Shown here: positions 1 to 64,000 of the stretch, piece after piece
How the letters are laid out: every line of letters starts with the position of its first letter
How positions within the stretch are numbered: the first letter of the stretch is position 1
From: Rufibacter roseolus
GTDB taxonomy: Bacteria; Bacteroidota; Bacteroidia; Cytophagales; Hymenobacteraceae
NCBI RefSeq assembly: GCF_017916365.1
Contig: NZ_JAFMSU010000002.1
Coordinates: 434,001-498,000 of the forward strand
DNA: 64,000 nucleotides
Direction of reading: 5' to 3'
Notes under the pieces: model-generated
What the model was told of the DNA's origin: nothing
The model's database searches: none
Seen by the model: the letters and a program-made list of their open reading frames with translations, nothing else
Made by a program: the position numbers and the translations under genes

Positions 1-2
1 CG

Positions 3-686
3 GTGTTCACGCAGGGGTTGCTGGGCTTCACGGCGCAGCAATCGGGTAAACTGTTGCTCCCGGGCGGACTGTTCACCATCATGATGATGCCGTTCATCGG
101 GAAGATGCTGCAGCGCGGCGTACCGGCCCAGTTCATGGCGACGGGCGGGATGCTCTTGTTCTTTGTCTTCGCGATGATGATGAACCACTCCACCTTGCTC
201 TCAGGCACCGGCGACTTCTTTTGGCCACTAGCCATCAGGGGAATCGGGATGGCGCTGCTGTTCGTGCCTTTGACCACGCTGGCGATCCAGGACCTGAAAG
301 GACATGAGGTAGGGCAGGGAACTGGTCTGAACAACATGATGCGCCAGCTGGGCGGCTCCTTCGGGATTGCGGCCTTGACTACGCTCATCCACGTGCGCCA
401 GGGCTTCCACCGCAACAACCTGCTGGTGAACATCAACGAGTATAACCCCGTGTTCACCCAACGCCTGAACGGCCTCATGCAGAACTTCCTGAGCAAAGGC
501 TACACGTTCATGGATGCGCAGAAAGCCGCCTACAAAGCCATTGAAGGGATGGTGATGAAGCAGACCGCCCTCTTGTCCTACACCGATGCCTTCTGGGTAT
601 CGGGGATGATCATGCTTTGCTCCATTCCGCTGCTCTACCTGCAGAAGTTCAAGAAGAACTCCAACGTGCCGGTAGACGTGCATTGA
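3..686 (+). CDS. DHA2-type MFS drug exporter, C-terminal part
   Basis: The frame is open to the left window edge, so this is the last ~227 residues of a longer protein; the first codon seen (GTG) is not taken as the start. The fragment shows alternating hydrophobic helices (for example residues 17-35, 43-60, 72-95 and 198-215) and the loop with LTTLAIQDLKGHEVGQGTGLNN, which resembles the 14-helix EmrB/QacA (DHA2) exporters of the inner membrane. In that family the protein works with an EmrA-like periplasmic adaptor to expel lipophilic compounds; the partners would lie outside the window. It is followed by a strong terminator, so it is the last gene of its operon. Confidence 0.8.
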   Translation: MFTQGLLGFTAQQSGKLLLPGGLFTIMMMPFIGKMLQRGVPAQFMATGGMLLFFVFAMMMNHSTLLSGTGDFFWPLAIRGIGMALLFVPLTTLAIQDLKGHEVGQGTGLNNMMRQLGGSFGIAALTTLIHVRQGFHRNNLLVNINEYNPVFTQRLNGLMQNFLSKGYTFMDAQKAAYKAIEGMVMKQTALLSYTDAFWVSGMIMLCSIPLLYLQKFKKNSNVPVDVH

Positions 687-710
687 TCTAACCTGAACAC
701 CGATAATCAG

Positions 711-762
711 AAATCCCTTTCGGGCCTATTTTCCCAAAAACAGCTTCGAAAGGGATTTTTCT
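711..762 (+). terminator. Rho-independent terminator after the MFS gene
   Basis: A perfect 12-bp stem (711-722 with 747-758) closes a 24-nt loop and runs into a T-tract on the plus strand. It lies 25 nt after the stop codon of the exporter. Confidence 0.85.
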
Positions 763-1037
763 TTTACAGACGAGTTCGGGTTAATGAGTTTCAGTAAAGC
801 GGAGGGAAAAGGTTGCCGAACCTGTCTCAATGTTTCTCTGAGTGTGGTTCATCCTTTGGATCTCCTTCGTCTTGTTTATCGCCTCTTTTTCCATAATAAG
901 CTATAAAACAGTAAGGATAGCAGGTGGCAATTGCAATAAGACTTGCACTAAGCCAAAGTGGAATATCTTTTTTCTTACATATAACTCAGGCTCAGGAAAT
1001 AACTGCGAAAACCCGTGGACCTTTCCCCGTTGGCATG

Positions 1038-1045
1038 TACTTTTG
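1038..1045 (+). promoter_or_regulatory. Bacteroidota -7 box (TACTTTTG) before folD
   Basis: TACTTTTG matches TAnnTTTG, the -7 element of the Bacteroidota primary sigma factor, and lies 30 nt upstream of the ATG at 1076. No convincing -33 TTTG is seen. Its position argues against the longer in-frame GTG start at 842. The 389-bp stretch 687-1075 holds only the terminator above and this site. Confidence 0.45.
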
Positions 1046-1075
1046 CGCTTCGTATCATCTCTCATTCTCTTACCC

Positions 1076-1957
1076 ATGACCCTTTTAGACGGAAAGAAAA
1101 CCTCTGAAGCCATCCAAAGCGAGATTGCCGCAGAAGTTGCCCACATCAAAGAACAAGGAGGAAAGGTACCACACTTGGCTGCTATTCTGGTTGGCCATGA
1201 CGGTGGTTCAATGACGTATGTAAACAACAAAGTACTGGCCTGCGAGCGCGTAGGGTTTGAGTCCACGCTGTTGCATTACGAGGACGATATAACCGAGGAA
1301 GCCCTTCTTAATAAGATCAGGGAGATAAATGAGGACGATGCCATTGACGGCCTGATTGTGCAGTTGCCGCTGCCCAAGCACATCAACCCGAACAAAGTGC
1401 TGGAGGTATTGGATTACAAGAAAGATGTGGACGGATTCCACCCCGTGAACGTGGGTCGCATGGTAGCCGGTCTGCCCGCCTATCTGCCTGCAACCCCTTA
1501 CGGCATCATGCAGTTGCTGGAACGCTACAACATTGAAACCAAAGGCAAGCACTGCGTAGTGGTAGGCCGCAGCAACATCGTGGGAACGCCTATCAGCATT
1601 CTCATGAGCAAATGCACCATCCCCGGCGAGGCCACCGTTACCATCTGCCACCGCAACACCGTGGATCTGGCGCACCACACCCGCCAAGCCGATATCCTCA
1701 TCGTGGCCGTGGGCAAACCCGGCCTCATCACCGAGGACATGGTGAAAGAAGGCGCCGTAGTGATTGACGTAGGAACCACCCGCGTTACCGATCCCACCCG
1801 CGAAAGAGGCTGGCGCCTACGCGGCGACGTCGATTTTGAGAAAGTAGCCCCAAAATGCAGCTACATCACCCCGGTACCCGGCGGCGTAGGTCCGTTAACC
1901 ATCTCCATGCTGCTGAAGAACACCCTTCGGGCCGCCAAGAAAGAAGTACACGCTTAG
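1076..1957 (+). CDS. folD: Bifunctional methylenetetrahydrofolate dehydrogenase / cyclohydrolase
   Basis: FolD interconverts 5,10-methylene-THF, methenyl-THF and 10-formyl-THF in the cytosol using NADP, feeding purine and fMet-tRNA synthesis. The 293-residue product has the family length. It starts [13 protein letters not shown], carries the catalytic-lysine region [14 protein letters not shown], the [26 protein letters not shown] block and the NADP-binding [12 protein letters not shown], and ends with the [14 protein letters not shown] signature. An in-frame extension to GTG 842 exists but encodes non-family sequence and lies upstream of the putative promoter, so ATG 1076 was chosen. The gene stands alone between two terminators. 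Confidence 0.95.
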
Positions 1958-1974
1958 AATAAGCCATAAAACAG

Positions 1975-2010
1975 AAACGCCTCACTTGCTCAAAGCAGGT
2001 GAGGCGTTTT
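1975..2010. terminator. Bidirectional terminator between folD and thrC
   Basis: A 16-bp stem with one mismatch (1975-1990 with 1994-2009) and a 3-nt loop, A-rich on the left and T-rich on the right, sits between the convergent folD and thrC genes and can serve both. Confidence 0.8.
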
Positions 2011-2051
2011 CCGTTTAGGAGTCACTTTAATCAAAGCACTTCTAAACGTCA

Positions 2052-3371
2052 TTAAAGGGTTCCTTCCTTATGTTCCTGCATCAAGAGCAGTTTGAACCCG
2101 GCAAAGTCATTGGGCATATCGGTGACTTGTTTCTGCCTACCCTGGAAGACCTTCAGTTGCTCTGGTAGTTCTATTTCCTGGCCTAAGACTTCTTCCATGC
2201 TTTTCTTGAATTTGGCCGGGTGCGCGGTTTCCAGGAAAATTCCCGGGGTTTTCAGCTCAGGCAGCAGTTGGCGCAGACTCAGGTACCCGATGGCGCCGTG
2301 CGGGTCTAAGAGGTAACCCGTGTCCTGGTGCACCAGTTTGATGGTGCCTTTGATTTCCTCGTCATCGGCCCAGAAGCCTTTGACCACCTGTTGGATGGCC
2401 CCCAGTTCATGGCGGAACAGCTCCTGGATGCGCGGGAAGTTGTTGGGGTTTCCTACGTCCATAGCGTTAGCGATGGTGCATACTGAGGGAGCGGGCGCAT
2501 ACTCGCCGGTCTCCAGGTAGTGAGGTACAATGCGGTTGCGGTTGGTGGCGGCTACAAAGTAGGTAACGGGTAAGCCCATCTGACGGGCCAGCAATCCGGC
2601 AGCCAGGTTCCCGAAATTTCCGCTGGGCACCGAGATAGTGATCTCAGTGGCCTCAGGGTTCAGTTTTTTCCATTGTCCCCAGGCATAGAAGTAATACACC
2701 ATCTGCGGGAGCCACCGCGCCACGTTAATGGAGTTAGCCGAGGAAAGGTTCTTCTTCTGGTTTAACTCTTCGTCTGAAAAAGCCTGTTTCACAAGGGCTT
2801 GGCAATCGTCAAAGGTGCCTTCAATGCCTACCGCGCTGGTGTTCTGGCCCAGCGTGGTGAACTGCATTTCCTGAATCTCGCTTACGCCCAACTGCGGATA
2901 CACCACCACCACGTCAATGTTGTCGAGGCCCAGGAAACCGTTGGCTACGGCGCTGCCGGTATCGCCTGAAGTAGCCACCAATACGGTAACCGGACGGTCA
3001 GGTTCCGCGAAGGCCTGCAAACAGCGGGACATGAATCGGGCACCTACGTCTTTGAAAGCGCAGGTAGGCCCATGGAACAGCTCCAGGGCGTAGATGTCTT
3101 TCTCCACCTCCACCAACGGAATCGGGAAATTGAACACTTCGGCGCAGATCTTTCGCAGGTCGTCCGGAGAAATATCAGCGGTGACATAAGGCTGTAAAAC
3201 TTCAAAGGCAATCTCGGGCAGCGAGAGGGTAGGGAGCGCTTCAAAAAAGTCTTCGCCCAGGGCAGGGATCTCATGCGGGAAGAAGAGCCCTTTGTCCTGG
3301 GGTAGCCCTTTGATGACGGCTTCCTTGAAACTCATCTGGGCAGCGTAGTCATTGGTGCTGTAGTATTTCAT
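2052..3371 (-). CDS. thrC: Threonine synthase
   Basis: A PLP enzyme that converts O-phosphohomoserine to threonine. The 439-residue product begins MKYYSTNDY, has the N-terminal threonine-synthase domain, and the PLP-lysine motif FHGPTCAFKDVGARF near residue 110, where the Lys follows the Phe. SVPSGNFGNLAAGLLA around residue 250 is the glycine-rich phosphate-binding loop. Its start codon overlaps the 3' end of thrB by 4 bp, which indicates translational coupling. It is the last gene of an aspartate kinase-thrB-thrC operon and is followed by a bidirectional terminator. Confidence 0.95.
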   Translation of the reverse strand: MKYYSTNDYAAQMSFKEAVIKGLPQDKGLFFPHEIPALGEDFFEALPTLSLPEIAFEVLQPYVTADISPDDLRKICAEVFNFPIPLVEVEKDIYALELFHGPTCAFKDVGARFMSRCLQAFAEPDRPVTVLVATSGDTGSAVANGFLGLDNIDVVVVYPQLGVSEIQEMQFTTLGQNTSAVGIEGTFDDCQALVKQAFSDEELNQKKNLSSANSINVARWLPQMVYYFYAWGQWKKLNPEATEITISVPSGNFGNLAAGLLARQMGLPVTYFVAATNRNRIVPHYLETGEYAPAPSVCTIANAMDVGNPNNFPRIQELFRHELGAIQQVVKGFWADDEEIKGTIKLVHQDTGYLLDPHGAIGYLSLRQLLPELKTPGIFLETAHPAKFKKSMEEVLGQEIELPEQLKVFQGRQKQVTDMPNDFAGFKLLLMQEHKEGTL

Positions 3372-4333
3372 AGCGAAACGGCAGGTTGGAAGGTTGACTG
3401 GGCCACCAAGCGTACACCCTGGTCCGGCACCTGTGATACATACGTTTTGGTTTCAATTCCGCTGCCAGCATAAACGGCTTCCATGGCTTTCTTCACCTCC
3501 TGGGCCTGCTCCAGCGTCGCCGACAAAGCGAAAATAGACGGCCCCGAACCTGAGATTCCTGCTCCCAAAGCCCCGGCACTTATAGCGGCATCTTTGACCT
3601 GCTTGAACAAAGGAATGAGCACCGAGCGCTCTGGCTCGAAAATCTCATCATGCAAACTGCGCCCAACCAAGCCATAATCCTTCTTCAACAGGCCGGCCAT
3701 TAAACCCGCCAGATTTCCCCACTGTCGGATGCCTTTCTTGAGCGGGATTTCCTGTTTAAGGATGCTGCGCGACAGCGAAGTTTTGAGTTCTATCTGCGGG
3801 TACAGAATGGTGCAGTACAATTCCAGCGGCACCCCCAAAGGCACCACATCCAGGGGCTCATAATCCCGTACCAACACAAACCCACCCAGAAGAGAAGGCG
3901 CTACATTGTCGGCGTGGGCAGAACCGGAGGCTTTGCGCTCACCTTCCATGGCGTACATTACCAGTTCCTGGGTTGTGAAAGGCGAACCCAACAAGGCGTT
4001 CACGGCGAAGGCGGCTGCGGCCGAACTGGCGGCGCTACTGCCCAAACCGCTGCCCACCGGCATGCCTTTGTGCAGTTGCAACTCCAAGCCGTGGGTAATG
4101 TTCAGGGCCTCTAGCATTTTCTGGGCCACCACGCCAATCACGTTCTCTTTAGCATCAGTGGAAAGTCCTTCAATGCCGTGGATGGCGGAAATGGTGACAC
4201 CCGGGGCATCTGATTTACGGGCCCATACTTCATCTCCGGGGGCGTCCAGGGCAAAACCCAGCACGTCAAAGCCGCAGCAGACATTGGCCACCGTAGCCGG
4301 GGCGTAGGCTTTGACAAAATTGTTGTTATCCAT
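3368..4333 (-). CDS. thrB: Homoserine kinase (GHMP family)
   Basis: Phosphorylates homoserine to O-phosphohomoserine, the substrate of the adjacent threonine synthase. The 321-residue protein has the GHMP ATP-binding loop PVGSGLGSSAASSAAAAF near residue 90 and the C-terminal GHMP motif GALGAGISGSGPSIFAL near residue 250. It starts ATG at 4333 and is separated from the upstream aspartate kinase by 115 bp with no terminator visible, so a common transcript is likely. thrC starts inside its last codons. Confidence 0.95.
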   Translation of the reverse strand: MDNNNFVKAYAPATVANVCCGFDVLGFALDAPGDEVWARKSDAPGVTISAIHGIEGLSTDAKENVIGVVAQKMLEALNITHGLELQLHKGMPVGSGLGSSAASSAAAAFAVNALLGSPFTTQELVMYAMEGERKASGSAHADNVAPSLLGGFVLVRDYEPLDVVPLGVPLELYCTILYPQIELKTSLSRSILKQEIPLKKGIRQWGNLAGLMAGLLKKDYGLVGRSLHDEIFEPERSVLIPLFKQVKDAAISAGALGAGISGSGPSIFALSATLEQAQEVKKAMEAVYAGSGIETKTYVSQVPDQGVRLVAQSTFQPAVSL

Positions 4334-4448
4334 AAATAAGGCGCTGTATCTGTATGTCAGACCTAAGACTTTAAACTGGTAGAGGTCTGTTGATCAGTTT
4401 TTAATGGTTAGTTTATTGCGTGTATTCTGAAAACTTCGGGTAAAGCGA

Positions 4449-5855
4449 TTACGCCAGCGTGGCGGTTGATTTTTCCGGGACGGTGAGGAAGAACCGGTCG
4501 TGGAGCAGATTCACGGCGCGGTGGGCGTCATTGGTGTTCAAAACCACGGATATAATCCGTTCGGTAGCGCCCTGCGCGATGGCCCTGATGTTGATGTTAT
4601 GGTCACCCAGCAGCGAGAAAGCCTTGCCCGCGATGCCGGGCTGCTGTACCATGCCGTTTCCTACAATGGCCACAATACTCATGGGCGTCTCTACGCTTAC
4701 CGGGTTCAGGAGCCCTTGTTCTATGTCGCCGGCAAATTCCTCGGTGATGGCCTGGGCAGCTTTTTCCCCCTCGGCCTCGGCCAGACCAATAGTGATGCTT
4801 TGCTCAGAAGATGACTGCGTGATGAAATAAACGTTGATGCACTCCAGGGCCACGGCTTTGAACATCCGCATGGCCACGCCGGGAACGCCCACCATACCGC
4901 TCCCGCTGATGGTAAGCACCGCAATGTGGTCAATACAGGAAATTCCCTTCACGTTCTGAGCACTAGGAGCGGGGTTGGCCGAGATGAGCGTTCCTTTATG
5001 GGCCGGGTTAAAGGTGTTCTTGAGTACCAGCGGAATTTTGGCGGCCACCAAAGGCGCGATGGTGGGAGGGTAAAGCACCTTCGCCCCGAAATACGCCAGC
5101 TCCATGGCTTCCTCGTAGCTCAGTTCCTCAATAGAATAAGCGGCGGCCGCTTTGCGCGGATCGGTGGTATACATACCGTCCACATCAGACCAGATCTCCA
5201 GCAGTTCAGCATTCAAGGCAGCAGCATACAATGAAGCGGTATAGTCAGAGCCCCCCCGGCCCAGGACGGTGGTTTTGCCGTCGGCGGAGCGGGCGATGAA
5301 GCCGGGTGCCACTAGGAGATCCGCCTGTGGCAGGTTGTCTCGCATAAAGGCGTAGGTGGCTTTGAGGTTCACCTTCGCATTCAGGTAATTGTTGTCGGTT
5401 TGAATGAAGTCGCGGCTGTCTACCAGTATGTTGGGCAGACCGTGGTGCTGGAACGCCACCGACACGATGGCCGAGGACAGGCGCTCGCCGTAGGCCATAA
5501 CCCGGGCTTTAGTAGAGTCGCTGAGCTCATCCAGGAGGTAAATGCCGCGGCACAAGTCTTCCAACTCCCGGAAAATCATCTTGATACGGCCTTTAATGTC
5601 AATCTGCTGGCTCATGGGTACCAGTTCCTCAATGGCCTCCATGTGCTTGCTCTCCAGCTGCGATAGGAGCTCCAGGTAGGTAACATCATGGGTTGCGGCC
5701 TTCTGGTACAGGCTGATGAGCAGATCGGTGACTTTGGACATGGCGGAGACCACCACCAGCATTTTAGGGTTGTTTTTCTCCCGCAGAATGGAGATCAGTT
5801 GACGGATGGCCCCGGCATTGGCCACGGAGGTACCTCCAAATTTCAAAACCAGCAT
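4449..5855 (-). CDS. Aspartate kinase, monofunctional, with ACT domains
   Basis: First enzyme of the Thr/Lys/Met branch: phosphorylates aspartate. The 468-residue protein has the kinase signature LKFGGTSVANA at residues 4-14, VLGRGGSDYTASLYAAAL near residue 200 and two C-terminal ACT repeats (around residues 315-460), the usual site of feedback inhibition by amino acids. By sequence style it resembles the kinase half of ThrA, but the protein stops where homoserine dehydrogenase would begin and the next 115 bp contain no such domain. Homoserine dehydrogenase must therefore be elsewhere. It is preceded by a threonine/isoleucine-codon leader, so the operon is probably regulated by attenuation. 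Confidence 0.92.
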   Translation of the reverse strand: MLVLKFGGTSVANAGAIRQLISILREKNNPKMLVVVSAMSKVTDLLISLYQKAATHDVTYLELLSQLESKHMEAIEELVPMSQQIDIKGRIKMIFRELEDLCRGIYLLDELSDSTKARVMAYGERLSSAIVSVAFQHHGLPNILVDSRDFIQTDNNYLNAKVNLKATYAFMRDNLPQADLLVAPGFIARSADGKTTVLGRGGSDYTASLYAAALNAELLEIWSDVDGMYTTDPRKAAAAYSIEELSYEEAMELAYFGAKVLYPPTIAPLVAAKIPLVLKNTFNPAHKGTLISANPAPSAQNVKGISCIDHIAVLTISGSGMVGVPGVAMRMFKAVALECINVYFITQSSSEQSITIGLAEAEGEKAAQAITEEFAGDIEQGLLNPVSVETPMSIVAIVGNGMVQQPGIAGKAFSLLGDHNINIRAIAQGATERIISVVLNTNDAHRAVNLLHDRFFLTVPEKSTATLA

Positions 5856-5911
5856 AAGATCAGGCTTTTAGGAAACGATAATTGTTACGTTGATTTCCGG
5901 CCACAGGCCGA

Positions 5912-5936
5912 AAAGGCCAGCTAGAATTTGGCCTTT
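5912..5936 (-). promoter_or_regulatory. Candidate attenuator hairpin upstream of aspartate kinase
   Basis: Downstream of the leader peptide an 8-bp stem (5912-5919 with 5929-5936) ends in CCTTTT on the transcript. The following GGCC-rich segment (5899-5911) can pair with the same arms, giving a possible antiterminator. The T-tract has only four T's, so the terminator call is tentative. A second small hairpin (5960-5975, stem of 6 bp, loop of 4 nt) overlaps the end of the leader frame. Confidence 0.5.
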
Positions 5937-5956
5937 GGAAGGGACGATATGTGCAG

Positions 5957-6079
5957 CTATACCCCCGGAGGGGTAATCGTGGTAATGCCTGTGGTAATGG
6001 AAAACGCCAACACACCGGTACCCGTCTCCTGAATGGCAGGAGAAAGCAGAAGGGATACTATGTTGAGAGTTTGTGCCAT
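5957..6079 (-). CDS. Threonine operon leader peptide (40 aa)
   Basis: Reading the minus strand from ATG 6079 gives a 40-residue peptide ending at TAG 5957 with the cluster S-ITTGITTIT-PPGV at residues 27-40: five Thr and four Ile codons out of nine from 5998 to 5972. Thr/Ile-rich leader peptides are the hallmark of thr operon attenuation in enterobacteria, where ribosome stalling at Thr and Ile codons favours antitermination. The short CATTACCACAGG stretch is the same as in the Escherichia coli thr leader. The leader ends ~100 bp before aspartate kinase. Translation itself is inferred. Confidence 0.65.
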   Translation of the reverse strand: MAQTLNIVSLLLSPAIQETGTGVLAFSITTGITTITPPGV

Positions 6080-6195
6080 TGGTGCTGGCAATATCTGAAA
6101 AATTATCAAAGGAAAAAGTGAAAAGCTGAAAAAACTTTATTGGACTATGGGAAGTCACGCGAAAAAGCCGTCCTGCAACTCTGGGCAGGAATAGT

Positions 6196-6203
6196 TAACT
6201 TTG
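6196..6203 (+). promoter_or_regulatory. Possible -7 box (TAACTTTG) for queE operon
   Basis: TAACTTTG matches TAnnTTTG about 147 nt upstream of queE. If used, it leaves a long 5' leader (6210-6349). I looked for a preQ1 aptamer there and could not recognise one. The whole gap 5856-6349 otherwise holds only the thr leader. Confidence 0.35.
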
Positions 6204-6349
6204 CGGCGCCCAAGGAAAATCCAATTGGTAAAGCGGGCCCATGCGGCAACTTATACCGTTGAATAGATGTTGGGTTAATACAACAATTCACGTTTTGGGA
6301 CAGTTTTCATGAAAACGGGCCCTAAACCGTTTAGCTTATTACTTAGAAA

Positions 6350-7003
6350 TTGGAAGCGACAGCAGATATTAAGATTGCCTCAGTGCACACCGTACCCAAA
6401 GACGGCACCAAATTACCTTTGATGGAGCATTTTTACACCATCCAGGGCGAAGGGTACCATACCGGCAAAGCCGCCTACTTCATCAGGTTGGGGGGCTGCG
6501 ACATAGGGTGCCACTGGTGCGACGTGAAAGAGTCATGGGATGCGAAACTGCACCCCCTCACCGATACCGATTGGATTGTGCAGCAGGCTGAGCAGTACCC
6601 GGGCAAAGCTGTAGTGGTGACGGGCGGCGAGCCGTTGATCTATAACTTGGATTACCTTACCTCAGAACTGCAGAAACGCGGCATCCAGACGTTCATAGAA
6701 ACCTCGGGGGCTTACCCTTTGAGCGGAACCTGGGACTGGATCTGCCTTTCGCCCAAAAAATTCAAAGGTCCGCACCCCAGCGTACAGCCGCACGCCGGGG
6801 AACTGAAGGTGATTGTGTTCAACAAAAGCGATTTCGCCTGGGCTGAGGAACATGCCGCGCAGGTGGGACCTAACACGCGCCTTTACCTGCAGCCCGAGTG
6901 GAGCAAAGCCGACGTGATGATGCCCCAGATTGTGGAGTATGTGAAAAGCAACCCTAAGTGGCGCATTTCGTTGCAAACCCATAAATTCCTGAATATCCCC
7001 TAA
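6350..7003 (+). CDS. queE: 7-carboxy-7-deazaguanine synthase (radical SAM)
   Basis: Radical-SAM enzyme that contracts 6-carboxytetrahydropterin to 7-carboxy-7-deazaguanine in queuosine/preQ0 synthesis. The 217-residue product has the QueE opening LPLMEHFYTIQGEG, the cluster motif C-D-I-G-C-H-W-C (CxxxCxxC, ligating 4Fe-4S), the SAM motif VVTGGEPLI and ends LQTHKFLNIP as family members do. The start is uncertain: there is no ATG before residue 25, and an in-frame stop precedes a TTG at 6350; a GTG at 6383 is the alternative. No other queuosine genes are in the window. Four bases separate it from the next gene, so the two are co-transcribed. Confidence 0.9.
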   Translation: MEATADIKIASVHTVPKDGTKLPLMEHFYTIQGEGYHTGKAAYFIRLGGCDIGCHWCDVKESWDAKLHPLTDTDWIVQQAEQYPGKAVVVTGGEPLIYNLDYLTSELQKRGIQTFIETSGAYPLSGTWDWICLSPKKFKGPHPSVQPHAGELKVIVFNKSDFAWAEEHAAQVGPNTRLYLQPEWSKADVMMPQIVEYVKSNPKWRISLQTHKFLNIP

Positions 7004-7006
7004 ACC

Positions 7007-8935
7007 ATGCAGCGTCTCCCGCTTCTTTGCCTTGTCTTTTTCTTCTTTCTCCAGTTAACCACCCCGGCATCTGCCCAAAAGCCAATAGAAGGTGGCTCTG
7101 CGAATAAAAAAGCCCAGAACGCTTACCAGGAAGGATTGAAATACATCCAGGCCCGGGATTTTGAGAAGGCGCTGGCATCGTTCAATGATGCCGTGAAGCG
7201 GGATTCCACCTTTGGGGAGGCTTACCTGGAGGCCGCTGGTTTGTACCGTATCCTGCAGAAAGAGGAGGAGGCTTACCAGTATTTCCGACGTGGTTTGGCC
7301 AAAATGGATTTAAAACCTGGCCGCTCCGCCGATTATTACAACTACGCTGATCTGGCCTTCGCCCGTGGGCAGTATGACCAGGCTTCTACCTATTACCAGC
7401 ACTACATCCAGTTCGGGAAGAAGAACAGCCGGCAGATGCAGCGAGCAGTCCAGCAGCTGGAAAATGCCAAGTTTGCCCAAAACGCCATCAAAACGCCTGT
7501 TGACTTCAAGCCTCAGCCATTAGGCGAGGGGGTAAACAAATTCAACCTGCAGTATTCCCCGGTGCTCACCGCCGACCAACAGGCGCTGCTTTTCACCGCC
7601 CGCAACGGCAGCGGAGAACTGGACGACGAGAACCTTTACCTGGCTTCCCGCAAGGATGGGCAGTGGCAGGCGGCAGTTCCCATCTCGGAAGCCATCAACT
7701 CAGAGTTGAACGAGGGTGCTGCCTCGTTCTCCGGCGATGGTCGCGTGCTGGTCTTCACCTCCTGCAACCGCCAGGATTCCTACGGCTCCTGCGATCTGTA
7801 CATCAGCTACCGCGAGGGAAATGAGTGGAGCAAACCCAAAAACATGGGCCGAACCGTGAACACCGCATCCTGGGATTCCCAACCAAGTCTCTCGGCGGAT
7901 GGGCGCACCATTTACTTTGCCTCTAACCGCAAAGGCGGGCAAGGGGGCGAGGACCTCTGGATGACCAAACAGCAGGATGACGGCAACTGGAGCCTGCCGG
8001 TGAACCTGGGCCCCAAAGTGAATACCCCGGGCCGCGAGAACTCGCCTTTCCTGCACGCCAGTGGCAACACCCTGTACTTCGCCACTGATGGGTTGCAGGG
8101 CATGGGCGGTTTGGACCTGTTTAAGGTAAACCGGGAGCAAAACGGCTGGGGCACGCCCCAGAACATGGGCTACCCGCTGAATACCCACCGCGACGAAAGC
8201 TCCATCTTCATTTCCCCTGACAACAAAACCGGATATTACTCGGGTCAGGCGGTGGCAGGCACCAAAGCGGAGGTTGCTTTGCTGCAGTTTGAAGTGCCCG
8301 AAGTCTGGAAAAGCAAAACCATTGCTTCATTTGCCCAAGGACGCGTTTTTGACGCCGTCACCAAAAAACCGCTCAAAGCCACCGTGCAGGTGTATGACCT
8401 TGACTCTGCGGGCGTGATCTCCCAACAGGTAAACTCAGATGGTACCTCGGGCGCGTACACCATCGTCCTGAACCAGAAACAGCGCTACGCCTTATATGTG
8501 ACGGCACCAAACCACGTGCTGGAAAGCCGCCATATTGCCGCAACTTCCACCTCGGCGCCATTGGCCCTGGACTTCTACCTGCAGCCCCTGAACAAAGGCG
8601 CCAAAGCCGTGCTCAGCAACATCTTCTTTGACACCGGCAAAGCCGAACTTCGGCCAGAGTCGCAGACGGAACTGAACAAAATCTTCCAGTTCCTGAAGGC
8701 CAACCCCAGGATACAGGTGGAGATTGCCGGCCACACCGATAACGTAGGTCAGCCAGCCGCAAACCAGAAACTCTCCGAGGCTCGGGCCAAGGCCGTGGTG
8801 AAATACCTGGTCTCCAAAGGCGCTCCAGCTTCTATCTTCCAGGCCAAGGGTTACGGTCAGACCCAACCAGATGCCCCCAACACCTCAGAAGAGAACCGGC
8901 AATTGAACCGCCGCATTGAGATGCGTATTCTATAG
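7007..8935 (+). CDS. OmpA-family protein with TPR and PD40 repeats
   Basis: A 642-residue secreted envelope protein. A signal peptide (residues 1-23, ending PASAQ) is followed by TPR-like helices (about 30-150), WD40/PD40-type beta-propeller repeats with recurring SxDGRxLxFxS motifs (about 170-415), a carboxypeptidase-regulatory-like beta domain (about 440-525) and a C-terminal OmpA peptidoglycan-binding domain (SNIFFDTGKAELRPES ... AGHTDNVG ... RRIEMRIL, about 535-642). This architecture is common in Bacteroidota, where relatives include PorE of the type IX secretion system and many proteins of unknown role. It begins four bases after queE although their functions look unrelated. Confidence 0.88.
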   Translation: MQRLPLLCLVFFFFLQLTTPASAQKPIEGGSANKKAQNAYQEGLKYIQARDFEKALASFNDAVKRDSTFGEAYLEAAGLYRILQKEEEAYQYFRRGLAKMDLKPGRSADYYNYADLAFARGQYDQASTYYQHYIQFGKKNSRQMQRAVQQLENAKFAQNAIKTPVDFKPQPLGEGVNKFNLQYSPVLTADQQALLFTARNGSGELDDENLYLASRKDGQWQAAVPISEAINSELNEGAASFSGDGRVLVFTSCNRQDSYGSCDLYISYREGNEWSKPKNMGRTVNTASWDSQPSLSADGRTIYFASNRKGGQGGEDLWMTKQQDDGNWSLPVNLGPKVNTPGRENSPFLHASGNTLYFATDGLQGMGGLDLFKVNREQNGWGTPQNMGYPLNTHRDESSIFISPDNKTGYYSGQAVAGTKAEVALLQFEVPEVWKSKTIASFAQGRVFDAVTKKPLKATVQVYDLDSAGVISQQVNSDGTSGAYTIVLNQKQRYALYVTAPNHVLESRHIAATSTSAPLALDFYLQPLNKGAKAVLSNIFFDTGKAELRPESQTELNKIFQFLKANPRIQVEIAGHTDNVGQPAANQKLSEARAKAVVKYLVSKGAPASIFQAKGYGQTQPDAPNTSEENRQLNRRIEMRIL

Positions 8936-9041
8936 GAAAAAATTTTAGAGAAGAACAAACAATCCAAAGCCTTGCTGGTTGTATTAGTGCTAGTGTAAGT
9001 AAAACCTAAGGTTTAGTTGTTTAATTGATTTAGTAGAAAGG

Positions 9042-9077
9042 AAAAGCGGCCGGATTAAATCCGGCCGCTTTTTTTGT
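9042..9077 (+). terminator. Strong terminator after the OmpA gene
   Basis: A 12-bp GC-rich stem (9044-9055 with 9059-9070) with an AA-type short loop runs into seven or more T's on the plus strand. Confidence 0.9.
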
Positions 9078-9154
9078 TTTCAAGCTGATTTCACCAAAAC
9101 AAGGCTGAAACACAATCACCTTGTTCTAGGCAACAAGATATTGTCAAGCCATTC

Positions 9155-10096
9155 TTACAGTGCGCTTTTCTCGGCGGTTTCCGCTACCTGCTGGTCCAGG
9201 GACACCAGGGCGGCATCGCGGGGTTGGGCCAGGGCCTCGGCCATGTCTGGTTCTTCAATCTGCCGGTTCACCTCCCTGGCTTTCTGCACCAAGGCCTGGA
9301 AGAGCCGGCGTTGTTCCTGTCTTCGGGGCAGGTACTCTGGGTGCCACTGTACGCCCATGATAAAATCCCGCTCCACATGTTCAATGGCCTGCACCACCCC
9401 GTTAGATTCTGTGGCCACTATGTCAAGGCCTTTGCCGGGGGTATGCACCGCCTGGTGGTGCAGCGCGTTCACTTTGAGTTTTGGGCCCCCTATAATCTGC
9501 TCCAGTTTGCTGCCTGGCTTAAAGGTGACTTTCTTCACCGGAAAAATGCTGGACGGATTGGGCTCTTCTTTGTAGAAATCGCTGATGTCCTGGTGCAGGG
9601 TTCCCCTGAAGTACACATTCAATAGCTGTGAGCCCCGGCAGATGCCCAGAACCGGCAGGTTCTTTTTCACAGCCTGGTCTATGAGCTGGAACTCCAGGTG
9701 GTCGCGGTCATGGTCCAGAGACCACTGCGGCTTGCGGCTGAAGAGTTTGCGCACGAAGAAAAGGACAGGGTAGTAGATCCAGCGGGTGAAGCGCCAGATC
9801 CTCTGGAAGAAGTTTTTCCTGGGGTTCTTGAGCGTGCGTTTGAGGTACTCCTGAAAGACCGAGTCCTGCTGGTAAGTCTTAGGATCCACATCGGCGCCGC
9901 CGCCCACAATGAGGCCCTGCAAGCCATCGGCGGTACGCGGGTTTGACGGGGTGATATGCACGGGTCGGCCGCCGGCCAGCAAAACCCCGAAGGCCGTGAA
10001 TACCCACGCCACCTCGCCGCCCTTGTCTGGGCCGGTAATGCCAATAGTGGGCCGGTTACGGTGGATCTTATAGTTGGTCTTCTTTATGGTAGCCAC
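9155..10096 (-). CDS. Class I glutamine amidotransferase-like peptidase (C26 family)
   Basis: The 313-residue protein belongs with gamma-glutamyl-GABA hydrolase/PuuD-like enzymes, which cleave gamma-glutamyl amide bonds. It shows GITGPDKGG near the start, GGGADVDP (residues 65-72), the nucleophile elbow GICRGSQLLN (Cys153) and GVQWHPE with His252 and Glu254, so the catalytic triad is complete. Residues 75-130 form a basic, aromatic insertion (WRFTRWIYYPVLFFVRKLF) larger than the family normally has, which may touch the membrane. It overlaps the upstream amidoligase gene by 13 bp, so the two form one translationally coupled unit. The substrate is unknown. Confidence 0.85.
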   Translation of the reverse strand: MATIKKTNYKIHRNRPTIGITGPDKGGEVAWVFTAFGVLLAGGRPVHITPSNPRTADGLQGLIVGGGADVDPKTYQQDSVFQEYLKRTLKNPRKNFFQRIWRFTRWIYYPVLFFVRKLFSRKPQWSLDHDRDHLEFQLIDQAVKKNLPVLGICRGSQLLNVYFRGTLHQDISDFYKEEPNPSSIFPVKKVTFKPGSKLEQIIGGPKLKVNALHHQAVHTPGKGLDIVATESNGVVQAIEHVERDFIMGVQWHPEYLPRRQEQRRLFQALVQKAREVNRQIEEPDMAEALAQPRDAALVSLDQQVAETAEKSAL

Positions 10097-11091
10097 TGCT
10101 CAGTTTGTTTGCACCATTTTTTCTCAAACCCAATGAGGGTGTTCTCTTTCAGGCTGAGGTATTCTTTGCTCATCTGGGTGATGCGGTCTGGGTCATTGGC
10201 CAGTTCTTCAATGACTACCCAATTGTTCCATTCTTGGGCCAGGGTCCAGTCTGGGTCAGAGATACAGGAGTTGGGCAGGCGGTAATGGAAAGTCTTTCTG
10301 GCTTTTACGCTGCCCAGGTTCGTATATTGGTTCACTTGCTCAGGCCGCACAGAGGCAAAGAGGGGGTACATATCCAGAGGGCGATTCCGGTCTGGGTTGT
10401 ACTGGTGGTAATCGTCAATGAGTTGTTCCAGGGTAGGCGCGTAACCCGGATCCAACACCAGCCGGTTGTACTCGGCCGGGAAAGGATTAATGAACGAGGT
10501 AAGGTTCTTGCGGGCGAAATCTGTCTCGCCAGCCTCCAGAAGCCATGGGTATAAAAGCAGAAATGCCCTGATGTACCGCAGAATGGTGTCTGGCTCGGTA
10601 TCGGGGATCTCGGTGTTGATGTGCGTACCGAAGGCATTAGTGATGAAGGCCTCGGTGCCTTTGGCGTGGTGCTCATACAAGGTCTGGCGCAGCACCTCCA
10701 ATTGTTCCAGCTGGTCATAGGGAAGCGGCGGCAGCCCTATTTCATAGGGAATCACTTTCTGGATTACGGCCTCCAGGGCATCGTCTATGAAACTCTCCAG
10801 GGTTTCGTTACCCAGTTTGACATGCTCCACATCAATGTTCAGCTTCTCGAAGAGCGTTTTATACTGTTTCTCGGTGAGTAGCTTCAGGTCTATCTCCACG
10901 CTGAAATCGCCAAGGCGCGTATTTACCAGTTTGGCCGAGAAACGGTTTTCCCATTCTATCTCGCCGCCGTACAGCACCTGGATGATCTCCAGGCATTCAT
11001 TGATGCCCACATTCGCGAACTCCAACTCAAAACCTACGGTCCGCACCTTTCCTTCCTTGTTTCTCTCAATTGGCAGTGGCTTGAATGTCAT
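10084..11091 (-). CDS. Putative amidoligase (glutamine-synthetase-like, Amidoligase_2)
   Basis: The 335-residue product has the sequence GFELEFANVGINE (residues 20-32), matching the first strand of the COOH-NH2 ligase fold in which acidic residues bind ATP-Mg. NAFGTHINTEIPDTEPDTILRYIRAFLLLYPWL in the middle and the C-terminal TFHYRLPNSCISDPDW fit the Amidoligase_2 family. Comparative genomics has proposed that these enzymes make amide or gamma-glutamyl bonds and that they pair with class I GATase-like hydrolases, which is exactly the arrangement here (13-bp overlap with the C26 gene). The product made by the pair is not known. It starts at ATG 11091 with a 5' region free of other genes. Confidence 0.8.
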   Translation of the reverse strand: MTFKPLPIERNKEGKVRTVGFELEFANVGINECLEIIQVLYGGEIEWENRFSAKLVNTRLGDFSVEIDLKLLTEKQYKTLFEKLNIDVEHVKLGNETLESFIDDALEAVIQKVIPYEIGLPPLPYDQLEQLEVLRQTLYEHHAKGTEAFITNAFGTHINTEIPDTEPDTILRYIRAFLLLYPWLLEAGETDFARKNLTSFINPFPAEYNRLVLDPGYAPTLEQLIDDYHQYNPDRNRPLDMYPLFASVRPEQVNQYTNLGSVKARKTFHYRLPNSCISDPDWTLAQEWNNWVVIEELANDPDRITQMSKEYLSLKENTLIGFEKKWCKQTEQWLP

Positions 11092-11263
11092 AGTTTTAAA
11101 GGTCTACACAGTTTCCTACACGAACGAGGATAGAAGCGAAGCGTTACACCTTTTGTACTATTTTATTGTGTTTTGAAACGAAAGGATGGTCTTTCCCAAT
11201 TGGTTTTTTGATTTCCTGGGGAGGAGAAGAAGTTTGATGAAGTGTAAACATTGTGGACCTGAA

Positions 11264-11313
11264 TTGGCGCAGACGCTCGCAGGACCTCTGGACGCTGCGA
11301 GGTCCTTTGAGCA
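11264..11313. repeat. Left arm of a ~50-bp inverted repeat
   Basis: Its reverse complement matches 11509-11558; in the core (11271-11313) about 40 of 43 positions agree. The arm itself contains a small hairpin (ggacctc/gaggtcc). Together the arms bracket the ligA terminator. This and the site below fill most of the gene-free stretch 11092-11568. Confidence 0.75.
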
Positions 11314-11336
11314 GGCGTTATCCCAGAACTTAAGCA

Positions 11337-11386
11337 AAAAGGTGATTTAGGCACGTTTTTCTAAAACAATGCCTAAATCACCTTTT
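11337..11386 (-). terminator. Terminator downstream of ligA
   Basis: A perfect 17-bp stem (11337-11353 with 11370-11386) is flanked by an A-run on its left, which is a T-run on the minus-strand transcript of ligA. Confidence 0.8.
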
Positions 11387-11508
11387 ACATTTTCCCTATT
11401 TGCCCAGAAGCAGTACAACCACCTTGTAGCAATCTCATTCTACCGCTTACAGGGGATGCATACTTTTCCCGCTTTGAATGAGAAAAATTAGCCGATGGTA
11501 TTACCGTG

Positions 11509-11558
11509 TGCTCAAAAGACCTCGTAGCGTCCGGAGGTCCTGCGAGCGTCTATGCCAA
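11509..11558. repeat. Right arm of a ~50-bp inverted repeat
   Basis: Partner of 11264-11313. It ends 10 bp before the ligA stop codon. The GAGGTCCTGCGAGCGTCT wording resembles a dispersed hairpin repeat rather than an insertion-sequence end; no transposase lies between the arms. Confidence 0.75.
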
Positions 11559-11568
11559 GCACGCAGGA

Positions 11569-13635
<2,067 letters not shown>

Positions 13636-13645
13636 TTATCTAGGG

Positions 13646-13653
13646 CAAAGGTA
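13646..13653 (-). promoter_or_regulatory. -7 box (TACCTTTG) of ligA
   Basis: On the minus strand TACCTTTG matches TAnnTTTG 26 nt upstream of the ligA ATG. A -33 TTTG was not seen. Confidence 0.5.
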
Positions 13654-13696
13654 TGAAAAATCACCCCGAAGTTGCTCCATCCTGGTTCTCCAAATA

Positions 13697-13733
13697 ACCA
13701 CCCCCAGCCCCTCTTAAAATAGGAGGGGAGCTT
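13697..13733. repeat. Left arm of inverted repeat, CCACCCCCAGCCCCTC type
   Basis: The 37-bp arm is the near-complete reverse complement of 13940-13976 and is itself a dyad (agcccctc ... gaggggag). The two arms enclose 206 bp with no recognisable gene. Such GC-rich arms are common dispersed repeats in Bacteroidota genomes. Confidence 0.75.
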
Positions 13734-13939
13734 TCTGCTCCTCACCGTAGATTAGGGGTAGCCAGAGTTTTTATCGTATAAATACCTGCACTTGAAGAAG
13801 CTGTTTTTGCTTTAGTTTTGGAAAAAGAGCACGAAAGGATCTTGCTTTTAGCAAACTTTTAGGTTTTTATTCAACAAGGGGAACGTTGTGGCAAAATGGA
13901 CTGCAAACATTAATTAACCGGAAAGCGGCTATTGAAGAA

Positions 13940-13976
13940 AAGCTCCCCTCCTAATATTGGAGGGGTTGGGGGTGGT
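13940..13976. repeat. Right arm of inverted repeat next to DUF559 gene
   Basis: Partner of 13697-13733. It ends nine bases before the stop codon of the DUF559 gene. The gap 13621-13985 contains nothing else apart from the ligA promoter. Confidence 0.75.
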
Positions 13977-13985
13977 AAATGGTTG

Positions 13986-14423
13986 CTACTTTCTAAAGCT
14001 TCTCCTAATTTCCTCAATAACTCCCTCTGTCTGTTCAAACACATCTTTGTTCTCAAACCGGATTACTCTGATGTTTAGGTTCTGCAGGTAAGCTGTCCTG
14101 ACATGATCATTCTCCATGCCGGCATAGGTAAAATGATGGGCTCCATCCAATTCAATGGCGAGCATTTCTGAAGGGCAATAGAAATCAAGGATATATGGAC
14201 CTACACTGTGTTGCCGCCTGAATTTTTTTCCGTCCAATTGGCTTCTTTGCAGGATTTTCCATAAAAATGCCTCGGCAGATGTAAGATTATTCCTCAGATT
14301 TCTGCGATTCTCTTTTAAAGGCGGAACGTTATGGATAGGTGTTTTCACATAAAGCGGATTTCCGGCCAAACTGAGGTACAAGCGTTTTGGTTCCCATTGT
14401 AAACTACGTTGGAAAAGGCTCAA
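13986..14423 (-). CDS. DUF559 (Vsr-like) endonuclease-fold protein
   Basis: The 145-residue protein has the DUF559 signature: LRNNLTSAEAFLWKILQRSQLDGKKFRRQHSVGPYILDFYCP, then LAIELDGAHH and RVIRFENKDVF. The fold is that of the Vsr/PD-(D/E)xK nucleases; the acidic residues of DFYCP and ELDG would form the metal site. In vivo function is unknown for the family. The first ~30 residues (SLQWEPKRLYLSLAGNPLYVKTPIHNVPPL) look like translated repeat or linker sequence, so an internal start is possible. It lies next to the inverted repeat at 13.7-14.0 kb, an association often seen for this family. Confidence 0.8.
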   Translation of the reverse strand: MSLFQRSLQWEPKRLYLSLAGNPLYVKTPIHNVPPLKENRRNLRNNLTSAEAFLWKILQRSQLDGKKFRRQHSVGPYILDFYCPSEMLAIELDGAHHFTYAGMENDHVRTAYLQNLNIRVIRFENKDVFEQTEGVIEEIRRSFRK

Positions 14424-14518
14424 GAAATTGCATCTAACAGGTTCTTAAATCCATAAAATTTGTTCAATCCTGAAAATCCTGCTTCTTTGGGTTTTTCCTA
14501 AACTAAAAAGAACAAAAC

Positions 14519-15037
14519 ATGTCATATATGGTAATGGGCGTATCGGGGAGCGGAAAGACCACGGTGGGGAAGCTTTTGGCGCAGAAACTTGGTTTGCATT
14601 TCTTTGACGCCGATGATTACCACCTGGCGCCCAGCATTGAGAAAATGCGAAGTGGCATTCCACTTACGGACGAGGACCGCGCTGAGTGGCTTCTAAAACT
14701 GAACGGACTTTTGCAGGAGGCGGAAAAAGCGGGGCAGGAGATTGTACTGGCCTGTTCGGCGCTAAAGGAGAAGTACCGCCTGGTTTTGCAGCAGAACCTG
14801 AAAAACGAGCTCAAAATAGCTTTCCTGAATGGTGATGCGGCCTTGCTCCAGAGCCGCCTGAGCGCGCGGGAGGGGCACTACATGCCTGCTACTTTGCTGG
14901 CCTCCCAACTGAACACGCTGGAGGTGCCCGTTCATGCCTTAACTTTGGATGTGGTGCATCCGCCGGAGGTGCTGGTAGAAGAAATCATCCGGAATTTCCC
15001 GCCAGGCGGTGCTGCTGTCACAAGCGCCGATGTCTGA
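14519..15037 (+). CDS. gntK: Gluconokinase
   Basis: Phosphorylates gluconate to 6-phosphogluconate for the pentose phosphate pathway. The 172-residue P-loop kinase starts MSYMVMGVSGSGKTTVGKLLA (Walker A at residues 8-16), followed by FDADDYHLAPSIEKMRSGIPLTDEDRAEWL and ACSALKEKYR, all gluconokinase landmarks, and EGHYMPATLLASQLNTLE near residue 120. It is alone on its strand before the helicase, whose promoter appears to lie just past its end. No gluconate transporter or dehydratase is nearby. Confidence 0.92.
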   Translation: MSYMVMGVSGSGKTTVGKLLAQKLGLHFFDADDYHLAPSIEKMRSGIPLTDEDRAEWLLKLNGLLQEAEKAGQEIVLACSALKEKYRLVLQQNLKNELKIAFLNGDAALLQSRLSAREGHYMPATLLASQLNTLEVPVHALTLDVVHPPEVLVEEIIRNFPPGGAAVTSADV

Positions 15038-15063
15038 GCAATCCAGAACCCGTATTTATAGGC

Positions 15064-15071
15064 TATCTTTG
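15064..15071 (+). promoter_or_regulatory. -7 box (TATCTTTG) of the DEAD-box helicase
   Basis: TATCTTTG fits TAnnTTTG 28 nt upstream of the ATG at 15099 and just after the gntK stop codon, supporting that start over the upstream in-frame ATG at 15009. Confidence 0.45.
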
Positions 15072-15098
15072 GGCTACAATATCCTTCAAGACTATAGT

Positions 15099-16244
15099 AT
15101 GTCCTTTTCAGAGTTAGGTTTATCGCCCGCCATTGTCAAAGCCGTGGCCACCCAGAATTTCCCTCAACCCACCCCGGTGCAGAAAATCGCTATCCCGGAG
15201 ATTTTGAAGGGACGGGATTTGCTGGGAATTGCGCAGACGGGCTCGGGGAAAACCGCGGCTTACGCCCTGCCTATCCTGGACAGAATGCAGACGAACCGGG
15301 CTTTCAGGAACCGCTACGTGAAGGCGCTCATCTTGGTGCCCACGCGGGAACTGGCTTTGCAAGTGGGGGAGGTATTCCTGTCTTTCAGCGCGCATATTCC
15401 TATCCAGATTAAGACACTGGCTGTATTTGGGGGCGTGTCTATCAATCCGCAGATGATGAAACTGCAGGGAACCGATATCCTGGTGGCCACGCCGGGCCGC
15501 TTGCTGGACCTGGTGGAGTCTAAGGCGGTGCATCTGTCTGAGGTAGAGACGCTGGTGCTGGACGAAGCCGATAAAATGCTGAACCTGGGTTTTGAGGAGG
15601 AGATGCGCCAGATTCTGGCCCTTTTACCAAAAAGACGCCAGAATCTGCTGTTTTCAGCCACGCTGGACAAGAAGGTAGACGCCATCCAGGAAACTTTGCT
15701 GCATGAGCCTATTGTGGTGGACATCAAAGAAGAGGAAGACGCCGGGCCGTCGCTGATCTCCGAGATGGCTTACCTGGTGGCCACTGAAAGGAAAGGTCCG
15801 TTCCTGCGCTATCTCATCAAACACAATAACATGCAACAGGTGCTGGTGTTCGTCTCCGCTACCCAGCGCGCCGATCATCTGGTGACCAAACTCGCGAACA
15901 ACGGCATTAAAGCGGTGGCGCTGCACAGCGGCAAAAGCCAGGGAGCGCGCACTGAGGCGCTGGCCTTGTTCAAGAAAGGGAAAGTAACGGTGCTGGTGGC
16001 CACTGATCTGGCCTCGCGGGGAATTGACGTGCAGTATTTGCCCTACGTGATCAACTATGACCTGCCGCGCGCGTCTAAAGACTACATCCACCGGATTGGC
16101 CGCACGGGCCGGGCAGAGTCGGCGGGAGAGGCGATCACGCTGGTTACCCCCGAGGATGCCCACCATTTCAAGATCATCCAGAAGCAAACCAAACGGGTGA
16201 TTCCCACTCAGGAAACCGGCGACATTGATTTGAAAGGCTTTTGA
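15099..16244 (+). CDS. DEAD-box ATP-dependent RNA helicase
   Basis: The 381-residue core-only helicase (RhlE/DeaD-like) unwinds short RNA duplexes in ribosome assembly or RNA decay. It has the Q motif (FSELGLSPAIVKAVATQNFPQPTPVQ), motif I (AQTGSGKT), Ia (PTRELALQ), Ib (TPGRLLD), II (DEAD), III (SAT), and VI (HRIGRTGR). There is no long basic C-terminal tail; it ends shortly after the helicase domain. An in-frame ATG 30 codons upstream (15009) lies inside gntK and adds unconserved sequence, so 15099 is preferred. Which helicase subfamily it belongs to cannot be settled from reading alone. Confidence 0.93.
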   Translation: MSFSELGLSPAIVKAVATQNFPQPTPVQKIAIPEILKGRDLLGIAQTGSGKTAAYALPILDRMQTNRAFRNRYVKALILVPTRELALQVGEVFLSFSAHIPIQIKTLAVFGGVSINPQMMKLQGTDILVATPGRLLDLVESKAVHLSEVETLVLDEADKMLNLGFEEEMRQILALLPKRRQNLLFSATLDKKVDAIQETLLHEPIVVDIKEEEDAGPSLISEMAYLVATERKGPFLRYLIKHNNMQQVLVFVSATQRADHLVTKLANNGIKAVALHSGKSQGARTEALALFKKGKVTVLVATDLASRGIDVQYLPYVINYDLPRASKDYIHRIGRTGRAESAGEAITLVTPEDAHHFKIIQKQTKRVIPTQETGDIDLKGF

Positions 16245-16273
16245 TATAGCTCTGGAAAGAGAGCAATAACTAT

Positions 16274-16320
16274 AAAGGGTTTCGGGGTTGTTTTTTGAAA
16301 AACAGCCCCGAAACCCTTTT
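16274..16320. terminator. Bidirectional terminator, helicase / SDR
   Basis: A roughly 20-bp stem with few mismatches (arms 16274-16295 and 16299-16320) between the convergent helicase and SDR genes, with A and T runs on both sides. Confidence 0.85.
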
Positions 16321-16354
16321 CAGATTTTTATCCGGCGGTCGCCGATATTTTCAC

Positions 16355-17071
16355 CTAAGGATTGGTAGACCAGATGCCCGCTTCTTTAAGGAAAACCCTG
16401 CGGTTCAGCTTTAGTTGGCAAACCACAAACTCAGCAAAATCTTCTGGCTGCATTACTTTATCTGGGTTGCCGTCCGTAAGCTTTAGTTCCACGGCTAAGT
16501 CGGTGGCTACGGTGCTGGGGGTGAGGGTGGTCACCCGGATGTTGTGCTTCCGGACCTCCTGCATCAGGGACTCAGACAAGCCAATGAGCCCGAATTTTGA
16601 GGCGCTGTAAGCACTGGTCACCGCGGAGCCGCGTTGCCCGGCAGTAGAGGAAATATTCACGATATCGCCGGTTTTCTTGGAGATCATGGCGGGCAGTACG
16701 GCGCGGGTCACGTAGTAAGGCCCCATCAGGTTTACTTTGATGATGTGCTCCCATTGGTCCGGCTCCAGGTCCAGGAACTTCCCGAAGGAAGCTGTACCAG
16801 CGTTGTTGATGAGGATATCTACAAAGCCCAATTCCTGCTGCACCTGCTCCACGGCCTCGTTCACGCTGCGGATCTGGGTGACATCGGCAGTCACGATGGA
16901 GGTTTCCACGCCAAGGGCTTCTATCTCAGAGGACACTTTCTCCAGATCGCTTTTGGTGCGGGCCAGCAACCCAATGTTCACTCCTTCTTTAGCCAGCGCA
17001 AGGGCAATGGCACGCCCAATTCCTTTGCCGGCGCCCGTAATAAGGGCAGTTTTTCCTTTCAAAGATTCCAT
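16355..17071 (-). CDS. Short-chain dehydrogenase/reductase (FabG-like)
   Basis: A 238-residue classical SDR that would reduce a ketone or 3-oxoacyl group with NAD(P)H. It has the TGAGKGIG cofactor loop (residues 12-19), DV in TADVTQ, NNAG (about residue 88), the catalytic Ser in NISSTAGQ and the YSASK catalytic Tyr/Lys pair (about residue 154). The length and the 3-ketoacyl-reductase style fit YdfG/FabG relatives, but being isolated from lipid genes its substrate is unknown. Confidence 0.85.
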
Positions 17072-17565
17072 AAAGTGTACTTATAATTTCTAATACCAGC
17101 AGATACGCCCCTGCACACCTTGGTGCGGGCCATTTCCTGCCAACAACTGTGCTTCTTGTCATGGGTTAAACGGGCAAAATTTCTGGTAGTTGGATTTCTT
17201 TTTATGGAATGGAGCTGGTTTGAATAGATTCCCTGCATTACCGGCAGAGTAGGATTACAGAATGGCGAAAGCTGTTTTGAGCCTGTTTTCTGTAAAGCAA
17301 AAAGAAACGGATTCTCCCATTTCAAAGGATAATTCCTACTTGAAAATGCCTGTATTTCTAATTTGGCTTCCTGGAATGGTGACTTACGCAGCTTTTTAAA
17401 ATTTAATATTATCTTGTGTGGGTGCAAATTAGAACCTGGCTTATTCATAGGCTGTTCTGATAAAAAAGCCCTAAAGTCCGTTTCTTATATAGAAGATTCG
17501 TATATTTCGTCAGCTCCTCCTGAATTGCAGGACATATGTGTTTGCCCTTCATTACCCCCCTAAAT
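17072..17565. other. Intergenic region between SDR and RsbQ-like gene
   Basis: This 494-bp divergent spacer carries short open frames on both strands without family resemblance. A near-consensus -7 box TATATTTC (17501-17508) lies 58 nt upstream of the hydrolase ATG. No RNA gene or repeat is recognisable. Confidence 0.4.
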
Positions 17566-18396
17566 ATGAAAGCTACCAAAAGAAATTATGTACAGGTCAA
17601 AGGCAAAGGGAAGAAACCCATGCTGTTTGCCCACGGCTATGGCTGCGACCAGTCTATGTGGCGCTACGTTACGCCTGCCTTTGAAGAAGATTACAAAATA
17701 ATACTCTTTGACCATGTGGGTTTCGGGAAGGCAGATACCTCTGCGTACGTTCTGGAGCGCTATTCATCACTGCAGTCTTACGCCGTAGACATCCTGGAAA
17801 TCTGCGAGGAGCTGGAACTGGAGGATGTCATCTTTGTGGGCCACTCGGTCAGTGCCATGATCGGGGTGCTGGCTTCCATCATTGACCCAGACAGGTTCTC
17901 CAAACTGGTATTGATCGGGCCCTCACCCCGTTACATCAACGATGAAGATTACACCGGAGGATTTACCCAGGAGGGCATAGATGGCCTGCTGGCTTCGCTG
18001 GACAGCGATTACCTGAACTGGTCACACAGCATTGCGCCCATTATCATGGGCAACGAAGACCGGCCCGAATTGGGGCAGGAACTGGCCCAGAGCTTTTGCC
18101 GAAGCAACATAGAGGTGGCCAAGGAATTTGCCCGCATCACTTTCCTCTCAGATAACCGGGCCGATCTGAAGAACGTGAAAACCGAATCCCTGATCCTGCA
18201 GTGCTCTGATGACGTGATTGCGCCCCTGCCGGTAGGGGAGTATATGCACCAGAACCTGCCCAATAGCACCTTCAAGCTCCTGAAAGCCACCGGGCATTGC
18301 CCTAACCTTAGTGCCCCGGAAGAGACCATTGCTGCCATTAAAGAATTTTTAAGCCTTGATGTAAAATCTGAGGAGAAAGCCAAAAGCACAGTATAA
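17566..18396 (+). CDS. RsbQ-like alpha/beta hydrolase
   Basis: The 276-residue protein is of the RsbQ/KAI2 type: PMLFAHGYGCDQSMWRYV with the oxyanion region, VGHSVSAMIGVL with the nucleophile Ser (about residue 96), Asp in LQCSDDVIAPL and His in ATGHCPNLS complete the triad. In Bacillus RsbQ helps the PAS phosphatase RsbP to activate the general stress sigma factor; in Bacteroidota it is often beside a sensor kinase or STAS protein. Here a STAS/SEC14-like gene follows 28 bp later. ATG 17566 was chosen; a frame extension to 17536 (TTG/ATG-like) adds unconserved residues. Confidence 0.85.
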   Translation: MKATKRNYVQVKGKGKKPMLFAHGYGCDQSMWRYVTPAFEEDYKIILFDHVGFGKADTSAYVLERYSSLQSYAVDILEICEELELEDVIFVGHSVSAMIGVLASIIDPDRFSKLVLIGPSPRYINDEDYTGGFTQEGIDGLLASLDSDYLNWSHSIAPIIMGNEDRPELGQELAQSFCRSNIEVAKEFARITFLSDNRADLKNVKTESLILQCSDDVIAPLPVGEYMHQNLPNSTFKLLKATGHCPNLSAPEETIAAIKEFLSLDVKSEEKAKSTV

Positions 18397-18424
18397 AGTT
18401 CTGTCCCCTAAAAGGCAGAACAGA

Positions 18425-18859
18425 ATGTGGGAAATCAACTCAATGGATAAAACGGAGCTCAAGAAGGCGAATGGTGATGTATACTTTGAGGCGCAAAGGC
18501 TGCTGCTGAATGGGTACATTCAAGTGAACTGGATTGGGATCCAGTCTCTTGAAACGGTGGTGATGGGCGGTAATCAAATCCTAGCTATGCTGCGGGAAAA
18601 ACCTTGCCGGGGTCTACTTAACAGTAACCGCGAACTCATAGGCCCTTGGGAGGTGGCTGTGCCGTACATGGCTTTTAAATGGGCACCGGCCGCAAGCTCA
18701 CTGGGCCTGCGGTACTTCGCGCATGTCTTGTCCCCGGGCATTTTCGGGAAGAGGTCATTTGACCAGTTCCAGACCCAAATGAAAGAACCGCTGATCATTG
18801 TGAGGTCTTTTGATGAACAAACCCAGGCTGAGCAATGGCTCCTCAAGCAATTGGCTTAA
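18425..18859 (+). CDS. Small STAS/SpoIIAA-like hypothetical protein
   Basis: A 144-residue protein without signal peptide or membrane segment. The pattern LLLNGYIQVNWIGIQSLETVVMGGNQIL, VAVPYMAFKWAPAASSLGLRYFAHVLSPGIFGK and the C-terminal VRSFDEQTQAEQWLLKQL resembles STAS/SEC14-type (SpoIIAA-like) proteins of Cytophagales. The assignment is by impression only. An alternative ATG lies at 18443. Placed 28 bp after the RsbQ-like hydrolase in the same direction, it may act with it in a stress signalling path. Confidence 0.6.
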   Translation: MWEINSMDKTELKKANGDVYFEAQRLLLNGYIQVNWIGIQSLETVVMGGNQILAMLREKPCRGLLNSNRELIGPWEVAVPYMAFKWAPAASSLGLRYFAHVLSPGIFGKRSFDQFQTQMKEPLIIVRSFDEQTQAEQWLLKQLA

Positions 18860-18901
18860 TCTCTTCCCTTCCTTTAGGAATACTCTACCAAAAAAATAAC
18901 A

Positions 18902-18949
18902 GCCTCCGTTTCATGGCTGATTTCCAAAAATCAGCCATGAAACGGAGGC
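18902..18949 (-). terminator. Long terminator hairpin after the DUF4920 gene
   Basis: A perfect 22-bp stem (18902-18923 with 18928-18949) with a 4-nt loop. The run of seven A's at its left (18890-18896) is a T-run for minus-strand transcripts, so it mainly serves the DUF4920 gene; it may also stop the plus-strand gene. Confidence 0.85.
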
Positions 18950-18971
18950 CACAATATCTATAATCAAAGAG

Positions 18972-19469
18972 CTATTCTTTGACCTGTACGCCGGAAGCGA
19001 CAAACGTGATGGTGGCTTTGGGTTTGTTGATGGCGGCAATCTCTTCTTTGCTTTTTCCGGCATCCTCGGCGAAATGGCGCTGGTCTGCCACGCTCACGGT
19101 GTCTCTGAACGCCACACCCTCAAACACCACTTCCTTACCTACAATGTTTTTGGGCATAAAGAACGCGTAGTTCTTGAAGGTGACCCGCATGGGCTCCTGC
19201 CCATCTAAGGCTACTTTCATCCAGCAGCCTTTGGCCTGGCAAACCTCCAGCACATTGGCGGCAATAGTTGCCTTGGCTGAGTCCTGGGTTTCAAGCATAG
19301 TGGGCAGCTGGGTGGCGGCAATGGCGTTCTTGGTCGTGATCTTGGTCCCGAAGGTTTTCACCGGTTGCGCAGAGTTCTGGGCAGCAGAAGCAGGGGCCTC
19401 AGGGTTTCTGGCGCAGTTTCCAAAAAGAAGGGCCAAAGCAAGGGAGGCTGGGAAGAGAAGCTTTTTCAT
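18972..19469 (-). CDS. DUF4920 lipoprotein
   Basis: A 165-residue lipoprotein: MKKLLFPASLALALLFGNC gives a signal peptide with lipobox and Cys19. The mature part has FGTKI near residue 40, EVCQAKGCWMKVAL with two Cys (about residues 76 and 81) and FKNYAFFMPKNIVGKEVVFEGVAF, the signature of DUF4920, a small beta-barrel (OB-like) family in Bacteroidota of unknown function. The two conserved Cys suggest metal or disulfide chemistry. It has its own -7 box and terminator. Confidence 0.82.
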   Translation of the reverse strand: MKKLLFPASLALALLFGNCARNPEAPASAAQNSAQPVKTFGTKITTKNAIAATQLPTMLETQDSAKATIAANVLEVCQAKGCWMKVALDGQEPMRVTFKNYAFFMPKNIVGKEVVFEGVAFRDTVSVADQRHFAEDAGKSKEEIAAINKPKATITFVASGVQVKE

Positions 19470-19520
19470 AGCAGTCTTGGATTTAACTATGAGTAAAGCT
19501 ACTCAACTTAGGCTAAGGTG

Positions 19521-19528
19521 CAAACATA
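19521..19528 (-). promoter_or_regulatory. -7 box (TATGTTTG) of the DUF4920 gene
   Basis: TATGTTTG on the minus strand matches TAnnTTTG, 52 nt upstream of the ATG at 19469. Confidence 0.4.
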
Positions 19529-19535
19529 GAGCGGT

Positions 19536-20279
19536 TTATTTCTGCAGGGCCTGGGCCGCGTTCCGCTTGGTTATGAGTTCCAGGCCTTTGGCTTTCTTTC
19601 CGCGCTTGTTATAGTACTGGCATTTGATGAGGCCGTGCTCCAGGGAGAAATACTCCTCCACCTTGAAAACATCGCGCAGAGGCAGGCCCATGGCGTCCAG
19701 GTTCACCTCATAGTTGTAGGTGATTTTATAGCAGTCAAAGGTGCCGGCCGGGGTGGTTACTTTTTCTATGGCTTCTACCTTGCGGTCTGTTGCTACCATG
19801 GAAATTTGGGTTATATTTACTGAAGAGGAGCGGACCTTGACACCCAGTTTTCCGTCGGGCAATTTCTGGCCTATTTTCATCTGCTGCGGATAGGCAATAT
19901 CTACCGGGGTAAAGTCAAAATCCTTTCCTTCAAAGGCTTTCATTACCTGTTCCCTGAGCAGAAGCATGGCATCAAGGTAAACGGTGTCATTGACGCACCG
20001 GATGTGGTACTCCTCAGCGGTTTCTGGCCGGTTAGATTTGTTTCTGCGGGCGCTTTTGAAGGTGGTCACGTAAGCGCCGTCCTTGTCGGTTACCTGTTGT
20101 ACCACTTTGTTGTTGAGGGTGCCTTTGTTGCGCCCCTTGTCGGTTACCTGAAAGACGAACTCAGTATTCTTGGCCAAGCCCAGCGGTTGCAGACAGTTTT
20201 GGGCCAGTGCCGCACCGGGCACCATGCCCGAAGCCCCAAGCCACACCAGGCCTAGCACGTAGAAGTAAATTTTTTTCAT
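19536..20279 (-). CDS. Secreted TapB/DUF3108-like protein
   Basis: A 247-residue exported protein with a signal peptide (residues 1-26, ending AALAQ). The body alternates beta strands; TPAGTFDCYKITYNYEV and VEEYFSLEHGLIKCQYYNKRGK resemble the C-terminal part of TapB/DUF3108-like envelope proteins. Function is unknown. A short hairpin (20287-20303, TACCCC/GGGGTA) lies in its 5' leader. It is 66 bp upstream of the DUF4920 gene on the same strand and the two may be partly co-transcribed. Confidence 0.65.
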   Translation of the reverse strand: MKKIYFYVLGLVWLGASGMVPGAALAQNCLQPLGLAKNTEFVFQVTDKGRNKGTLNNKVVQQVTDKDGAYVTTFKSARRNKSNRPETAEEYHIRCVNDTVYLDAMLLLREQVMKAFEGKDFDFTPVDIAYPQQMKIGQKLPDGKLGVKVRSSSVNITQISMVATDRKVEAIEKVTTPAGTFDCYKITYNYEVNLDAMGLPLRDVFKVEEYFSLEHGLIKCQYYNKRGKKAKGLELITKRNAAQALQK

Positions 20280-20441
20280 AGAGAGTTACCCCACTCCGGG
20301 GTAGATAGCTGCTATTTATACGTAGTAGTCCCTTGCTTGGATATATTGGACTTTTCAAATTATAATACGGAATGAAACGAGGCGTTTTAAGCTTCGTATT
20401 TTTTGTCTTTGTAACCGCATCTGCAAACCAACTTAGAGAAT

Positions 20442-20648
20442 ATGGAAAACTCTACCCAACCCGTTCAGAAACTGTCTGACCTGGCCGCCATCCTCCTGGA
20501 GAAACTGAAGGCCGCCCAAACAGACATCACCTTGGATTTTCAGGAAATGTCTGTGCAGGGACCCGGCCCCGCAGGCCAGCCCGGCCAGTGGAAACTCAAC
20601 GGCAAGCTCACGCTCAAAACCAAGTCCTCAGGCGCTAACCACTCATAA
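20442..20648 (+). CDS. Small hypothetical protein (68 aa)
   Basis: Not recognised. 68 residues: an acidic helical first half (LSDLAAILLEKLKAAQTD) and a strand-rich second half (WKLNGKLTLKTKSS). It sits 3 bp before the next gene in the same direction and a TGTCTTTG box (20404-20411), close to the -7 consensus, precedes it; this supports a real two-gene unit. Confidence 0.6.
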   Translation: MENSTQPVQKLSDLAAILLEKLKAAQTDITLDFQEMSVQGPGPAGQPGQWKLNGKLTLKTKSSGANHS

Positions 20649-20651
20649 GCC

Positions 20652-21005
20652 ATGGATGCGTTTCCGTTTGAAATTGCCGGTAAACTGGTGCTCACCGTTC
20701 TGGAAGACCACGTGCTGGTAGTGGCCGAGGAGAATTACGTCATCGTGAACTTTAAAGACCACCCAGCCCTGGAGCGGGTGCTCCAGAATGTGCTGCCGCC
20801 TTCGGGCCCGGGCAAAAGCAGCGGTGGGTTTGCTTCCAAGATGGAAAAAGCCAAAGAGCTGAACCATTGGATGCTACGGGCCGGCCTGGTGGTAGATGTA
20901 CGGGTCAACAACAAAACGTACGTGGAATTTGGTACCGGTAACATGCCCCGGATTACGGCCAGTGCGGTGTTTGGGCAGGTGGGTTCGTGGTTTAAAAGAA
21001 GCTGA
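20652..21005 (+). CDS. Hypothetical protein (117 aa)
   Basis: Not recognised. A cytosolic 117-residue protein with an N-terminal beta region (FEIAGKLVLTVLEDHVLVVAEENYVIVNF), a flexible Gly/Ser segment and a C-terminal VDVRVNNKTYVEFGTGNMPRI region. It follows the 68-aa protein by 3 bp. Both contain a G-K-L-x-L-(T/K) strand, which may reflect interaction or common ancestry, but this is weak. Confidence 0.6.
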   Translation: MDAFPFEIAGKLVLTVLEDHVLVVAEENYVIVNFKDHPALERVLQNVLPPSGPGKSSGGFASKMEKAKELNHWMLRAGLVVDVRVNNKTYVEFGTGNMPRITASAVFGQVGSWFKRS

Positions 21006-21208
21006 TTCCTGCCTTCCATGCGCCCAGAAACTTCCCTGAAAATGGATTATTTAATATAAAAATAGGTGGATGCAACGTTCTTGCAGAAAAGTGCATCAAA
21101 TATGAGAAAACCTGTAAACATTCTATTGATTTTCAAGGTAGTACATAAGAGAAAAGGAAGTGTTTCAAACAGTCTGGTAAGCATGTAAGGCTAATGAACT
21201 TTTAAGTC

Positions 21209-21841
21209 ATGAAATCTGAGAATCAAAATAAAATAGGCGCTGGCAAAATGTCCAGCTTTGAAAAAATAGAGAAGGTACCGCCGCTCAAAATGCTCCTTTA
21301 TGTCAGCATGGCCGGCATGGCCATGTTGTTTTTCATGCTAACGGTGATGTTTCTCTATAAGACCGGCGAGTCTGCCTCTGTTACCTCCTTTGTACTGCCT
21401 AAGCTTTTTTCTGTAAGTACCGTTCTTATCCTGGTAAGTGGCTTCTTTATGCAGCAGGTGCCCGGTTTCTACCTTCAGGACGACCTGGTGCAAATGAAGA
21501 AAGGCTTGATGTGGTCTTTGGTCCTGGGCATGGCGTTTGCCGTGGCGCAGATTGTGGCCTGGTATGAAATGGCCTCGGCCAGGGTTTTCTTTGACGGGCA
21601 TCCGGCGGGCACTTTTCTGTACCTTTTGTCGGCTCTGCACTTGCTGCATATTGCCGGCGGATTGGCATTTGCTTCTTACCTCTACGTGAAAGTGAACAGA
21701 GCCTCCACAGACCCAATCCGTTCGCTTATCTTCAACCGTGACCCATACCGCCTTATGCAGGTGCAGATGCTGCGCAGCTATTGGCAGTTCCTGGACGTAA
21801 TCTGGATCGCGCTGTTCTTTATTTTCCTGTTTGCGCTGTGA
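21209..21841 (+). CDS. Heme-copper oxidase subunit III-like membrane protein
   Basis: The 210-residue protein has five membrane segments (about residues 27-50, 62-82, 98-118, 130-155, 190-210). MASARVFFDGHPAGTFLYLLSALHLLHIAGG and QMLRSYWQFLDVIWIALFFIFLF match subunit III of cytochrome c oxidases (the SALHxLHxxGG and YWHFxDxxW motifs; the latter His is Gln here). No subunits I, II or IV are nearby, so this is an orphan copy that may serve an alternative oxidase or nitric oxide reductase encoded elsewhere. It is monocistronic, with a strong terminator. Confidence 0.8.
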   Translation: MKSENQNKIGAGKMSSFEKIEKVPPLKMLLYVSMAGMAMLFFMLTVMFLYKTGESASVTSFVLPKLFSVSTVLILVSGFFMQQVPGFYLQDDLVQMKKGLMWSLVLGMAFAVAQIVAWYEMASARVFFDGHPAGTFLYLLSALHLLHIAGGLAFASYLYVKVNRASTDPIRSLIFNRDPYRLMQVQMLRSYWQFLDVIWIALFFIFLFAL

Positions 21842-21870
21842 GGAATGAGTGATTGAGAGAATAAAGCAAG

Positions 21871-21925
21871 AAAATAAAGAGGCGAGGTTGGTAAACTGAA
21901 TTTACCGGCCTCGCCTCTTTATTTT
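21871..21925. terminator. Bidirectional terminator, oxidase subunit / DUF3822
   Basis: A perfect 17-bp stem (21871-21887 with 21909-21925), extended inside by TTGGTAAA/TTTACCGG pairing, between convergent genes. Confidence 0.9.
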
Positions 21926-22048
21926 ATCAAATATAGGTGGATTTTAATTTTTCAAGCTATCGAATTTCACCATCCATTCATTCCTTCACTCAACCACTCC
22001 TTATTCATTCTCTCAATCATTAAATTACTCATTCAATCAATAACACAC

Positions 22049-22936
22049 TCAATCGCAAAAGTGAAGGCTGTAGAGGTCAAAATTCTGGTGGTTGAACAGG
22101 GTGTCAAAACGGTAGCTGAACCCTACGCCGGTGGGTTTTTTCCCGAACTGCACGTGCCGGATATAGGTTCGGAGAACTTCATGCAGTTGTGAGTCCAGGA
22201 GTAATTCTCCCCACACCGTGACCTGGTCCTGGTCGGGGTTCATCTTCTTTTCTTGAAGCACAAACAGCACGTAGTAGATGAAGTCTTCTGAGGACGTGAA
22301 AAAGAAAGAGTTGCAGAACTCCAGTTTCAGGCCTTGCAGCACCACCAGCGTCACGTAGTTCTTGTCTACGTAGATGAAAAGCTGGGGCCTTGAACTGCGC
22401 TCGGCCATGTGCAGAATCCCTTCCATCAGCGCCGAGGTCTGGTGCACAAACTCAATGGGGCTATTCTGGAAATGGGTATCCGACCAAGCCTCCAGGGAAG
22501 CCGGAACCGTGAACACGTTGATAAGCTCTAACCGGGGATGCTCGTGGTGGTGCACTAACTCCAGTTCCGGTTCTACCACGGCATTCAGCTTCAGGTACTC
22601 TTCGCGGGCATTCAGGTCAAAAAGGGCCTCGGGGATGAGGGTAAACTGCTGGTTCTTGATCCCGATGCGTACCTGCTGCCATTTTCTCTCCTCCAGTAGG
22701 GGAGAGACGCTCCGCAATTGCTGTAGTTGCGAGATGGCGTTTTCCACCGAGGAAGGACTTTCGGCCTCATAATCTTCCAAGGCAACGAATTTATTGCGCT
22801 GGGCATCCAGCACCCCCAAACGGATGCGGTGGGCCCCGAAATTGATGTATAGGTGAGCGCTGGCACTGGAGCTAGGGTCAAAAGCGTCATCTAGGACGCG
22901 TTGCGTCTGTCTGAAAGCCGGCACGGACGTAGTCAA
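22049..22936 (-). CDS. DUF3822 family protein
   Basis: A 295-residue cytosolic protein with LYINFGAHRIRLGVLD near residue 28, RIGIKNQQFTLIPEALFD near residue 95 and LFIYVDKNYVTLVVLQGLKLEFCNSFFFTSSEDFIYYVLFVLQE in the middle, the landmarks of DUF3822. The fold is thought to be actin/ASKHA-like, function unknown. In many Bacteroidota it precedes rsmD and coaD; neither is here, so the usual context has been broken or lost. Confidence 0.8.
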   Translation of the reverse strand: MTTSVPAFRQTQRVLDDAFDPSSSASAHLYINFGAHRIRLGVLDAQRNKFVALEDYEAESPSSVENAISQLQQLRSVSPLLEERKWQQVRIGIKNQQFTLIPEALFDLNAREEYLKLNAVVEPELELVHHHEHPRLELINVFTVPASLEAWSDTHFQNSPIEFVHQTSALMEGILHMAERSSRPQLFIYVDKNYVTLVVLQGLKLEFCNSFFFTSSEDFIYYVLFVLQEKKMNPDQDQVTVWGELLLDSQLHEVLRTYIRHVQFGKKPTGVGFSYRFDTLFNHQNFDLYSLHFCD

Positions 22937-23128
22937 GGGTAAGTCTTAGGTGAAAAATGAATTACAATATTACTCAAATTATGCCTACTCCCCATGCCGC
23001 CCCGCCAGATTGCTGCGGATTCGCCCGATTAGTCAAGCTCCAGGCCATTGGCTACTAGCCTTAAGCGAGGTCAAGGAACTCACCAGAAGCGGATGAGGAG
23101 CTGCTATTTTCCGTGAAAGTATATTCCC

Positions 23129-23162
23129 TTTTACACCTGTTTTTTAGAAAAGAGGTGTAAAA
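23129..23162. other. Hairpin downstream of the monooxygenase gene
   Basis: A 10-bp stem TTTTACACCT/AGGTGTAAAA with a 14-nt loop, 39 bp past the stop codon of the minus-strand monooxygenase. No T-tract follows on either strand, so termination is uncertain. Confidence 0.4.
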
Positions 23163-23200
23163 CATTAACTGCGGTTTTAGCCCAAATAAAAAGAAGCAGA

Positions 23201-24337
23201 TCAGAAATCCACGGAGTAGATCTTTTCCAATTGCTTGTCATTGATCCAGGTCGGCAGGTGGCGCAACGCAAAATTGCGGGCCTTCATGTACAAAGGGTTT
23301 TTATTTTGAGCCACTTCTCCCAGGAACTTGGACTGTCTGGTAATCCAATGGGTGCGGGGCATGCGGCGGGCCTCAAAACGTTTGGCGGCCAGGTTGAAGT
23401 CAAAGTCTTTCTTCAGCTCATCGGCGAAGACAATGGCGTCTTCCACGGCTTGGCATGCTCCCTGGCCCATATTGGGAGTGGTAGCGTGCCCGGCATCGCC
23501 CAGCAGCAATACATTCTGGAAAGCGAACTGCGGTAACGGTGCCAGGTCATAGAGATCGTGCCAGAGTAGTTCCTCGGGTTTGGTGTGCAGGAACAGCTCA
23601 GGGATAGGGGCGTGATAATGCTTAAAGTGCCGCTGCAGATCCTCTACCCGCATGGCTTTCATTCTGGGGTCTTGTTCCGGTGCGTTGATGCAGGCAAACC
23701 AGTAAATCTTGTTTCCTTTCAAAGGTGTCCAACCCACACGGCCGGCTTTGCCCCAGGTCTCTGAAGCGTAGATACTGTCCAGCCCGGGGTTCTCAATGAT
23801 GGCGCGCCAGCAGGTGTAACCCGCGTACCGGGTCACCGATTGCGGCAGCAACTGCTTCCGGATGGCGGAGTTAATTCCGTCCGCTACCAGCAGATGGTCA
23901 AAAGTTGCGGTTTCCCCGTCCTGAAAATGCACAGTGATTCCCGCGGGAGTAGAAGTGGTGCTCAGGGCGCGTTTATTGGGGTGCAGGGTATATCCAGGCA
24001 GTTGGTTCACCAGAACCCGGTGCAGGGAGGCTCTATGGATGACAAAGTTGTCAAGGCCGTACTTCTCACTAATTTTTCGGCTATCGGTGCGGTTGATGAG
24101 GCGGCCGTGCTCGTCAAAAATATGGAAGCCATCAAGGCAGTTCCCTTCGGCAATGACTTTCTCAGCAATGCCTATGCGCTGAAAACCTTTGATGGCATTG
24201 GCCGCCAGGGCTAGACCGGCACCCACGGGCTCAAACCTGGGCGCGGCGTCAAACACCTGCGCGGTAAGGCCAATTCGCTGCAAGGCAATGGCGGTGGTCA
24301 GTCCGGCTATGCCGCCCCCAATAATTCCAATCTTCAT
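23201..24337 (-). CDS. FAD-dependent aromatic-type monooxygenase
   Basis: A 378-residue class A flavoprotein monooxygenase (UbiH/salicylate hydroxylase superfamily). It has the Rossmann dinucleotide motif GIIGGGIAGLTTAIAL at the N-terminus, the DG motif LLVADGINSAIRKQL (about residue 155) and the ribityl-binding GDAGHATTPNMGQGACQAVEDA (about residue 285). It would hydroxylate an aromatic or related substrate with NAD(P)H and O2. It lies 60 bp downstream of a KAS III-like gene on the same strand; together they could modify a polyketide-like or quinone precursor, but no other pathway genes are present. Confidence 0.85.
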   Translation of the reverse strand: MKIGIIGGGIAGLTTAIALQRIGLTAQVFDAAPRFEPVGAGLALAANAIKGFQRIGIAEKVIAEGNCLDGFHIFDEHGRLINRTDSRKISEKYGLDNFVIHRASLHRVLVNQLPGYTLHPNKRALSTTSTPAGITVHFQDGETATFDHLLVADGINSAIRKQLLPQSVTRYAGYTCWRAIIENPGLDSIYASETWGKAGRVGWTPLKGNKIYWFACINAPEQDPRMKAMRVEDLQRHFKHYHAPIPELFLHTKPEELLWHDLYDLAPLPQFAFQNVLLLGDAGHATTPNMGQGACQAVEDAIVFADELKKDFDFNLAAKRFEARRMPRTHWITRQSKFLGEVAQNKNPLYMKARNFALRHLPTWINDKQLEKIYSVDF

Positions 24338-24397
24338 GTGTTCTGTTACTGGTTCCTGAACGTCAAAGGTGAGGCGAAGATACGGCAGGAGAAACCA

Positions 24398-25483
24398 TTA
24401 AGGAATTCTATAAACCACCGCATTGGCATTCATGCCGGCCCCTACGGAGGCGAACACCAGCACCTCACCACTCTGAAAACGGTGGCCGTCCATTTCACCG
24501 TGGGCCACCAAATCATAAAGCACCGGCAGGGTAGCCACCGAGTTGTTGCCCAGCGTCCCGATGGTCATCGGCATGATGTCTACGGGAATGTTTTCCTCGC
24601 CATACAGTTTGAATAGTCGGTCCAGCATGGCCTCGTCCATCTTCTCGTTGGCCTGGTGAATGAGCACTTTCTTCACCTCAGACAGCGTTATGTTGGCTTT
24701 ATCCAGGCAGTCTTTGATGAGTTGCGGAACCCGCGTCAGGGCGTATTCATAGATCTTGCGACCATCCATTTTGATGTAGAGGTTCTCGCGGGAAAGGTCT
24801 GGGTTGTAAGAAGGGGAGGAGTTGAGCCAGAAGGCCTGCGTGAGGGTGTCTGACACGGTAAGGTGCTGCAGAATGCCGTTTTTGGCTTCGCCCGGGTGGG
24901 CCTCCAGAATCACGGCCCCGGCGCCGTCTGAGTAAATCATGCTGTCGCGGTCATGGGCATCAGAAACCCTGGACAGCGTCTCCGTCCCGATGACCAAGAT
25001 GCGTTTGGCATCACCGGACTGAAGGTAATAGTGCGCCTGAATCACCCCCTGCAACCAACCAGGGCACCCGAAAGGCAAATCATATGCCACGGTGTAGGGG
25101 TTGGCAATCTGCAGTTTGTGCTTGATACGCGCCGCCAGCGGCGGCATCATGTCCACCCGCCGGGAGCAGGCTTTCACATCCCCGAAGTTGTGGGCCACAA
25201 TGATGTAGTCAAGGGTCTCGGGGTCAATGCCGGCATCAGCAATGGCTTCCTGCGCGGCCCTGAATCCCAGGTCTGAGGCCACCAGGTCATCGGTGGCGTA
25301 TCTTCTCTCTTTGATGCCCGTGATCTGGGTGAATTTCTGGATGATGACTTCATTGGAATTGGGCAATTTCTTACCCGCGGCATCAAAGAACGAATGCTCC
25401 AGGAAATCTTCATTGGGTACTATTTTAGTAGGCAGGAATCTCCCGGACCCGGTAATGACAGTTGAAAGCGTATGGGGCAACAT
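24398..25483 (-). CDS. 3-oxoacyl-ACP synthase III family (KAS III-like) protein
   Basis: The 361-residue thiolase-fold protein has the catalytic Cys in YDLPFGCPGWLQG (about residue 150), His in VLIHQANEKM and Asn in TLGNNSVATLPVL, so the Cys-His-Asn triad is intact. Family members condense acyl-CoA with malonyl-ACP; this variant, with FGCPG instead of ACAG, is a divergent group common in Bacteroidota whose substrate is unknown. ATG 25483 is preferred over an in-frame GTG at 25498. The FAD monooxygenase follows by 60 bp. Confidence 0.85.
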   Translation of the reverse strand: MLPHTLSTVITGSGRFLPTKIVPNEDFLEHSFFDAAGKKLPNSNEVIIQKFTQITGIKERRYATDDLVASDLGFRAAQEAIADAGIDPETLDYIIVAHNFGDVKACSRRVDMMPPLAARIKHKLQIANPYTVAYDLPFGCPGWLQGVIQAHYYLQSGDAKRILVIGTETLSRVSDAHDRDSMIYSDGAGAVILEAHPGEAKNGILQHLTVSDTLTQAFWLNSSPSYNPDLSRENLYIKMDGRKIYEYALTRVPQLIKDCLDKANITLSEVKKVLIHQANEKMDEAMLDRLFKLYGEENIPVDIMPMTIGTLGNNSVATLPVLYDLVAHGEMDGHRFQSGEVLVFASVGAGMNANAVVYRIP

Positions 25484-25811
25484 AATAGGTAAAAACACAA
25501 GTGGTGAAGGGTAACAGCAGGTTTCAGGCGTTCTGGGGGATGGGCCTGGATGGGAGTTCCTCCAGGAAAAATGAAAGAGGAAGCCCGGTTATTATCCGCT
25601 GCAAAGTCAAGGTGCAGATTATTTTTCGGAAACCAAAAAAAGCCAGCCCGGAAAAAGCAAAACCAATGGGCAAGTGCTTGTAGTGTAGTAATTTACCTTG
25701 TTTTAAGAAATAAGCCCAAAAACGGCAGATTAGGAATAAATACGTAAAGCATCTCTAAGAACCCAGTAGATGTACTGGTTACGGAAGCTAAGGTGAGGCA
25801 AGAGCGAATAA
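25484..25811. other. Intergenic, no feature recognised
   Basis: This 328-bp stretch upstream of the KAS III-like gene shows no credible gene, RNA or repeat; short open frames on the plus strand lack family resemblance. Confidence 0.4.
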
Positions 25812-25931
25812 CTATTCAAATAACAGTTTCCAGCCACCCAAAAGCACGAAAAGCCAGATCAAGCCTTTGATCAGGAAAAACAGGAATCCGGCAACGCCTA
25901 TCCTTTTTAAGCCTTTTTTCCAGTTTGACAT
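25812..25931 (-). CDS. Micro-protein with one membrane helix (39 aa)
   Basis: A 39-residue frame starting ATG 25931: MSNWKKGLKRIGVAG, then a hydrophobic segment (residues 16-35, FLFFLIKGLIWLFVLLGGW) and KLLFE. The basic amphipathic head followed by a single membrane helix is typical of conserved small inner-membrane proteins. The gap in which it lies has no other gene, and codon choice looks natural. I recognise the style from Bacteroidota genomes but not a named family. Confidence 0.55.
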   Translation of the reverse strand: MSNWKKGLKRIGVAGFLFFLIKGLIWLFVLLGGWKLLFE

Positions 25932-26181
25932 AGTCTTAAATAGGGGTTATACGAAAATATGCACGTTTAAAGCTACCAGGTACAAACGTGTTTTTAAGCC
26001 ATTTTGTATAAAACAGTTCAAAAAGAGGAAACACCCGTTCACTGGCCTCCTCCACAAAAAGTGAAAAGCTTGCCTCCTTTACCCCTGCCAGATAACTGAG
26101 GAAATTACCCTATAGTCAACTGACAGGAGAAGGTTTATAGGTCTAAACAAGAGTTTCAGGCCCAGAGAACTCCACTTAAGG

Positions 26182-26529
26182 CTACACCAGCCCGGCCAGT
26201 TTCAGGTCCTTTTTGGAGAGTTTGTTTTTCTTGAGTTCATAAGATTGCCTGATGAGGCTTTCCAGTCTGGTTTTCTCTAGGGCAAAAGGATTCTCCAGGA
26301 GCACCCATTTATAGCGGGCCAGGTAAGGGGCCGGAATAATGCCGGGCAGGGCAATCAGCTCTTCAAATTCATGGTCCAGCACCTGCATAGAGAAAGTGAA
26401 GGGCGGTTCCATGCTGGCCACGCAGAACATCTTGCCACCCAAAGAAAAACAAAGGTCGTGGCCCCATTTGATGTCTTCGGTCACGGCCGGGAAAGACAGG
26501 CAAAGCGTCCGTAATGATTCAAGATTCAT
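26182..26529 (-). CDS. MmcQ/YjbR family protein
   Basis: A 115-residue protein with the family pattern LRTLCLSFPAVTEDIKWGHDLCFSLGGKMFCVA and a C-terminal PYLARYKWVLLENP followed by a helical LIRQSYELKKNKLSKKDL tail. The fold is CyaY-like and is described as DNA-binding in some annotations, but its role is not established. Single gene. Confidence 0.85.
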   Translation of the reverse strand: MNLESLRTLCLSFPAVTEDIKWGHDLCFSLGGKMFCVASMEPPFTFSMQVLDHEFEELIALPGIIPAPYLARYKWVLLENPFALEKTRLESLIRQSYELKKNKLSKKDLKLAGLV

Positions 26530-26609
26530 GTGGTCAATTCAATTTAGGTCCCGAAAGATAAGCCGGTTTAAGGGCACTTTTAGCAAAATCGGGCTTAAAA
26601 TAGAGCGGC

Positions 26610-27437
26610 TTACTTCATGCGCACCAGCGGGTTCCCGCAATTAGAGCAGTAGTTATCGGTTTTGTCTACCTCCCGGTCACAGTTATTACAGGTAAGTGGA
26701 GGGCCAGCAGGGACGGTTCCTGCCGCTTTCACTTTGGACAGTTCTACAGTTACAATGCCGGTTGGCACCGCAATGATGGCGTAACCAATGAGCATCACCA
26801 AAGAGGAAATCACCTGCCCGGTGGCCGTCTTGGGGGTAATGTCTCCGTACCCCACCGTGGTGATGGTGACAATGGCCCAGTAGATGCTTTGCGGGATGCT
26901 GGTAAACCCGTTTTCTTCTCCTTCTACTACATAAATCACCGTCCCAATCACCAGCACCAGGGCACAGACGGTGAGGATGAAGACCGTGATTTTCTGCATA
27001 CTGGCGACCAGCGCACTCCTGATGATCTGGGCGTTCTCCACGTAGCTGGTGAGCTTCAGAATTCGGAAAACGCGCAGTAAACGCAGAATCCTGATGGCCA
27101 TGATGTACCGGAGGCTGGGCACGAAGATCGCCAGGTAAGTAGGAATGACGGATAAGAAATCTATGATCCCGAAGAAGCTGAACATGTACTTCAACGGCCT
27201 GGGGTTACTGTAGATGCGCAGCAGGTATTCCAGGGTAAACGCCGCGGTGAAGACCATCTCCAGGGCCCTGAAATACACATTGAACAACTGCCGGTAAGAA
27301 GGAACACTCTCCAGGCAAACGGTGAGGGTAGAAAGCAGAATCATCCACAGCAGGACCACGTCAAACCGGCGGCCGGCTGGCGTGTCGGTGCCATGAATGA
27401 TAATGTAGATCTTTTTCCTCAGCGCGGCATTTCCCAT
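26610..27437 (-). CDS. Voltage-gated potassium channel with C-terminal zinc ribbon
   Basis: The 275-residue ion-transport protein has six membrane segments. S4 carries regularly spaced arginines (IRILRLLRVFRILK, about residues 115-130), and the pore helix leads to the K+ selectivity filter TVGYGD (about residue 194). After S6 a short linker ends in C-N-N-C ... C-S-N-C (about residues 252-270), a four-Cys zinc ribbon, where most bacterial Kv channels have nothing or a coiled coil. It should conduct K+ in response to membrane depolarisation; the ribbon might assist tetramer assembly or sensing. Confidence 0.92.
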   Translation of the reverse strand: MGNAALRKKIYIIIHGTDTPAGRRFDVVLLWMILLSTLTVCLESVPSYRQLFNVYFRALEMVFTAAFTLEYLLRIYSNPRPLKYMFSFFGIIDFLSVIPTYLAIFVPSLRYIMAIRILRLLRVFRILKLTSYVENAQIIRSALVASMQKITVFILTVCALVLVIGTVIYVVEGEENGFTSIPQSIYWAIVTITTVGYGDITPKTATGQVISSLVMLIGYAIIAVPTGIVTVELSKVKAAGTVPAGPPLTCNNCDREVDKTDNYCSNCGNPLVRMK

Positions 27438-27628
27438 AAGTGATTCTTTTGATGTTCTGGCGAAGAATAAAGGTAAACTGCCAATAGTACACAGAAAATA
27501 CCGCAGAGTTGCGCAATGGCCAAGACTAAATTCTAAGGGAAGGCAAAATTCTGAGGACGGACGGAGGTTCTCAGAAGGGCAGGTCCAGCTAAATTTGAGG
27601 CGAACCCTGTATTTAACTCCCTAATCCT

Positions 27629-27636
27629 TACCTTTG
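27629..27636 (+). promoter_or_regulatory. -7 box (TACCTTTG) of the GHL10 gene
   Basis: TACCTTTG fits TAnnTTTG, 49 nt upstream of the ATG at 27685. Confidence 0.45.
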
Positions 27637-27684
27637 TAGAACATTTCCCAGAACTTACCCCAGCTACATCACCCTTTATCGCTT

Positions 27685-29520
27685 ATGCTGAAGCCTCTTA
27701 GACTTCTTTTTGCGCTTGCCCTTTTCCTTTCCCTGACCCAGGTTTCTGCCCAGGAACTTCCCAACCGCGAGTTCCGGGGCGTGTGGGTAGCCACCGTGGC
27801 CAACCTGGACTGGCCCGTACGCGGCGCCTCCCCAGAAAGCCAGAAAGCTGCTTTACGGGCAATGTTTGACAAGATCAAGGAAGCCAACCTGAACGTGGTT
27901 TTCTTCCAGATAAGAACCGAGTGCGATGCTTTTTACCGATCCAGCAAGGAGCCCTGGTCCAGGTTTTTGACCGGTACTCAAGGCAAAGACCCCGGCTACG
28001 ACCCCCTGGCCTTTGCCATTGAGGAGGCCCACGCCCGCGGCCTGGAACTACACGCCTGGTTTAATCCGTACCGCGTGAGCACAGTCCCCAACCCGGCGGT
28101 GTACAATGCCCAGCACGTCTCTAAATCCCGGCCCGAGTGGCTTCTGAGTTTCTCTAACGGCAAGAAGATCTTGAACCCGGGCCTGCCCGAGGTGCGCCAG
28201 TACATTGCCTCGCTCATCAAAGAAGTGACCCAGAACTACGCCATTGACGGCGTCCATTTCGATGACTATTTCTATCCGTACCCCGAAGGCACTTTTAACG
28301 GCATCTCCTCAGAAGACGCCCAGACTTTTCAGCAGTACGGGGCTGGGTTTGCCAGCATCAAAGACTGGCGGCGCTATAACGTAAATGAGACCCTGCGCCT
28401 GGTCAATGCCCAGATCAAAGAAACCAAGCCCCAGGTACGGTTTGGCGTGAGCCCCTTCGGGATTTGGAAGAACAACGAGCCGGCGGGTATCTCGGGGATG
28501 GATGCCTACAACGCCATCTACGCCGATGCCGTCTATTGGCTGGACAACCACTACGTAGACTACCTCACGCCGCAGCTCTACTGGGCCATCGGCGGACGCC
28601 AGGATTACCGCAAACTGCTGTATTGGTGGTCAGACAAAGCGGCCAATGCCTCCAGGCACCTGTATCCGGGCCACATCGTGCAACAAACAGGATTTACGCC
28701 AGAGGAAGTGCCTCACCAGATTGAGATCTCGCGCTCAAACCAGGAGAAAAACGCTTTGGGCAGTGTCATCTTCCGGGCGGCCAATATCCTCAACAATTCC
28801 AACCTCATCGCCACCTCGTTCAAAGCCGCTACATTCCGGTTGCCGGCCGCGCCGCCTGCCATGTCCTGGATGACGGGCAAAGCCCCCGCCGCTCCGTCTG
28901 GCCTTACCGTGACCCTGAACGAAGCCACTGGCAACTACGAGGTGCGCTGGACCAGAAACCCGTTGAATACCCACGCCTTCAAACGTTACCTGCTGTACAC
29001 CACCGCTTCTATGCCGGCCACGGGCGCACTAATCCCGGATGGTTCTGTAAGGGCCTTCACCACCGCAGAAACGGTGACCATTGCCGCCGCCGAGGTTCCT
29101 TCACCTACCGCTTTCTGGGCCGTGACGGAAATGAGCCCCGCAAACCAGGAGAGCGAATTAAGCAATGTGGTGGTATTAGGAAACACGGTACCGGTGCTGG
29201 CCCAGCAAGAGAAGCCTATCTTAACCGTAGACCAATTAGGCCTCGGCAATGGCACCCCGGAGACGGTGGCTTCTCCTGGCACGCCTGTTTCTTCTACTTC
29301 CAACAACGTTTATGTGACCATTAACCTGAAGAAGAAATCTGGGGTGAAGGCCGAGCTGTACACCATGGACCGCAAAAAGAAAATTCGCGTTCTGAAGGAG
29401 AAATACAAAGCTGGTAACCATACCCTAGCTATCCCGAGGGGCAAAATGGCGCCAGGCACCTACATGCTGGTTTTGGAGTACGCCGGCCAAAGAAGCGTGC
29501 AGAAAGTAGTGTTTGATTAA
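27685..29520 (+). CDS. GHL10-type glycoside hydrolase-like secreted protein
   Basis: A 611-residue exported protein: signal peptide (residues 1-22, ending VSAQ), a TIM-barrel GHL10 (DUF187) domain (about 28-370) beginning REFRGVWVATVANLDWP, with GVHFDDYFYPYP and SPFGIW blocks carrying likely acidic catalytic residues, then a fibronectin III-like domain (about 400-490) and a C-terminal beta domain. Family members (for example YngK) are proposed to cleave cell-wall-type or other polysaccharides; activity is not settled. The C-terminus (APGTYMLVLEYAGQRSVQKVVFD) resembles a type IX secretion sorting domain, so it may be exported to the surface. Confidence 0.88.
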   Translation: MLKPLRLLFALALFLSLTQVSAQELPNREFRGVWVATVANLDWPVRGASPESQKAALRAMFDKIKEANLNVVFFQIRTECDAFYRSSKEPWSRFLTGTQGKDPGYDPLAFAIEEAHARGLELHAWFNPYRVSTVPNPAVYNAQHVSKSRPEWLLSFSNGKKILNPGLPEVRQYIASLIKEVTQNYAIDGVHFDDYFYPYPEGTFNGISSEDAQTFQQYGAGFASIKDWRRYNVNETLRLVNAQIKETKPQVRFGVSPFGIWKNNEPAGISGMDAYNAIYADAVYWLDNHYVDYLTPQLYWAIGGRQDYRKLLYWWSDKAANASRHLYPGHIVQQTGFTPEEVPHQIEISRSNQEKNALGSVIFRAANILNNSNLIATSFKAATFRLPAAPPAMSWMTGKAPAAPSGLTVTLNEATGNYEVRWTRNPLNTHAFKRYLLYTTASMPATGALIPDGSVRAFTTAETVTIAAAEVPSPTAFWAVTEMSPANQESELSNVVVLGNTVPVLAQQEKPILTVDQLGLGNGTPETVASPGTPVSSTSNNVYVTINLKKKSGVKAELYTMDRKKKIRVLKEKYKAGNHTLAIPRGKMAPGTYMLVLEYAGQRSVQKVVFD

Positions 29521-29543
29521 ACCCCCTGCCTCTTTATAGATAA

Positions 29544-29583
29544 AAACAGAGAAAGCTTGCCGTTGGCAAGCTTTCTCTGTTTT
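29544..29583. terminator. Bidirectional terminator, GHL10 / cytochrome c
   Basis: An 18-bp stem (29544-29561 with the arm ending 29583) with a 4-nt loop between convergent genes, A-rich to its left and T-rich to its right. Confidence 0.85.
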
Positions 29584-29598
29584 GGGGAGGGTGGTAAG

Positions 29599-30183
29599 TC
29601 AATTCCTGGCCAGGGTTTCGGTTTGCTCAGGGAGTGTGGGTTTGAGCACAAAAGCCCGGGCAAACTTACCTAATAGGGTGAATTCGTGGTCAGGTACTTT
29701 GTTCTCTATCGGTTTTATGGATCTCAGGTAAGAGACAACTGCGGTGAGTTCTTCGTCATTCATGTTTTGTCCCTGCATGAAAGGCAGCACTGCCTCCCCG
29801 TTCTTTTTTACCCCGTAGCGGAGCACGCGGGCAATCTCCCCATCGGTCATGCCCCCAATCCCGGTTTTTACATCTGGGGTGATGTTAGTGGTGAAGATCG
29901 TCCCGAAGGGTGTTTCCACTTTCTTATTCCCGGCCAGGGAAGGCTCATGCCCCATTTTCAAAACTGAATCTACGTTCTGGACCGGACTGTGGCACTGCAC
30001 GCATCCTCTGGTCACCAGAACCAGGTTTTTCCCGCGCTCAATCACTACCAGGTCTTGAGAGGCTTTGATGTCTGGGTAAGGTGCTTCGTAGGTAAGGTGC
30101 TGGCGAAGCATGGTAGCCACCGCGGCCCCGGCAATCAGGACCAACAAGACCAGTCCGGTCCATTTAAAAAATTTACGCGCCAT
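29599..30183 (-). CDS. Membrane-anchored cytochrome c
   Basis: The 194-residue protein has an uncleaved N-terminal membrane helix (about residues 8-26) and a single c-type heme motif CVQCH (about residue 61), with the distal Met probably in VLPFMQGQNM. It would carry electrons on the periplasmic face; similar single-heme subunits accompany membrane dehydrogenases. The neighbour 66 bp upstream is a four-helix membrane protein of unknown function, possibly co-transcribed. Confidence 0.85.
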   Translation of the reverse strand: MARKFFKWTGLVLLVLIAGAAVATMLRQHLTYEAPYPDIKASQDLVVIERGKNLVLVTRGCVQCHSPVQNVDSVLKMGHEPSLAGNKKVETPFGTIFTTNITPDVKTGIGGMTDGEIARVLRYGVKKNGEAVLPFMQGQNMNDEELTAVVSYLRSIKPIENKVPDHEFTLLGKFARAFVLKPTLPEQTETLARN

Positions 30184-30248
30184 GGTATTTGATAGGGTGT
30201 AGCCTGAGGTATGGAATATTGAATAAGATATAAATAGAATCCTAGGGT

Positions 30249-30683
30249 TTAACTGGCAACCGGTTTATAGCTTCTCAAGAGCAGGAATCCTACAATGGAG
30301 AAAAACAACACGGCCAAGCCAATGGGCGCCTCCTGCTGTGCATACCAGATGTTGCTATTCTTCAGCAGCGGTTCAACCAGAAAAGGCCCTACTATTCTGG
30401 CAAACAGCAGAAACAGGCCAAATACCACCACCGGAGAAAGAATAATGGCCAGAACCCGAACCCATACCGGCCGATGGATGCTCAGCCTGTAGCCCACCCC
30501 GGTGGATCCTATGGCCAGCAGGATAATGCCCACCTTCATCAAAAAGGCAGCGGCGCCGGTGTCTATGATCCTGCCGTCTGTGGAAATAATAACCCCCAGC
30601 TTGATTGTCCAGGCCAAAGCGCCGCCAATCAATAACAGGGCTGCTACCCGGGTCCAGTTTGAAAAAAGTGCCTTTACTTGCAT
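30249..30683 (-). CDS. Four-helix membrane protein, unknown
   Basis: Not recognised. 144 residues with four predicted membrane segments (about 12-30, 44-62, 75-98, 117-137). It lies 66 bp upstream of the cytochrome c gene in the same direction. Confidence 0.65.
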   Translation of the reverse strand: MQVKALFSNWTRVAALLLIGGALAWTIKLGVIISTDGRIIDTGAAAFLMKVGIILLAIGSTGVGYRLSIHRPVWVRVLAIILSPVVVFGLFLLFARIVGPFLVEPLLKNSNIWYAQQEAPIGLAVLFFSIVGFLLLRSYKPVAS

Positions 30684-31196
30684 ATGTTTGCGTTTTTATG
30701 ATTTAATCTGGAATCTATTTAGACCATAAAGCCACCTGCGGGATAATGGTGGTTTTGAGGTAATGTGAACTCAATAAAGGCGATTTCCTGGTGCCGATGT
30801 TAGGGTACTTTGGAATGGCTGATACGCCCTATGGAAGCTGATACAATCCCAGCTTACCTGTCGCGCTTTGTGGCTGGTACTTTCGCCTTCTTATCAGGAA
30901 GACAGCCTGAACAAAGATTTCCACTATGGGGAGCGGCTGTTTTTTTATGCGGGTTCCCGTTTGGGGCTTATTCGTAGAATAAAGGCTTTAAACACAATTC
31001 CTAAAAGAAGCAGGTGATAAAGCCCTTATCCTGAAAGGATTTTGAATACGGGAGTGTGTATTTAGGGTAAACCTGACCATGTGAGAAGCGGGAAGGAGGC
31101 AGGGTATTACTTCAAGGCAGGCTATAGGAAACTGGTTAGAAGCGATGGCTCCTAATTTTAGCAACCTATGTTTGAACCTGCTTTAAGGGTTATTAC
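30684..31196. other. 513-bp intergenic region, nothing assignable
   Basis: I see no gene with family resemblance, no RNA gene and no clear repeat. A 48-codon plus-strand frame (30831-30977) is present but not supported. Confidence 0.4.
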
Positions 31197-31931
31197 TTAG
31201 TTTTTAGGGCTCAGCTTTTTGTCTGAAACAGCCACTTTTGTGGATGGTGCGCTCTGGGTATTATCCTGCTTTTTAGCCTGCTTGTTTTTGTCAAAGGGGA
31301 AATAATCTACCACGTCATATTTCCAGACGTTGGTGGGGAAAATCACCACCAGGTTTGCTGTTTCTTCGCCCACGTTCTTAAACGCATGCGGAACCATAGG
31401 CGGGATGTTCACCATGTAAGGTGCCTTAATGGTGAAGGTAGTATCGCCTAAGGCATATAGAATATCTCCCTCCAGCAACACATGTGATTCTTCGCCTTCA
31501 TGCGTGTGCATGGGAGGGTAACCGCCCGGGAAAGTCTCGGTGATACCAATGGTCAGGTTGTTGTACCCATTTCTCTGGCCTTCCATGACATGCACGTATT
31601 CGCCGGGGCCTGGGTTAATGGTGGGCATTTTGTCCAGGGTGACGGCGTGGTGGGAGTAATACTTCATGGATGGCGCGGTAAACGGACCCGGCACGGTTCG
31701 TCTTTCCAGTACTTTGTGCGGATGGTGCTGGGCATGCAGCCTTACCATGGTTTGGTCTGGAGTAACTTTGTTTTCCTTTACCAGATTACTTAAAGGGAAG
31801 GTCTCTTTGGCCTTGCTCTCAGTGGAGGTTTTGCTGGTAGGGGTGTCGTTTTTTTTGGCTGAGCGGCTAGTACAGGAAGAAAAAAGAAGCAGTACAAAAA
31901 CCGCTAAATAGAAGGGCGAGAAGGCTTTCAT
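31197..31931 (-). CDS. Cupin-domain lipoprotein
   Basis: A 244-residue lipoprotein with signal and lipobox (FVLLLFSSC, Cys20). The cupin core shows PPMHTHEGEESHVLLEGDILYALGD (metal-ligand motif 1 with two His and a Glu) and NIPPMVPHAFKNVGEETANLVVIFP (motif 2). The last ~45 residues are charged and disordered. It likely binds a metal at the outer membrane; whether it is an enzyme or a sensor is unknown. Confidence 0.8.
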   Translation of the reverse strand: MKAFSPFYLAVFVLLLFSSCTSRSAKKNDTPTSKTSTESKAKETFPLSNLVKENKVTPDQTMVRLHAQHHPHKVLERRTVPGPFTAPSMKYYSHHAVTLDKMPTINPGPGEYVHVMEGQRNGYNNLTIGITETFPGGYPPMHTHEGEESHVLLEGDILYALGDTTFTIKAPYMVNIPPMVPHAFKNVGEETANLVVIFPTNVWKYDVVDYFPFDKNKQAKKQDNTQSAPSTKVAVSDKKLSPKN

Positions 31932-32287
31932 GATAAGTGGTTTTTAAAATGAAAGATTTTTTCCTCAGCATTTCAGTTCACATGGCAGATCCGGATGGTG
32001 TAATTAAATATACTTTATTTAATGGCTATTTTCTAAAGAATTAACCAAAAAGAGTTGATGCCCAAAGGTTTATCTCTAGTAAAATAAAAGAAGGAGCACC
32101 CTGCGGGTCAGACAATTTGTCGTCCCGCAAGCGATACTCCTCCTAATAGCGGGGAGAAGGATATTGGGTGATGGTGATGTACAGATGAACAAACCTGTGT
32201 TTGGGGTTCCTTTTGCGGAAACTAGGTCCCAAACATAATGGTCCCCATTTGACTTGGTTTTAACTTGCTCTTGCCGCTGAAAACAGG
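31932..32287. other. Intergenic region with a nested dyad
   Basis: Contains TGCGGG...CCCGCA enclosing GACAA/TTGTC (about 32104-32134). It lies downstream of a minus-strand promoter region and could be an operator or attenuating hairpin of the cupin gene's neighbour, but nothing fixes its role. No gene is seen. Confidence 0.3.
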
Positions 32288-33565
32288 TTAGAATTGAAAA
32301 CCCATTTGCAACTGTATATCAGATCTGTAACTATCTAAAGGACCTGCTCCTTTTTTATAAGTTACGCCTATTGAAAAAGGTCTTTTCCCTGTCTTAATGT
32401 CAACCCCTGCACCTCCCATAAAATAAAACATGATAGGCTTATCATCATAAGTTGTATCTAAAGACGCTGTATATACCGTTTCTTGACTTGGAGCGCCATC
32501 CAAGGGCCCAGACGTGTATTCATACCTTCCTTTCTGATTTAAATAGATGTCACAGCCCGGTCCAAACTTAATGAAGGGCAAAACCGATGCGTTACTTCTG
32601 TAGAAGGAGTACTTAAACATGAGGGGGAGTTTAAGAGTGGTGAATTGGATGTTTGTTTTGTAGCTATATAACAAGGGATATAGCGCTAGTTCTTTTTGCG
32701 ATGTATACTCTGCAATATTCAAAGCGGGAGCCAACTGCAGGAAGTATTTATTCTCCCCTATAAAGTTCAGACTCAGGTCTACCAGTACACCCACTTCATA
32801 AGTGAAACTTGGTTTAAAATCTAAGTACTTCCTTACATCATAATCACTGATGTACATGTTGTAAGGCGGAGAATCCAGGTGGGAAAGGCCTCCTGCTACA
32901 AATACCCCAAACTTTGATTTAACTCCTTTAGGGACAGGTTTTTCAAATTGCACATATTCCTGGGAGGGAGAACTGAGTTGCTGGTAGGCTTTGGCCAGGG
33001 ATACCAGATCTTTGATAGTACAAGAGGCTCTATCTATTTTGGGGTGTAAAGAGGGCTGATCCCACATGAGATACTTCAACTGTCCTCTGAATTTCTCCGG
33101 AACTGCTTGCCCTTGGTTAATACCACCATTCCTTAAGGTACCGGCAAACTCATCATGATGGTCCAGTTCCACCACCTGGTTTCCTTTTGACACAAAGAAG
33201 TGGTCTTTGACATCCTCTTTGTAATAAAATACACTAATCAAACCCTGGGAGACAGATTCAATAAAAACGTCTTCTTCTAACCGGTAATTAAATTGAATGC
33301 TGGATAGGTAATTTTTTCCATCCTGAAACCGGTAAGCCCTCAACTGATCAGGGGTATACACTATTTTGTCCTGATCCTGCTCTTTTTTGAAGACGCAGTT
33401 TTTGGCGTTGGCTATATCGCTCCGGTAATTGAGGAAGCCTTTTACCGTATCACCTTGTAACGTGATAATGTAACCAGGCCTGAAATCTGTTTGGGCTTTA
33501 ATTTCTGAAAAAAGGAATAGAAATGTAAGTAGGGAAAAGGCAATCTTGTACTTAAAAGAAATCAT
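32288..33565 (-). CDS. Outer-membrane beta-barrel protein (PorT-like)
   Basis: A 425-residue exported protein; signal peptide about residues 1-25 (ending IKAQ) when started at ATG 33565, which is preferred over the frame's first ATG 17 codons upstream. The first half has GYIITLQGDTVKGFLNYRS, a motif frequent in Bacteroidota proteins of unknown function, and the second half (from about residue 240) alternates aromatic beta strands and ends in LQMGFQF, as outer-membrane porin-family barrels do. No partner genes are adjacent. Confidence 0.75.
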   Translation of the reverse strand: MISFKYKIAFSLLTFLFLFSEIKAQTDFRPGYIITLQGDTVKGFLNYRSDIANAKNCVFKKEQDQDKIVYTPDQLRAYRFQDGKNYLSSIQFNYRLEEDVFIESVSQGLISVFYYKEDVKDHFFVSKGNQVVELDHHDEFAGTLRNGGINQGQAVPEKFRGQLKYLMWDQPSLHPKIDRASCTIKDLVSLAKAYQQLSSPSQEYVQFEKPVPKGVKSKFGVFVAGGLSHLDSPPYNMYISDYDVRKYLDFKPSFTYEVGVLVDLSLNFIGENKYFLQLAPALNIAEYTSQKELALYPLLYSYKTNIQFTTLKLPLMFKYSFYRSNASVLPFIKFGPGCDIYLNQKGRYEYTSGPLDGAPSQETVYTASLDTTYDDKPIMFYFMGGAGVDIKTGKRPFSIGVTYKKGAGPLDSYRSDIQLQMGFQF

Positions 33566-33637
33566 GTAAAGTTGTAATGATAGGCTATGGGTATGAATTG
33601 GGTTATAAAATGGCAAGATAGGAAATGGTAACTGGTA

Positions 33638-34105
33638 TTAGATAGAGGCCATCCTGGTTAATTCTACCTCTAATTTGTCAAAGTTTTCTTCATTCTTGTC
33701 AACCGCAAATTTCTTGATTTTTAAACACTCTTTCTGAGTGTCAAAAAGCATCTTGAAGATGACGCGGGTAGTGTTGGCGGTTACTTCTTCAAAGGTTACC
33801 AGTACCTGGAAAAGCGGTTGAGAGTGCCGTTTCCAGTGAATAAGAAATGGGGCGTCTATCCTGATGAACTCACATTCATTATGGTAATTTCCTTTCTCGG
33901 GGCCGTGCATGGTAAAACGCCACATACCGCCGGGCCTGAAATCAAACTCATGGAAGGTATTGGTAAACCCCGCCGGACCCCACCAATTCTGTAAGTGGTC
34001 TGGATTAGCCCAGGCCAAGAAAACCAGCTCTTTGGAGCCCTTAAAAACACGGGTGCTGACAATCTCGCACTCGTCGGGGGAAGAGGGGATAGGTTCTGCT
34101 AACAT
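33638..34105 (-). CDS. SRPBCC/AHSA1 domain protein
   Basis: A 155-residue START-like protein: STRVFKGSKELVFLAWANPDHLQNWWGPAGFTNTFHEFDFRPGGMWRFTMHGP is the standard AHSA1 opening; the C-terminal helix is present. The frame continues upstream to 34246 with a hydrophobic 40-residue stretch that overlaps the DUF2200 gene by 50 bp; that extension is not conserved, so ATG 34105 is chosen. Family members bind hydrophobic ligands or act like Hsp90 co-chaperones. It forms a minus-strand run with DUF2200, DUF1801 and VOC genes. Confidence 0.82.
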   Translation of the reverse strand: MLAEPIPSSPDECEIVSTRVFKGSKELVFLAWANPDHLQNWWGPAGFTNTFHEFDFRPGGMWRFTMHGPEKGNYHNECEFIRIDAPFLIHWKRHSQPLFQVLVTFEEVTANTTRVIFKMLFDTQKECLKIKKFAVDKNEENFDKLEVELTRMASI

Positions 34106-34196
34106 ACCGAGGAAAAGGGTATAGAGTAATGCGTATACTGCAATGGTCACCAGGAAGATAAATATATAAAACAGGCAGATAGAGCATCCTCTGCCT

Positions 34197-34562
34197 TTAC
34201 CCCTGGCGCAGAATCTTCTCCAGCTTTTTGCCTTTCGCCAGTTCATCTACCAGCTTATCTAAATACCGGACTTGCTGAGTTAAAGGATTTTCAATTTCTT
34301 CAATTCTATAGCCGCAGATGGTGCCGGTGATCAGGTGGGCATTGGGGTTCAGGTTGGCCTCCCGGAAGAATGTCTCAAACGTTGCTTTCTCGTTGACCAA
34401 TTCCTGCAGCTTCTGGTCATCATACCCCGTGAGCCAATGGATGACCTGGTGCAGTTCTTCTATGGTGCGGCCTTTGCGCTCCACTTTGGTGACATAGTGC
34501 GGGTAAACCGAGGAGAAAGTCATGCTGGCTATTCTGGCATCATGCTCGGGTGTTGCTTTCAT
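34197..34562 (-). CDS. DUF2200 family protein
   Basis: 121 residues, full family length: [38 protein letters not shown] near the N-terminus and [33 protein letters not shown] at the C-terminus are DUF2200 landmarks. Function unknown; members often sit in small stress or accessory operons. It is one base from the DUF1801 gene, so they are co-transcribed. Confidence 0.85.
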
Positions 34563-34563
34563 G

Positions 34564-34956
34564 TTATTTCAATCTTTCAAGTTGTCCTTTTCTTTTCACC
34601 AGGTTCTTGTAGTCCAACTGAATTTCCCTGGCTTTCTTCAGCCAGTTCTTCACCTGGGCTACATCCACCTGTTCAACTGAGGTATAGGTGATGGAGGCAT
34701 CTTTGAACTTGCCGGTGCCCGCCTTCAACTGCTCTTCCCCAAAATCTGCACCGCTCCAGAACATGAGCCGGACGCCGCCCTTCAGTTTGCTGTACCCTAC
34801 AATAGGGTTGCCGTCCAGAAACCATACCGGATGGGCATGCCAGATTTTGCTTTCCGCCTCGGTCAGTTCGGCGTCAATAACCCTTGCCAGCAGGTCACAG
34901 ATTTCCTGGTCGGCCGCTGATTGACTGTGGTGATAAGCCTGTATTTCCTCTTTCAT
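34564..34956 (-). CDS. DUF1801 (YdhG-like) protein
   Basis: 130 residues when started at ATG 34956; the open frame reaches 35013 and would overlap the VOC gene. [36 protein letters not shown] is the DUF1801 core. The fold is small alpha/beta; function unknown. Followed one base later by DUF2200. Confidence 0.82.
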
Positions 34957-34984
34957 GGTGGTTTTCTTTGGGGTGGCTCCTCGG

Positions 34985-35422
34985 CTATATTTGTCCCTTA
35001 TGGTTTGGGTCAAAGTCTACCATCCACTCAATTCCATATTTGTCTCTGAACATACCAAAATAAGAGCCCCAAGGGCTATCAGAAATAGGCATTTCAATTT
35101 GCCCGCCTGCTGAGAGTCCATGGAATAGTTTGTCAGCTTCTTCTTTGCTTTCAGCACTAATCACAATTTTGCTTCTGTTCTCATTTTCGTTTGTTCGCCC
35201 CAGTACTTCAGGTACATCATTGGCCATCAAGACACTTTTACCAATGGGTAAAGCAATGTGCATGATTTTATCCTTTTCATGATCTGCTACTGGGAATTCA
35301 GCGCTTGCCAAATCTTTGAAACGCATTATTCTGGCGAATTCTCCGCCAAATACTGATCTGTAAAAGTTGAATGCTTCTTCTGCATTTCCGTTGAAATTAA
35401 TGTGTGGGTTTATATTCGCCAT
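34985..35422 (-). CDS. PhnB-like VOC family protein
   Basis: 145 residues with the PhnB/glyoxalase-fold pattern NINPHINFNGNAEEAFNFYRSVFGGEF, IMHIALPIGKSVLMANDVPE and SPWGSYFGMFRDKYGIEWMVDFDP. Such proteins bind a metal and small substrates; the exact reaction is unknown. It is visibly AT-richer than genes to its left and may be the distal remnant of the cassette array that starts here, although no attC-like site separates it from the next gene. Confidence 0.85.
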   Translation of the reverse strand: MANINPHINFNGNAEEAFNFYRSVFGGEFARIMRFKDLASAEFPVADHEKDKIMHIALPIGKSVLMANDVPEVLGRTNENENRSKIVISAESKEEADKLFHGLSAGGQIEMPISDSPWGSYFGMFRDKYGIEWMVDFDPNHKGQI

Positions 35423-35517
35423 AATTTCAAATTGTAACTTGATTTATATATTTAACTAACCTTATTCAAAACACCCGTAACCAAAAGCTATAAGTAATCT
35501 TGGATTCTAAATTATTT

Positions 35518-35874
35518 TTATTTAAATGTTTGGGCTAATTTTATGTAGTGTTCTGATTTAGTAAAATCAACACAGTCTTCTATGGCCCTTTTAAGAAGGA
35601 ATTTTTCATCTTGAGAAATTCCGGCTCCCCACACAGCTCCTTGGATTGCAAACAATATTTCCTTTTCAAGGTCTGATCTTACTTCAACTTCTTTTCTGTT
35701 TAGCAGAAGGCTTCCTGGCCGGGGAAGGTTGTCAAATCTTTTTAAGGTTGCTCTCTGCACAAACTCAATTTCGCAAGTTTGAGAATTTTGGTCTTGCATA
35801 ACCAAAGTTACCGATCCTCCGTCCATCCAAAGATGAACATCTTCTATGGTTAGCTTTCCTTTGATATTGAACAC
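35518..35874 (-). CDS. Hypothetical cassette protein (118 aa)
   Basis: Not recognised. A compact, AT-rich 118-residue protein with an N-terminal beta region (KLTIEDVHLWMDGGSVTLVMQD) and a helical C-terminus (KFLLKRAIEDCVDFTKSEHYIKLAQTF). It lies directly after an attC-like site (35895-35963) in reading direction, and so is the most distal clear cassette of array 1. The stretch below it (35423-35517) shows no attC. Confidence 0.55.
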   Translation of the reverse strand: MFNIKGKLTIEDVHLWMDGGSVTLVMQDQNSQTCEIEFVQRATLKRFDNLPRPGSLLLNRKEVEVRSDLEKEILFAIQGAVWGAGISQDEKFLLKRAIEDCVDFTKSEHYIKLAQTFK

Positions 35875-35894
35875 TCTGAAAATACAGCAGTTAC

Positions 35895-35963
35895 GCCTAA
35901 CGGCCTAGTGTAAAAAATGTGCAAAGCCGTCGGCCGTGGTATAGTGTTTACACAATGTTAGGC
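35895..35963 (-). repeat. attC-like site 1 of array 1
   Basis: Ends GCCTAAC (35895-35901) and GTTAGGC (35957-35963) are complementary, and inner arms GTGTAAA/TTTACAC pair too, with an unpaired central segment containing GCCGTCGGCC. This is the R''-L''...L'-R' layout of integron attC sites. It follows the 3' end of the YdeI-like gene. Confidence 0.75.
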
Positions 35964-35974
35964 ATATGTGCCTT

Positions 35975-36556
35975 TTACAGCAAGTGTGTTGGCTTTAATT
36001 TTTGGCCTGCAAGTTCTACTATTTCAATTATTCGTTTATTCCTTGTCTCAGGCCGCCTGGCAAGTACAAGCCATTGTAATATTGCTTTCCTGGCAGACTT
36101 ACTCAAGCTTAAAAAGAAGTCTTTTGCAAATGGTTTGCTGGCAAATGCTGTCTCTAAATCTTTTGGGATAATCAAATCTTCCACTTCATCTAATAGGGTC
36201 CAGGAACCATTTTGCTTGGCAATTTCAACGCTTTTATAACCAGCATCTGTCATTTGCCCGTTGCCAATCAGTTCCTGCACTTTGATTTTGTTTATTTTTG
36301 ACCAGGTACTAGTTGGTTTGCGTTTGCTAAAAAACTGATGTGCTGTTTCTTCGTCAACCTTTATTTTTTTACTATCTATCCATCCAAAACATAGTGCCGC
36401 ATCTACGGCTTCACTCCAAGTAATAGCTTCTTTTGCAGAGCTTTTGTTGTAAAACACAAGCCATACAGCCTGCTTGGAAAGATGGTTTTTCTCTAACCAC
36501 TTCCACCACGCTGTATAGCTTGTAGGATGAAATATTTCTATCTCTTTCTCTTGCAT
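35975..36556 (-). CDS. YdeI/OmpD-associated family protein
   Basis: 193 residues from ATG 36556 (the frame's first ATG, 10 codons earlier, overlaps the RidA gene). SYTAWWKWLEKNHLSKQAVWLVFYNKSS, ITWSEAVDAALCFGWIDSKK and FFSKRKPTSTWSKINKIKVQELI are the YdeI landmarks; the C-terminal region with PKDLETAFASKPFAKDFFLSLSKSARK is the second family block. Some members protect against peptides or are stress-induced; function is poorly known. It is one base after RidA, and is the last gene of a three-gene unit ending at an attC-like site. Confidence 0.85.
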   Translation of the reverse strand: MQEKEIEIFHPTSYTAWWKWLEKNHLSKQAVWLVFYNKSSAKEAITWSEAVDAALCFGWIDSKKIKVDEETAHQFFSKRKPTSTWSKINKIKVQELIGNGQMTDAGYKSVEIAKQNGSWTLLDEVEDLIIPKDLETAFASKPFAKDFFLSLSKSARKAILQWLVLARRPETRNKRIIEIVELAGQKLKPTHLL

Positions 36557-36557
36557 T

Positions 36558-36950
36558 TTACTTGACCACAGTAGCCTCAAGCTCAACTGTTAAAGTGGCA
36601 AAAAGCCCTTTTACTTCAATTAAAGTTGTTGCTTGCTGGATGCCATGTTTTTGTATAAATGGCACATATACATCCATACAAGTAGTGAAAAATTCCTGCG
36701 TTGAGGTTGTGTAGATATTGAGTCTGACAATGTTTTTGCATTCGTAACCCGATTCATCAATCAGTTGCTTTAAATTAGCAATTGTCTGGATTAACTGCGA
36801 ACGCATATCTGCATTGCTTGGAACTCCGTGGACATCAAGGGCAACTTGTCCTGAGCAATAAAGGGTCCCAGTAACGTTTTTTACTTCAACGGCCTGTACT
36901 GAATTGGTGTTTTTACCCCAAACCCAAGGGTCAAATGTTTGCTTTTCCAT
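36558..36950 (-). CDS. RidA family protein
   Basis: 130 residues from ATG 36950. LYCSGQVALDVHGVPSNADMRSQLIQTIANLKQLIDESGYECKNIVRLNIYTTS and AATTLIEVKGLFATLTVELEATVV-type ending are those of the RidA/YjgF family. The canonical Arg that binds the imine substrate is not obvious in the AT-TLIEVKGL segment, so deaminase activity is uncertain. It sits between a WYL regulator and YdeI in one operon. Confidence 0.85.
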   Translation of the reverse strand: MEKQTFDPWVWGKNTNSVQAVEVKNVTGTLYCSGQVALDVHGVPSNADMRSQLIQTIANLKQLIDESGYECKNIVRLNIYTTSTQEFFTTCMDVYVPFIQKHGIQQATTLIEVKGLFATLTVELEATVVK

Positions 36951-37027
36951 TTTTTGCAGTGTTTTAAATTTTACAATGCAAAGGTGAAGCACCGTTATGA
37001 CAGCCCTATGTCAGGGGTTAGAGTGAG

Positions 37028-37720
37028 TTAATGAAATTTATCGAAATATTCCTGTAACGTCATTTTATGTTGGTCAAACTTTTCGGTTAAAATCTCCAAT
37101 GCCGTAATTCTGTCTAACCTAAAATATCTAAATCCATTTCTTAGATGACACCATGCTATTAGCAACCAATTTTCTGTGGTGCTAATTAGGGCAAAAGGCT
37201 CAATGGTGCGATGGGTTGTTTTATTTTGTTCATTGGTATAGTCTATTCTAACCAAATAAAAATTGGTTAGAGCATATTGTAGTTGTGAAATATTATCACT
37301 GTTTCTTTCTCTGTTTAAATTTTGCTCAAAACGGGTACGTTCAGCGAGTAAGTTGACTTTGTCTTTTTCTGTCTGCCTTAAAACTGCTTTTATTTTGTCT
37401 ATTGCTTCAGTGTAATCCCTGATGAAAGACGTGTCTTTGTTCTTCAGCACTAACTGTTCGGCAAGGATCAAAGCATTGGCCTGGCTTTCAGAAAACATGA
37501 CAGGCGGGATTTTATATCCTTCCATTAAGGAATACCCCTTACCGTCTTCTGTCAGGATAGGAACACCTGCTTGTTCTAATGCCCTGATGTCTCGGTATAT
37601 TGTCCTGATGCTAACGTTGAATTTGCCTGCCAGGCTTGCCGCTGTCGTCAGGCGTTTCGTTTGCAGTTGTGTCAAAATTGCAGTCAGCCGTGAAAGTCGC
37701 TTTGTATCGTTATCGTTCAT
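37028..37720 (-). CDS. WYL-domain transcriptional regulator (YafY-type)
   Basis: 230 residues: N-terminal helix-turn-helix of the HTH_11 type (LTTAASLAGKFNVSIRTIYRDIRALEQAGVPI, about 24-56) and a C-terminal WYL domain (about 140-210, with ENWLLIAWCHLRNGFRYFRLDRI). These regulators bind small or nucleotide ligands and are often found with phage-defence or stress genes. It begins a three-gene unit with RidA and YdeI; a degenerate attC-like site lies upstream and a good one after YdeI, so all three may travel as one cassette. Confidence 0.9.
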   Translation of the reverse strand: MNDNDTKRLSRLTAILTQLQTKRLTTAASLAGKFNVSIRTIYRDIRALEQAGVPILTEDGKGYSLMEGYKIPPVMFSESQANALILAEQLVLKNKDTSFIRDYTEAIDKIKAVLRQTEKDKVNLLAERTRFEQNLNRERNSDNISQLQYALTNFYLVRIDYTNEQNKTTHRTIEPFALISTTENWLLIAWCHLRNGFRYFRLDRITALEILTEKFDQHKMTLQEYFDKFH

Positions 37721-37766
37721 TTATTTGTCTGACTGTTAATGTTTGTAGAGTGTTTGGTGGTATTAC

Positions 37767-37820
37767 GCCTCACGTACTGGGCTATGCGGTGGCGAAGCTA
37801 CCGTATAGGTGTGGTTATTT
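37767..37820 (-). repeat. Degenerate attC-like site 2 of array 1
   Basis: CACGTACTGGGCTATGCGGTGGCGAAGCT...GTATAGGTGTGG matches the inner part of the site at 57649-57716 (ACGTACTGGGCTAAACGGCGTGCGAAGCT...GTTTAGGTGTTG), but the outer GYYYAAC/GTTRRRY ends are eroded. It lies exactly where a site is expected, after the 3' end of the 303-aa gene. Confidence 0.45.
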
Positions 37821-37829
37821 GCTGGGCTT

Positions 37830-38741
37830 TTACCGTCTGGATTGTTCATGGACAATTGGAGTAAATGAAAGTCCTTTCAGTTTCTGCTTTTCAATTAAAT
37901 TTTTGATTCTCTTAGAGACGACTTGAAGTCTTGCTGCACTTCCGCCACTACCAAAATACTCGTTGGTTTGAACAATTTCATAATCTGGGTTGAAAAGGGA
38001 TTTATTAAAAAGATAACCGCCAATTTGGGGATGATGAAACTTAACTCGTCCGCAACATTTTAGATTTGTGTCTATGTTGCACTCCTCTTCATTATCTGTT
38101 TTGCAGGTTACTGTTTTTGTGTTGTAATCATCAAAACCTCTATCCAAAATTGTGTCTATATGCAATTGGAAGATTGACTCAACTTCGCTGTTTTTCTTAT
38201 GCAGTAGGGGCTTGGAAAATGCGATGCCTTTTACCTTTTCGTTTTCTAAAAATTGTTTAGTTTCTGGCCTTACGAATATTGCCTCAAACTCCCAGTGTAA
38301 GCCCCAAAACTGATTCTTGGTTTGTTTTGGTTCTGCTTTCAGCCTATAAGGTGCGTTTTGAATCTTTCCAATGCCACAAACCCCACAATATGCGTCTAAA
38401 TCAAAAGTGGCCTTTAAGTAACCAAAATCACCTTCGGGTTGAGGATACTGGTATTCTCCTGTGTTTATGACAAACCAGTCTGCATTTTCAATGTCTGCTT
38501 TTTCATAGACTGTTCCTACTTGTGAAATTATTCCATAACTGTCAACCGCCTCTTTCAAGTCTTCGAAACCTGTCGTGTCTTCATACAAGTAAAACTCAAT
38601 CAAGTATTTGAAACTTGGAATTACGCAATGAAGGTCCTCTTTATATTTGTATTCACAAGAGTATCTATCTAGAGTACGTTTGATTGGTCCGATTACATTT
38701 GTGTGGCTGTCATATACCAAGTATCTATGTTGAATCCTCAT
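37830..38741 (-). CDS. Hypothetical cassette protein, Cys-rich (303 aa)
   Basis: Not recognised. 303 residues, no signal peptide or membrane helix. It has CGVCG near residue 118 and CKTDNEEEC ... LKCCGRVKFHHPQIGG near residues 220-245, a pattern that could bind zinc. The N-terminal third is rich in aromatic and acidic residues. Cassette position between two attC-like sites suggests mobile cargo, possibly an immunity or sensing protein, but there is no family evidence. Confidence 0.6.
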   Translation of the reverse strand: MRIQHRYLVYDSHTNVIGPIKRTLDRYSCEYKYKEDLHCVIPSFKYLIEFYLYEDTTGFEDLKEAVDSYGIISQVGTVYEKADIENADWFVINTGEYQYPQPEGDFGYLKATFDLDAYCGVCGIGKIQNAPYRLKAEPKQTKNQFWGLHWEFEAIFVRPETKQFLENEKVKGIAFSKPLLHKKNSEVESIFQLHIDTILDRGFDDYNTKTVTCKTDNEEECNIDTNLKCCGRVKFHHPQIGGYLFNKSLFNPDYEIVQTNEYFGSGGSAARLQVVSKRIKNLIEKQKLKGLSFTPIVHEQSRR

Positions 38742-38761
38742 ATTTTGTTATTTAGCCTTGC

Positions 38762-38830
38762 ACATAACGGTCTCGTGCATGAGGCGTGCGAGGCCGTCGG
38801 CCGTAGCATGGCTTATGCACAATGTTGGGC
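38762..38830 (-). repeat. attC-like site 3 of array 1
   Basis: The right end GTTGGGC (38824-38830) is canonical; the left end ACATAAC is imperfect. The inner arms TCGTGCATgag and cTTATGCACAA pair, around GAGGCCGTCGGCCG. It follows the 3' end of the 123-aa gene by 5 bp. Confidence 0.7.
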
Positions 38831-38834
38831 TACG

Positions 38835-39206
38835 TTATTCATCTTTTTTATTAGAATCATCTGACGCTGTTTTGCCATAAGCGTCTATAAGTTTTCTGCA
38901 AGTCCTGAGGATGTCCGCTTTGTAAGTTAAGTTTACTTCGTCGAACTCATTTTCAAATTCTATCAACTTTTCGATATTCCATTGAAGGCGCTCCGTTCCA
39001 ATCGGTAATTCATCTACATTCAAGTCATAGTCTCTAAAGATTGAGACATCTATATCATTAGCCTCTTTGTAAGGTTCAAGCCAGCCTATTATCTGGTTCA
39101 TTTTATAAACCCCAAGAGGTATGGCTACTTGATTGGAAATAATGGCTCTAGCATTTGACACCATTTTGTTTATGAACCTCTGCCTTTCCTTTTCTTCTAG
39201 AGTCAT
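38835..39206 (-). CDS. Hypothetical cassette protein, DUF2489-like
   Basis: 123 residues, helical. NARAIISNQVAIPLGVYKMNQIIGWLEP followed by DVSIFRDYDLNVDELPIGTERLQWNIEKLIEFENEFD resembles the DUF2489 pattern, a family of small proteins suspected to be immunity factors. The assignment is by impression. It is flanked on both sides by attC-like sites, so it is a single-gene cassette. Confidence 0.6.
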   Translation of the reverse strand: MTLEEKERQRFINKMVSNARAIISNQVAIPLGVYKMNQIIGWLEPYKEANDIDVSIFRDYDLNVDELPIGTERLQWNIEKLIEFENEFDEVNLTYKADILRTCRKLIDAYGKTASDDSNKKDE

Positions 39207-39229
39207 TGAATTTTATATATTTTAATGAA

Positions 39230-39296
39230 GCCCAACGGACTCGTATAAAAGACGGCGAGGCCGTCGGCCGAAGCTGACTTTTATACAATGTTGGGC
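39230..39296 (-). repeat. attC-like site 4 of array 1
   Basis: Fully complementary ends GCCCAAC (39230-39236) and GTTGGGC (39290-39296); inner arms CGTATAAAAG/CTTTTATACAA pair; central GAGGCCGTCGGCCG. At 67 bp it is the best-formed site in this array. Confidence 0.8.
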
Positions 39297-39307
39297 AAAG
39301 TAGTTCT

Positions 39308-39763
39308 TTAACCGTCTATTAAAACTGCTTGAGGTTCAACTCCGCTAAATTCTACTGTGAATTGGTGGTTTTCATCATGTTCCGTGTCGAATGATAAATC
39401 CCATTTCAAAGGTTTCTTATCCTGGTTGGGGATTGTTAAGGCGACCAACTGAAATTCGCTGTCGAAGTTTTTTATTGTGAAGTCTTCTTTCCAATTCCTG
39501 AACTCGTCTTCGATTAGTGGCTTGAACTTTATCACCAAGTCGCTGTAGTTTTCCTGAATCCAATTATAAAACTCTTTTTGTTTTTGGTCGGGGCCGTCCT
39601 CGTTAGCGGTGATAAAATACTCAATTTCTTTTCCAGTCGGTTTGAAAATTCCTTTTCCTTCAAAGTAGCTTTTCCCTTCGACCTTCATTTTCCTAAACCT
39701 TAGATTTCCGAAAAAGTCGTCCTGAATTATTACTGGCTTTTTGAAGATGTCGAATAATCCCAT
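39308..39763 (-). CDS. Hypothetical cassette protein (151 aa), first in array 1
   Basis: Not recognised. 151 residues, mixed alpha/beta, opening MGLFDIFKKPVIIQDDFFGNLRF and containing ANEDGPDQKQKEFYNWIQENYSDL. This wording recurs in small Bacteroidota proteins of unknown function found in accessory regions. It begins 20 bp after the attI-like leader, the position of the first cassette, which in integrons is the best expressed one. Confidence 0.6.
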   Translation of the reverse strand: MGLFDIFKKPVIIQDDFFGNLRFRKMKVEGKSYFEGKGIFKPTGKEIEYFITANEDGPDQKQKEFYNWIQENYSDLVIKFKPLIEDEFRNWKEDFTIKNFDSEFQLVALTIPNQDKKPLKWDLSFDTEHDENHQFTVEFSGVEPQAVLIDG

Positions 39764-39782
39764 TTTTTATATTTTCTATTTT

Positions 39783-39906
39783 GCCCAACTACTGTATATA
39801 AGGAGCTGTTCCGGTTATTGACACCTTGAACAGAGCCAAACTTCCGTTTATCTGACCAACGGTGGTCAAATAAACGGAACTGCTCCCCCGAATGTAATAT
39901 ATATCC
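39783..39906 (-). other. attI-like array leader A
   Basis: Read on the minus strand it ends GTTGGGC (39789-39783), the core at which a first cassette joins an integron attI. It contains a hairpin TTCCGTTTAT/ATAAACGGAA (39842-39851 with 39870-39879) around a second dyad TGACCA/TGGTCA, and a TACATTCG box near the outer end that could be a promoter. It is collinear with leader B at 59348-59470. Confidence 0.6.
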
Positions 39907-39924
39907 CTCTCATTGTATTTTCTA

Positions 39925-39958
39925 TTTAGCGGCTATTTTCTCAAAAGCAGCCACTAAA
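39925..39958 (-). other. Diverged copy of the oxidase terminator
   Basis: A 10-bp arm pair with one mismatch (39925-39934 with 39949-39958) occupies the position that the oxidase terminator has in the 59.5-kb copy. Confidence 0.5.
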
Positions 39959-39967
39959 CAGACAGCC

Positions 39968-40060
39968 TTACCTTATTGCCTCATACAACACCTCTATTAG
40001 GCGCTTCGCATCTCTGCCGGTGCAGCCGGGGATTTGTTTGCGGTAGCTGGTGTCAAGGCG
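39968..40060 (-). pseudogene. 3'-end remnant of an FAD/Fe-S oxidase gene
   Basis: The minus strand reads ...TSYRKQI-P-GCTGRDAKRLIEVLYEAIR-stop, against the end of the intact oxidase at 59534: TSCRHQIHDGTGRDAKHPIEVLYEALR-stop. 39978-40052 aligns without gaps to 59544-59618, about 62 of 75 bases identical. Nothing upstream (beyond 40060) resembles the rest of the gene, so it is a truncated duplicate, not a gene. Confidence 0.8.
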
Positions 40061-40150
40061 GCAAGAAAGACGTTGGCGTGTTGATGGCAGATGGTAGAAG
40101 TCTTAATGGAATTGTGGCTTTTAAAAACCGAAAACTCGTATTAACCATAT

Positions 40151-40210
40151 AAGCAAAGTAGTGCTTCAGGGTTTAGTACTGGGGGGTAGTCAGTATTAGT
40201 TACTAAACTG
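40151..40210 (+). repeat. 60-bp direct repeat, copy 1
   Basis: AAGCAAAGTAGTGCTTCAGG and the following 40 bases reappear with few changes at 46628-46686. Both copies are in gene-free stretches. The rest of 40061-40562 shows only AT-rich leader sequence before the kinase gene. Confidence 0.7.
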
Positions 40211-40562
40211 GGCCTAAACTTCCTGATTCTACTCAATTGTGGAATAAAAATCAGTAAATACGCCTTGGATTTCCTGTTTCGTATATAGTAAGTTAAAGAG
40301 CCGGCGCTCTTTCATTCTTATTAGGCCTTTCTGAAAGTAACTGCTTGTTTTATGGCTATTATAAATGGTACTTCCGTTATACTGTATCCTTCAGCCGGAT
40401 ACTTAATTCACAGTTATTCTGTAGAATATATTATTTCTTAGGTCTTTTTAGTCTTTTCAGGCTTCTTGGGTGAACAGATGGCTAGTCAACTCAATAACGC
40501 TTTCTGCTTCTGGCTTAACTGCTGGTGCTCTTTTATAGCTTAGGCTTCTTTTATTTACTTCT

Positions 40563-43500
40563 ATGCATTCCACCCCAGATTTTTCTTTGAACCTGCCCCA
40601 GGTTTTTGAAGCCCTGCCTGACTGCTACCTGGTATTATCCGCAGACTTTGTTATCCAAGGCGTGACGGAAAGCTATCTTACATCAACCTTCACGAGCAGA
40701 GAACAGTTAGTGGGTAACTCTTTTTTTGAGGTATTTACGGGCCAAGAGGGTCAGCAGGAAGCGGCAATTCTCCGGCACCTGAAGCAATCTTTTGATAGGG
40801 TTCTGAAAACGAAAAAGCCAGATAGCATGCCGGTGCAGCACTTTAACTTAAAAGATCCGGAGAGGCCCAACCTTAAGCTGGAACGGTACTGGAAATCTTT
40901 AAACACCCCGGTACTGGATGGCAAGGGCGAGGTGCTTTACATTTTACATAGGGTAGAAGATGTTACAAAAATTGTTCGGCAAAGCCATAAACTGGAAAAC
41001 CTGACCAGGCAGGAAGAAGACACCAAAGCAATTGCTAACGAAAGTCAATTGTTGTGGTACATTGAGCAAGAGAAAGTTAAACGGGCTTACGAAAAACTGG
41101 AAGAGGAACACCGTAGGTTTAAGGAAGCCCAGGCTCTGGGGCACATCGGCAGCTTTGAGCGAAATTATAGTGAAGAAACCCTTAATTGTTCTGATGAATT
41201 TTACCGTATCCACGGTTTAGAACCTCAGAGTGAGGAAATAACAACTGATAAAATATTAGCCTTTTCGCATCCGGAAGAACGGGAGATTTTGCGGGAACGC
41301 ATTTGGCAGGCACAAATCTTTCTTGAACCTTTAGAATTAACCCACCGGATAATCTGGCGCAATGGCACCATTCGTTACGTTCACCGGCGGGCCGTTTTAA
41401 CCCCAGATGCGCAAGGAAAGCCGCTGAAAGTCTACGGAACCATTCAGGATATTACGAGCCAGGTGATGGCTCAGGAAAAAGTCCAGGCCAGTGAAGCCTT
41501 GTTACGGAAAGCCGAAGCAATAGGGCAAACGGGTAGTTATGAAGGAGACTTGACTACCAGGAAATTCCGGTTTTCAGATAACATGTACCAGTTACTTGGC
41601 CTGCAACCTCAAAGCCTTGTCCCGGACCTGGATTTTATTGATTCTATATCCCATCCGGAAGATGTTGCTCAGGTACGGGAAATAATTGGTAAGGCTGTTC
41701 AGTCAAAAAGACCTTACCAATACACGCGCAGAATTTACCGGCCTGATGGTGAAATGCGCTACCTTTTCAGTAATGGAAAGGTAGTTTGTGATGAAGCCGG
41801 CAATGCCATCAAAATAGTAGGAACGGCCCAGGACATCACTGAAAAGAAACGGGCAGAAGAAGAAATAAAAGAAACCAAAGATTTACTGGAAGCCACCTTC
41901 AATGCTTCGGTAAACGGCATAGAAGTTTTCCAGGCGGTGCGAAATGACGCCGGGGAAATAATAGACTTTGAATGGTTACTGGTGAATCATACCACGGAGC
42001 GGTACGCCGGCCGAACGGACTTAAAGGGGCATAAATGGCTTGCCACTTACCCTGAGCTCAGACAAACCAGCATGTTTCACCAATTCAGGAAAGTAGTAGA
42101 AACCGGGCAAGTTCTGGATTATGAGCACTTTGACCAGTATAAAGATTTTGCTGCCTGGTTTCAGACCATGGGGGTGCCGTATAGAGATGGGCTAATTCTT
42201 ACCTGGACAGATATAACCAACCGGAAAAACGCGGAAGCAGAACTAACCCAAAAGGCTGAATTATTGCAAACCATTGTAGATACGGCTTTTGGCGGCATGG
42301 CGCTATTGGCGGCTATACGGGACCAGGAAGGAAAGATTACTGATTTTCGCTACCTTATGGTTAACACGGTACAGGCCAGGTATGCGAATATATCCAGGGA
42401 GAAAATGGTAGGGAACACGGTGCTTGCCTTTTTTCCTTCTATCATAAGTACTGGGGCATGGGAGTGTTTGCTCCGGGTAATGGAAACCGGTGAACCTATT
42501 CAGCAATTGGAAGAATACCATGCCGATGGCGTAGGTGGCTGGTTTGAACAGCATTACGAGAAAATAAACGATGGTATTCTGGTTTGGAACGTGGATGTAA
42601 CTCCCATCAAAAAAGCTGAAATTGAAAGGCGGGAGAGCGAAGAACGGACCTGGAAATTTATTGATTCCCTTCCTCAGATGGCCTGGACCGCGGCTGTAAA
42701 CGGGGGCAGTACCTACTATAACCAAAAAACGTACGATTATACCGGCCTTACCTTTGAGCAGATGAAAGAGTATGGTTGGGAGCAAATCTATCAGGAGACG
42801 GAGCGAGCCAAGGTAGAACAGGAATGGAAAACAGCCATCGCCTCGGGGAAAGAATACCGGAAACAGTCTCTCATGCGCCGTTGGGATGGCGCCTATCGCT
42901 GGCAGTTAGTCATTGCCCAGCCCGTAAAAGACCATGCCGGCAACATTACTTCCTGGGCAGGTACGGTAACCGACATCCACGAAAGGGTTATTGCCGAACA
43001 AGAGTTACAAGAGAACAGGCAGCTGCTCAAAGCTGTCATAGATGCTTCCATCAATGGGATCCAGGCTTTCAGGGCCATACGCGATGAAGAAAACCAGCTG
43101 ATTGATTTTGAGTGGATTCTTACAAACCAGGTAACGGATACCTTCCTGCAGAAAAATGATTTGGTGGGGAAGCGATTAACAGATAAATATCCGGGTACAA
43201 AGCCAGTTGGAATTTTTGATAAGATGAAGCAAGTGAACGAAACTGGAAAAACCGCTCACTTTGAAGTCTGGTATCCCTATGATGCTTTACAGCATTGGTT
43301 TCAGTTTATAGTGGTAAAAATGGGAGATGGAGTAGTTCTCACTTTCCAGGATATAACAGAACGCAAAGAACTGGAAGAGCAACGCCTGCAGTGGGAACTC
43401 CAGAAGCAACAGGAGTTGCTGCATGCCATCTTAGAAACCGAAGAAAGAGAGAAAAAACGGATTGCTGAAAATTTGCATAATGGGTTAGGGCAAGTTCTTT

Positions 43501-44078
43501 TTGCAGTTAAGATGCAATTAGACCTGCTCAACCCAGAGGACTCCGTAAAAAGCGCAGCCCAAACAAAGGCCTTCTGGCAAAGAACAGACCAGCTATTGAC
43601 CAATGCCATTGAACTTACCCAAACCATCTCCCATGAGCTTACCCCAACCGTGCTGAAAACCTTTGGATTATCTGCAGTGCTGGTGGATATATGCAAGCAA
43701 TTAAGTACTAAAAACCTCTTAGTGAAATGCAAGACTGATTTTAAAACAGTTTTAGAAAAACACCTCCAAACTGCTATCTACCGGATTGTTCAGGAGCTGC
43801 TTAATAACATTGTGAAACATGCGCATGCTACCCTTGCCTCTATAACCGTGCTGGAAGAAAAAAGTGGTATTCTCATTATAGCCCAGGACAACGGAAAGGG
43901 GTTTAAGGCAAAGCCACTTCCAGGTAAGGGAATGGGTTTGATAGGTATAGGTGATCGGGTGAAACTACTGAACGGAACGCTAGAAATCCATTCTTCCGGT
44001 CCCGGAACAACCATCACCATTAAATTGCCCCTTAAAAACAACCATCCTGGCGTCCGTAAAACAGAAGTTGTTTTATAA
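40563..44078 (+). CDS. Cytosolic histidine kinase with seven PAS-type domains
   Basis: A 1171-residue sensor kinase with no membrane segment. Successive PAS-type modules can be read from residue ~8 (ALPDCYLVLSADFVIQGV), ~195 (GSFERNYSEETLNCSDEFYRI), ~320, ~440, ~565, ~690 (FIDSLPQMAWTAAVNGG) and ~815, several ending with the PAC signature (GTIQDITSQ, GTAQDITEK, GTVTDIHER). The C-terminus is a HisKA_3/NarX-type core: ETEEREKKRIAENLHNGLGQ with the phospho-His, N box QELLNNIVKHA, G1 DNGKGF and G2 GMGLIGIGDR. It probably senses redox or small ligands and phosphorylates the NarL-type regulator 228 bp downstream. Confidence 0.92.
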   Translation: MHSTPDFSLNLPQVFEALPDCYLVLSADFVIQGVTESYLTSTFTSREQLVGNSFFEVFTGQEGQQEAAILRHLKQSFDRVLKTKKPDSMPVQHFNLKDPERPNLKLERYWKSLNTPVLDGKGEVLYILHRVEDVTKIVRQSHKLENLTRQEEDTKAIANESQLLWYIEQEKVKRAYEKLEEEHRRFKEAQALGHIGSFERNYSEETLNCSDEFYRIHGLEPQSEEITTDKILAFSHPEEREILRERIWQAQIFLEPLELTHRIIWRNGTIRYVHRRAVLTPDAQGKPLKVYGTIQDITSQVMAQEKVQASEALLRKAEAIGQTGSYEGDLTTRKFRFSDNMYQLLGLQPQSLVPDLDFIDSISHPEDVAQVREIIGKAVQSKRPYQYTRRIYRPDGEMRYLFSNGKVVCDEAGNAIKIVGTAQDITEKKRAEEEIKETKDLLEATFNASVNGIEVFQAVRNDAGEIIDFEWLLVNHTTERYAGRTDLKGHKWLATYPELRQTSMFHQFRKVVETGQVLDYEHFDQYKDFAAWFQTMGVPYRDGLILTWTDITNRKNAEAELTQKAELLQTIVDTAFGGMALLAAIRDQEGKITDFRYLMVNTVQARYANISREKMVGNTVLAFFPSIISTGAWECLLRVMETGEPIQQLEEYHADGVGGWFEQHYEKINDGILVWNVDVTPIKKAEIERRESEERTWKFIDSLPQMAWTAAVNGGSTYYNQKTYDYTGLTFEQMKEYGWEQIYQETERAKVEQEWKTAIASGKEYRKQSLMRRWDGAYRWQLVIAQPVKDHAGNITSWAGTVTDIHERVIAEQELQENRQLLKAVIDASINGIQAFRAIRDEENQLIDFEWILTNQVTDTFLQKNDLVGKRLTDKYPGTKPVGIFDKMKQVNETGKTAHFEVWYPYDALQHWFQFIVVKMGDGVVLTFQDITERKELEEQRLQWELQKQQELLHAILETEEREKKRIAENLHNGLGQVLFAVKMQLDLLNPEDSVKSAAQTKAFWQRTDQLLTNAIELTQTISHELTPTVLKTFGLSAVLVDICKQLSTKNLLVKCKTDFKTVLEKHLQTAIYRIVQELLNNIVKHAHATLASITVLEEKSGILIIAQDNGKGFKAKPLPGKGMGLIGIGDRVKLLNGTLEIHSSGPGTTITIKLPLKNNHPGVRKTEVVL

Positions 44079-44306
44079 AATACGTATAAAATAAGAAGAG
44101 GAGGATGTAGCAGCACCGTAAATCATTAAAGGCAGAAGGTGAGTAATGAAAGGTACCTTGATCTTACTTATTTCCATGACCAGGAAAATACCCCGTTTAA
44201 ACGCCTTTTTTCTGCGGGTTCTTTACTGACCGGTTCTTATGCTTTGTTACTACTTGTGCTTTATTACCTGGTACTTTATCCAGGGAAACGCTTCATATAA
44301 TTTGAA

Positions 44307-44963
44307 ATGATAAAAGTAGCTATCGCCGATGATCACGCACTTGTAAGAGAAGGTTTAAAAACCATGCTGAATAATTCTCCGGACGCCGGTATAAACCTGG
44401 TAGACGAAGTAGAATCAGGAACTGATTTGGTGCAGCTTCTTAGCCAGGTAGAGGTAGATGTAGTGCTTATGGATATAAGCATGCCAGATATGGATGGTTT
44501 ACAGGCCACCCGTCAAATCAAGCAGCAGCACCCCTTGGTAAAAGTACTTATTCTCTCCATGCTGGAAGATGAACGGTTTGTAGTGGAAGCCATGCAAGCG
44601 GGAGCAACCGGGTACCTGACCAAAACAGTAAGCCGCAAAGAACTGGTAAGAGCAATTCAAATAACGGCTGGGGGCGAGGTGTATATTGGTACGCACATCT
44701 CCTTAAAGCTACTCGGTAAAATTCCCTTAGAGGATAGTAAAACACCAACGCCCGAGGAAAAATCAGATAGTAATCTTACCAAGCGAGAGTTGGAAGTACT
44801 AAGCCTGATTGCTCAGGGTTTTACCACTACCCAAATGGCGGATAAACTTTTCACCAGCAAACGGACCATAGAAAGTCATCGGCAGCATTTGCTTGAAAAA
44901 ACAAATTCTAAAAATACAGCTTCTCTTATTGCTTACGCAGCCACCCATCATTTACTCAATTAA
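44307..44963 (+). CDS. NarL/FixJ-family response regulator
   Basis: 218 residues: receiver domain (1-125) with Asp pair at DD (9-10), the phospho-acceptor Asp in VVLMDISMPDMDG, Thr/Ser region LILSM and Lys in YLTKTV; then a LuxR-type helix-turn-helix (LTKRELEVLSLIAQGFTTTQMADKLFTSKRTIESHRQHL, about 150-190). HisKA_3 kinases pair with this class of regulator, so the multi-PAS kinase just upstream is the likely partner. Likely targets are the dehydrogenase genes that follow, but no operator can be defined. Confidence 0.92.
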   Translation: MIKVAIADDHALVREGLKTMLNNSPDAGINLVDEVESGTDLVQLLSQVEVDVVLMDISMPDMDGLQATRQIKQQHPLVKVLILSMLEDERFVVEAMQAGATGYLTKTVSRKELVRAIQITAGGEVYIGTHISLKLLGKIPLEDSKTPTPEEKSDSNLTKRELEVLSLIAQGFTTTQMADKLFTSKRTIESHRQHLLEKTNSKNTASLIAYAATHHLLN

Positions 44964-45300
44964 CCAGGCGGGTAATCCTTCCCCCGTATTTCTAATAGGT
45001 TACAATGGTTAAGGTTTGGCTTTACGTATAACCCGTAGTCATCCTGTAAATGCTTATCAATGGAAGCTTATTATAAGTTTACCTGATAGGCCTCTAAGTA
45101 AAAATTCATACTAAAAAGTACCATTTCTGGTGCAAATATCCGTGAATTCCTCCCGGTTTTAAGTGCTTTCTGCCATTCCTCCGTGTTTTCATAGAGCATA
45201 AATCAGTATAACGCTCCCAAATTTCAAGCGTTTTCTTCCTTATCATCTCCACCTTACTGAATGCATTCTTAAATCAACTATCACCTTAACCCATCTACCT
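44964..45300 (+). other. Intergenic leader before the first MDR gene
   Basis: 337 bp, AT-rich; no terminator, repeat or RNA gene recognised. It presumably contains the promoter of the dehydrogenase block. Confidence 0.35.
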
Positions 45301-46461
45301 ATGAAAGCTTTAGTATTTCACAAACCCAAAGATGTTAGTGTAGATAATGTTGATGACCCAACAATTGAGGAACCAACCGATGCCATTGTTCGCATCACTT
45401 CTACAGCCATTTGTGGTTCTGATCTCCACATTTACAACGGCTTTATGCCCCAGCCGCATGATTTAGTTCTTGGCCACGAGTTTATGGGTATTGTGGAAGA
45501 AGTAGGCAGCAGTGTGTCAAAATTAAAAAGAGGAGACCGGGTAATTGTTCCATTTCCAATTGGATGCGGGCACTGCATGTTTTGCCAGCATGACTTAGCC
45601 ACCCACTGTGAAAACTCCAATGATAAAACCTACAGCCAGGATGGTAACCTGGCCAAAGCGCACGGCGGCGGCCAGTTATATGGTTTCACGGCCACTTACG
45701 GCGATAAAAACGGCGGCCAGGCGGAATATGCCCGGGTACGTTACGCCGATTACAACCCAAGAATAGTACCGGATGGTATTCAGGACGAAAAAATATTATT
45801 CCTGACCGATATATTTTCTACCGGCTGGGCGGCCTGCGAGTGGGCAAACGTGTCGCCCGGCGAAACAGTAGTAGTATTTGGTTGTGGTCCGGTTGGTATA
45901 ATGGCCCAGAAAGCCGCCTGGCTTCATGGTGCAGGACGGGTAATTGGGGTGGATATTTATGATTACCGGCTGGCCAAAGCCCGCGAAACCGCCGGTTCAG
46001 AAACCATTAATGCGCACCAGGTAGACGCGGTAAAAGCCATTGTGGATATGACCGGTGGCTATGGCGCCGACGTTTGTATTGACGCGGTGGGGATGGAAGC
46101 AGATAGAACCACGCTGGAAAAAGTAGGCAATGTACTGCACGCCGAAAAAGGCAGCGACAAGGTGCTGGAAAATTGTATTGATGCCGTACGGCGAGGCGGC
46201 AAGGTATCAGTAGTAGGGGCCTATGGCTACCCATATGACAAATTCCCCGTGCAGAAATGGTGGGAAAAGAACTTTACGCTTCGGGGCGGCCAGGCCTGGG
46301 TACAAAAATATATTGACCACCTCATTACCCTGGTAGCCGAAGGCAAAGTAACCTTGGATGACATTATTACCCACAAGGTGCCGCTGAGTGAAGCTGCCCG
46401 CATGTACCAGATCTTCAACGATAAAGAAGACAACTGCGTGAAGGTGGTACTTAAACCCTAA
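45301..46461 (+). CDS. Zinc-dependent MDR alcohol/formaldehyde dehydrogenase 1
   Basis: A 386-residue MDR dehydrogenase. STAICGSDLHIYNG contains the catalytic zinc Cys (about residue 39), GHEFMGIVEEVG its His/Glu, and the structural-zinc loop with four Cys (CGHCMFCQHDLATHC, about 98-112) is complete. The NAD(P) Rossmann motif is VFGCGPVGIMAQ (about 195). It resembles glutathione-independent formaldehyde dehydrogenase-like enzymes. Two paralogues (46928 and 49816) follow on the same strand, giving a cluster of three; they likely oxidise aldehydes or alcohols under stress. Confidence 0.9.
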   Translation: MKALVFHKPKDVSVDNVDDPTIEEPTDAIVRITSTAICGSDLHIYNGFMPQPHDLVLGHEFMGIVEEVGSSVSKLKRGDRVIVPFPIGCGHCMFCQHDLATHCENSNDKTYSQDGNLAKAHGGGQLYGFTATYGDKNGGQAEYARVRYADYNPRIVPDGIQDEKILFLTDIFSTGWAACEWANVSPGETVVVFGCGPVGIMAQKAAWLHGAGRVIGVDIYDYRLAKARETAGSETINAHQVDAVKAIVDMTGGYGADVCIDAVGMEADRTTLEKVGNVLHAEKGSDKVLENCIDAVRRGGKVSVVGAYGYPYDKFPVQKWWEKNFTLRGGQAWVQKYIDHLITLVAEGKVTLDDIITHKVPLSEAARMYQIFNDKEDNCVKVVLKP

Positions 46462-46927
46462 GGTTTCCTCCATGGTAGGTGTACTGTAAGTTTAAAGTAA
46501 ACGAAAAAGCTACTTGAGCTTGGGCATACTTAGTTTGGGCAGGCTTTTCAAAATTTAGCCCGGAAACAGAAGCTTGCCCGAACGTTAGGGAGAAGCGTTG
46601 AAATCCAGAAGGTTCAGTTTGCCACCTAAGCAGAGTAGTGCTTCAAGGTTTAGTACTGTAAGGTAGCCAGTATTTGTACAAAACTGTTCCGTTAAATTGT
46701 TTTTTTACCATTTTGGCCAAACCAGGTCCAAAACGTCTCATCAAAATACACAACACCATTACGCTGGGTAAAAACCGGTTCTAAAGAAGTTGTACTTATC
46801 GGTAGCATAATAGGTGTCTTCTTTATGGCCTTGCCTCTTATTCAAGAAATGTCCCCTGTAACCCTTCTATCACGCCAGGGTTTGAAATTCACTTCTGCTT
46901 AATTCTTTATGCCTAAAAAAACCGCTT
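46462..46927 (+). other. 466-bp intergenic region with direct repeat copy
   Basis: Holds copy 2 of the 60-bp repeat (46628-46686) and nothing else recognisable; the remainder is AT-rich and probably contains the promoter of the second MDR gene. Confidence 0.4.
46628..46686 (+). repeat. 60-bp direct repeat, copy 2
   Basis: Matches 40151-40210 with a handful of substitutions and one small indel; contains AGTAGTGCTTCAAGGTTTAG followed by TACTGT. Each copy lies in a gene-free leader, so it could be a shared operator or a mobile fragment. Confidence 0.7.
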
Positions 46928-48085
46928 ATGCTAGCAATGAACTTTCGCGGCCCTTTTCAAATTAGGGCAGACCGCAACCGACCGGAACCGGAGATCAAAC
47001 ATCCCATGGATGCTATTGTCCGGGTCACCCGATCCCTGGTTTGTGGCTCGGACTTGCACCTGTACCACGGGTTAGTGCCCGACACACGGGTGGGGATGAC
47101 CTTTGGTCATGAATTTACCGGTGTGGTAGAAGCAGTTGGATCAGAGGTGAAAAAACTGAAAGTGGGTGACCATGTATTGGTACCATTTAATATTGCCTGC
47201 GGCTCCTGCCCGCATTGCAAACAGGAATTGTTTGGTAACTGCCATGAGGCTAATTCAGAAGCCACCGCCGTAGGGGGCTTTTTTGGCTATGCCCACACGG
47301 GGGGAGGGTATGATGGAGGACAGGCCGAATACGTTAGGGTACCTTATGCCGATGTGAGTCCCACCATCATCCCGGAAGGTATGGACCTGGAGAATGCCGT
47401 GCTCCTCACGGACGTGGTGCCCACCGGCTACCAGGCGGCAGAGCAGGCTGGCATCCAGAAAGGCGATACCGTGGTGGTGTTTGGAGCCGGACCGGTAGGA
47501 CTTTTGGCAGCCCGCTTTGCCTGGTTCTTTGGTGCCGGACGAGTTATTGTGATTGATGAATTAGACTACCGCCTGGAGTTTGCCCGCAAATTTGCGTTCG
47601 CCGAGGCGTACAACTTCAGAGAAATGAAAGACCCGGTGGTATTCCTGAAAAAAACCACCGATTACTTTGGCGCTGACGTGTGTATTGATGCCGTGGGTTG
47701 CGATGCCACCGGCAGTACCCTGCAAAACATTACCGGTAAAGAATTACTGCTGCAGGCCGGTAATGCAACTGCCTTCCATTGGGCTGTTAATGCTGTTAAA
47801 AAAGGTGGTATTGTGTCCATCATTGGGGTATATGGTCCACCCTGGAACCTCGTTCCCCTCGGCAGTATAATGAATAAAGGCATTACCATAAGGGGCAACC
47901 AGGCCTCGGTAAAACGGCTGCTTCCCAAGCTGATTGACCATATCATGAGCGGCAGAATCAATCCGAAGGAAATCATTACGCACAGGCTGCCTCTGGAGGA
48001 AGTGTCAGATGCCTATCGCATGTTTTCCAAAAAGCTGGACTACATGATCAAACCTGTGTTAATTCCTCCAAGAGCCAACGTTTAA
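46928..48085 (+). CDS. Zinc-dependent MDR dehydrogenase 2
   Basis: 385 residues starting MLAMNFRGPFQIR. Catalytic zinc residues are in VCGSDLHLYHGLV and FGHEFTGVVEAVG; the structural zinc loop CGSCPHCKQELFGNC is intact; the cofactor loop is VFGAGPVGLLAARFAW (about 190). The FFGYAHTGGGYDGGQAEYVRVPYADV segment matches the FDH-like subfamily shared with the first and third copies. Next comes a small anchored protein 12 bp later, so these two are co-transcribed. Confidence 0.9.
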   Translation: MLAMNFRGPFQIRADRNRPEPEIKHPMDAIVRVTRSLVCGSDLHLYHGLVPDTRVGMTFGHEFTGVVEAVGSEVKKLKVGDHVLVPFNIACGSCPHCKQELFGNCHEANSEATAVGGFFGYAHTGGGYDGGQAEYVRVPYADVSPTIIPEGMDLENAVLLTDVVPTGYQAAEQAGIQKGDTVVVFGAGPVGLLAARFAWFFGAGRVIVIDELDYRLEFARKFAFAEAYNFREMKDPVVFLKKTTDYFGADVCIDAVGCDATGSTLQNITGKELLLQAGNATAFHWAVNAVKKGGIVSIIGVYGPPWNLVPLGSIMNKGITIRGNQASVKRLLPKLIDHIMSGRINPKEIITHRLPLEEVSDAYRMFSKKLDYMIKPVLIPPRANV

Positions 48086-48097
48086 AACCGTTTTACT

Positions 48098-48661
48098 ATG
48101 AAGAATGCATTAGAAAACAGAATAGATGAGTTCCAGGACAGGGTTATAGCCAACCGCAATATGGCTGATCTGGCCTTAAATATACCTGGCTGGGGAATGG
48201 ATGCAGATCCCGAAAATGATCCCACTTACCCCATGAAGCATTATAACGGTGCTGACCACCAACGCCTCAATTATGAAAAGGCGCCCCAGCAGCCCCTTGA
48301 CATGGAGGTCTTTCATTCTATTGAGCGCCCCGGTGTTACGCGTGTCTTCGGTACTTCTACACCCCCGGCAGGCCTGAGCGGTGCTATACGTAGGTATGCC
48401 TATAAGTACAGCGAAGCCACCGCCACGCACTGGATGACGCTCATTCTGGCAGACCGGGTAGACGTAATACAGGGAAAAATCAATGATCTGAAACACGGCG
48501 TTATTCCCAACCCCTGGAAAGAAAGAGGCTGGAGAGCTGAATGGAAATACAACCGTTCAGCTTTTCTTGGCAGGGCAGCTACTACGGCTTTGCTTATAAC
48601 TGCAGGTGTCTTATGGTTTAAAAGAAGATCCTTGAATAAGCAACTTCTGGAAAGGAGGTAG
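48098..48661 (+). CDS. Hypothetical protein with C-terminal membrane anchor
   Basis: Not recognised as a named family. 187 residues: soluble N-terminal part with GWGMDADPENDPTYPMKHYNG and QPLDMEVFHSIERPGVTRVFGTSTPPAGLSGAIRRYAYKYSE, and a C-terminal hydrophobic helix (about 160-177) followed by RR. Its position 12 bp after an MDR gene suggests a role in the same stress unit. Confidence 0.65.
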   Translation: MKNALENRIDEFQDRVIANRNMADLALNIPGWGMDADPENDPTYPMKHYNGADHQRLNYEKAPQQPLDMEVFHSIERPGVTRVFGTSTPPAGLSGAIRRYAYKYSEATATHWMTLILADRVDVIQGKINDLKHGVIPNPWKERGWRAEWKYNRSAFLGRAATTALLITAGVLWFKRRSLNKQLLERR

Positions 48662-48662
48662 T

Positions 48663-48722
48663 CTATACAGTATCAACCCAAAAGTTGTCACAGGCTGAAC
48701 AACTTTTGGGTTGATACCTATA
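48663..48722. repeat. Long perfect hairpin without T-tract
   Basis: A 19-bp perfect stem (48670-48688 with 48699-48717) extended by CTATA/TATAG at its base. No run of T's follows on either strand, so it is not a standard terminator. The rest of 48662-49003 is AT-rich leader for the SRPBCC gene. Confidence 0.7.
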
Positions 48723-49003
48723 GGTAAGAGGTACGCCTGTGTTCTGCAAGACCACTTAAACTGGTGAGCAGAATGGGAGCTACTTTACCTGTATGCTCAA
48801 AGCCGACGCTGCTAATTCTATAGGTTCCAATATTCTATTCATCTGCCTGCCTTAGCCATTTGCTTATGGAGCGTCCGTGCCAGAACGAAACAGCTTGCCT
48901 TCAAGGAGGATAAATTTTCCACGTTTAATTATTCACTATTTACAGGCCATTCTTATTAAATCATCTCCTAACTGATTTTTACTCATAATAAATTTTAAAC
49001 CCT

Positions 49004-49783
49004 ATGGCTAATGCATTTAAAACATTTGGTCCGCCTCATTCAAACCAATCTGCCAGGCAGGGGCAAACGAAAAGCTTCACCAATGTAGGTACATCTGGCA
49101 GAGTATTATCGGTGTTGGGTGGTGCGGCTTTGGCCTATTACGGTTGGGGCAGAAAGCAATCTCCTCTCGGGAAAAGCTTAGCCACAGCGGGCGGTTACCT
49201 GGTACTACGGGGAACAACGGGTTTCTGCCCGTTTAATGAAGTCCTGCACGTAGATACAGCTCATCCTGAAACCCAGGGATTTGAAGTCACTTCCAGCGTT
49301 ACTATACTTAAACCACGTGAAGAGGTGTACCAATTCTGGCGCCAACTAGAAAACCTGCCCAGGTTTATGCAATACCTGGAAGATGTGCGGCGAACAGGTC
49401 CCCGGCGTTCGCACTGGGTAGCCAAGGTGCCCAAAAATATTATCTACAAAGAGAAGCTCACTACAATAGAATGGGAAGCCGAAATCACACACGAAGAGGA
49501 AAATAGCCTGATTGCCTGGCGCTCCCTGCCTGGTTCTGAAGTTGAAAATTCCGGTGAGGTCCGTTTTACAGATGCTCCCGCCAACCGGGGCACCGTGGTG
49601 CAAGCTACCATTTCTTACAGACCGCCGGCAGGAGCTGCCGGGCAGCTAGCCGCCAGATTGCTGAATCCGGCCTTTAAGGAACTGGTAAAACAGGACGTTC
49701 GCCGGTTTAAGCGTCTGCTGGAGGCAGGAGAAATCCCCACCATAATTGGCCAACCCTCCGGCCGCAAAGATGAGAACTACTAA
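49004..49783 (+). CDS. SRPBCC/cyclase family protein with N-terminal DUF2892-like anchor
   Basis: 259 residues. The first 35 are polar; residues 36-75 (VLSVLGGAALAYYGWGRKQSPLGKSLATAGGYLVLRGTTGFCPFNEVL) look like the YgaP/DUF2892 two-helix anchor, with the GFCPF ending usual for that domain. Residues 95-235 form a polyketide-cyclase/START-like domain (SSVTILKPREEVYQFWRQLENLPRFMQYLEDVR). It could bind a hydrophobic ligand at the membrane. It lies 32 bp before the third MDR gene. Confidence 0.85.
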   Translation: MANAFKTFGPPHSNQSARQGQTKSFTNVGTSGRVLSVLGGAALAYYGWGRKQSPLGKSLATAGGYLVLRGTTGFCPFNEVLHVDTAHPETQGFEVTSSVTILKPREEVYQFWRQLENLPRFMQYLEDVRRTGPRRSHWVAKVPKNIIYKEKLTTIEWEAEITHEEENSLIAWRSLPGSEVENSGEVRFTDAPANRGTVVQATISYRPPAGAAGQLAARLLNPAFKELVKQDVRRFKRLLEAGEIPTIIGQPSGRKDENY

Positions 49784-49815
49784 AAACACATTTTCTAAAA
49801 TTTAATAAGGAACCT

Positions 49816-50991
49816 ATGAAAGCCATCTGCTGGGAAGGAATCAATAAAGTGAGTACGGAACGCGTACCAGATCCTACTATTTTAAATCCGCGTGACGCGA
49901 TTGTGCGCGTTTTTTTATCATCGGTATGCGGCTCAGATTTGCACCTGCTGGGTGGCTATATACCCGCCATGCGTTCCGGCGATATAATTGGCCATGAGTT
50001 TATGGGCGAAATTGTAGAAGTTGGCCCCGAAGTAAAAAACCTGAAGAAAGGGGACCGGGTAGTGGTGTGCTCTGTTTTAGCTTGTGGCGGGTGTGAGTAC
50101 TGTGATCGGGAGGAGTATTCGTTGTGCGATAATTCCAATGCCGAACCTGAATGGACCGAGAAGGCTTACGGCTACCCCGTGGCAGGCATTTTTGGTTATT
50201 CTCACGCTTTGGGAGGTTACGCCGGCAGCCATGCCGAGTATACCCGGGTTCCCTTCGCCGATAATGTGTGTTTTAAAGTACCGGATGGGGTAAGTAACGA
50301 ATCTGCCTTATTTACCTCAGATGCTTTCCCAACCGGGTATATGGCAGCCGATTTCGCCGGCATTGAACCTGGCGACACCGTGGTGGTATGGGGTTGCGGC
50401 GGTGTAGGCCTGATGGCCATGCACAGCGCCTGGTTGTTGGGAGCCGGCCGGGTAATCGCCATTGACCAGTACCCGTACCGGCTGGAACAAGCCCGTCTCA
50501 GGGCAAATGCCGAAGTACTGAATTTTAAAGAAGTGGATGTACTGGAAGCTTTGAAACAAATGACCGGGGGCCGTGGTCCGGATCGCTGTATAGATTGCGT
50601 GGGCATGGAAGCCAACAGCACCGGAATTGAAAAGGTGTATGATTACGCCAAGCAATACGCCCGGCTACAGAGTGATAGGCCTTCCGTGCTCCGGCAGGCA
50701 ATTATGGCGTGCCGCAAAGGCGGAACGGTATCAATTATAGGGGTGTACGGAGGACTTATAGATAAATTCCCAATGGGACCGGCCATGAACAAAGGCCTGA
50801 CTTTCCGGATGGGCCAGCAGTTTGGCCAACGGTACATTCCTAAACTGCTTGATATTGTAGCCCGCGGAGAAGTAGACCCAGCCTATTTGCTCACCCATAA
50901 ATTACCCCTGGATAAAGGCCAGGAAGGGTATATGATGTTCAAAGAAAAAGCAAACAATAACATGCGTTCGGTGTTTGCCCCGGCCGGATAA
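49816..50991 (+). CDS. Zinc-dependent MDR dehydrogenase 3
   Basis: 391 residues, MKAICWEGINKVSTERVPDP. Zinc ligands are in VCGSDLHLLGGY and GHEFMGEIVEVG; structural zinc loop CGGCEYCDREEYSLC; cofactor loop WGCGGVGLMAMHSAW (about 193). The family is the same as for the other two copies but the sequence is clearly diverged from them, so this is an old triplication or collection. Translationally close (32 bp) to the SRPBCC gene. Confidence 0.9.
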   Translation: MKAICWEGINKVSTERVPDPTILNPRDAIVRVFLSSVCGSDLHLLGGYIPAMRSGDIIGHEFMGEIVEVGPEVKNLKKGDRVVVCSVLACGGCEYCDREEYSLCDNSNAEPEWTEKAYGYPVAGIFGYSHALGGYAGSHAEYTRVPFADNVCFKVPDGVSNESALFTSDAFPTGYMAADFAGIEPGDTVVVWGCGGVGLMAMHSAWLLGAGRVIAIDQYPYRLEQARLRANAEVLNFKEVDVLEALKQMTGGRGPDRCIDCVGMEANSTGIEKVYDYAKQYARLQSDRPSVLRQAIMACRKGGTVSIIGVYGGLIDKFPMGPAMNKGLTFRMGQQFGQRYIPKLLDIVARGEVDPAYLLTHKLPLDKGQEGYMMFKEKANNNMRSVFAPAG

Positions 50992-51067
50992 AATAAGATA
51001 GGAAATTATTCTGGCAGAGAGGATAATATGCTTTTCTCCCGGTTACGGATGCTGGTGCCTTTTACCA

Positions 51068-51114
51068 TTACCATAGAGTTCCTACCAGCTTTGCAAACAG
51101 GAACTCTATGGTAA
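51068..51114. repeat. 16-bp perfect hairpin, weak T-tract
   Basis: TTACCATAGAGTTCCT (51068-51083) pairs with 51099-51114 around a 15-nt loop, between the third MDR gene and the TMEM175 gene. It lacks a T-tract, as the hairpin at 48.7 kb does. Confidence 0.7.
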
Positions 51115-51195
51115 CCGCCATTAGTCAAATTCGGAAAGAAGAAGAAACAAACGAAGGCGAGAAGGGAAAAAATTGTTGAATCTTAAACCGTTCTT

Positions 51196-51816
51196 ATGCA
51201 CAACCATAGACCAACCGATAGGCTGGAATATTTCAGTGATGCGGTGTTAGCTATTGCGGCAACACTGCTTGCCACCGAACTGCCGAAACCGGAGACCGAA
51301 ACCGGCTTGCTGCAGGCCATTGCCCATGAATGGCCTTCGTATGCGGCGTTCGCGGCGTCTTTCCTGTTTATCTGCATTGCCTGGTCCAACCACCACAACA
51401 TGTTTATTTACCTAAAGCAGACAGACCAGTACCTGCTCATCCTGAATATCTTGTTTTTGATGTTTGTTACCCTGCAATCCTTTACCACCGGCTTATTGGC
51501 TAATCATGTAGGCAAACCAGACGAACAAACGGCCGCAATGATATACCACGGGACCCTGGTGTTAATGACCTTTTTCTACAATTGTCTCTGGTGGTACGCC
51601 ATCAGGAAGCCTGAACTTCTGGAGGAAGATACAGACAAGAAGCTCCTTAGGCTACTTACAAAAGAATACGCCATTGCTCCTGCGCTGCACCTGGCTGCCT
51701 TAGTCATTTGCATCTGGAGCGTACCTTTTAGTATCATCCCTGTTTTGTTGCTGTACATCTATTTTGCCCTTCCTCGGCTTAGTGAAAAAAGGATGAACCA
51801 GGAAAATCCAAATTAG
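51196..51816 (+). CDS. TMEM175-family potassium channel
   Basis: 206 residues with six membrane segments. RLEYFSDAVLAIAATLLATEL at the N-terminus contains the diagnostic FSD motif of helix 1, followed by HNMF-type SNHHNMFIYLKQTDQYLLILNILFLMFV. Bacterial TMEM175 proteins form tetrameric K+-permeable channels without the usual selectivity filter. It follows the MDR gene on the same strand and precedes the propeller protein by 53 bp. Confidence 0.9.
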   Translation: MHNHRPTDRLEYFSDAVLAIAATLLATELPKPETETGLLQAIAHEWPSYAAFAASFLFICIAWSNHHNMFIYLKQTDQYLLILNILFLMFVTLQSFTTGLLANHVGKPDEQTAAMIYHGTLVLMTFFYNCLWWYAIRKPELLEEDTDKKLLRLLTKEYAIAPALHLAALVICIWSVPFSIIPVLLLYIYFALPRLSEKRMNQENPN

Positions 51817-51869
51817 AGTAGACAAGCATGGAACCTACTTCTGACACTTCAACTTAAAACTACCCACTC

Positions 51870-52901
51870 ATGAGTACAAACAGTGAACAATTGGAACATG
51901 TATTTTCAGACAATACCTACCAGTTAACCGGGGTAGCGGTATCAAAAGAGGGGCGGGTGTTTACCTGCTATCCTCTATGGCCTGGTCCGCACAAATGGGA
52001 TGTGGTGGAAATCACTGGGCCTGATACCTGCAGGCCTTACCCAGATGAACAGTGGAACAACTGGAAAGAAGGGGAGGACGGAAAGAATAAATGGGTTTGT
52101 GTGCAGGCGGTGTATGTAGATGAGGAAGATTTCCTGTGGGTGGTAGACCCGGCGTGCCCTTTTATGGAACAAGTATATGACAATAGTTTTAAGCTGGTAA
52201 AGTTCAACCTGGTTACCAATAGCATAGAAGAGGCCTACCGGTTTGATGGCATACTGAGCAACAAAAGCTATATCAATGATGTGCGGGTAGACACCCAAAG
52301 GAAGGTTGCTTATTTAACGAACTCCAACGAAGGTGGAATTGTAGTGGTAAATCTTGAAACCGGAACCATTAGGGAGTTACTGCGCAACCATTATTCTGTG
52401 AAACATGACCCTTCCTTTAAACTGATTGTGGATGGGAAAGAATTCAAAAAGAAGGGTGAACCGGTTCACCTACAATCTGATGGTATTGCTTTAACACCAG
52501 ATGGCGAATGGCTGTACTACAAACCCCTCACCGATAATAAACTATACCGTATCAGAACCGAATTTTTGCGGAATGAAGAGCTGCCGGAAGATCAAGTGGA
52601 GGCTGCAGTAGAAGATCTGGGAAGGTTTGCGGTGACAGACGGGATGATTTTTGACAAGAGCGGCACCATATACCAGGGAGATTACCAGAACTACAAAATG
52701 GTGAAAATAACTCCGGACCAAAACCAGGAAGATGTAGTGGCAGACGAAAGACTTATATGGCCTGACAGCTATTCCATTTCACAGGATGGTTATTTATACA
52801 TCAGCTGCTCCCAAATCAACAAACAACCCGATTATAACGAAGGCGAAAATAAAAGAACAGCCCCTTATGCCATTTACCGGATGAAGTTGCCTGCCACCTA
52901 A
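51870..52901 (+). CDS. Major royal jelly/Yellow-type six-bladed propeller protein
   Basis: 343 residues without signal peptide. LTGVAVSKEGRVFTCYPLWPG, VQAVYVDEEDFLWVVDPACP, YINDVRVDTQRKVAYLTNSNEGGIVVVNLETG, SDGIALTPDGEWLYYKPLTDNKLYRI and DGMIFDKSGTIYQGD are the MRJP/Yellow (PF03022) blade signatures. Bacterial members are annotated as L-dopachrome tautomerase-related; actual substrate unknown. It ends the plus-strand block, convergent with the next gene. Confidence 0.85.
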   Translation: MSTNSEQLEHVFSDNTYQLTGVAVSKEGRVFTCYPLWPGPHKWDVVEITGPDTCRPYPDEQWNNWKEGEDGKNKWVCVQAVYVDEEDFLWVVDPACPFMEQVYDNSFKLVKFNLVTNSIEEAYRFDGILSNKSYINDVRVDTQRKVAYLTNSNEGGIVVVNLETGTIRELLRNHYSVKHDPSFKLIVDGKEFKKKGEPVHLQSDGIALTPDGEWLYYKPLTDNKLYRIRTEFLRNEELPEDQVEAAVEDLGRFAVTDGMIFDKSGTIYQGDYQNYKMVKITPDQNQEDVVADERLIWPDSYSISQDGYLYISCSQINKQPDYNEGENKRTAPYAIYRMKLPAT

Positions 52902-52985
52902 AAAGCAGCGAGCCAGATTTTGTTAACCCATTCCGCTCAGTAAGTAGTTGAGCTAGCCAGAAGAATTACTATGCGGATTTGTCTT

Positions 52986-53999
52986 TTAGATTTTAACTAC
53001 CACTTTTCCAATGGCTTTGCCGCTTTCTAATAAATTGTGCGCTTCTTTCAGGTTTTCGGCGGTCAAGCCTTGCATGGTGGTATTAAGAGTTGGTTGTAAG
53101 ATGCCCTCATCCAGTAGTTGAGCAATTTTGTTTAGGATGTGATGCTGCTCTACCATGTCTTCTGTCTGGTACAAAGAACGGGTAAACATAAGCTCCCAAT
53201 AAAAGCTCACACTCTTTCTTTTTAGCTGCTGTAATCTTACAGGTTCTGTCGGGTCGCTGATGGAACCTACCTTTCCCAGCGGTTTGATGAGTTCTACTAT
53301 GGCTTCCCAATATTGATTCAGGTCTACAAAGTCTACAATAAAGTCTACCTGTTCAAAGCCGATGTTTTTTACCTCACTCACCAGGTTGCTGTGGTTGACA
53401 ACATGATCTGCGCCCATTTTTTTGCACCAATCAATAGTAACGTCTCTTGAAGCGGTGGCAATAACGGTTAACCCCAATAGCTTTTTAACCAGTTGGATGG
53501 CAACGGAACCCACACCTCCGGCACCGCCAATAATAAGCAGGGTTTTGCCTGCATCTTTCTCTTTGCTCAGTTGAAAATGATCAAAGAACAGTTCATAAGC
53601 CGTAAGGGAAGTAAGCGGCATGGCAGCAGCTTGTTCCATGCTGATGTTTTTCGGGGCGAACCCTACAATGCGTTCATCTACTAACTGATATTCCTGGTTA
53701 GAGCCTTCCCTTGTAAGGTCTCCTGCATAAAATACCCGGTCACCTTTCTGGAAGAGGGTCACCTCCTCGCCGGTAGCTTCTACGGTACCTATCGCATCCC
53801 AACCAATGACCTTAGGCGTATCCTGTTGCTTGTCTTTGAGGCTGTTTCTTCTTATTTTATAATCTACAGGGTTGACCGATATGGCTTCCACCTTTACCAG
53901 AATGTCTTTTCCTTGCGCAGTTGGTATTTCTTTTTCAAACTGGATAAAGCTTTCTGCTTCCTCAATGGGTAATGAAGTTTTAAAGCCGATTGCTTTCAT
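52986..53999 (-). CDS. Zinc-less MDR quinone/enone reductase
   Basis: 337 residues. VEAISVNPVDYKIRR near residue 38 and GWDAIGTVEATG are the quinone-oxidoreductase-like N-terminal features, the catalytic-zinc Cys is absent, and the NADPH loop is IIGGAGGVGSVAIQL (about 157). Members reduce quinones or conjugated carbonyls. The 262 bp upstream (54000-54261) contain no gene I can name. Confidence 0.88.
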   Translation of the reverse strand: MKAIGFKTSLPIEEAESFIQFEKEIPTAQGKDILVKVEAISVNPVDYKIRRNSLKDKQQDTPKVIGWDAIGTVEATGEEVTLFQKGDRVFYAGDLTREGSNQEYQLVDERIVGFAPKNISMEQAAAMPLTSLTAYELFFDHFQLSKEKDAGKTLLIIGGAGGVGSVAIQLVKKLLGLTVIATASRDVTIDWCKKMGADHVVNHSNLVSEVKNIGFEQVDFIVDFVDLNQYWEAIVELIKPLGKVGSISDPTEPVRLQQLKRKSVSFYWELMFTRSLYQTEDMVEQHHILNKIAQLLDEGILQPTLNTTMQGLTAENLKEAHNLLESGKAIGKVVVKI

Positions 54000-54261
54000 A
54001 ATGTATGTTACTTTGGTTTTAGATAGTAGTTCTAGAACCTGTTACCGATAAATTCCTGCGGAGTTGTCAAGAATTCTTCATTCTCCTATATTTTTTAGTT
54101 CTAACCTTTGGGAAGGAGACGGCTAACGTGGGAGGGGTATTGCCGGTGTGCTGATGAACCGTGTTGCAAAAAGCTTGCTGCCTTTTACGGATAATTACCA
54201 ATTTTTCTAAGAAGGAGAGTGGACCCTGAGCATAGTAGCAATACAGTGTTGCGCGTTCGTT

Positions 54262-54879
54262 TTATTTTCCAATAAGAACATTGTATTCGGTTGGGACTTC
54301 CACTCCTCTAAAACGGTTGGTCAAGCCATAGAACAGAAAGGCTGTCAGGATAATACCGAAGCCCAATATCGCTTTTGCCTGCCTTTGTGGTGTCCAGCCA
54401 AAAACAGCCTGTTTCATTTTCTTGCTGTGAATCGCTGCCATATGCCCGAAAAAGGAGATGGTGGCAAGCGCGTAATAGGGAATAAAGAACAGGTTGAATG
54501 GGAAAGTATTCAATCCTGCCACGCCATAATAAAAGTTGGTGTCTAGGTGCAAAACAGTACGTCCCGCTAATACAGAGCCTACATGAATGATAAAAAAAGC
54601 CGCCAAGTAAAGTCCTGTCCAACGGTGCAGTTTATCAATTTTGCTGACAGCTGCCTTCCGGTTTTTCTTGAAGAGCTTAATGCCCGACATTATTTGTAAA
54701 AGCACGGCCATCAGCAGGATTGCCTCCACAAGAATGTCGCGGTATACAAGGCGCAAGCTCTTCATGACCTCTATATGCTGGTCAGCTCCTGCAATACTGT
54801 AGAGGTGGTTGAATAAATGAAGCCCGGTAAAAATAGCTAACATGAGGCCAGATAGATAGTGAAGTCTTGTAGTAGTCAA
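54262..54879 (-). CDS. Cytochrome b-like membrane protein
   Basis: 205 residues with about five membrane segments. His residues in LHYLSGLMLAIFTGLHLFNHLYS, KLHRWTGLYLAAFFIIHVGSV and SFFGHMAAIH are placed as in succinate dehydrogenase cytochrome b-type heme proteins, so heme binding is plausible but not proven. It follows the SRPBCC pseudogene by 15 bp and might have been co-transcribed with it. Confidence 0.7.
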   Translation of the reverse strand: MTTTRLHYLSGLMLAIFTGLHLFNHLYSIAGADQHIEVMKSLRLVYRDILVEAILLMAVLLQIMSGIKLFKKNRKAAVSKIDKLHRWTGLYLAAFFIIHVGSVLAGRTVLHLDTNFYYGVAGLNTFPFNLFFIPYYALATISFFGHMAAIHSKKMKQAVFGWTPQRQAKAILGFGIILTAFLFYGLTNRFRGVEVPTEYNVLIGK

Positions 54880-54894
54880 TTTTGATGGTGGGGT

Positions 54895-55401
54895 TTATAG
54901 CATAAAATGTTGCACAACGGTTAGGCTAAACGGCACCTCCTGCCACTTGCCGCTTTCCGCCACTTCTTTGATCACCCGGTTTCGCTCTAAAAGCAGGTGC
55001 GTCATGTACTGTCTTAGAAACAGGTAATCTGCCAGTTTGCCCAGCATACCCAAGGGCGAGGTATAGTGGAACACAACTGTCATGCGCGTAGCCTCTCCGG
55101 CTAAAGCCTCAAACCTGTGTTCATGCCGGAAGCTTTTAAAAGCACCGGTGAGCATTTCATCTGCAAAGAAATAAGGCCGCTCAAATGCAGTAATGTAGCT
55201 GCTCAACTTTAGACGTACCCCCAGGTGTTTTGCTTCCCATGTGACAGAATCACCTAACTCCATCAAGCCTGCTATTACTCCTTATTTGGCTTTCTCTTCT
55301 GTTTGCTCGGTAGAGACCTGATGCAAGTCAACACTTCTAGCCAAGTCAAAGCAAACAGCTAAAGGAGCTTTGATGGAATTATTGAGAGTGATTGTTGGCA
55401 T
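54895..55401 (-). pseudogene. SRPBCC protein gene with an in-frame stop
   Basis: The minus-strand frame from ATG 55401 reads MPTITLNNSIKAPLAVCFDL...EQTEEKAK, meets TAA at 55284-55282, and continues in the same frame as GVIAGLMELGDSVTWEAKHLG... to 54895. The intact paralogue at 62769-63263 has MPIIWLQTNIQAPIDRCFDL...TDEIAVAGVVSGLIDLHETVTWEATHFG, so the stop replaces one sense codon without a frameshift. A re-start at TTG 55266 would give 123 residues, but the ligand pocket would be incomplete. Confidence 0.8.
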
Positions 55402-55508
55402 TAAATTAAACAGGCATGCATAAAAGGATAATGATTAGTTCCACCAACGTTTTTTCTATGCGCAGTGTACCAAAGGGCATTCCGTATAGGTTTTGCTGTA
55501 TGCAGCTT

Positions 55509-56276
55509 TTATTCTAATCTTTCATAATTTATTTTCAGGTCGAAATCATAATGGCTATCCTCAGCAACTATTTTGAAGTATGAACAACCATATTTCACTT
55601 CAGAAACATAGAGTTCCTTATCATGTCTTGATATCTTTAAAATTATTCCTCCCTTTTCATGAGAAAGATTAAAGTGTAAATCAAATTCTTGATCTAAATA
55701 GTTGTCAAGTAAATCAATAGTCCTTTTGCCGTTTTTGCAGGCTTCTAATCTCAAATTATTCTCCTCATACGACTTATAAATTTTAGTAGCCTCAGTTACT
55801 TGTTCATCTTTTTTCAAGGATGAGTAATCATGGCTAAAAAGAATATTTAAACTCCAATCCTTTGTGTCATTTTGAGGTTTTATCTTGAAGTTGTTAAAGG
55901 ATCTCTGACTGGATATTACACCTGTTGACCTTTTACCCTGATTAGTGAAGTTGTACTCATATTGATGGTGATACTCTCGAATAGCAAATGCAGTTTTAAT
56001 AATAAATCCGATTAACTTTAATATTATTCTCCTATTTATCAGTAAGATTACAGCTATTAAGGAAGCTGTCAAATAATGCCAATTAGTTATGACTCTCTCT
56101 TGATCTAGTTTAATGAGAATTCTGTTCCATGATTCAGTAAAAGAAATCGACAGATTAATCTTCTGATAAAAGAGGTAGACAGAAGTTCCCAAAGCAAGTA
56201 GAATTATCCATATAAGATTTGATATTATCTTACTTCCAACGGGGTCTTTCCAAATACCTTGAAATGTTTTTTTCAT
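55509..56276 (-). CDS. Cassette protein with two membrane helices, unknown
   Basis: Not recognised. 255 residues from ATG 56276 (the frame opens six codons earlier). Two N-terminal membrane segments (about residues 15-38 and 66-95) precede a ~150-residue cytosolic part rich in Lys, Asn and Ser. Very AT-rich. An attC-like site lies upstream and none I can see downstream, so it is the distal end of array 2. Confidence 0.6.
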   Translation of the reverse strand: MKKTFQGIWKDPVGSKIISNLIWIILLALGTSVYLFYQKINLSISFTESWNRILIKLDQERVITNWHYLTASLIAVILLINRRIILKLIGFIIKTAFAIREYHHQYEYNFTNQGKRSTGVISSQRSFNNFKIKPQNDTKDWSLNILFSHDYSSLKKDEQVTEATKIYKSYEENNLRLEACKNGKRTIDLLDNYLDQEFDLHFNLSHEKGGIILKISRHDKELYVSEVKYGCSYFKIVAEDSHYDFDLKINYERLE

Positions 56277-56287
56277 TTGTATAATTA

Positions 56288-56355
56288 TATACAAGGTCTC
56301 TGCTAAACGACGGGTGAGGCCTTCACCGAAAACTGACTTTTGAGTTTTGTTAGCA
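56288..56355 (-). repeat. attC-like site 1 of array 2
   Basis: The right end GTTAGCA (56349-56355) is canonical; the left end is degenerate (TATACAA). GGTCTCtGctAAACgACGgGtgAGGCC follows the consensus of the other sites. It follows the 3' end of the RelA/SpoT gene by 10 bp. Confidence 0.6.
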
Positions 56356-56365
56356 ATTGTAATTT

Positions 56366-57625
56366 TTATAAATCCAATAACTCCTTCTGTAGTTCTTTTT
56401 GAAGTTGTTTGTTTGGAATCTTACTAACTATTTTCTCTGTTATTCTTTTTAAATCCTGGAAGTTTTCCTTTAAATCTTTATCTGTAGGAGTATTTATGCC
56501 GTGCAGTAAATTGTTCCTTATTTGTCGAAGATACCTAAGTTGATTAGAATCTTCGGATGTTAATATATTCTTACTTTGCAGAAAAGTAAAGTCAGGAACA
56601 AGATGCAGTTTCCTTTTTATTTCATCAGAAGGGTAAAATTCTCTAACAGCTTTTTCTAATATTACCCAGCATTTTACAAAAGATTCAAAATTTGAGGCTT
56701 TTCTTTCAGAAATGTGGAGGTTTTTAAAATATGTTTTTAGATTAAGATTCTCAGTCGTGTAAAATTCAGAAAGCAACATGCTTAATAACTGGTCAGTAAC
56801 TGATTCCTCCAAATTTATATTTATTTTATTGATGTAGTTGTAAAAGTCTTCTGTATTAACTTTTTTAATAGAATCTAAATAATTATTAAGTAAATAAGTA
56901 TCACCGAGTTTAATTTTATTTAAATAGTTTTTGTCAATGTTGTTAAGTATAAAGTTTGTAAGTTCATACTTGTCTGTAATATCATTACTTTTCTTAATTC
57001 TTTCTGCCATAGCAGATTGAAGTCTTTCAAGTGCAATCTCTCCACTTAGAACTAGTCCGTTTATTTCATCTAATATTGCTAGTTCTTCGTTTGATAAATT
57101 ACCTGAAAATGGTTTATAAACTAGGTCATGTTCAACTTCAGACCAAGCATGCATAAGGACTGAGGCTACTTGAATCTCAGCAAGAGTATCTAAATATCTT
57201 TTAGTTAAACTTTCATCCTTTAACTTTATTCTATAATGAGTTGCCCAATATCCGGAAAAGCGTTTGGTGTATTTTGGTGTATGTGCTTCATTAGGGAAAT
57301 CCTTTTTCTTGTCAATATGAAATAACTCAGTAATTATTTCATTTATTATTTTTCTTTCAGATGGGAAGTATAATGATATCCGAATTCCGGCTAAATCAAC
57401 AATATCATCATAGATATCTTCTACAGTTTTGTACTTCTTATCTTCGTTTCTCTTTAATAGCTTATCCCTCAACCTATCAGGCCTTTTAGCTCTAAAAGTA
57501 ACAATTGCTTTTATTCCACGGTTAAATAATTGGTCTTCTATTTTTGTAGCAATTATTTGTGATAAATTTTGGTAGTAGTCAAATTCTTTGTTGTATTGCT
57601 TGATGAAATTTTCAATTACCGTCAT
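56366..57625 (-). CDS. RelA/SpoT-domain protein with HEPN-like C-terminal segment
   Basis: 419 residues. Residues ~35-190 form a (p)ppGpp-synthetase-type domain: FRAKRPDRLRDKLLKR, DDIVDLAGIRISLYF (G-loop acidic residue), GYWATHYRI (base-stacking Tyr) and EIQVASVLMHAWSEVEHDLVYKP, so catalytic residues look intact. No hydrolase or TGS/ACT domain is present. The helical C-terminal part carries LRQIRNNLLHG with R370-x4-H375, the arrangement seen in HEPN ribonuclease-type domains. Toxic small alarmone synthetases (toxSAS) and CapRel-type phage-defence proteins use this synthetase domain, sometimes on tRNA. This cassette position and architecture suggest a defence or toxin role; that is inference. 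Confidence 0.78.
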   Translation of the reverse strand: MTVIENFIKQYNKEFDYYQNLSQIIATKIEDQLFNRGIKAIVTFRAKRPDRLRDKLLKRNEDKKYKTVEDIYDDIVDLAGIRISLYFPSERKIINEIITELFHIDKKKDFPNEAHTPKYTKRFSGYWATHYRIKLKDESLTKRYLDTLAEIQVASVLMHAWSEVEHDLVYKPFSGNLSNEELAILDEINGLVLSGEIALERLQSAMAERIKKSNDITDKYELTNFILNNIDKNYLNKIKLGDTYLLNNYLDSIKKVNTEDFYNYINKININLEESVTDQLLSMLLSEFYTTENLNLKTYFKNLHISERKASNFESFVKCWVILEKAVREFYPSDEIKRKLHLVPDFTFLQSKNILTSEDSNQLRYLRQIRNNLLHGINTPTDKDLKENFQDLKRITEKIVSKIPNKQLQKELQKELLDL

Positions 57626-57648
57626 TTATAGGAAATTTAGTTTGTTAT

Positions 57649-57716
57649 TGCCAACGTACTGGGCTAAACGGCGTGCGAAGCTGTCGGCCAAGACTGAAGT
57701 TTAGGTGTTGTTAGCA
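57649..57716 (-). repeat. attC-like site 2 of array 2
   Basis: Ends TGCCAAC (57649-57655) and GTTAGCA (57710-57716); inner arms GGGCTAAAC/GTTTAGGTG pair; 68 bp, between the 3' end of the DUF6615-like gene and the start of the RelA/SpoT gene. Confidence 0.72.
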
Positions 57717-57722
57717 CATGTT

Positions 57723-58526
57723 TTATTCTTTTTCAAGAAAAACCAAAACGCCAGCTAAGCTTCGGTCTGTGGTTATGATATTATCATTATTCTCATTATC
57801 TATTATTGACAAAACATATTGTGGTGGTGTATCTGTAGAAAAGTCTTCAGGAATTTTAGTATCAAGCTCTAATGCTGCTTCATTATCTAACTCAAATTGT
57901 GCTCTTGCAAAAGCTTGGATATTTGTCACAAAATCGCTTTTACCATAGCCACTACAACATACTAAGCAATGCCAAGGACTTATTTTATTTTGTAAATCAA
58001 TTAAATGCTTACTGTTTGTTGGCCTAAGCTTTTTAACAGTAAATGCACTTGTCAAGGAACATCCAAAGAAATCTTTTAGATGAGAAAAGGTTCTACAACT
58101 CCATTTATTTAGATACTGAGGGTCATCCGTTTGTATATATAAGCAATATATAGGAAACAAGGGTTGAGGTGCAGATAATGCCTTAGTGATTAATTTGTCA
58201 CATTGATATTTACCTTTCTTTGGACTTCTATAATGCAAGTGCTCAAATTCATCAGAATCTATATTGATAACTTTTGCTTGAACTCTGAAACCAATCCATT
58301 TATTGGTTAAACCTTTAAACCACCATTCCCAATCTGCACCATTCTTTCCTTCTGCATTTTTTGTGAAGACTTTTGTAAATACCTGATTATTATGTCTTGC
58401 TTTAAGAGCGAGTACATTCAAGTCAGTAAGTGTTTCTTCTTTAAGTTGAAAATGAACTCTTCGTCCTTGTTGAATCTTGTCCCATGTATCAAGTGCTAAT
58501 CTTTTATAGGTATTACAAAGTGTCAT
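57723..58526 (-). CDS. DUF6615-like cassette protein
   Basis: 267 residues. GADWEWWFKGLTNKWIGFRVQAKVI followed by KYQCDKLITKALSAPQPLFPIYCLYIQ resembles DUF6615 (the W-x-W-W and R-x-Q-A-K core and the following Q/D helix), which appears to have a restriction-endonuclease-like acidic/basic site. Assigned by eye. No membrane segment or signal. Single-gene cassette between two attC-like sites. Confidence 0.65.
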   Translation of the reverse strand: MTLCNTYKRLALDTWDKIQQGRRVHFQLKEETLTDLNVLALKARHNNQVFTKVFTKNAEGKNGADWEWWFKGLTNKWIGFRVQAKVINIDSDEFEHLHYRSPKKGKYQCDKLITKALSAPQPLFPIYCLYIQTDDPQYLNKWSCRTFSHLKDFFGCSLTSAFTVKKLRPTNSKHLIDLQNKISPWHCLVCCSGYGKSDFVTNIQAFARAQFELDNEAALELDTKIPEDFSTDTPPQYVLSIIDNENNDNIITTDRSLAGVLVFLEKE

Positions 58527-58545
58527 TTTAATTTATTTAAATATG

Positions 58546-58614
58546 TACTAACGGTCTCGTGTAAACAACGTGCAAGGCCATCGGCCGTGGCATGATGTTT
58601 ACACAATGTTGGCA
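58546..58614 (-). repeat. attC-like site 3 of array 2
   Basis: Ends ACTAAC (58547-58552) and GTTGGCA (58608-58614); inner arms CGTGTAAAC/GTTTACACA pair perfectly; central AAGGCCATCGGCCGTGGC. 69 bp; it follows the 3' end of the metallopeptidase-like gene. Confidence 0.78.
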
Positions 58615-58644
58615 GTAGGCATTTTTATAATTAGCCTAACCAAT

Positions 58645-59328
58645 TTATTTGTTGTGAAAAAAATTAATGTCTAGATTTTCATACTCGATATATTCTTGAA
58701 AATTGTTTTCCTCAAATATGTTATTTATTTCGATGCTGTTTAAAGCACCCTTTTCTAACAAGGCCTCAGTTAACACATGATGCAAATATTGAACCTTTGA
58801 ATGATTCTGAAACAAACTGATTAAATCCATTAATTTGTATTTTATAAAGGAATATTCATTTGTATTGAAATAACCAGCTAAATATGATAAATATCTTTCT
58901 GCGATTTCGAAGTCCCCTCCACAACCTGAAGTGTCAAGAAATTGATTGATTTGTTGAGAATTGGCCACTTTTAACAATAGAAAATCGTCCTGTTTTATTA
59001 CTTCAATGTTCTGACCAATAATCCCAGCCATTGCAATAGCAAAAATTTCATTCACCCTTTGTAGGTTAGTTTCATTTTCACCATTGAAGTTAGGTGAGAT
59101 ATGTAGAGCACCATTCATCCTTTCATCAGGTAAGCCTTCTCGGACTATAGCCAAACTATTAACAGTCCAATATTCTTTAAAAAGATACCAAACAATGCCA
59201 TGTGCTGCTTCATGCTGTGCGGTCTTTATTTGGTCTAAGGTCGGAGCATTATTTGCATCAGGCGGGGCAATTGTATTGACATTATTAGGATGCTTAAATA
59301 TTTTTTGTAAAAGTTTTATTAGGTTCAT
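58645..59328 (-). CDS. FtsH/M41-like metallopeptidase-domain protein
   Basis: 227 residues from ATG 59328; the open frame reaches 59511 across the leader, but that extension is leader sequence. QHEAAHGIVWYLF (residues 38-50) is a HExxH zinc site (H39, E40, H43), and SGCGGDFEIAERYL supplies a third ligand D139, as in FtsH peptidases where TGASNDxxxAT provides Asp. MAGIIGQNIE between them recalls the family's GG.AAE region. There is no AAA+ ATPase, so this is a stand-alone M41-type domain. It is the first cassette of array 2. Confidence 0.72.
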   Translation of the reverse strand: MNLIKLLQKIFKHPNNVNTIAPPDANNAPTLDQIKTAQHEAAHGIVWYLFKEYWTVNSLAIVREGLPDERMNGALHISPNFNGENETNLQRVNEIFAIAMAGIIGQNIEVIKQDDFLLLKVANSQQINQFLDTSGCGGDFEIAERYLSYLAGYFNTNEYSFIKYKLMDLISLFQNHSKVQYLHHVLTEALLEKGALNSIEINNIFEENNFQEYIEYENLDINFFHNK

Positions 59329-59347
59329 AGAATTATTTTTTGCTTGC

Positions 59348-59470
59348 TGCCAACTACTGGATAAAAGGAGTGAATTCCTGTTATTGGTTCTATATGCGGA
59401 GGTAAACTTCCGGTTATCAGACCAACTGTAGGGGATAACCGGAATTACACTGCCGAATATACTATATATA
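59348..59470 (-). other. attI-like array leader B
   Basis: Read on the minus strand it ends in GTTGGCA (59354-59348), then the first cassette gene. A hairpin TTCCGGTTATC/GATAACCGGAA (59408-59418 with 59434-59444) occupies the same place as in leader A, with G-to-T and C-to-A changes that keep pairing, and TATATTCG occurs near the outer end. Leader, terminator and oxidase end together are collinear over ~270 bp with 39783-40052. Confidence 0.6.
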
Positions 59471-59489
59471 GACAATTCAATAAAAAACA

Positions 59490-59526
59490 CTTTTCGGGCT
59501 GTTTTCACCAAAACAGCCCGAAATCA
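59490..59526 (-). terminator. Terminator of the oxidase gene
   Basis: Stem 59492-59505 with 59510-59523, followed on the minus strand by an A/T-rich run with TTTTTTATT. It separates the oxidase from the cassette array. Confidence 0.7.
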
Positions 59527-59533
59527 GTATTAT

Positions 59534-62476
59534 CTATCTCAACGCCTCATACAACACCTCAATTGGGTGTTTCGCGTCTCTGCCGGTGCCGTCGTGGATT
59601 TGGTGACGGCAACTGGTGCCGGGGGCGGCGATGATGACGTCATTTGCCGCAGCCCGCACGGTAGGGAAGAGCACCAGTTCGCCTACTTTCATAGAGACCT
59701 CGTAATGCTCAGCTTCATACCCGAAAGAGCCGGCCATGCCGCAGCAACCCGAGGGAATGACTTCCACCTTGTAGTTGGCTGGTAAACTCAGCATCTGCTG
59801 GGTGTACAGCACGCTGGAAAGCGCCTTCTGGTGGCAGTGGCCGTGCAGTTTAATCAGGCGGGCCTCGGTTTTGAAGAGGTTCCGGTCAATGTTTTTGTTC
59901 AGGATTTCGCGGGCAATGAATTCGTCAAACTGCAGGCAGTGGATGGACATGTGTCTGGCGGCTTCCAGTTGGTCTTCGTCTACCAGGTCCAGGTACTCGT
60001 CGCGGAAGGAGAGGATGCAGCTGGGCTCAATGCCAATGAGTGGGGTATCCGCCGAGACCAGTTGGTGCAGCATGGCCACGTTCTTCTGGGCCAGTTTCTT
60101 GGCCTCGCGCACCAATCCCTTAGACAGGTAGGTGCGGCCGCTTTCCTCATGCTCGGGCAACACTACCTCATAGCCCAGTTTCTCCAGCAGCAGCACCGCT
60201 TTGATACCAATGGGCGTGTCGTTGTAATTTGTGAACTCGTCGCAGAACAGGTACACCTTCTTTTTGGGCGCGGCGCATTCCTTCACTTTCTCGGCCTGAT
60301 GCTTTTTAAACCAGCTGCGCAGCGTGGTTTTGTGCAGGAGCGGGAGGGAGCGTTTGGGCGCGAAGCCCACAGCCTTTTTGAAGGCGTTTGCGGTAAAAGA
60401 ATTCTTAAACAGCAGGTTGTAAGCCCCCGGCAACAGCGAGGCCAGCTTGTTCGCGTTGTTGAAGTTGCTGATCAGGCGCGTGCGGAACGGAATGCCGTTG
60501 GCGTCATAGTAGTGCTGCAGGAACTCGGCCTTGAGCTTGGCCACGTCTACGTTAGACGGGCACTCAGACTTACAGCCTTTGCAGGAGAGGCACAAATCCA
60601 TGGCCTCTTTGATTTCTTCGTGGTCAAAGCGGTTTTCTTTGTTGGAGCGGGTCAGGAACTCGCGCACAGTGTTGGCCCGGCCGCGGGTGGTGTCGCGCTC
60701 GTTTCGGGTCACCATGTAGCTGGGGCACATGGTACCGCCGGTGAGGTGCGTTTTGCGACAGTCGCCGGAGCCGTTGCAAAGCTCGGCCGCCCGCAGCACG
60801 CCGCCCGCGTCTTTGAACTTGAACACGGTGTCAAACTCGGGTGTTTCCTGGCCCGGCTCGTAGCGCAGGAAGGTGTTCATGGAAGGCGTGTTCACAATCT
60901 TGCCCGGGTTGAAGATGTTGCCCGGGTCCCACACGCGTTTCACTTCCTCCAGCAGTTTGTAGTTCTCTTCACCGATCATGAACGGGATGAACTCGCCGCG
61001 CAACCGGCCGTCGCCGTGCTCACCGCTCAGAGAGCCGCGGTACTTCTTCACCAGCGTGGCAATCTCCGTAGCGATGGAGCGGAACAGCTGGTTGCCTTCC
61101 TCGGTCTTCAGGTTGATGATGGGGCGCAGGTGCAGCTCCCCGGTACCGGCGTGGGCATAGTGCACGCAATAAAGGTCATACTGCTCCAGAATGAGGTTGA
61201 ACTCCCGGATGAACTCGGGCAAATCGTTCACATCCACGGCCGTGTCTTCAATCACTGCCACCGGTTTGGCATCGCCGGGAATGTTAGACAGCAGCCCGAG
61301 GCCCGCTTTGCGCAGGTTCCAGACTTTCTTCGTATCGGCGCCGGTTACCAGCGGGTAGTGGTAGCCCAGGTTGTTTTGCTGCAGGTCCTGCACGAGCGCC
61401 TGTGCCCGGGCTTCAATGTTGGCTACAGAATGATCGGTGAGTTCCACCACCAGGATGGCCCCGGGATCGCCCTGCACAAAGAAGCGGTTCTGGCTCTGCT
61501 CAATGTTGGTTTTGGTACACTCCAGCACGTAATGGTCCATCAGCTCGCTGGCGCTGGGGTTGTGCAGCAAGGCCACCAGGTTCGCCCTTAAACACTCATC
61601 CACGCTCTCGCAGTGCACGCACAGCAGGCCAATCTCGTTGGGCGGAAGTTGGTTCACGTGCAGCTTGATCTCCGTGAGGAACGCCAGTGTGCCCTCAGAA
61701 CCGGCAATGAGCTTGCAGAAGTTGAAGCGCTCCTCGGTCTCGGTAAACGGCTCGGTTTCCAGGAGCAGGTCGATGGCGTAGCCGGTATTGCGGCGCTGGA
61801 TGCTGGGTTTGGGAAACTCGGCGCGGATGTTATCCTGCGTCTGCGGATGGCTCAGCATGGCTTTGGTAGCCTGGTAAATGCGCGTCTCCAGATCACCCGA
61901 GGTATTCTCGCCCCGGCATTTCGCCTCAAATTCCTCCCGCGTCAACACCCCGAATTCAGCCTCGGTGCCATCGCTCAGAATGGCTTTCACGCTGATGAGG
62001 TGCTCACGGGCGCTGCCGTACACAATGGAGTTGGAGCCGCAGGAGTTGTTTCCCACCATGCCGCCAATCATGGCGCGGTTGGCCGTTGACGTCTCCGGAC
62101 CGTAGAAAAGGCCGTGCCCCTTCAGGAACATGTTCAGCTCATCCCTAATCACCCCGGGCTGCACGCGCACCCAGTTCTCCTGGGGGTTTACCTCCAGAAT
62201 TTGCGTAAACGTGCGCGAAACATCCACCACAATGCCGCTGCCCACCACCTGACCAGCCAGCGAGGTACCAGCCGTGCGCGGAATCAACGACGTGCCTTCC
62301 AGTTTAGCGAACAAGATGAGGGTTTTGATATCCTGGATGGAGGCCGGGAAAGCTACCGCCAAAGGTTTCTCGCGGTACGCCGAGGCATCGGTGGCGTACA
62401 GCGTCCGGATGGTGTTGTCGTAATGGAGTTCGCCTTCTAATTTATGGGCAAGGTGAAGTAATTTCTCTGGGCTCAT
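59534..62476 (-). CDS. FAD-linked oxidase / Fe-S protein (glycolate or D-lactate dehydrogenase type)
   Basis: 980 residues, YdiJ/Dld-II-like: FAD_binding_4 domain (about 35-235, with IPRTAGTSLAGQVVG), FAD-oxidase C domain (about 250-520, with GTGELHLRPIINLKTEEG and SLSGEHGDGRLRG), two Cys clusters (CNGSGDC...CPSY near 590 and CLSCKGCKSECP near 645) for 4Fe-4S centres, and CCG-type ligand motifs (HGHCHQKA, SGCCGMAGSFGYE, about 890-925). It would oxidise a 2-hydroxyacid and pass electrons to the quinone pool. Its 3' end is duplicated at 40.0 kb. Confidence 0.93.
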   Translation of the reverse strand: MSPEKLLHLAHKLEGELHYDNTIRTLYATDASAYREKPLAVAFPASIQDIKTLILFAKLEGTSLIPRTAGTSLAGQVVGSGIVVDVSRTFTQILEVNPQENWVRVQPGVIRDELNMFLKGHGLFYGPETSTANRAMIGGMVGNNSCGSNSIVYGSAREHLISVKAILSDGTEAEFGVLTREEFEAKCRGENTSGDLETRIYQATKAMLSHPQTQDNIRAEFPKPSIQRRNTGYAIDLLLETEPFTETEERFNFCKLIAGSEGTLAFLTEIKLHVNQLPPNEIGLLCVHCESVDECLRANLVALLHNPSASELMDHYVLECTKTNIEQSQNRFFVQGDPGAILVVELTDHSVANIEARAQALVQDLQQNNLGYHYPLVTGADTKKVWNLRKAGLGLLSNIPGDAKPVAVIEDTAVDVNDLPEFIREFNLILEQYDLYCVHYAHAGTGELHLRPIINLKTEEGNQLFRSIATEIATLVKKYRGSLSGEHGDGRLRGEFIPFMIGEENYKLLEEVKRVWDPGNIFNPGKIVNTPSMNTFLRYEPGQETPEFDTVFKFKDAGGVLRAAELCNGSGDCRKTHLTGGTMCPSYMVTRNERDTTRGRANTVREFLTRSNKENRFDHEEIKEAMDLCLSCKGCKSECPSNVDVAKLKAEFLQHYYDANGIPFRTRLISNFNNANKLASLLPGAYNLLFKNSFTANAFKKAVGFAPKRSLPLLHKTTLRSWFKKHQAEKVKECAAPKKKVYLFCDEFTNYNDTPIGIKAVLLLEKLGYEVVLPEHEESGRTYLSKGLVREAKKLAQKNVAMLHQLVSADTPLIGIEPSCILSFRDEYLDLVDEDQLEAARHMSIHCLQFDEFIAREILNKNIDRNLFKTEARLIKLHGHCHQKALSSVLYTQQMLSLPANYKVEVIPSGCCGMAGSFGYEAEHYEVSMKVGELVLFPTVRAAANDVIIAAPGTSCRHQIHDGTGRDAKHPIEVLYEALR

Positions 62477-62667
62477 GTACTTGGGGCGGTTCCCAGACCT
62501 CCGCTGTGGCGGGGCCGGTAAACCGGATAAATATGCTTCTTTTGCTCTTTTACTCCTGAAAACGGCCTACGTTTATCTCAAAACCTGAGAAGGCAGATGG
62601 ATATTGCGCTGTCAGAAAGGAGAAGCTCTAATGTAAGGCAGGATGGGGGAAAGTCAAAAAGAGAATT

Positions 62668-62712
62668 ACGGCCTGCTACTATTTCAAAGGGGAAAATGGC
62701 AGGCCGTTTTTA
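62668..62712 (-). terminator. Probable terminator after the SRPBCC gene
   Basis: A 9-bp stem ACGGCCTGC/GCAGGCCGT (62668-62676 with 62699-62707), with a T-run on the plus side at 62707-62711 and a looser AT tract on the minus side. Confidence 0.5.
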
Positions 62713-62768
62713 GGCCGATTTCTTCTAAACAAGCCTTAAACAGCCTGATTGCTTTTCAACGGTAACCT

Positions 62769-63263
62769 CTATTCGATAACCTTTTCCCGTTGCAGGATTT
62801 CTTTCCATTGGTTTGATTCGGCTACTTCCTTGATCACCTGGTTGCGTTTCAGGAGTAGGCGCGTCATGTACTTTTTCAGAAACAGGGCATCGGCTAATTT
62901 CCCCAGGAAACCCAGGGGTGAGGTGTAGTCGAAGGTGTCTGTCATGCGGGTTTCTTCCGCGGTGAGGGCTTCAAAGCGGTGCTCGTGCCAGATGCGTTTA
63001 AAGGCTCCTTTTACCATTTCATCTACAAACCGGTGCGGCCTTTCCAGTACCGTGATGCTGCTCGTGAGTTTCTGCCGGACGCCAAAGTGGGTGGCTTCCC
63101 AGGTGACGGTCTCGTGCAGGTCAATCAACCCAGACACCACACCGGCCACTGCTATTTCATCAGTCTGCTGGGTAGAAAGGGTGTGCAGGTCAATGCTCCG
63201 AGAGAGGTCAAAGCAGCGATCAATGGGTGCCTGGATGTTGGTTTGCAGCCAGATGATGGGCAT
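62769..63263 (-). CDS. SRPBCC family protein (intact paralogue)
   Basis: 164 residues from ATG 63263; the frame's first ATG (63362) adds 33 unconserved residues that span the neighbouring terminator. IQAPIDRCFDLSRSIDLHTLS is the START-like opening used by the ligand-binding SRPBCC proteins and TDTFDYTSPLGFLGKLADALFLKKYMTRLLLKRNQVIKEVAE the C-terminal helix. Function unknown; the same gene exists as a pseudogene at 54.9-55.4 kb. Confidence 0.85.
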   Translation of the reverse strand: MPIIWLQTNIQAPIDRCFDLSRSIDLHTLSTQQTDEIAVAGVVSGLIDLHETVTWEATHFGVRQKLTSSITVLERPHRFVDEMVKGAFKRIWHEHRFEALTAEETRMTDTFDYTSPLGFLGKLADALFLKKYMTRLLLKRNQVIKEVAESNQWKEILQREKVIE

Positions 63264-63309
63264 GGCAATGGGGTTAGGGTAGGGCGCTAAGATAAGGCTT
63301 GAAAACAAA

Positions 63310-63357
63310 AAAGCCGTTTCGGGCTGTTCTTCTAAAACAGGCCCAGAAACGGCTTTC
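63310..63357 (-). terminator. Terminator of the outer-membrane gene
   Basis: AAAGCCGTTTC.GGGCTGTT pairs with the arm ending GAAACGGCTTT (63346-63356), and the minus-strand transcript ends in a T-run (63304-63311 as A's on plus). Confidence 0.8.
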
Positions 63358-63383
63358 TGCAAATTGGGGGATATACTACAAAA

Positions 63384-64000
63384 TTAAAATCCTCTTCCGC
63401 CACCTGGGTACCCACCACCCGGACGGTTCATGTCATTATTAGGACGAGCGCCGCTACCACCAAACATGCGCAGGTTGTAGTTGAAGCTCAGCATAAAGTA
63501 GCGCTGCAATACGGTAGTCTGCACGTCTTCAATGTAAGCGTTGGCAATGTTCCGCTGGATGCTGGTGTTCTCACCCAGAATGTCAAACGCTGACAACCGG
63601 ATCTCGGCCTGGCGGTCTTTCAGGAATTTATAGCCTATGCTGCCGTTCCAAAGCATGAACGTAGGGTCAATTCCTTCAGACAGACCGCCGTTGTACTGGT
63701 GGTTCAGCTCAGAAGTCAGGGTCAGGCCTTTCCACAGAATCCAGTTCAGTCTGAATTGGCTGCTCTGGTTGTAGTAGTTGTTGTTCTGCTCCTTGCGCAG
63801 AGAATAAGTGGCCTCGTTATAGGTAGCGTTGGTGGAGATCAGGAAGTCAAAGTTCTCGCTGATGTTTGAGCTGATGACCACGCCACCGCCCACGTTGGCC
63901 GTGGTGGTGTTGTTTTCAGCGTCGTCAATAAGACCAGGGGTCTGGTTGTAGGTGGCGTTCAGGTTCAGGTTCAGGTTAGACTTGATGAAAGGCAGGGGCA
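63384..64000 (-). CDS. Outer-membrane beta-barrel protein, C-terminal part
   Basis: The frame is open to the right edge, so about 205 residues of the C-terminus are seen; the GTG at 63893 is not taken as a start. The visible part is a run of amphipathic beta strands (LTLTSELNHQYNGG, SIGYKFLKDRQAEIRLSAFDIL, RYFMLSFNYNLRMF) ending in a Gly/Pro/Asn-rich tail (PNNDMNRPGGGYPGGGRGF). This fits the TonB-dependent-receptor-like OMP_b-brl_3 family, often with an N-terminal carboxypeptidase-regulatory domain beyond the window. Confidence 0.82.
   Translation of the reverse strand, partial: PLPFIKSNLNLNLNATYNQTPGLIDDAENNTTTANVGGGVVISSNISENFDFLISTNATYNEATYSLRKEQNNNYYNQSSQFRLNWILWKGLTLTSELNHQYNGGLSEGIDPTFMLWNGSIGYKFLKDRQAEIRLSAFDILGENTSIQRNIANAYIEDVQTTVLQRYFMLSFNYNLRMFGGSGARPNNDMNRPGGGYPGGGRGF

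Follow-up and report, generated by a model that had tools for sequence, protein, structure and literature searches.

The window analysed here, a stretch of 64,000 nucleotides from Rufibacter roseolus, carries two cassette arrays, each headed by a copy of the same leader element (leaders A and B). The sense strand of both arrays is the minus strand. Read in the sense direction, the leader runs from a promoter-like box, CTATATAGTATATTCG, through a first palindrome, P1 (half-sites S1 and S2 around a loop), and a second palindrome, P2 (S3 and S4), to the core CAGTAG^TTRRRY. The half-site consensus of leaders A and B is TTCCGKTTATC for S1, GATAAMCGGAA for S2, AATAACCGGAA for S3 and CTCCKTTTATC for S4. 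About 20 nt lie between S2 and S3 and usually 3–4 nt between S3 and S4; the core and then the first cassette follow. On the 5' side of both leaders we found the end of a gene or gene fragment, then a terminator-like hairpin, then the promoter-like box. The half-sites, the core of leader B and the hairpin listed below were read from the sequence, and the pairing of S2 and S4 in leader A also comes from the pairing analysis. R1 is a sequence-only model built from seven leader copies of this genome.

39785–39903, minus strand: leader A (promoter box, P1, P2 and putative attI core), head of the cassette array at 31–39.8 kb; R1 match of 107.8 bits, the copy itself being in the R1 model; its ortholog L105, in another genome of the genus, is 97% identical up to G^TT
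39889–39903, minus strand: promoter-like box of leader A, sense TATATATTACATTCG; conserved across leaders, presumed promoter
39869–39879, minus strand: S1 of leader A, sense TTCCGTTTATT
39853–39868, minus strand: P1 loop of leader A with CCGTTGG, a motif found in two orientations across the leader family
39842–39852, minus strand: S2 of leader A, sense GATAAACGGAA, partner of S1 in P1
39809–39819, minus strand: S3 of leader A, sense AATAACCGGAA
39795–39805, minus strand: S4 of leader A, sense CTCCTTATATA, partner of S3 in P2; by eye like the inner right arm of an attC
39783–39794, minus strand: putative attI core of leader A, CAGTAG^TTGGGC, with the probable crossover between 39788 and 39789; identity with ortholog L105 stops here
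39308–39763, minus strand: ORF (151 aa) of the first cassette in array A, without a Pfam match at E ≤ 0.001
39230–39297, minus strand: attC of the first cassette of array A (attC scans and models)
38762–38831, minus strand: attC in array A (attC models)
35895–35964, minus strand: attC in array A (attC scans and models)
59534–62476, minus strand: FAD-linked oxidase/Fe-S protein, 980 aa, upstream neighbour of leader B (Pfam)
59492–59523, minus strand: terminator-like hairpin 3' of the oxidase gene, outside the element
59350–59468, minus strand: leader B (promoter box, P1, P2 and putative attI core), head of the cassette array at 54–59.4 kb; R1 match of 93.7 bits, the copy itself being in the R1 model; the upstream oxidase gene end is common to leaders of three other genomes (L124, L140, L142)
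59434–59444, minus strand: S1 of leader B, sense TTCCGGTTATC
59408–59418, minus strand: S2 of leader B, sense GATAACCGGAA
59375–59385, minus strand: S3 of leader B, sense AATAACAGGAA
59360–59370, minus strand: S4 of leader B, sense CTCCTTTTATC
59350–59359, minus strand: putative attI core of leader B, CAGTAG^TTGG, with the probable crossover between 59353 and 59354
58546–58615, minus strand: attC of the first cassette of array B (attC scans and models)
57649–57717, minus strand: attC in array B (attC models)

The original prediction described two collinear stretches, and a blastn search of the genome aligned 39785–40052 with 59348–59618 at 69% identity over query positions 3–271 (E 5.9e-22). 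Also present as described are the stems, the GACCAAC of both loops, a terminator-like hairpin and the 3' end of the oxidase gene. The oxidase end does not belong to the element, because other leaders stand behind other sequences. A fragment resembling the oxidase 3' end also lies behind leader A (39980–40055) and behind its ortholog L105, which suggests for platforms A and B a common duplicated origin that includes the flank. Known Rfam RNAs were not found in the window (Rfam 15 at gathering thresholds, 0 matches). Pfam matches of ORFs in the array regions (31.2–39.8 kb and 54–59.4 kb) include glyoxalase, AHSA1, OmdA, a WYL regulator, RelA/SpoT and DUF families, and several ORFs had no match.

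The duplication turned out to be part of something larger than the pair that had been noticed, since the leader forms a multi-copy family. Besides A and B, blastn returned five more copies and one weak one from the same genome. R1 gave seven strong copies in the 5.5 Mb genome (E < 1e-25, by construction, since these are the members of the model) and weak copies at C2:127892 (6e-6), C1:784267 (6e-5) and C1:1238558 (9e-4). A half copy at C2:1476218–1476285 (E 1.8e-9) matches only positions 62–122 of the model, which comprise P2 and the core, and lies directly 3' of a gene for a 489-aa tyrosine recombinase. The remaining weak matches are mostly palindromes read on the opposite strand.

A search for copies in relatives, which had been suggested as a check, yielded R1 matches in 29 of 59 genomes: all 16 genomes of Rufibacter, 12 of 21 others of the family, and one of 22 from other families, where the match was marginal (G055). 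R1 found no leader in nine genomes of the family genera labelled g5 and g6. We took 80 regions from among the R1 matches listed, and 90 leaders entered the downstream analysis. Leaders at different loci of one genome can share 51–63 bp upstream of the promoter box at 88–95% identity (L128, L134 and L140 in G001; L141, L161 and L175 in G005). This common stretch suggests that platforms may multiply as a unit of ~180 bp.

A strict attC search (free-energy filter, then a 7-bp core) returned one site and was replaced by a looser scan, with a background of 0.8 hits per shuffled 64 kb, and by model-based searches. We searched the leader loci with an attC profile that had been built by iteration from 11 seed sites. 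Same-strand attC lay within 6 kb downstream of 64 of the 90 leaders. The original prediction had looked to further covarying copies, none of them away from cassettes. This was largely borne out: many further copies covary, and where 3 kb or more of downstream sequence was available (75 leaders), 56 leaders have same-strand attC and 19 do not. All 175 attC found downstream of the 90 leaders (within 6 kb, best of overlapping hits) had the orientation of the leader and none the opposite one, and none was found upstream in the up to 2.5 kb looked at.

A covariance model built from 27 attC describes the sites as RYYYAAC...GTTRRRY with foldable arms, with double changes in five of ten predicted pairs. 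It located at least 46 attC in the genome of the window, and weak sites may be missing from this number because 150 of 1819 candidates were scored in the first look. Nearly all (43 of 46) lie no more than 12 kb downstream of, and on the same strand as, the nearest leader or integrase-linked attI. There are 11 same-strand arrays of 1 to 15 attC each, and every head is a leader or an integrase-linked attI; three of these heads are weak leader copies. Three singletons lie outside the arrays (C1:964478, C1:1013966 and C3:104430). In 34 other genomes, attC were found in 15 of 15 of the genus, five of seven of the family and three of 12 of other families (1–3 weak matches each); the two family genomes in which none was found belong to g5 and g6.

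Many leaders in different species stand behind the same upstream sequence, that is, at orthologous loci, yet their first cassettes differ. Between leader A and its ortholog L105, identity is 98% in the 300 nt upstream, 97% in the leader and 58% in the 300 nt after it; for L130 and L132 the corresponding values are 92, 97 and 54%. Across 41 leader pairs, most of which have more diverged leaders (44–78%), the 300 nt past the junction scored 49–60, with 32 for one pair with short sequence. As a control, 200 random pairs scored 54.9 ± 1.9 (range 49–59.7) and shuffled sequence 54.4. Identity past the junction is thus at the level of random pairs, which indicates that the cassettes are unrelated. 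The alignments of the two best pairs (A–L105 and L130–L132) break at CAGTAG^TT. The integrase-linked pair L160–L177 (93, 91 and 53%) breaks at about the same place, but through an insertion sequence in the core of L177.

That element carries an IS110-family transposase (Pfam, in L177 only) and starts right after CAGTAGT of the attI core (L177:4395–5741, minus strand). The same end lies 3' of the core in L145 and L154, which belong to another genome and are soon cut off by the contig end; L180 has a related end there. The attI core seems to be an insertion target for an IS110-family element. The IS1111-attC elements of other integrons may be a comparable case.

Some cassettes are common to different platforms. 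L010 and L135, non-orthologous leaders of two genomes, begin their arrays with one and the same cassette (96% over 477 nt). The cassette in second place at L010 comes first at L133 (91% over 720 nt), with the boundary ...CCG^TTGGTGGTAATAAATAACATG in the former and ...TAG^TTGGTGGTAATAAATAACATG in the latter, and the second cassette of L135 matches the first of L160, an integrase-linked attI, at 86%. Two more matches, L120/L144 and L148/L173, have less clear boundaries. We take the boundaries of the shared cassettes to be junctions produced in nature by recombination between G and TT. As a separate observation, L128 and L140 (both in G001) are identical in the first 94 nt past the core, each up to a contig end, which may be one cassette or an insertion element at two platforms.

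The array heads, the G^TT breakpoints, the cassettes common to several platforms and the recombinase gene adjoining the same site all strongly support the attI-type reading that the original prediction had offered. Our main reading, to which we give a probability of roughly 0.8, is that the leader is a promoter joined to an attI-type cassette-insertion platform, present about ten times per genome, and that a single integrase most likely serves all copies in trans. The leader promoter would read into the array. A new cassette, which ends in an attC hairpin site, would enter between G and TT of AGTAG^TTRRRY and would be expressed from that promoter. About ten platforms stand with no adjoining integrase gene and one attI stands beside the single integrase gene, and the integrase would most likely act on all of them in trans. 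P2 would most likely be bound by the integrase, and P1 would most likely fold into a hairpin at the start of the cassette mRNA, or alternatively serve as a second, accessory integrase-binding dyad. The reading is based on comparisons of copy number, array-head position, breakpoints, shared cassettes and covariation, from which we infer catalysis by the integrase, its action in trans, promoter activity and the role of P1.

The promoter-like box is strongly conserved (CTATATAGTATATTCG), and its pattern matches 60 of 69 leaders. No TTG element at a fixed distance from the box, and no classical TTG −33 element, was found in these 69. Such conservation would also be expected if the leader were merely a conserved promoter or a REP-like repeat that precedes arrays by chance. 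We regard this as very improbable, since the homology of orthologous loci stops at the CAGTAG^TT core, and the core with S3–S4 also occurs between the integrase gene and cassettes, where the promoter box and P1 are absent.

The sole candidate integrase is the 489-aa protein, a Xer-like tyrosine recombinase. Its gene is followed by S3-S4-CAGTAG^TT and then by attC arrays, and is co-directional with the cassettes. Same-strand attC lay downstream in 19 of 30 integrase loci (at most 1.5 kb per locus covered). In an alignment of 17 sequences, R347, K373, H436, R439, H462 and Y471 are invariant; we take these to be the catalytic residues. The N-terminal extension of ~210 aa has no Pfam match. The enzyme scores 206 bits with the integron-integrase profile, below the cut-off of 265. 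The IntI-specific insertion (I2) is absent: IntI4 aligns to the enzyme as 9–179 and 254–319, with 74 residues between facing 31, and the spacing from GKGxKxR to HxLRHS is 58 residues in close relatives of the enzyme compared with 100 in IntI1. Since this insertion is held to be essential, another enzyme could be the actor; against this, no IntI above the cut-off was found in the genome, which is 99.98% complete.

In a tree of 29 rows, the three insertion-bearing IntI formed a clade of their own (100/100) with the 489-aa integrase outside it. These rows represent 29 of 34 named sequences (two Xer rows are identical and one Pontibacter row is short); L187, L188, L233, L237 and L241 had no motif match. 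The tree leaves the deeper order unresolved, and a common origin of the array-bearing I2-less integrases across phyla is not settled by it. A wider scan of named genomes with the integrase alignment kept 80 of 585 confirmed loci. The nearest relatives among the matches listed are from Adhaeribacter terrigena and an uncultured Pontibacter. By eye, attC-like repeats also lie 3' of less related recombinases in Flavobacterium sp. BFFFF1, F. enshiense, a Prolixibacteraceae MAG, Arundinibacter roseus and Saccharibacillus kuerlensis; the attC profile found none of these. Four such stretches are the following.

L221:4970–6738, L237:5540–7435, L210:5181–7655 and L188:6380–7547: attC-like repeats, identified by eye, 3' of Xer-like tyrosine recombinases of other Bacteroidota

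The enzymes of L210, L221 and L224 have 58–59 residues where IntI1 has 100. Classical integron membership fails on one defining feature, the integrase insertion, and an integron-like way of working appears well supported by the natural junctions. We lean, by a small degree, towards a wider interpretation as a distributed integron, in which one Xer-like, I2-less integrase, encoded once, would feed about ten scattered attI-promoter platforms. With related I2-less recombinases heading attC-like arrays in other Bacteroidota (Flavobacterium), a whole integron branch may work without I2.

The location of the integrase gene bears on the trans arrangement. In R. tibetensis (G009), the only integrase match at E ≤ 1e-40 is on plasmid NZ_CP012644.1 (235 kb) and the full leaders L114, L125, L132 and L142 are on a 5.17 Mb chromosome-sized contig (among the matches listed), so that the integrase would act in trans. 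Perfect co-occurrence of integrase and leader was considered and dropped, because the distributions are similar and not identical. G023 has leader matches and no integrase at E ≤ 1e-40, and a relative of the recombinase (36–50% identity) occurs in eight of 22 genomes of other families, only one of which (G055) has a leader match, a marginal one.

Dispersed leaders might instead be relics of full integrons, or have been copied together with an array, their integrase having been lost or never present, and might no longer recombine. Leaders do stand at fixed orthologous loci in several species, some have no attC, and weak, degenerate copies exist. Integrase fragments, some with stops, adjoin two promoter-less attI halves (G004:C2:238146 and G012:C111:60919), which suggests decay at some of the integrase-linked sites. 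In Xanthomonas, arrays that lack an integrase and stand at fixed loci have been read as traces of past activity (available text of PMC12444791). We nevertheless think a relic state unlikely. Orthologous leaders with 97% identity have different first cassettes, so turnover continued after their separation; dispersed and integrase-linked sites have cassettes in common; and no integrase remnant was found next to a full leader among the matches listed.

The roles of P1 and P2 within an active platform were approached through covariation, using the 69 of 90 leaders that have all four half-sites (21 were left out for a missing part). Positions 1–8 of P1 form 458 Watson–Crick pairs out of 552, compared with 407.6 ± 5.6 in shuffles (z 9.0) and 421.2 ± 6.1 in shuffles within genomes (z 6.0); the shuffles ignore kinship, so all z values given here are too high to be read as probabilities. 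Position 2 (TTCCG/TTACG) pairs in 67 of 69 leaders (C-G in 48, A-T in 18, G-C in one; expected 40.0). The matched T-A/G-C exchange that the original prediction read as covariation pairs in 45 of 69 (expected 29.7), but it is broken in three of the seven copies in the genome of the window (G-A twice, A-A once). Other positions are at or little over expectation. P2 pairing gave z 4.2 overall and 2.5 within genomes, and non-partner pairs covary too (S1–S3 z 5.7 and 2.7, S4–S2 z 5.1 and 4.0, overall and within genomes). Position 2 has changed on both sides with the pair kept in eight of 13 orthologous leader groups listed. Several arm variants can occur within one genome (G007 has C-G, A-T and G-C), which suggests that the arms are matched to each other and not to one fixed recognition sequence.

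The claim that covariation means a selected structure therefore stands in part. P1 pairing is above the shuffles, but 45 of 69 leaders keep the cited pair, changes tend to affect all four half-sites at once, and correction of one arm by the other would give the same pattern. The covariation supports a maintained palindrome and fits either base pairing or mutational correction between arms; by itself it does not make the element an RNA. We dropped strict RNA covariation as the sole explanation because three of seven copies break the cited pair, and integrase-specific recognition of the outer arm bases because of the several arm variants in one genome.

In L173 (L173:2001–2118), all four half-sites read TGGCG where orthologous leaders have TTCCG, a concerted change over ~110 bp. 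The P1 loop occurs as CTACCGTTGG in the forward orientation in 14 leaders, inverted in 12 and like neither in 57. Its orientation seems to differ between the orthologs L012 and L113. A clear loop inversion between orthologs was weakened as a candidate, since the loop is half palindromic and two of three pairwise comparisons give close scores; the two orientations in the family stand.

These patterns would also arise if P1 and P2 were purely double-stranded dyads for an integrase or a repressor, with the covariation coming from arm-to-arm correction (template switching) and not from RNA. This concerns the role of P1 only and is compatible with the attI reading. It would fit one motif in all four half-sites that changes together in some leaders, as in L173, the covariation of non-partner pairs, and a loop motif in both orientations, as flipping palindromes would give. 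It fits less well with P1 partners covarying most (within genomes, z 6.0 versus 2.5–4.0 for other pairings) and with arms that differ within one genome, whose outer bases are not explained by sequence-specific binding of one protein. P1 also accompanies the promoter box, and none was seen at the integrase-linked attI examined (L023, L160, L177 and L181), where R1 matches the P2-core half only. We hold the dyad explanation tentatively, at somewhat less than an even chance.

Within the platform reading, P2 is common to leaders and integrase-linked attI, so it is most likely the integrase-binding part, and we think that P2 and the core carry out recombination. At two loci of genus g3 (L158 and L172), S2 or its remnant lies shortly before S4. 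The likeliest place for P1 is the 5' end of the mRNA of the cassettes; a binding dyad is about equally probable.

The sequence evidence departs from three descriptions: that an integron has one integrase and one adjoining attI, that I2 is needed, and that complete integrons are rare in Bacteroidetes. Should our reading be confirmed, such systems would escape integron finders that demand the insertion, a naturally occurring enzyme would allow a test of whether cassette recombination needs I2, and the first cassettes of a cell could be expressed in parallel from many promoters and not from one. If the distributed integron is real, the I2-less branch may show cassette recombination before or without the I2 innovation.

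In the literature covered (titles and starts of abstracts, with most subscription journals and all bioRxiv preprints outside it), no paper on such a multi-platform system and none joining Rufibacter with integrons was found. In the available text of the sources, IntI is set apart by an extra domain; attI adjoins intI and the IntI-specific domain serves as a criterion (PMC9668308); and the insertion is called essential for integron function, but not fully conserved in an integron-like subgroup (PMC8138268). I2 is tied there to single-strand recombination of folded attC (PMC7790495). Complete integrons are described as rarely found in Bacteroidetes (PMC9024848), integrons have been detected in Bacteroidota among other phyla (PMC8618304), and the attC models of PMC8352920, as described in its available text, cover eleven taxa and no Bacteroidetes.

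The complete integron reported by IntegronFinder 2.0 for Bacteroidetes proper, that of Salinibacter ruber M1 (PMC9024848), is from the same phylum and is set apart here by its description only: according to the available text of PMC9668308, IntegronFinder requires the IntI-specific profile, whereas the Rufibacter integrase does not have that region. CALIN, the clusters of attC with no integrase, resemble the dispersed arrays in standing at fixed loci in Xanthomonas and in being held mobilisable in trans (PMC12444791). In contrast, all 11 Rufibacter arrays are headed by a leader or attI homologous to the integrase-side attI, and the available text of PMC12444791 mentions no such heads. Treponema integrons share an integrase gene in the same direction as the cassettes, but the available text of PMC3607928 states one attI per integron and treats the integrase as IntI. 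IntI1 of the class 1 integron shares 33.5% identity over 97% of the 279-aa catalytic part and a C-terminal SPLD tail, and differs in the longer spacing given above. With sedentary chromosomal integrons (intI, attI, Pc and attC array), the Rufibacter system shares the G^TTRRRY attI junction, a promoter-like box before the array and co-oriented cassettes ending in palindromic attC. It differs in having about ten attI platforms per genome and not one beside the integrase, an integrase with no IntI-specific insertion whose gene is co-directional with the cassettes, and an attI of four half-sites in two palindromes.
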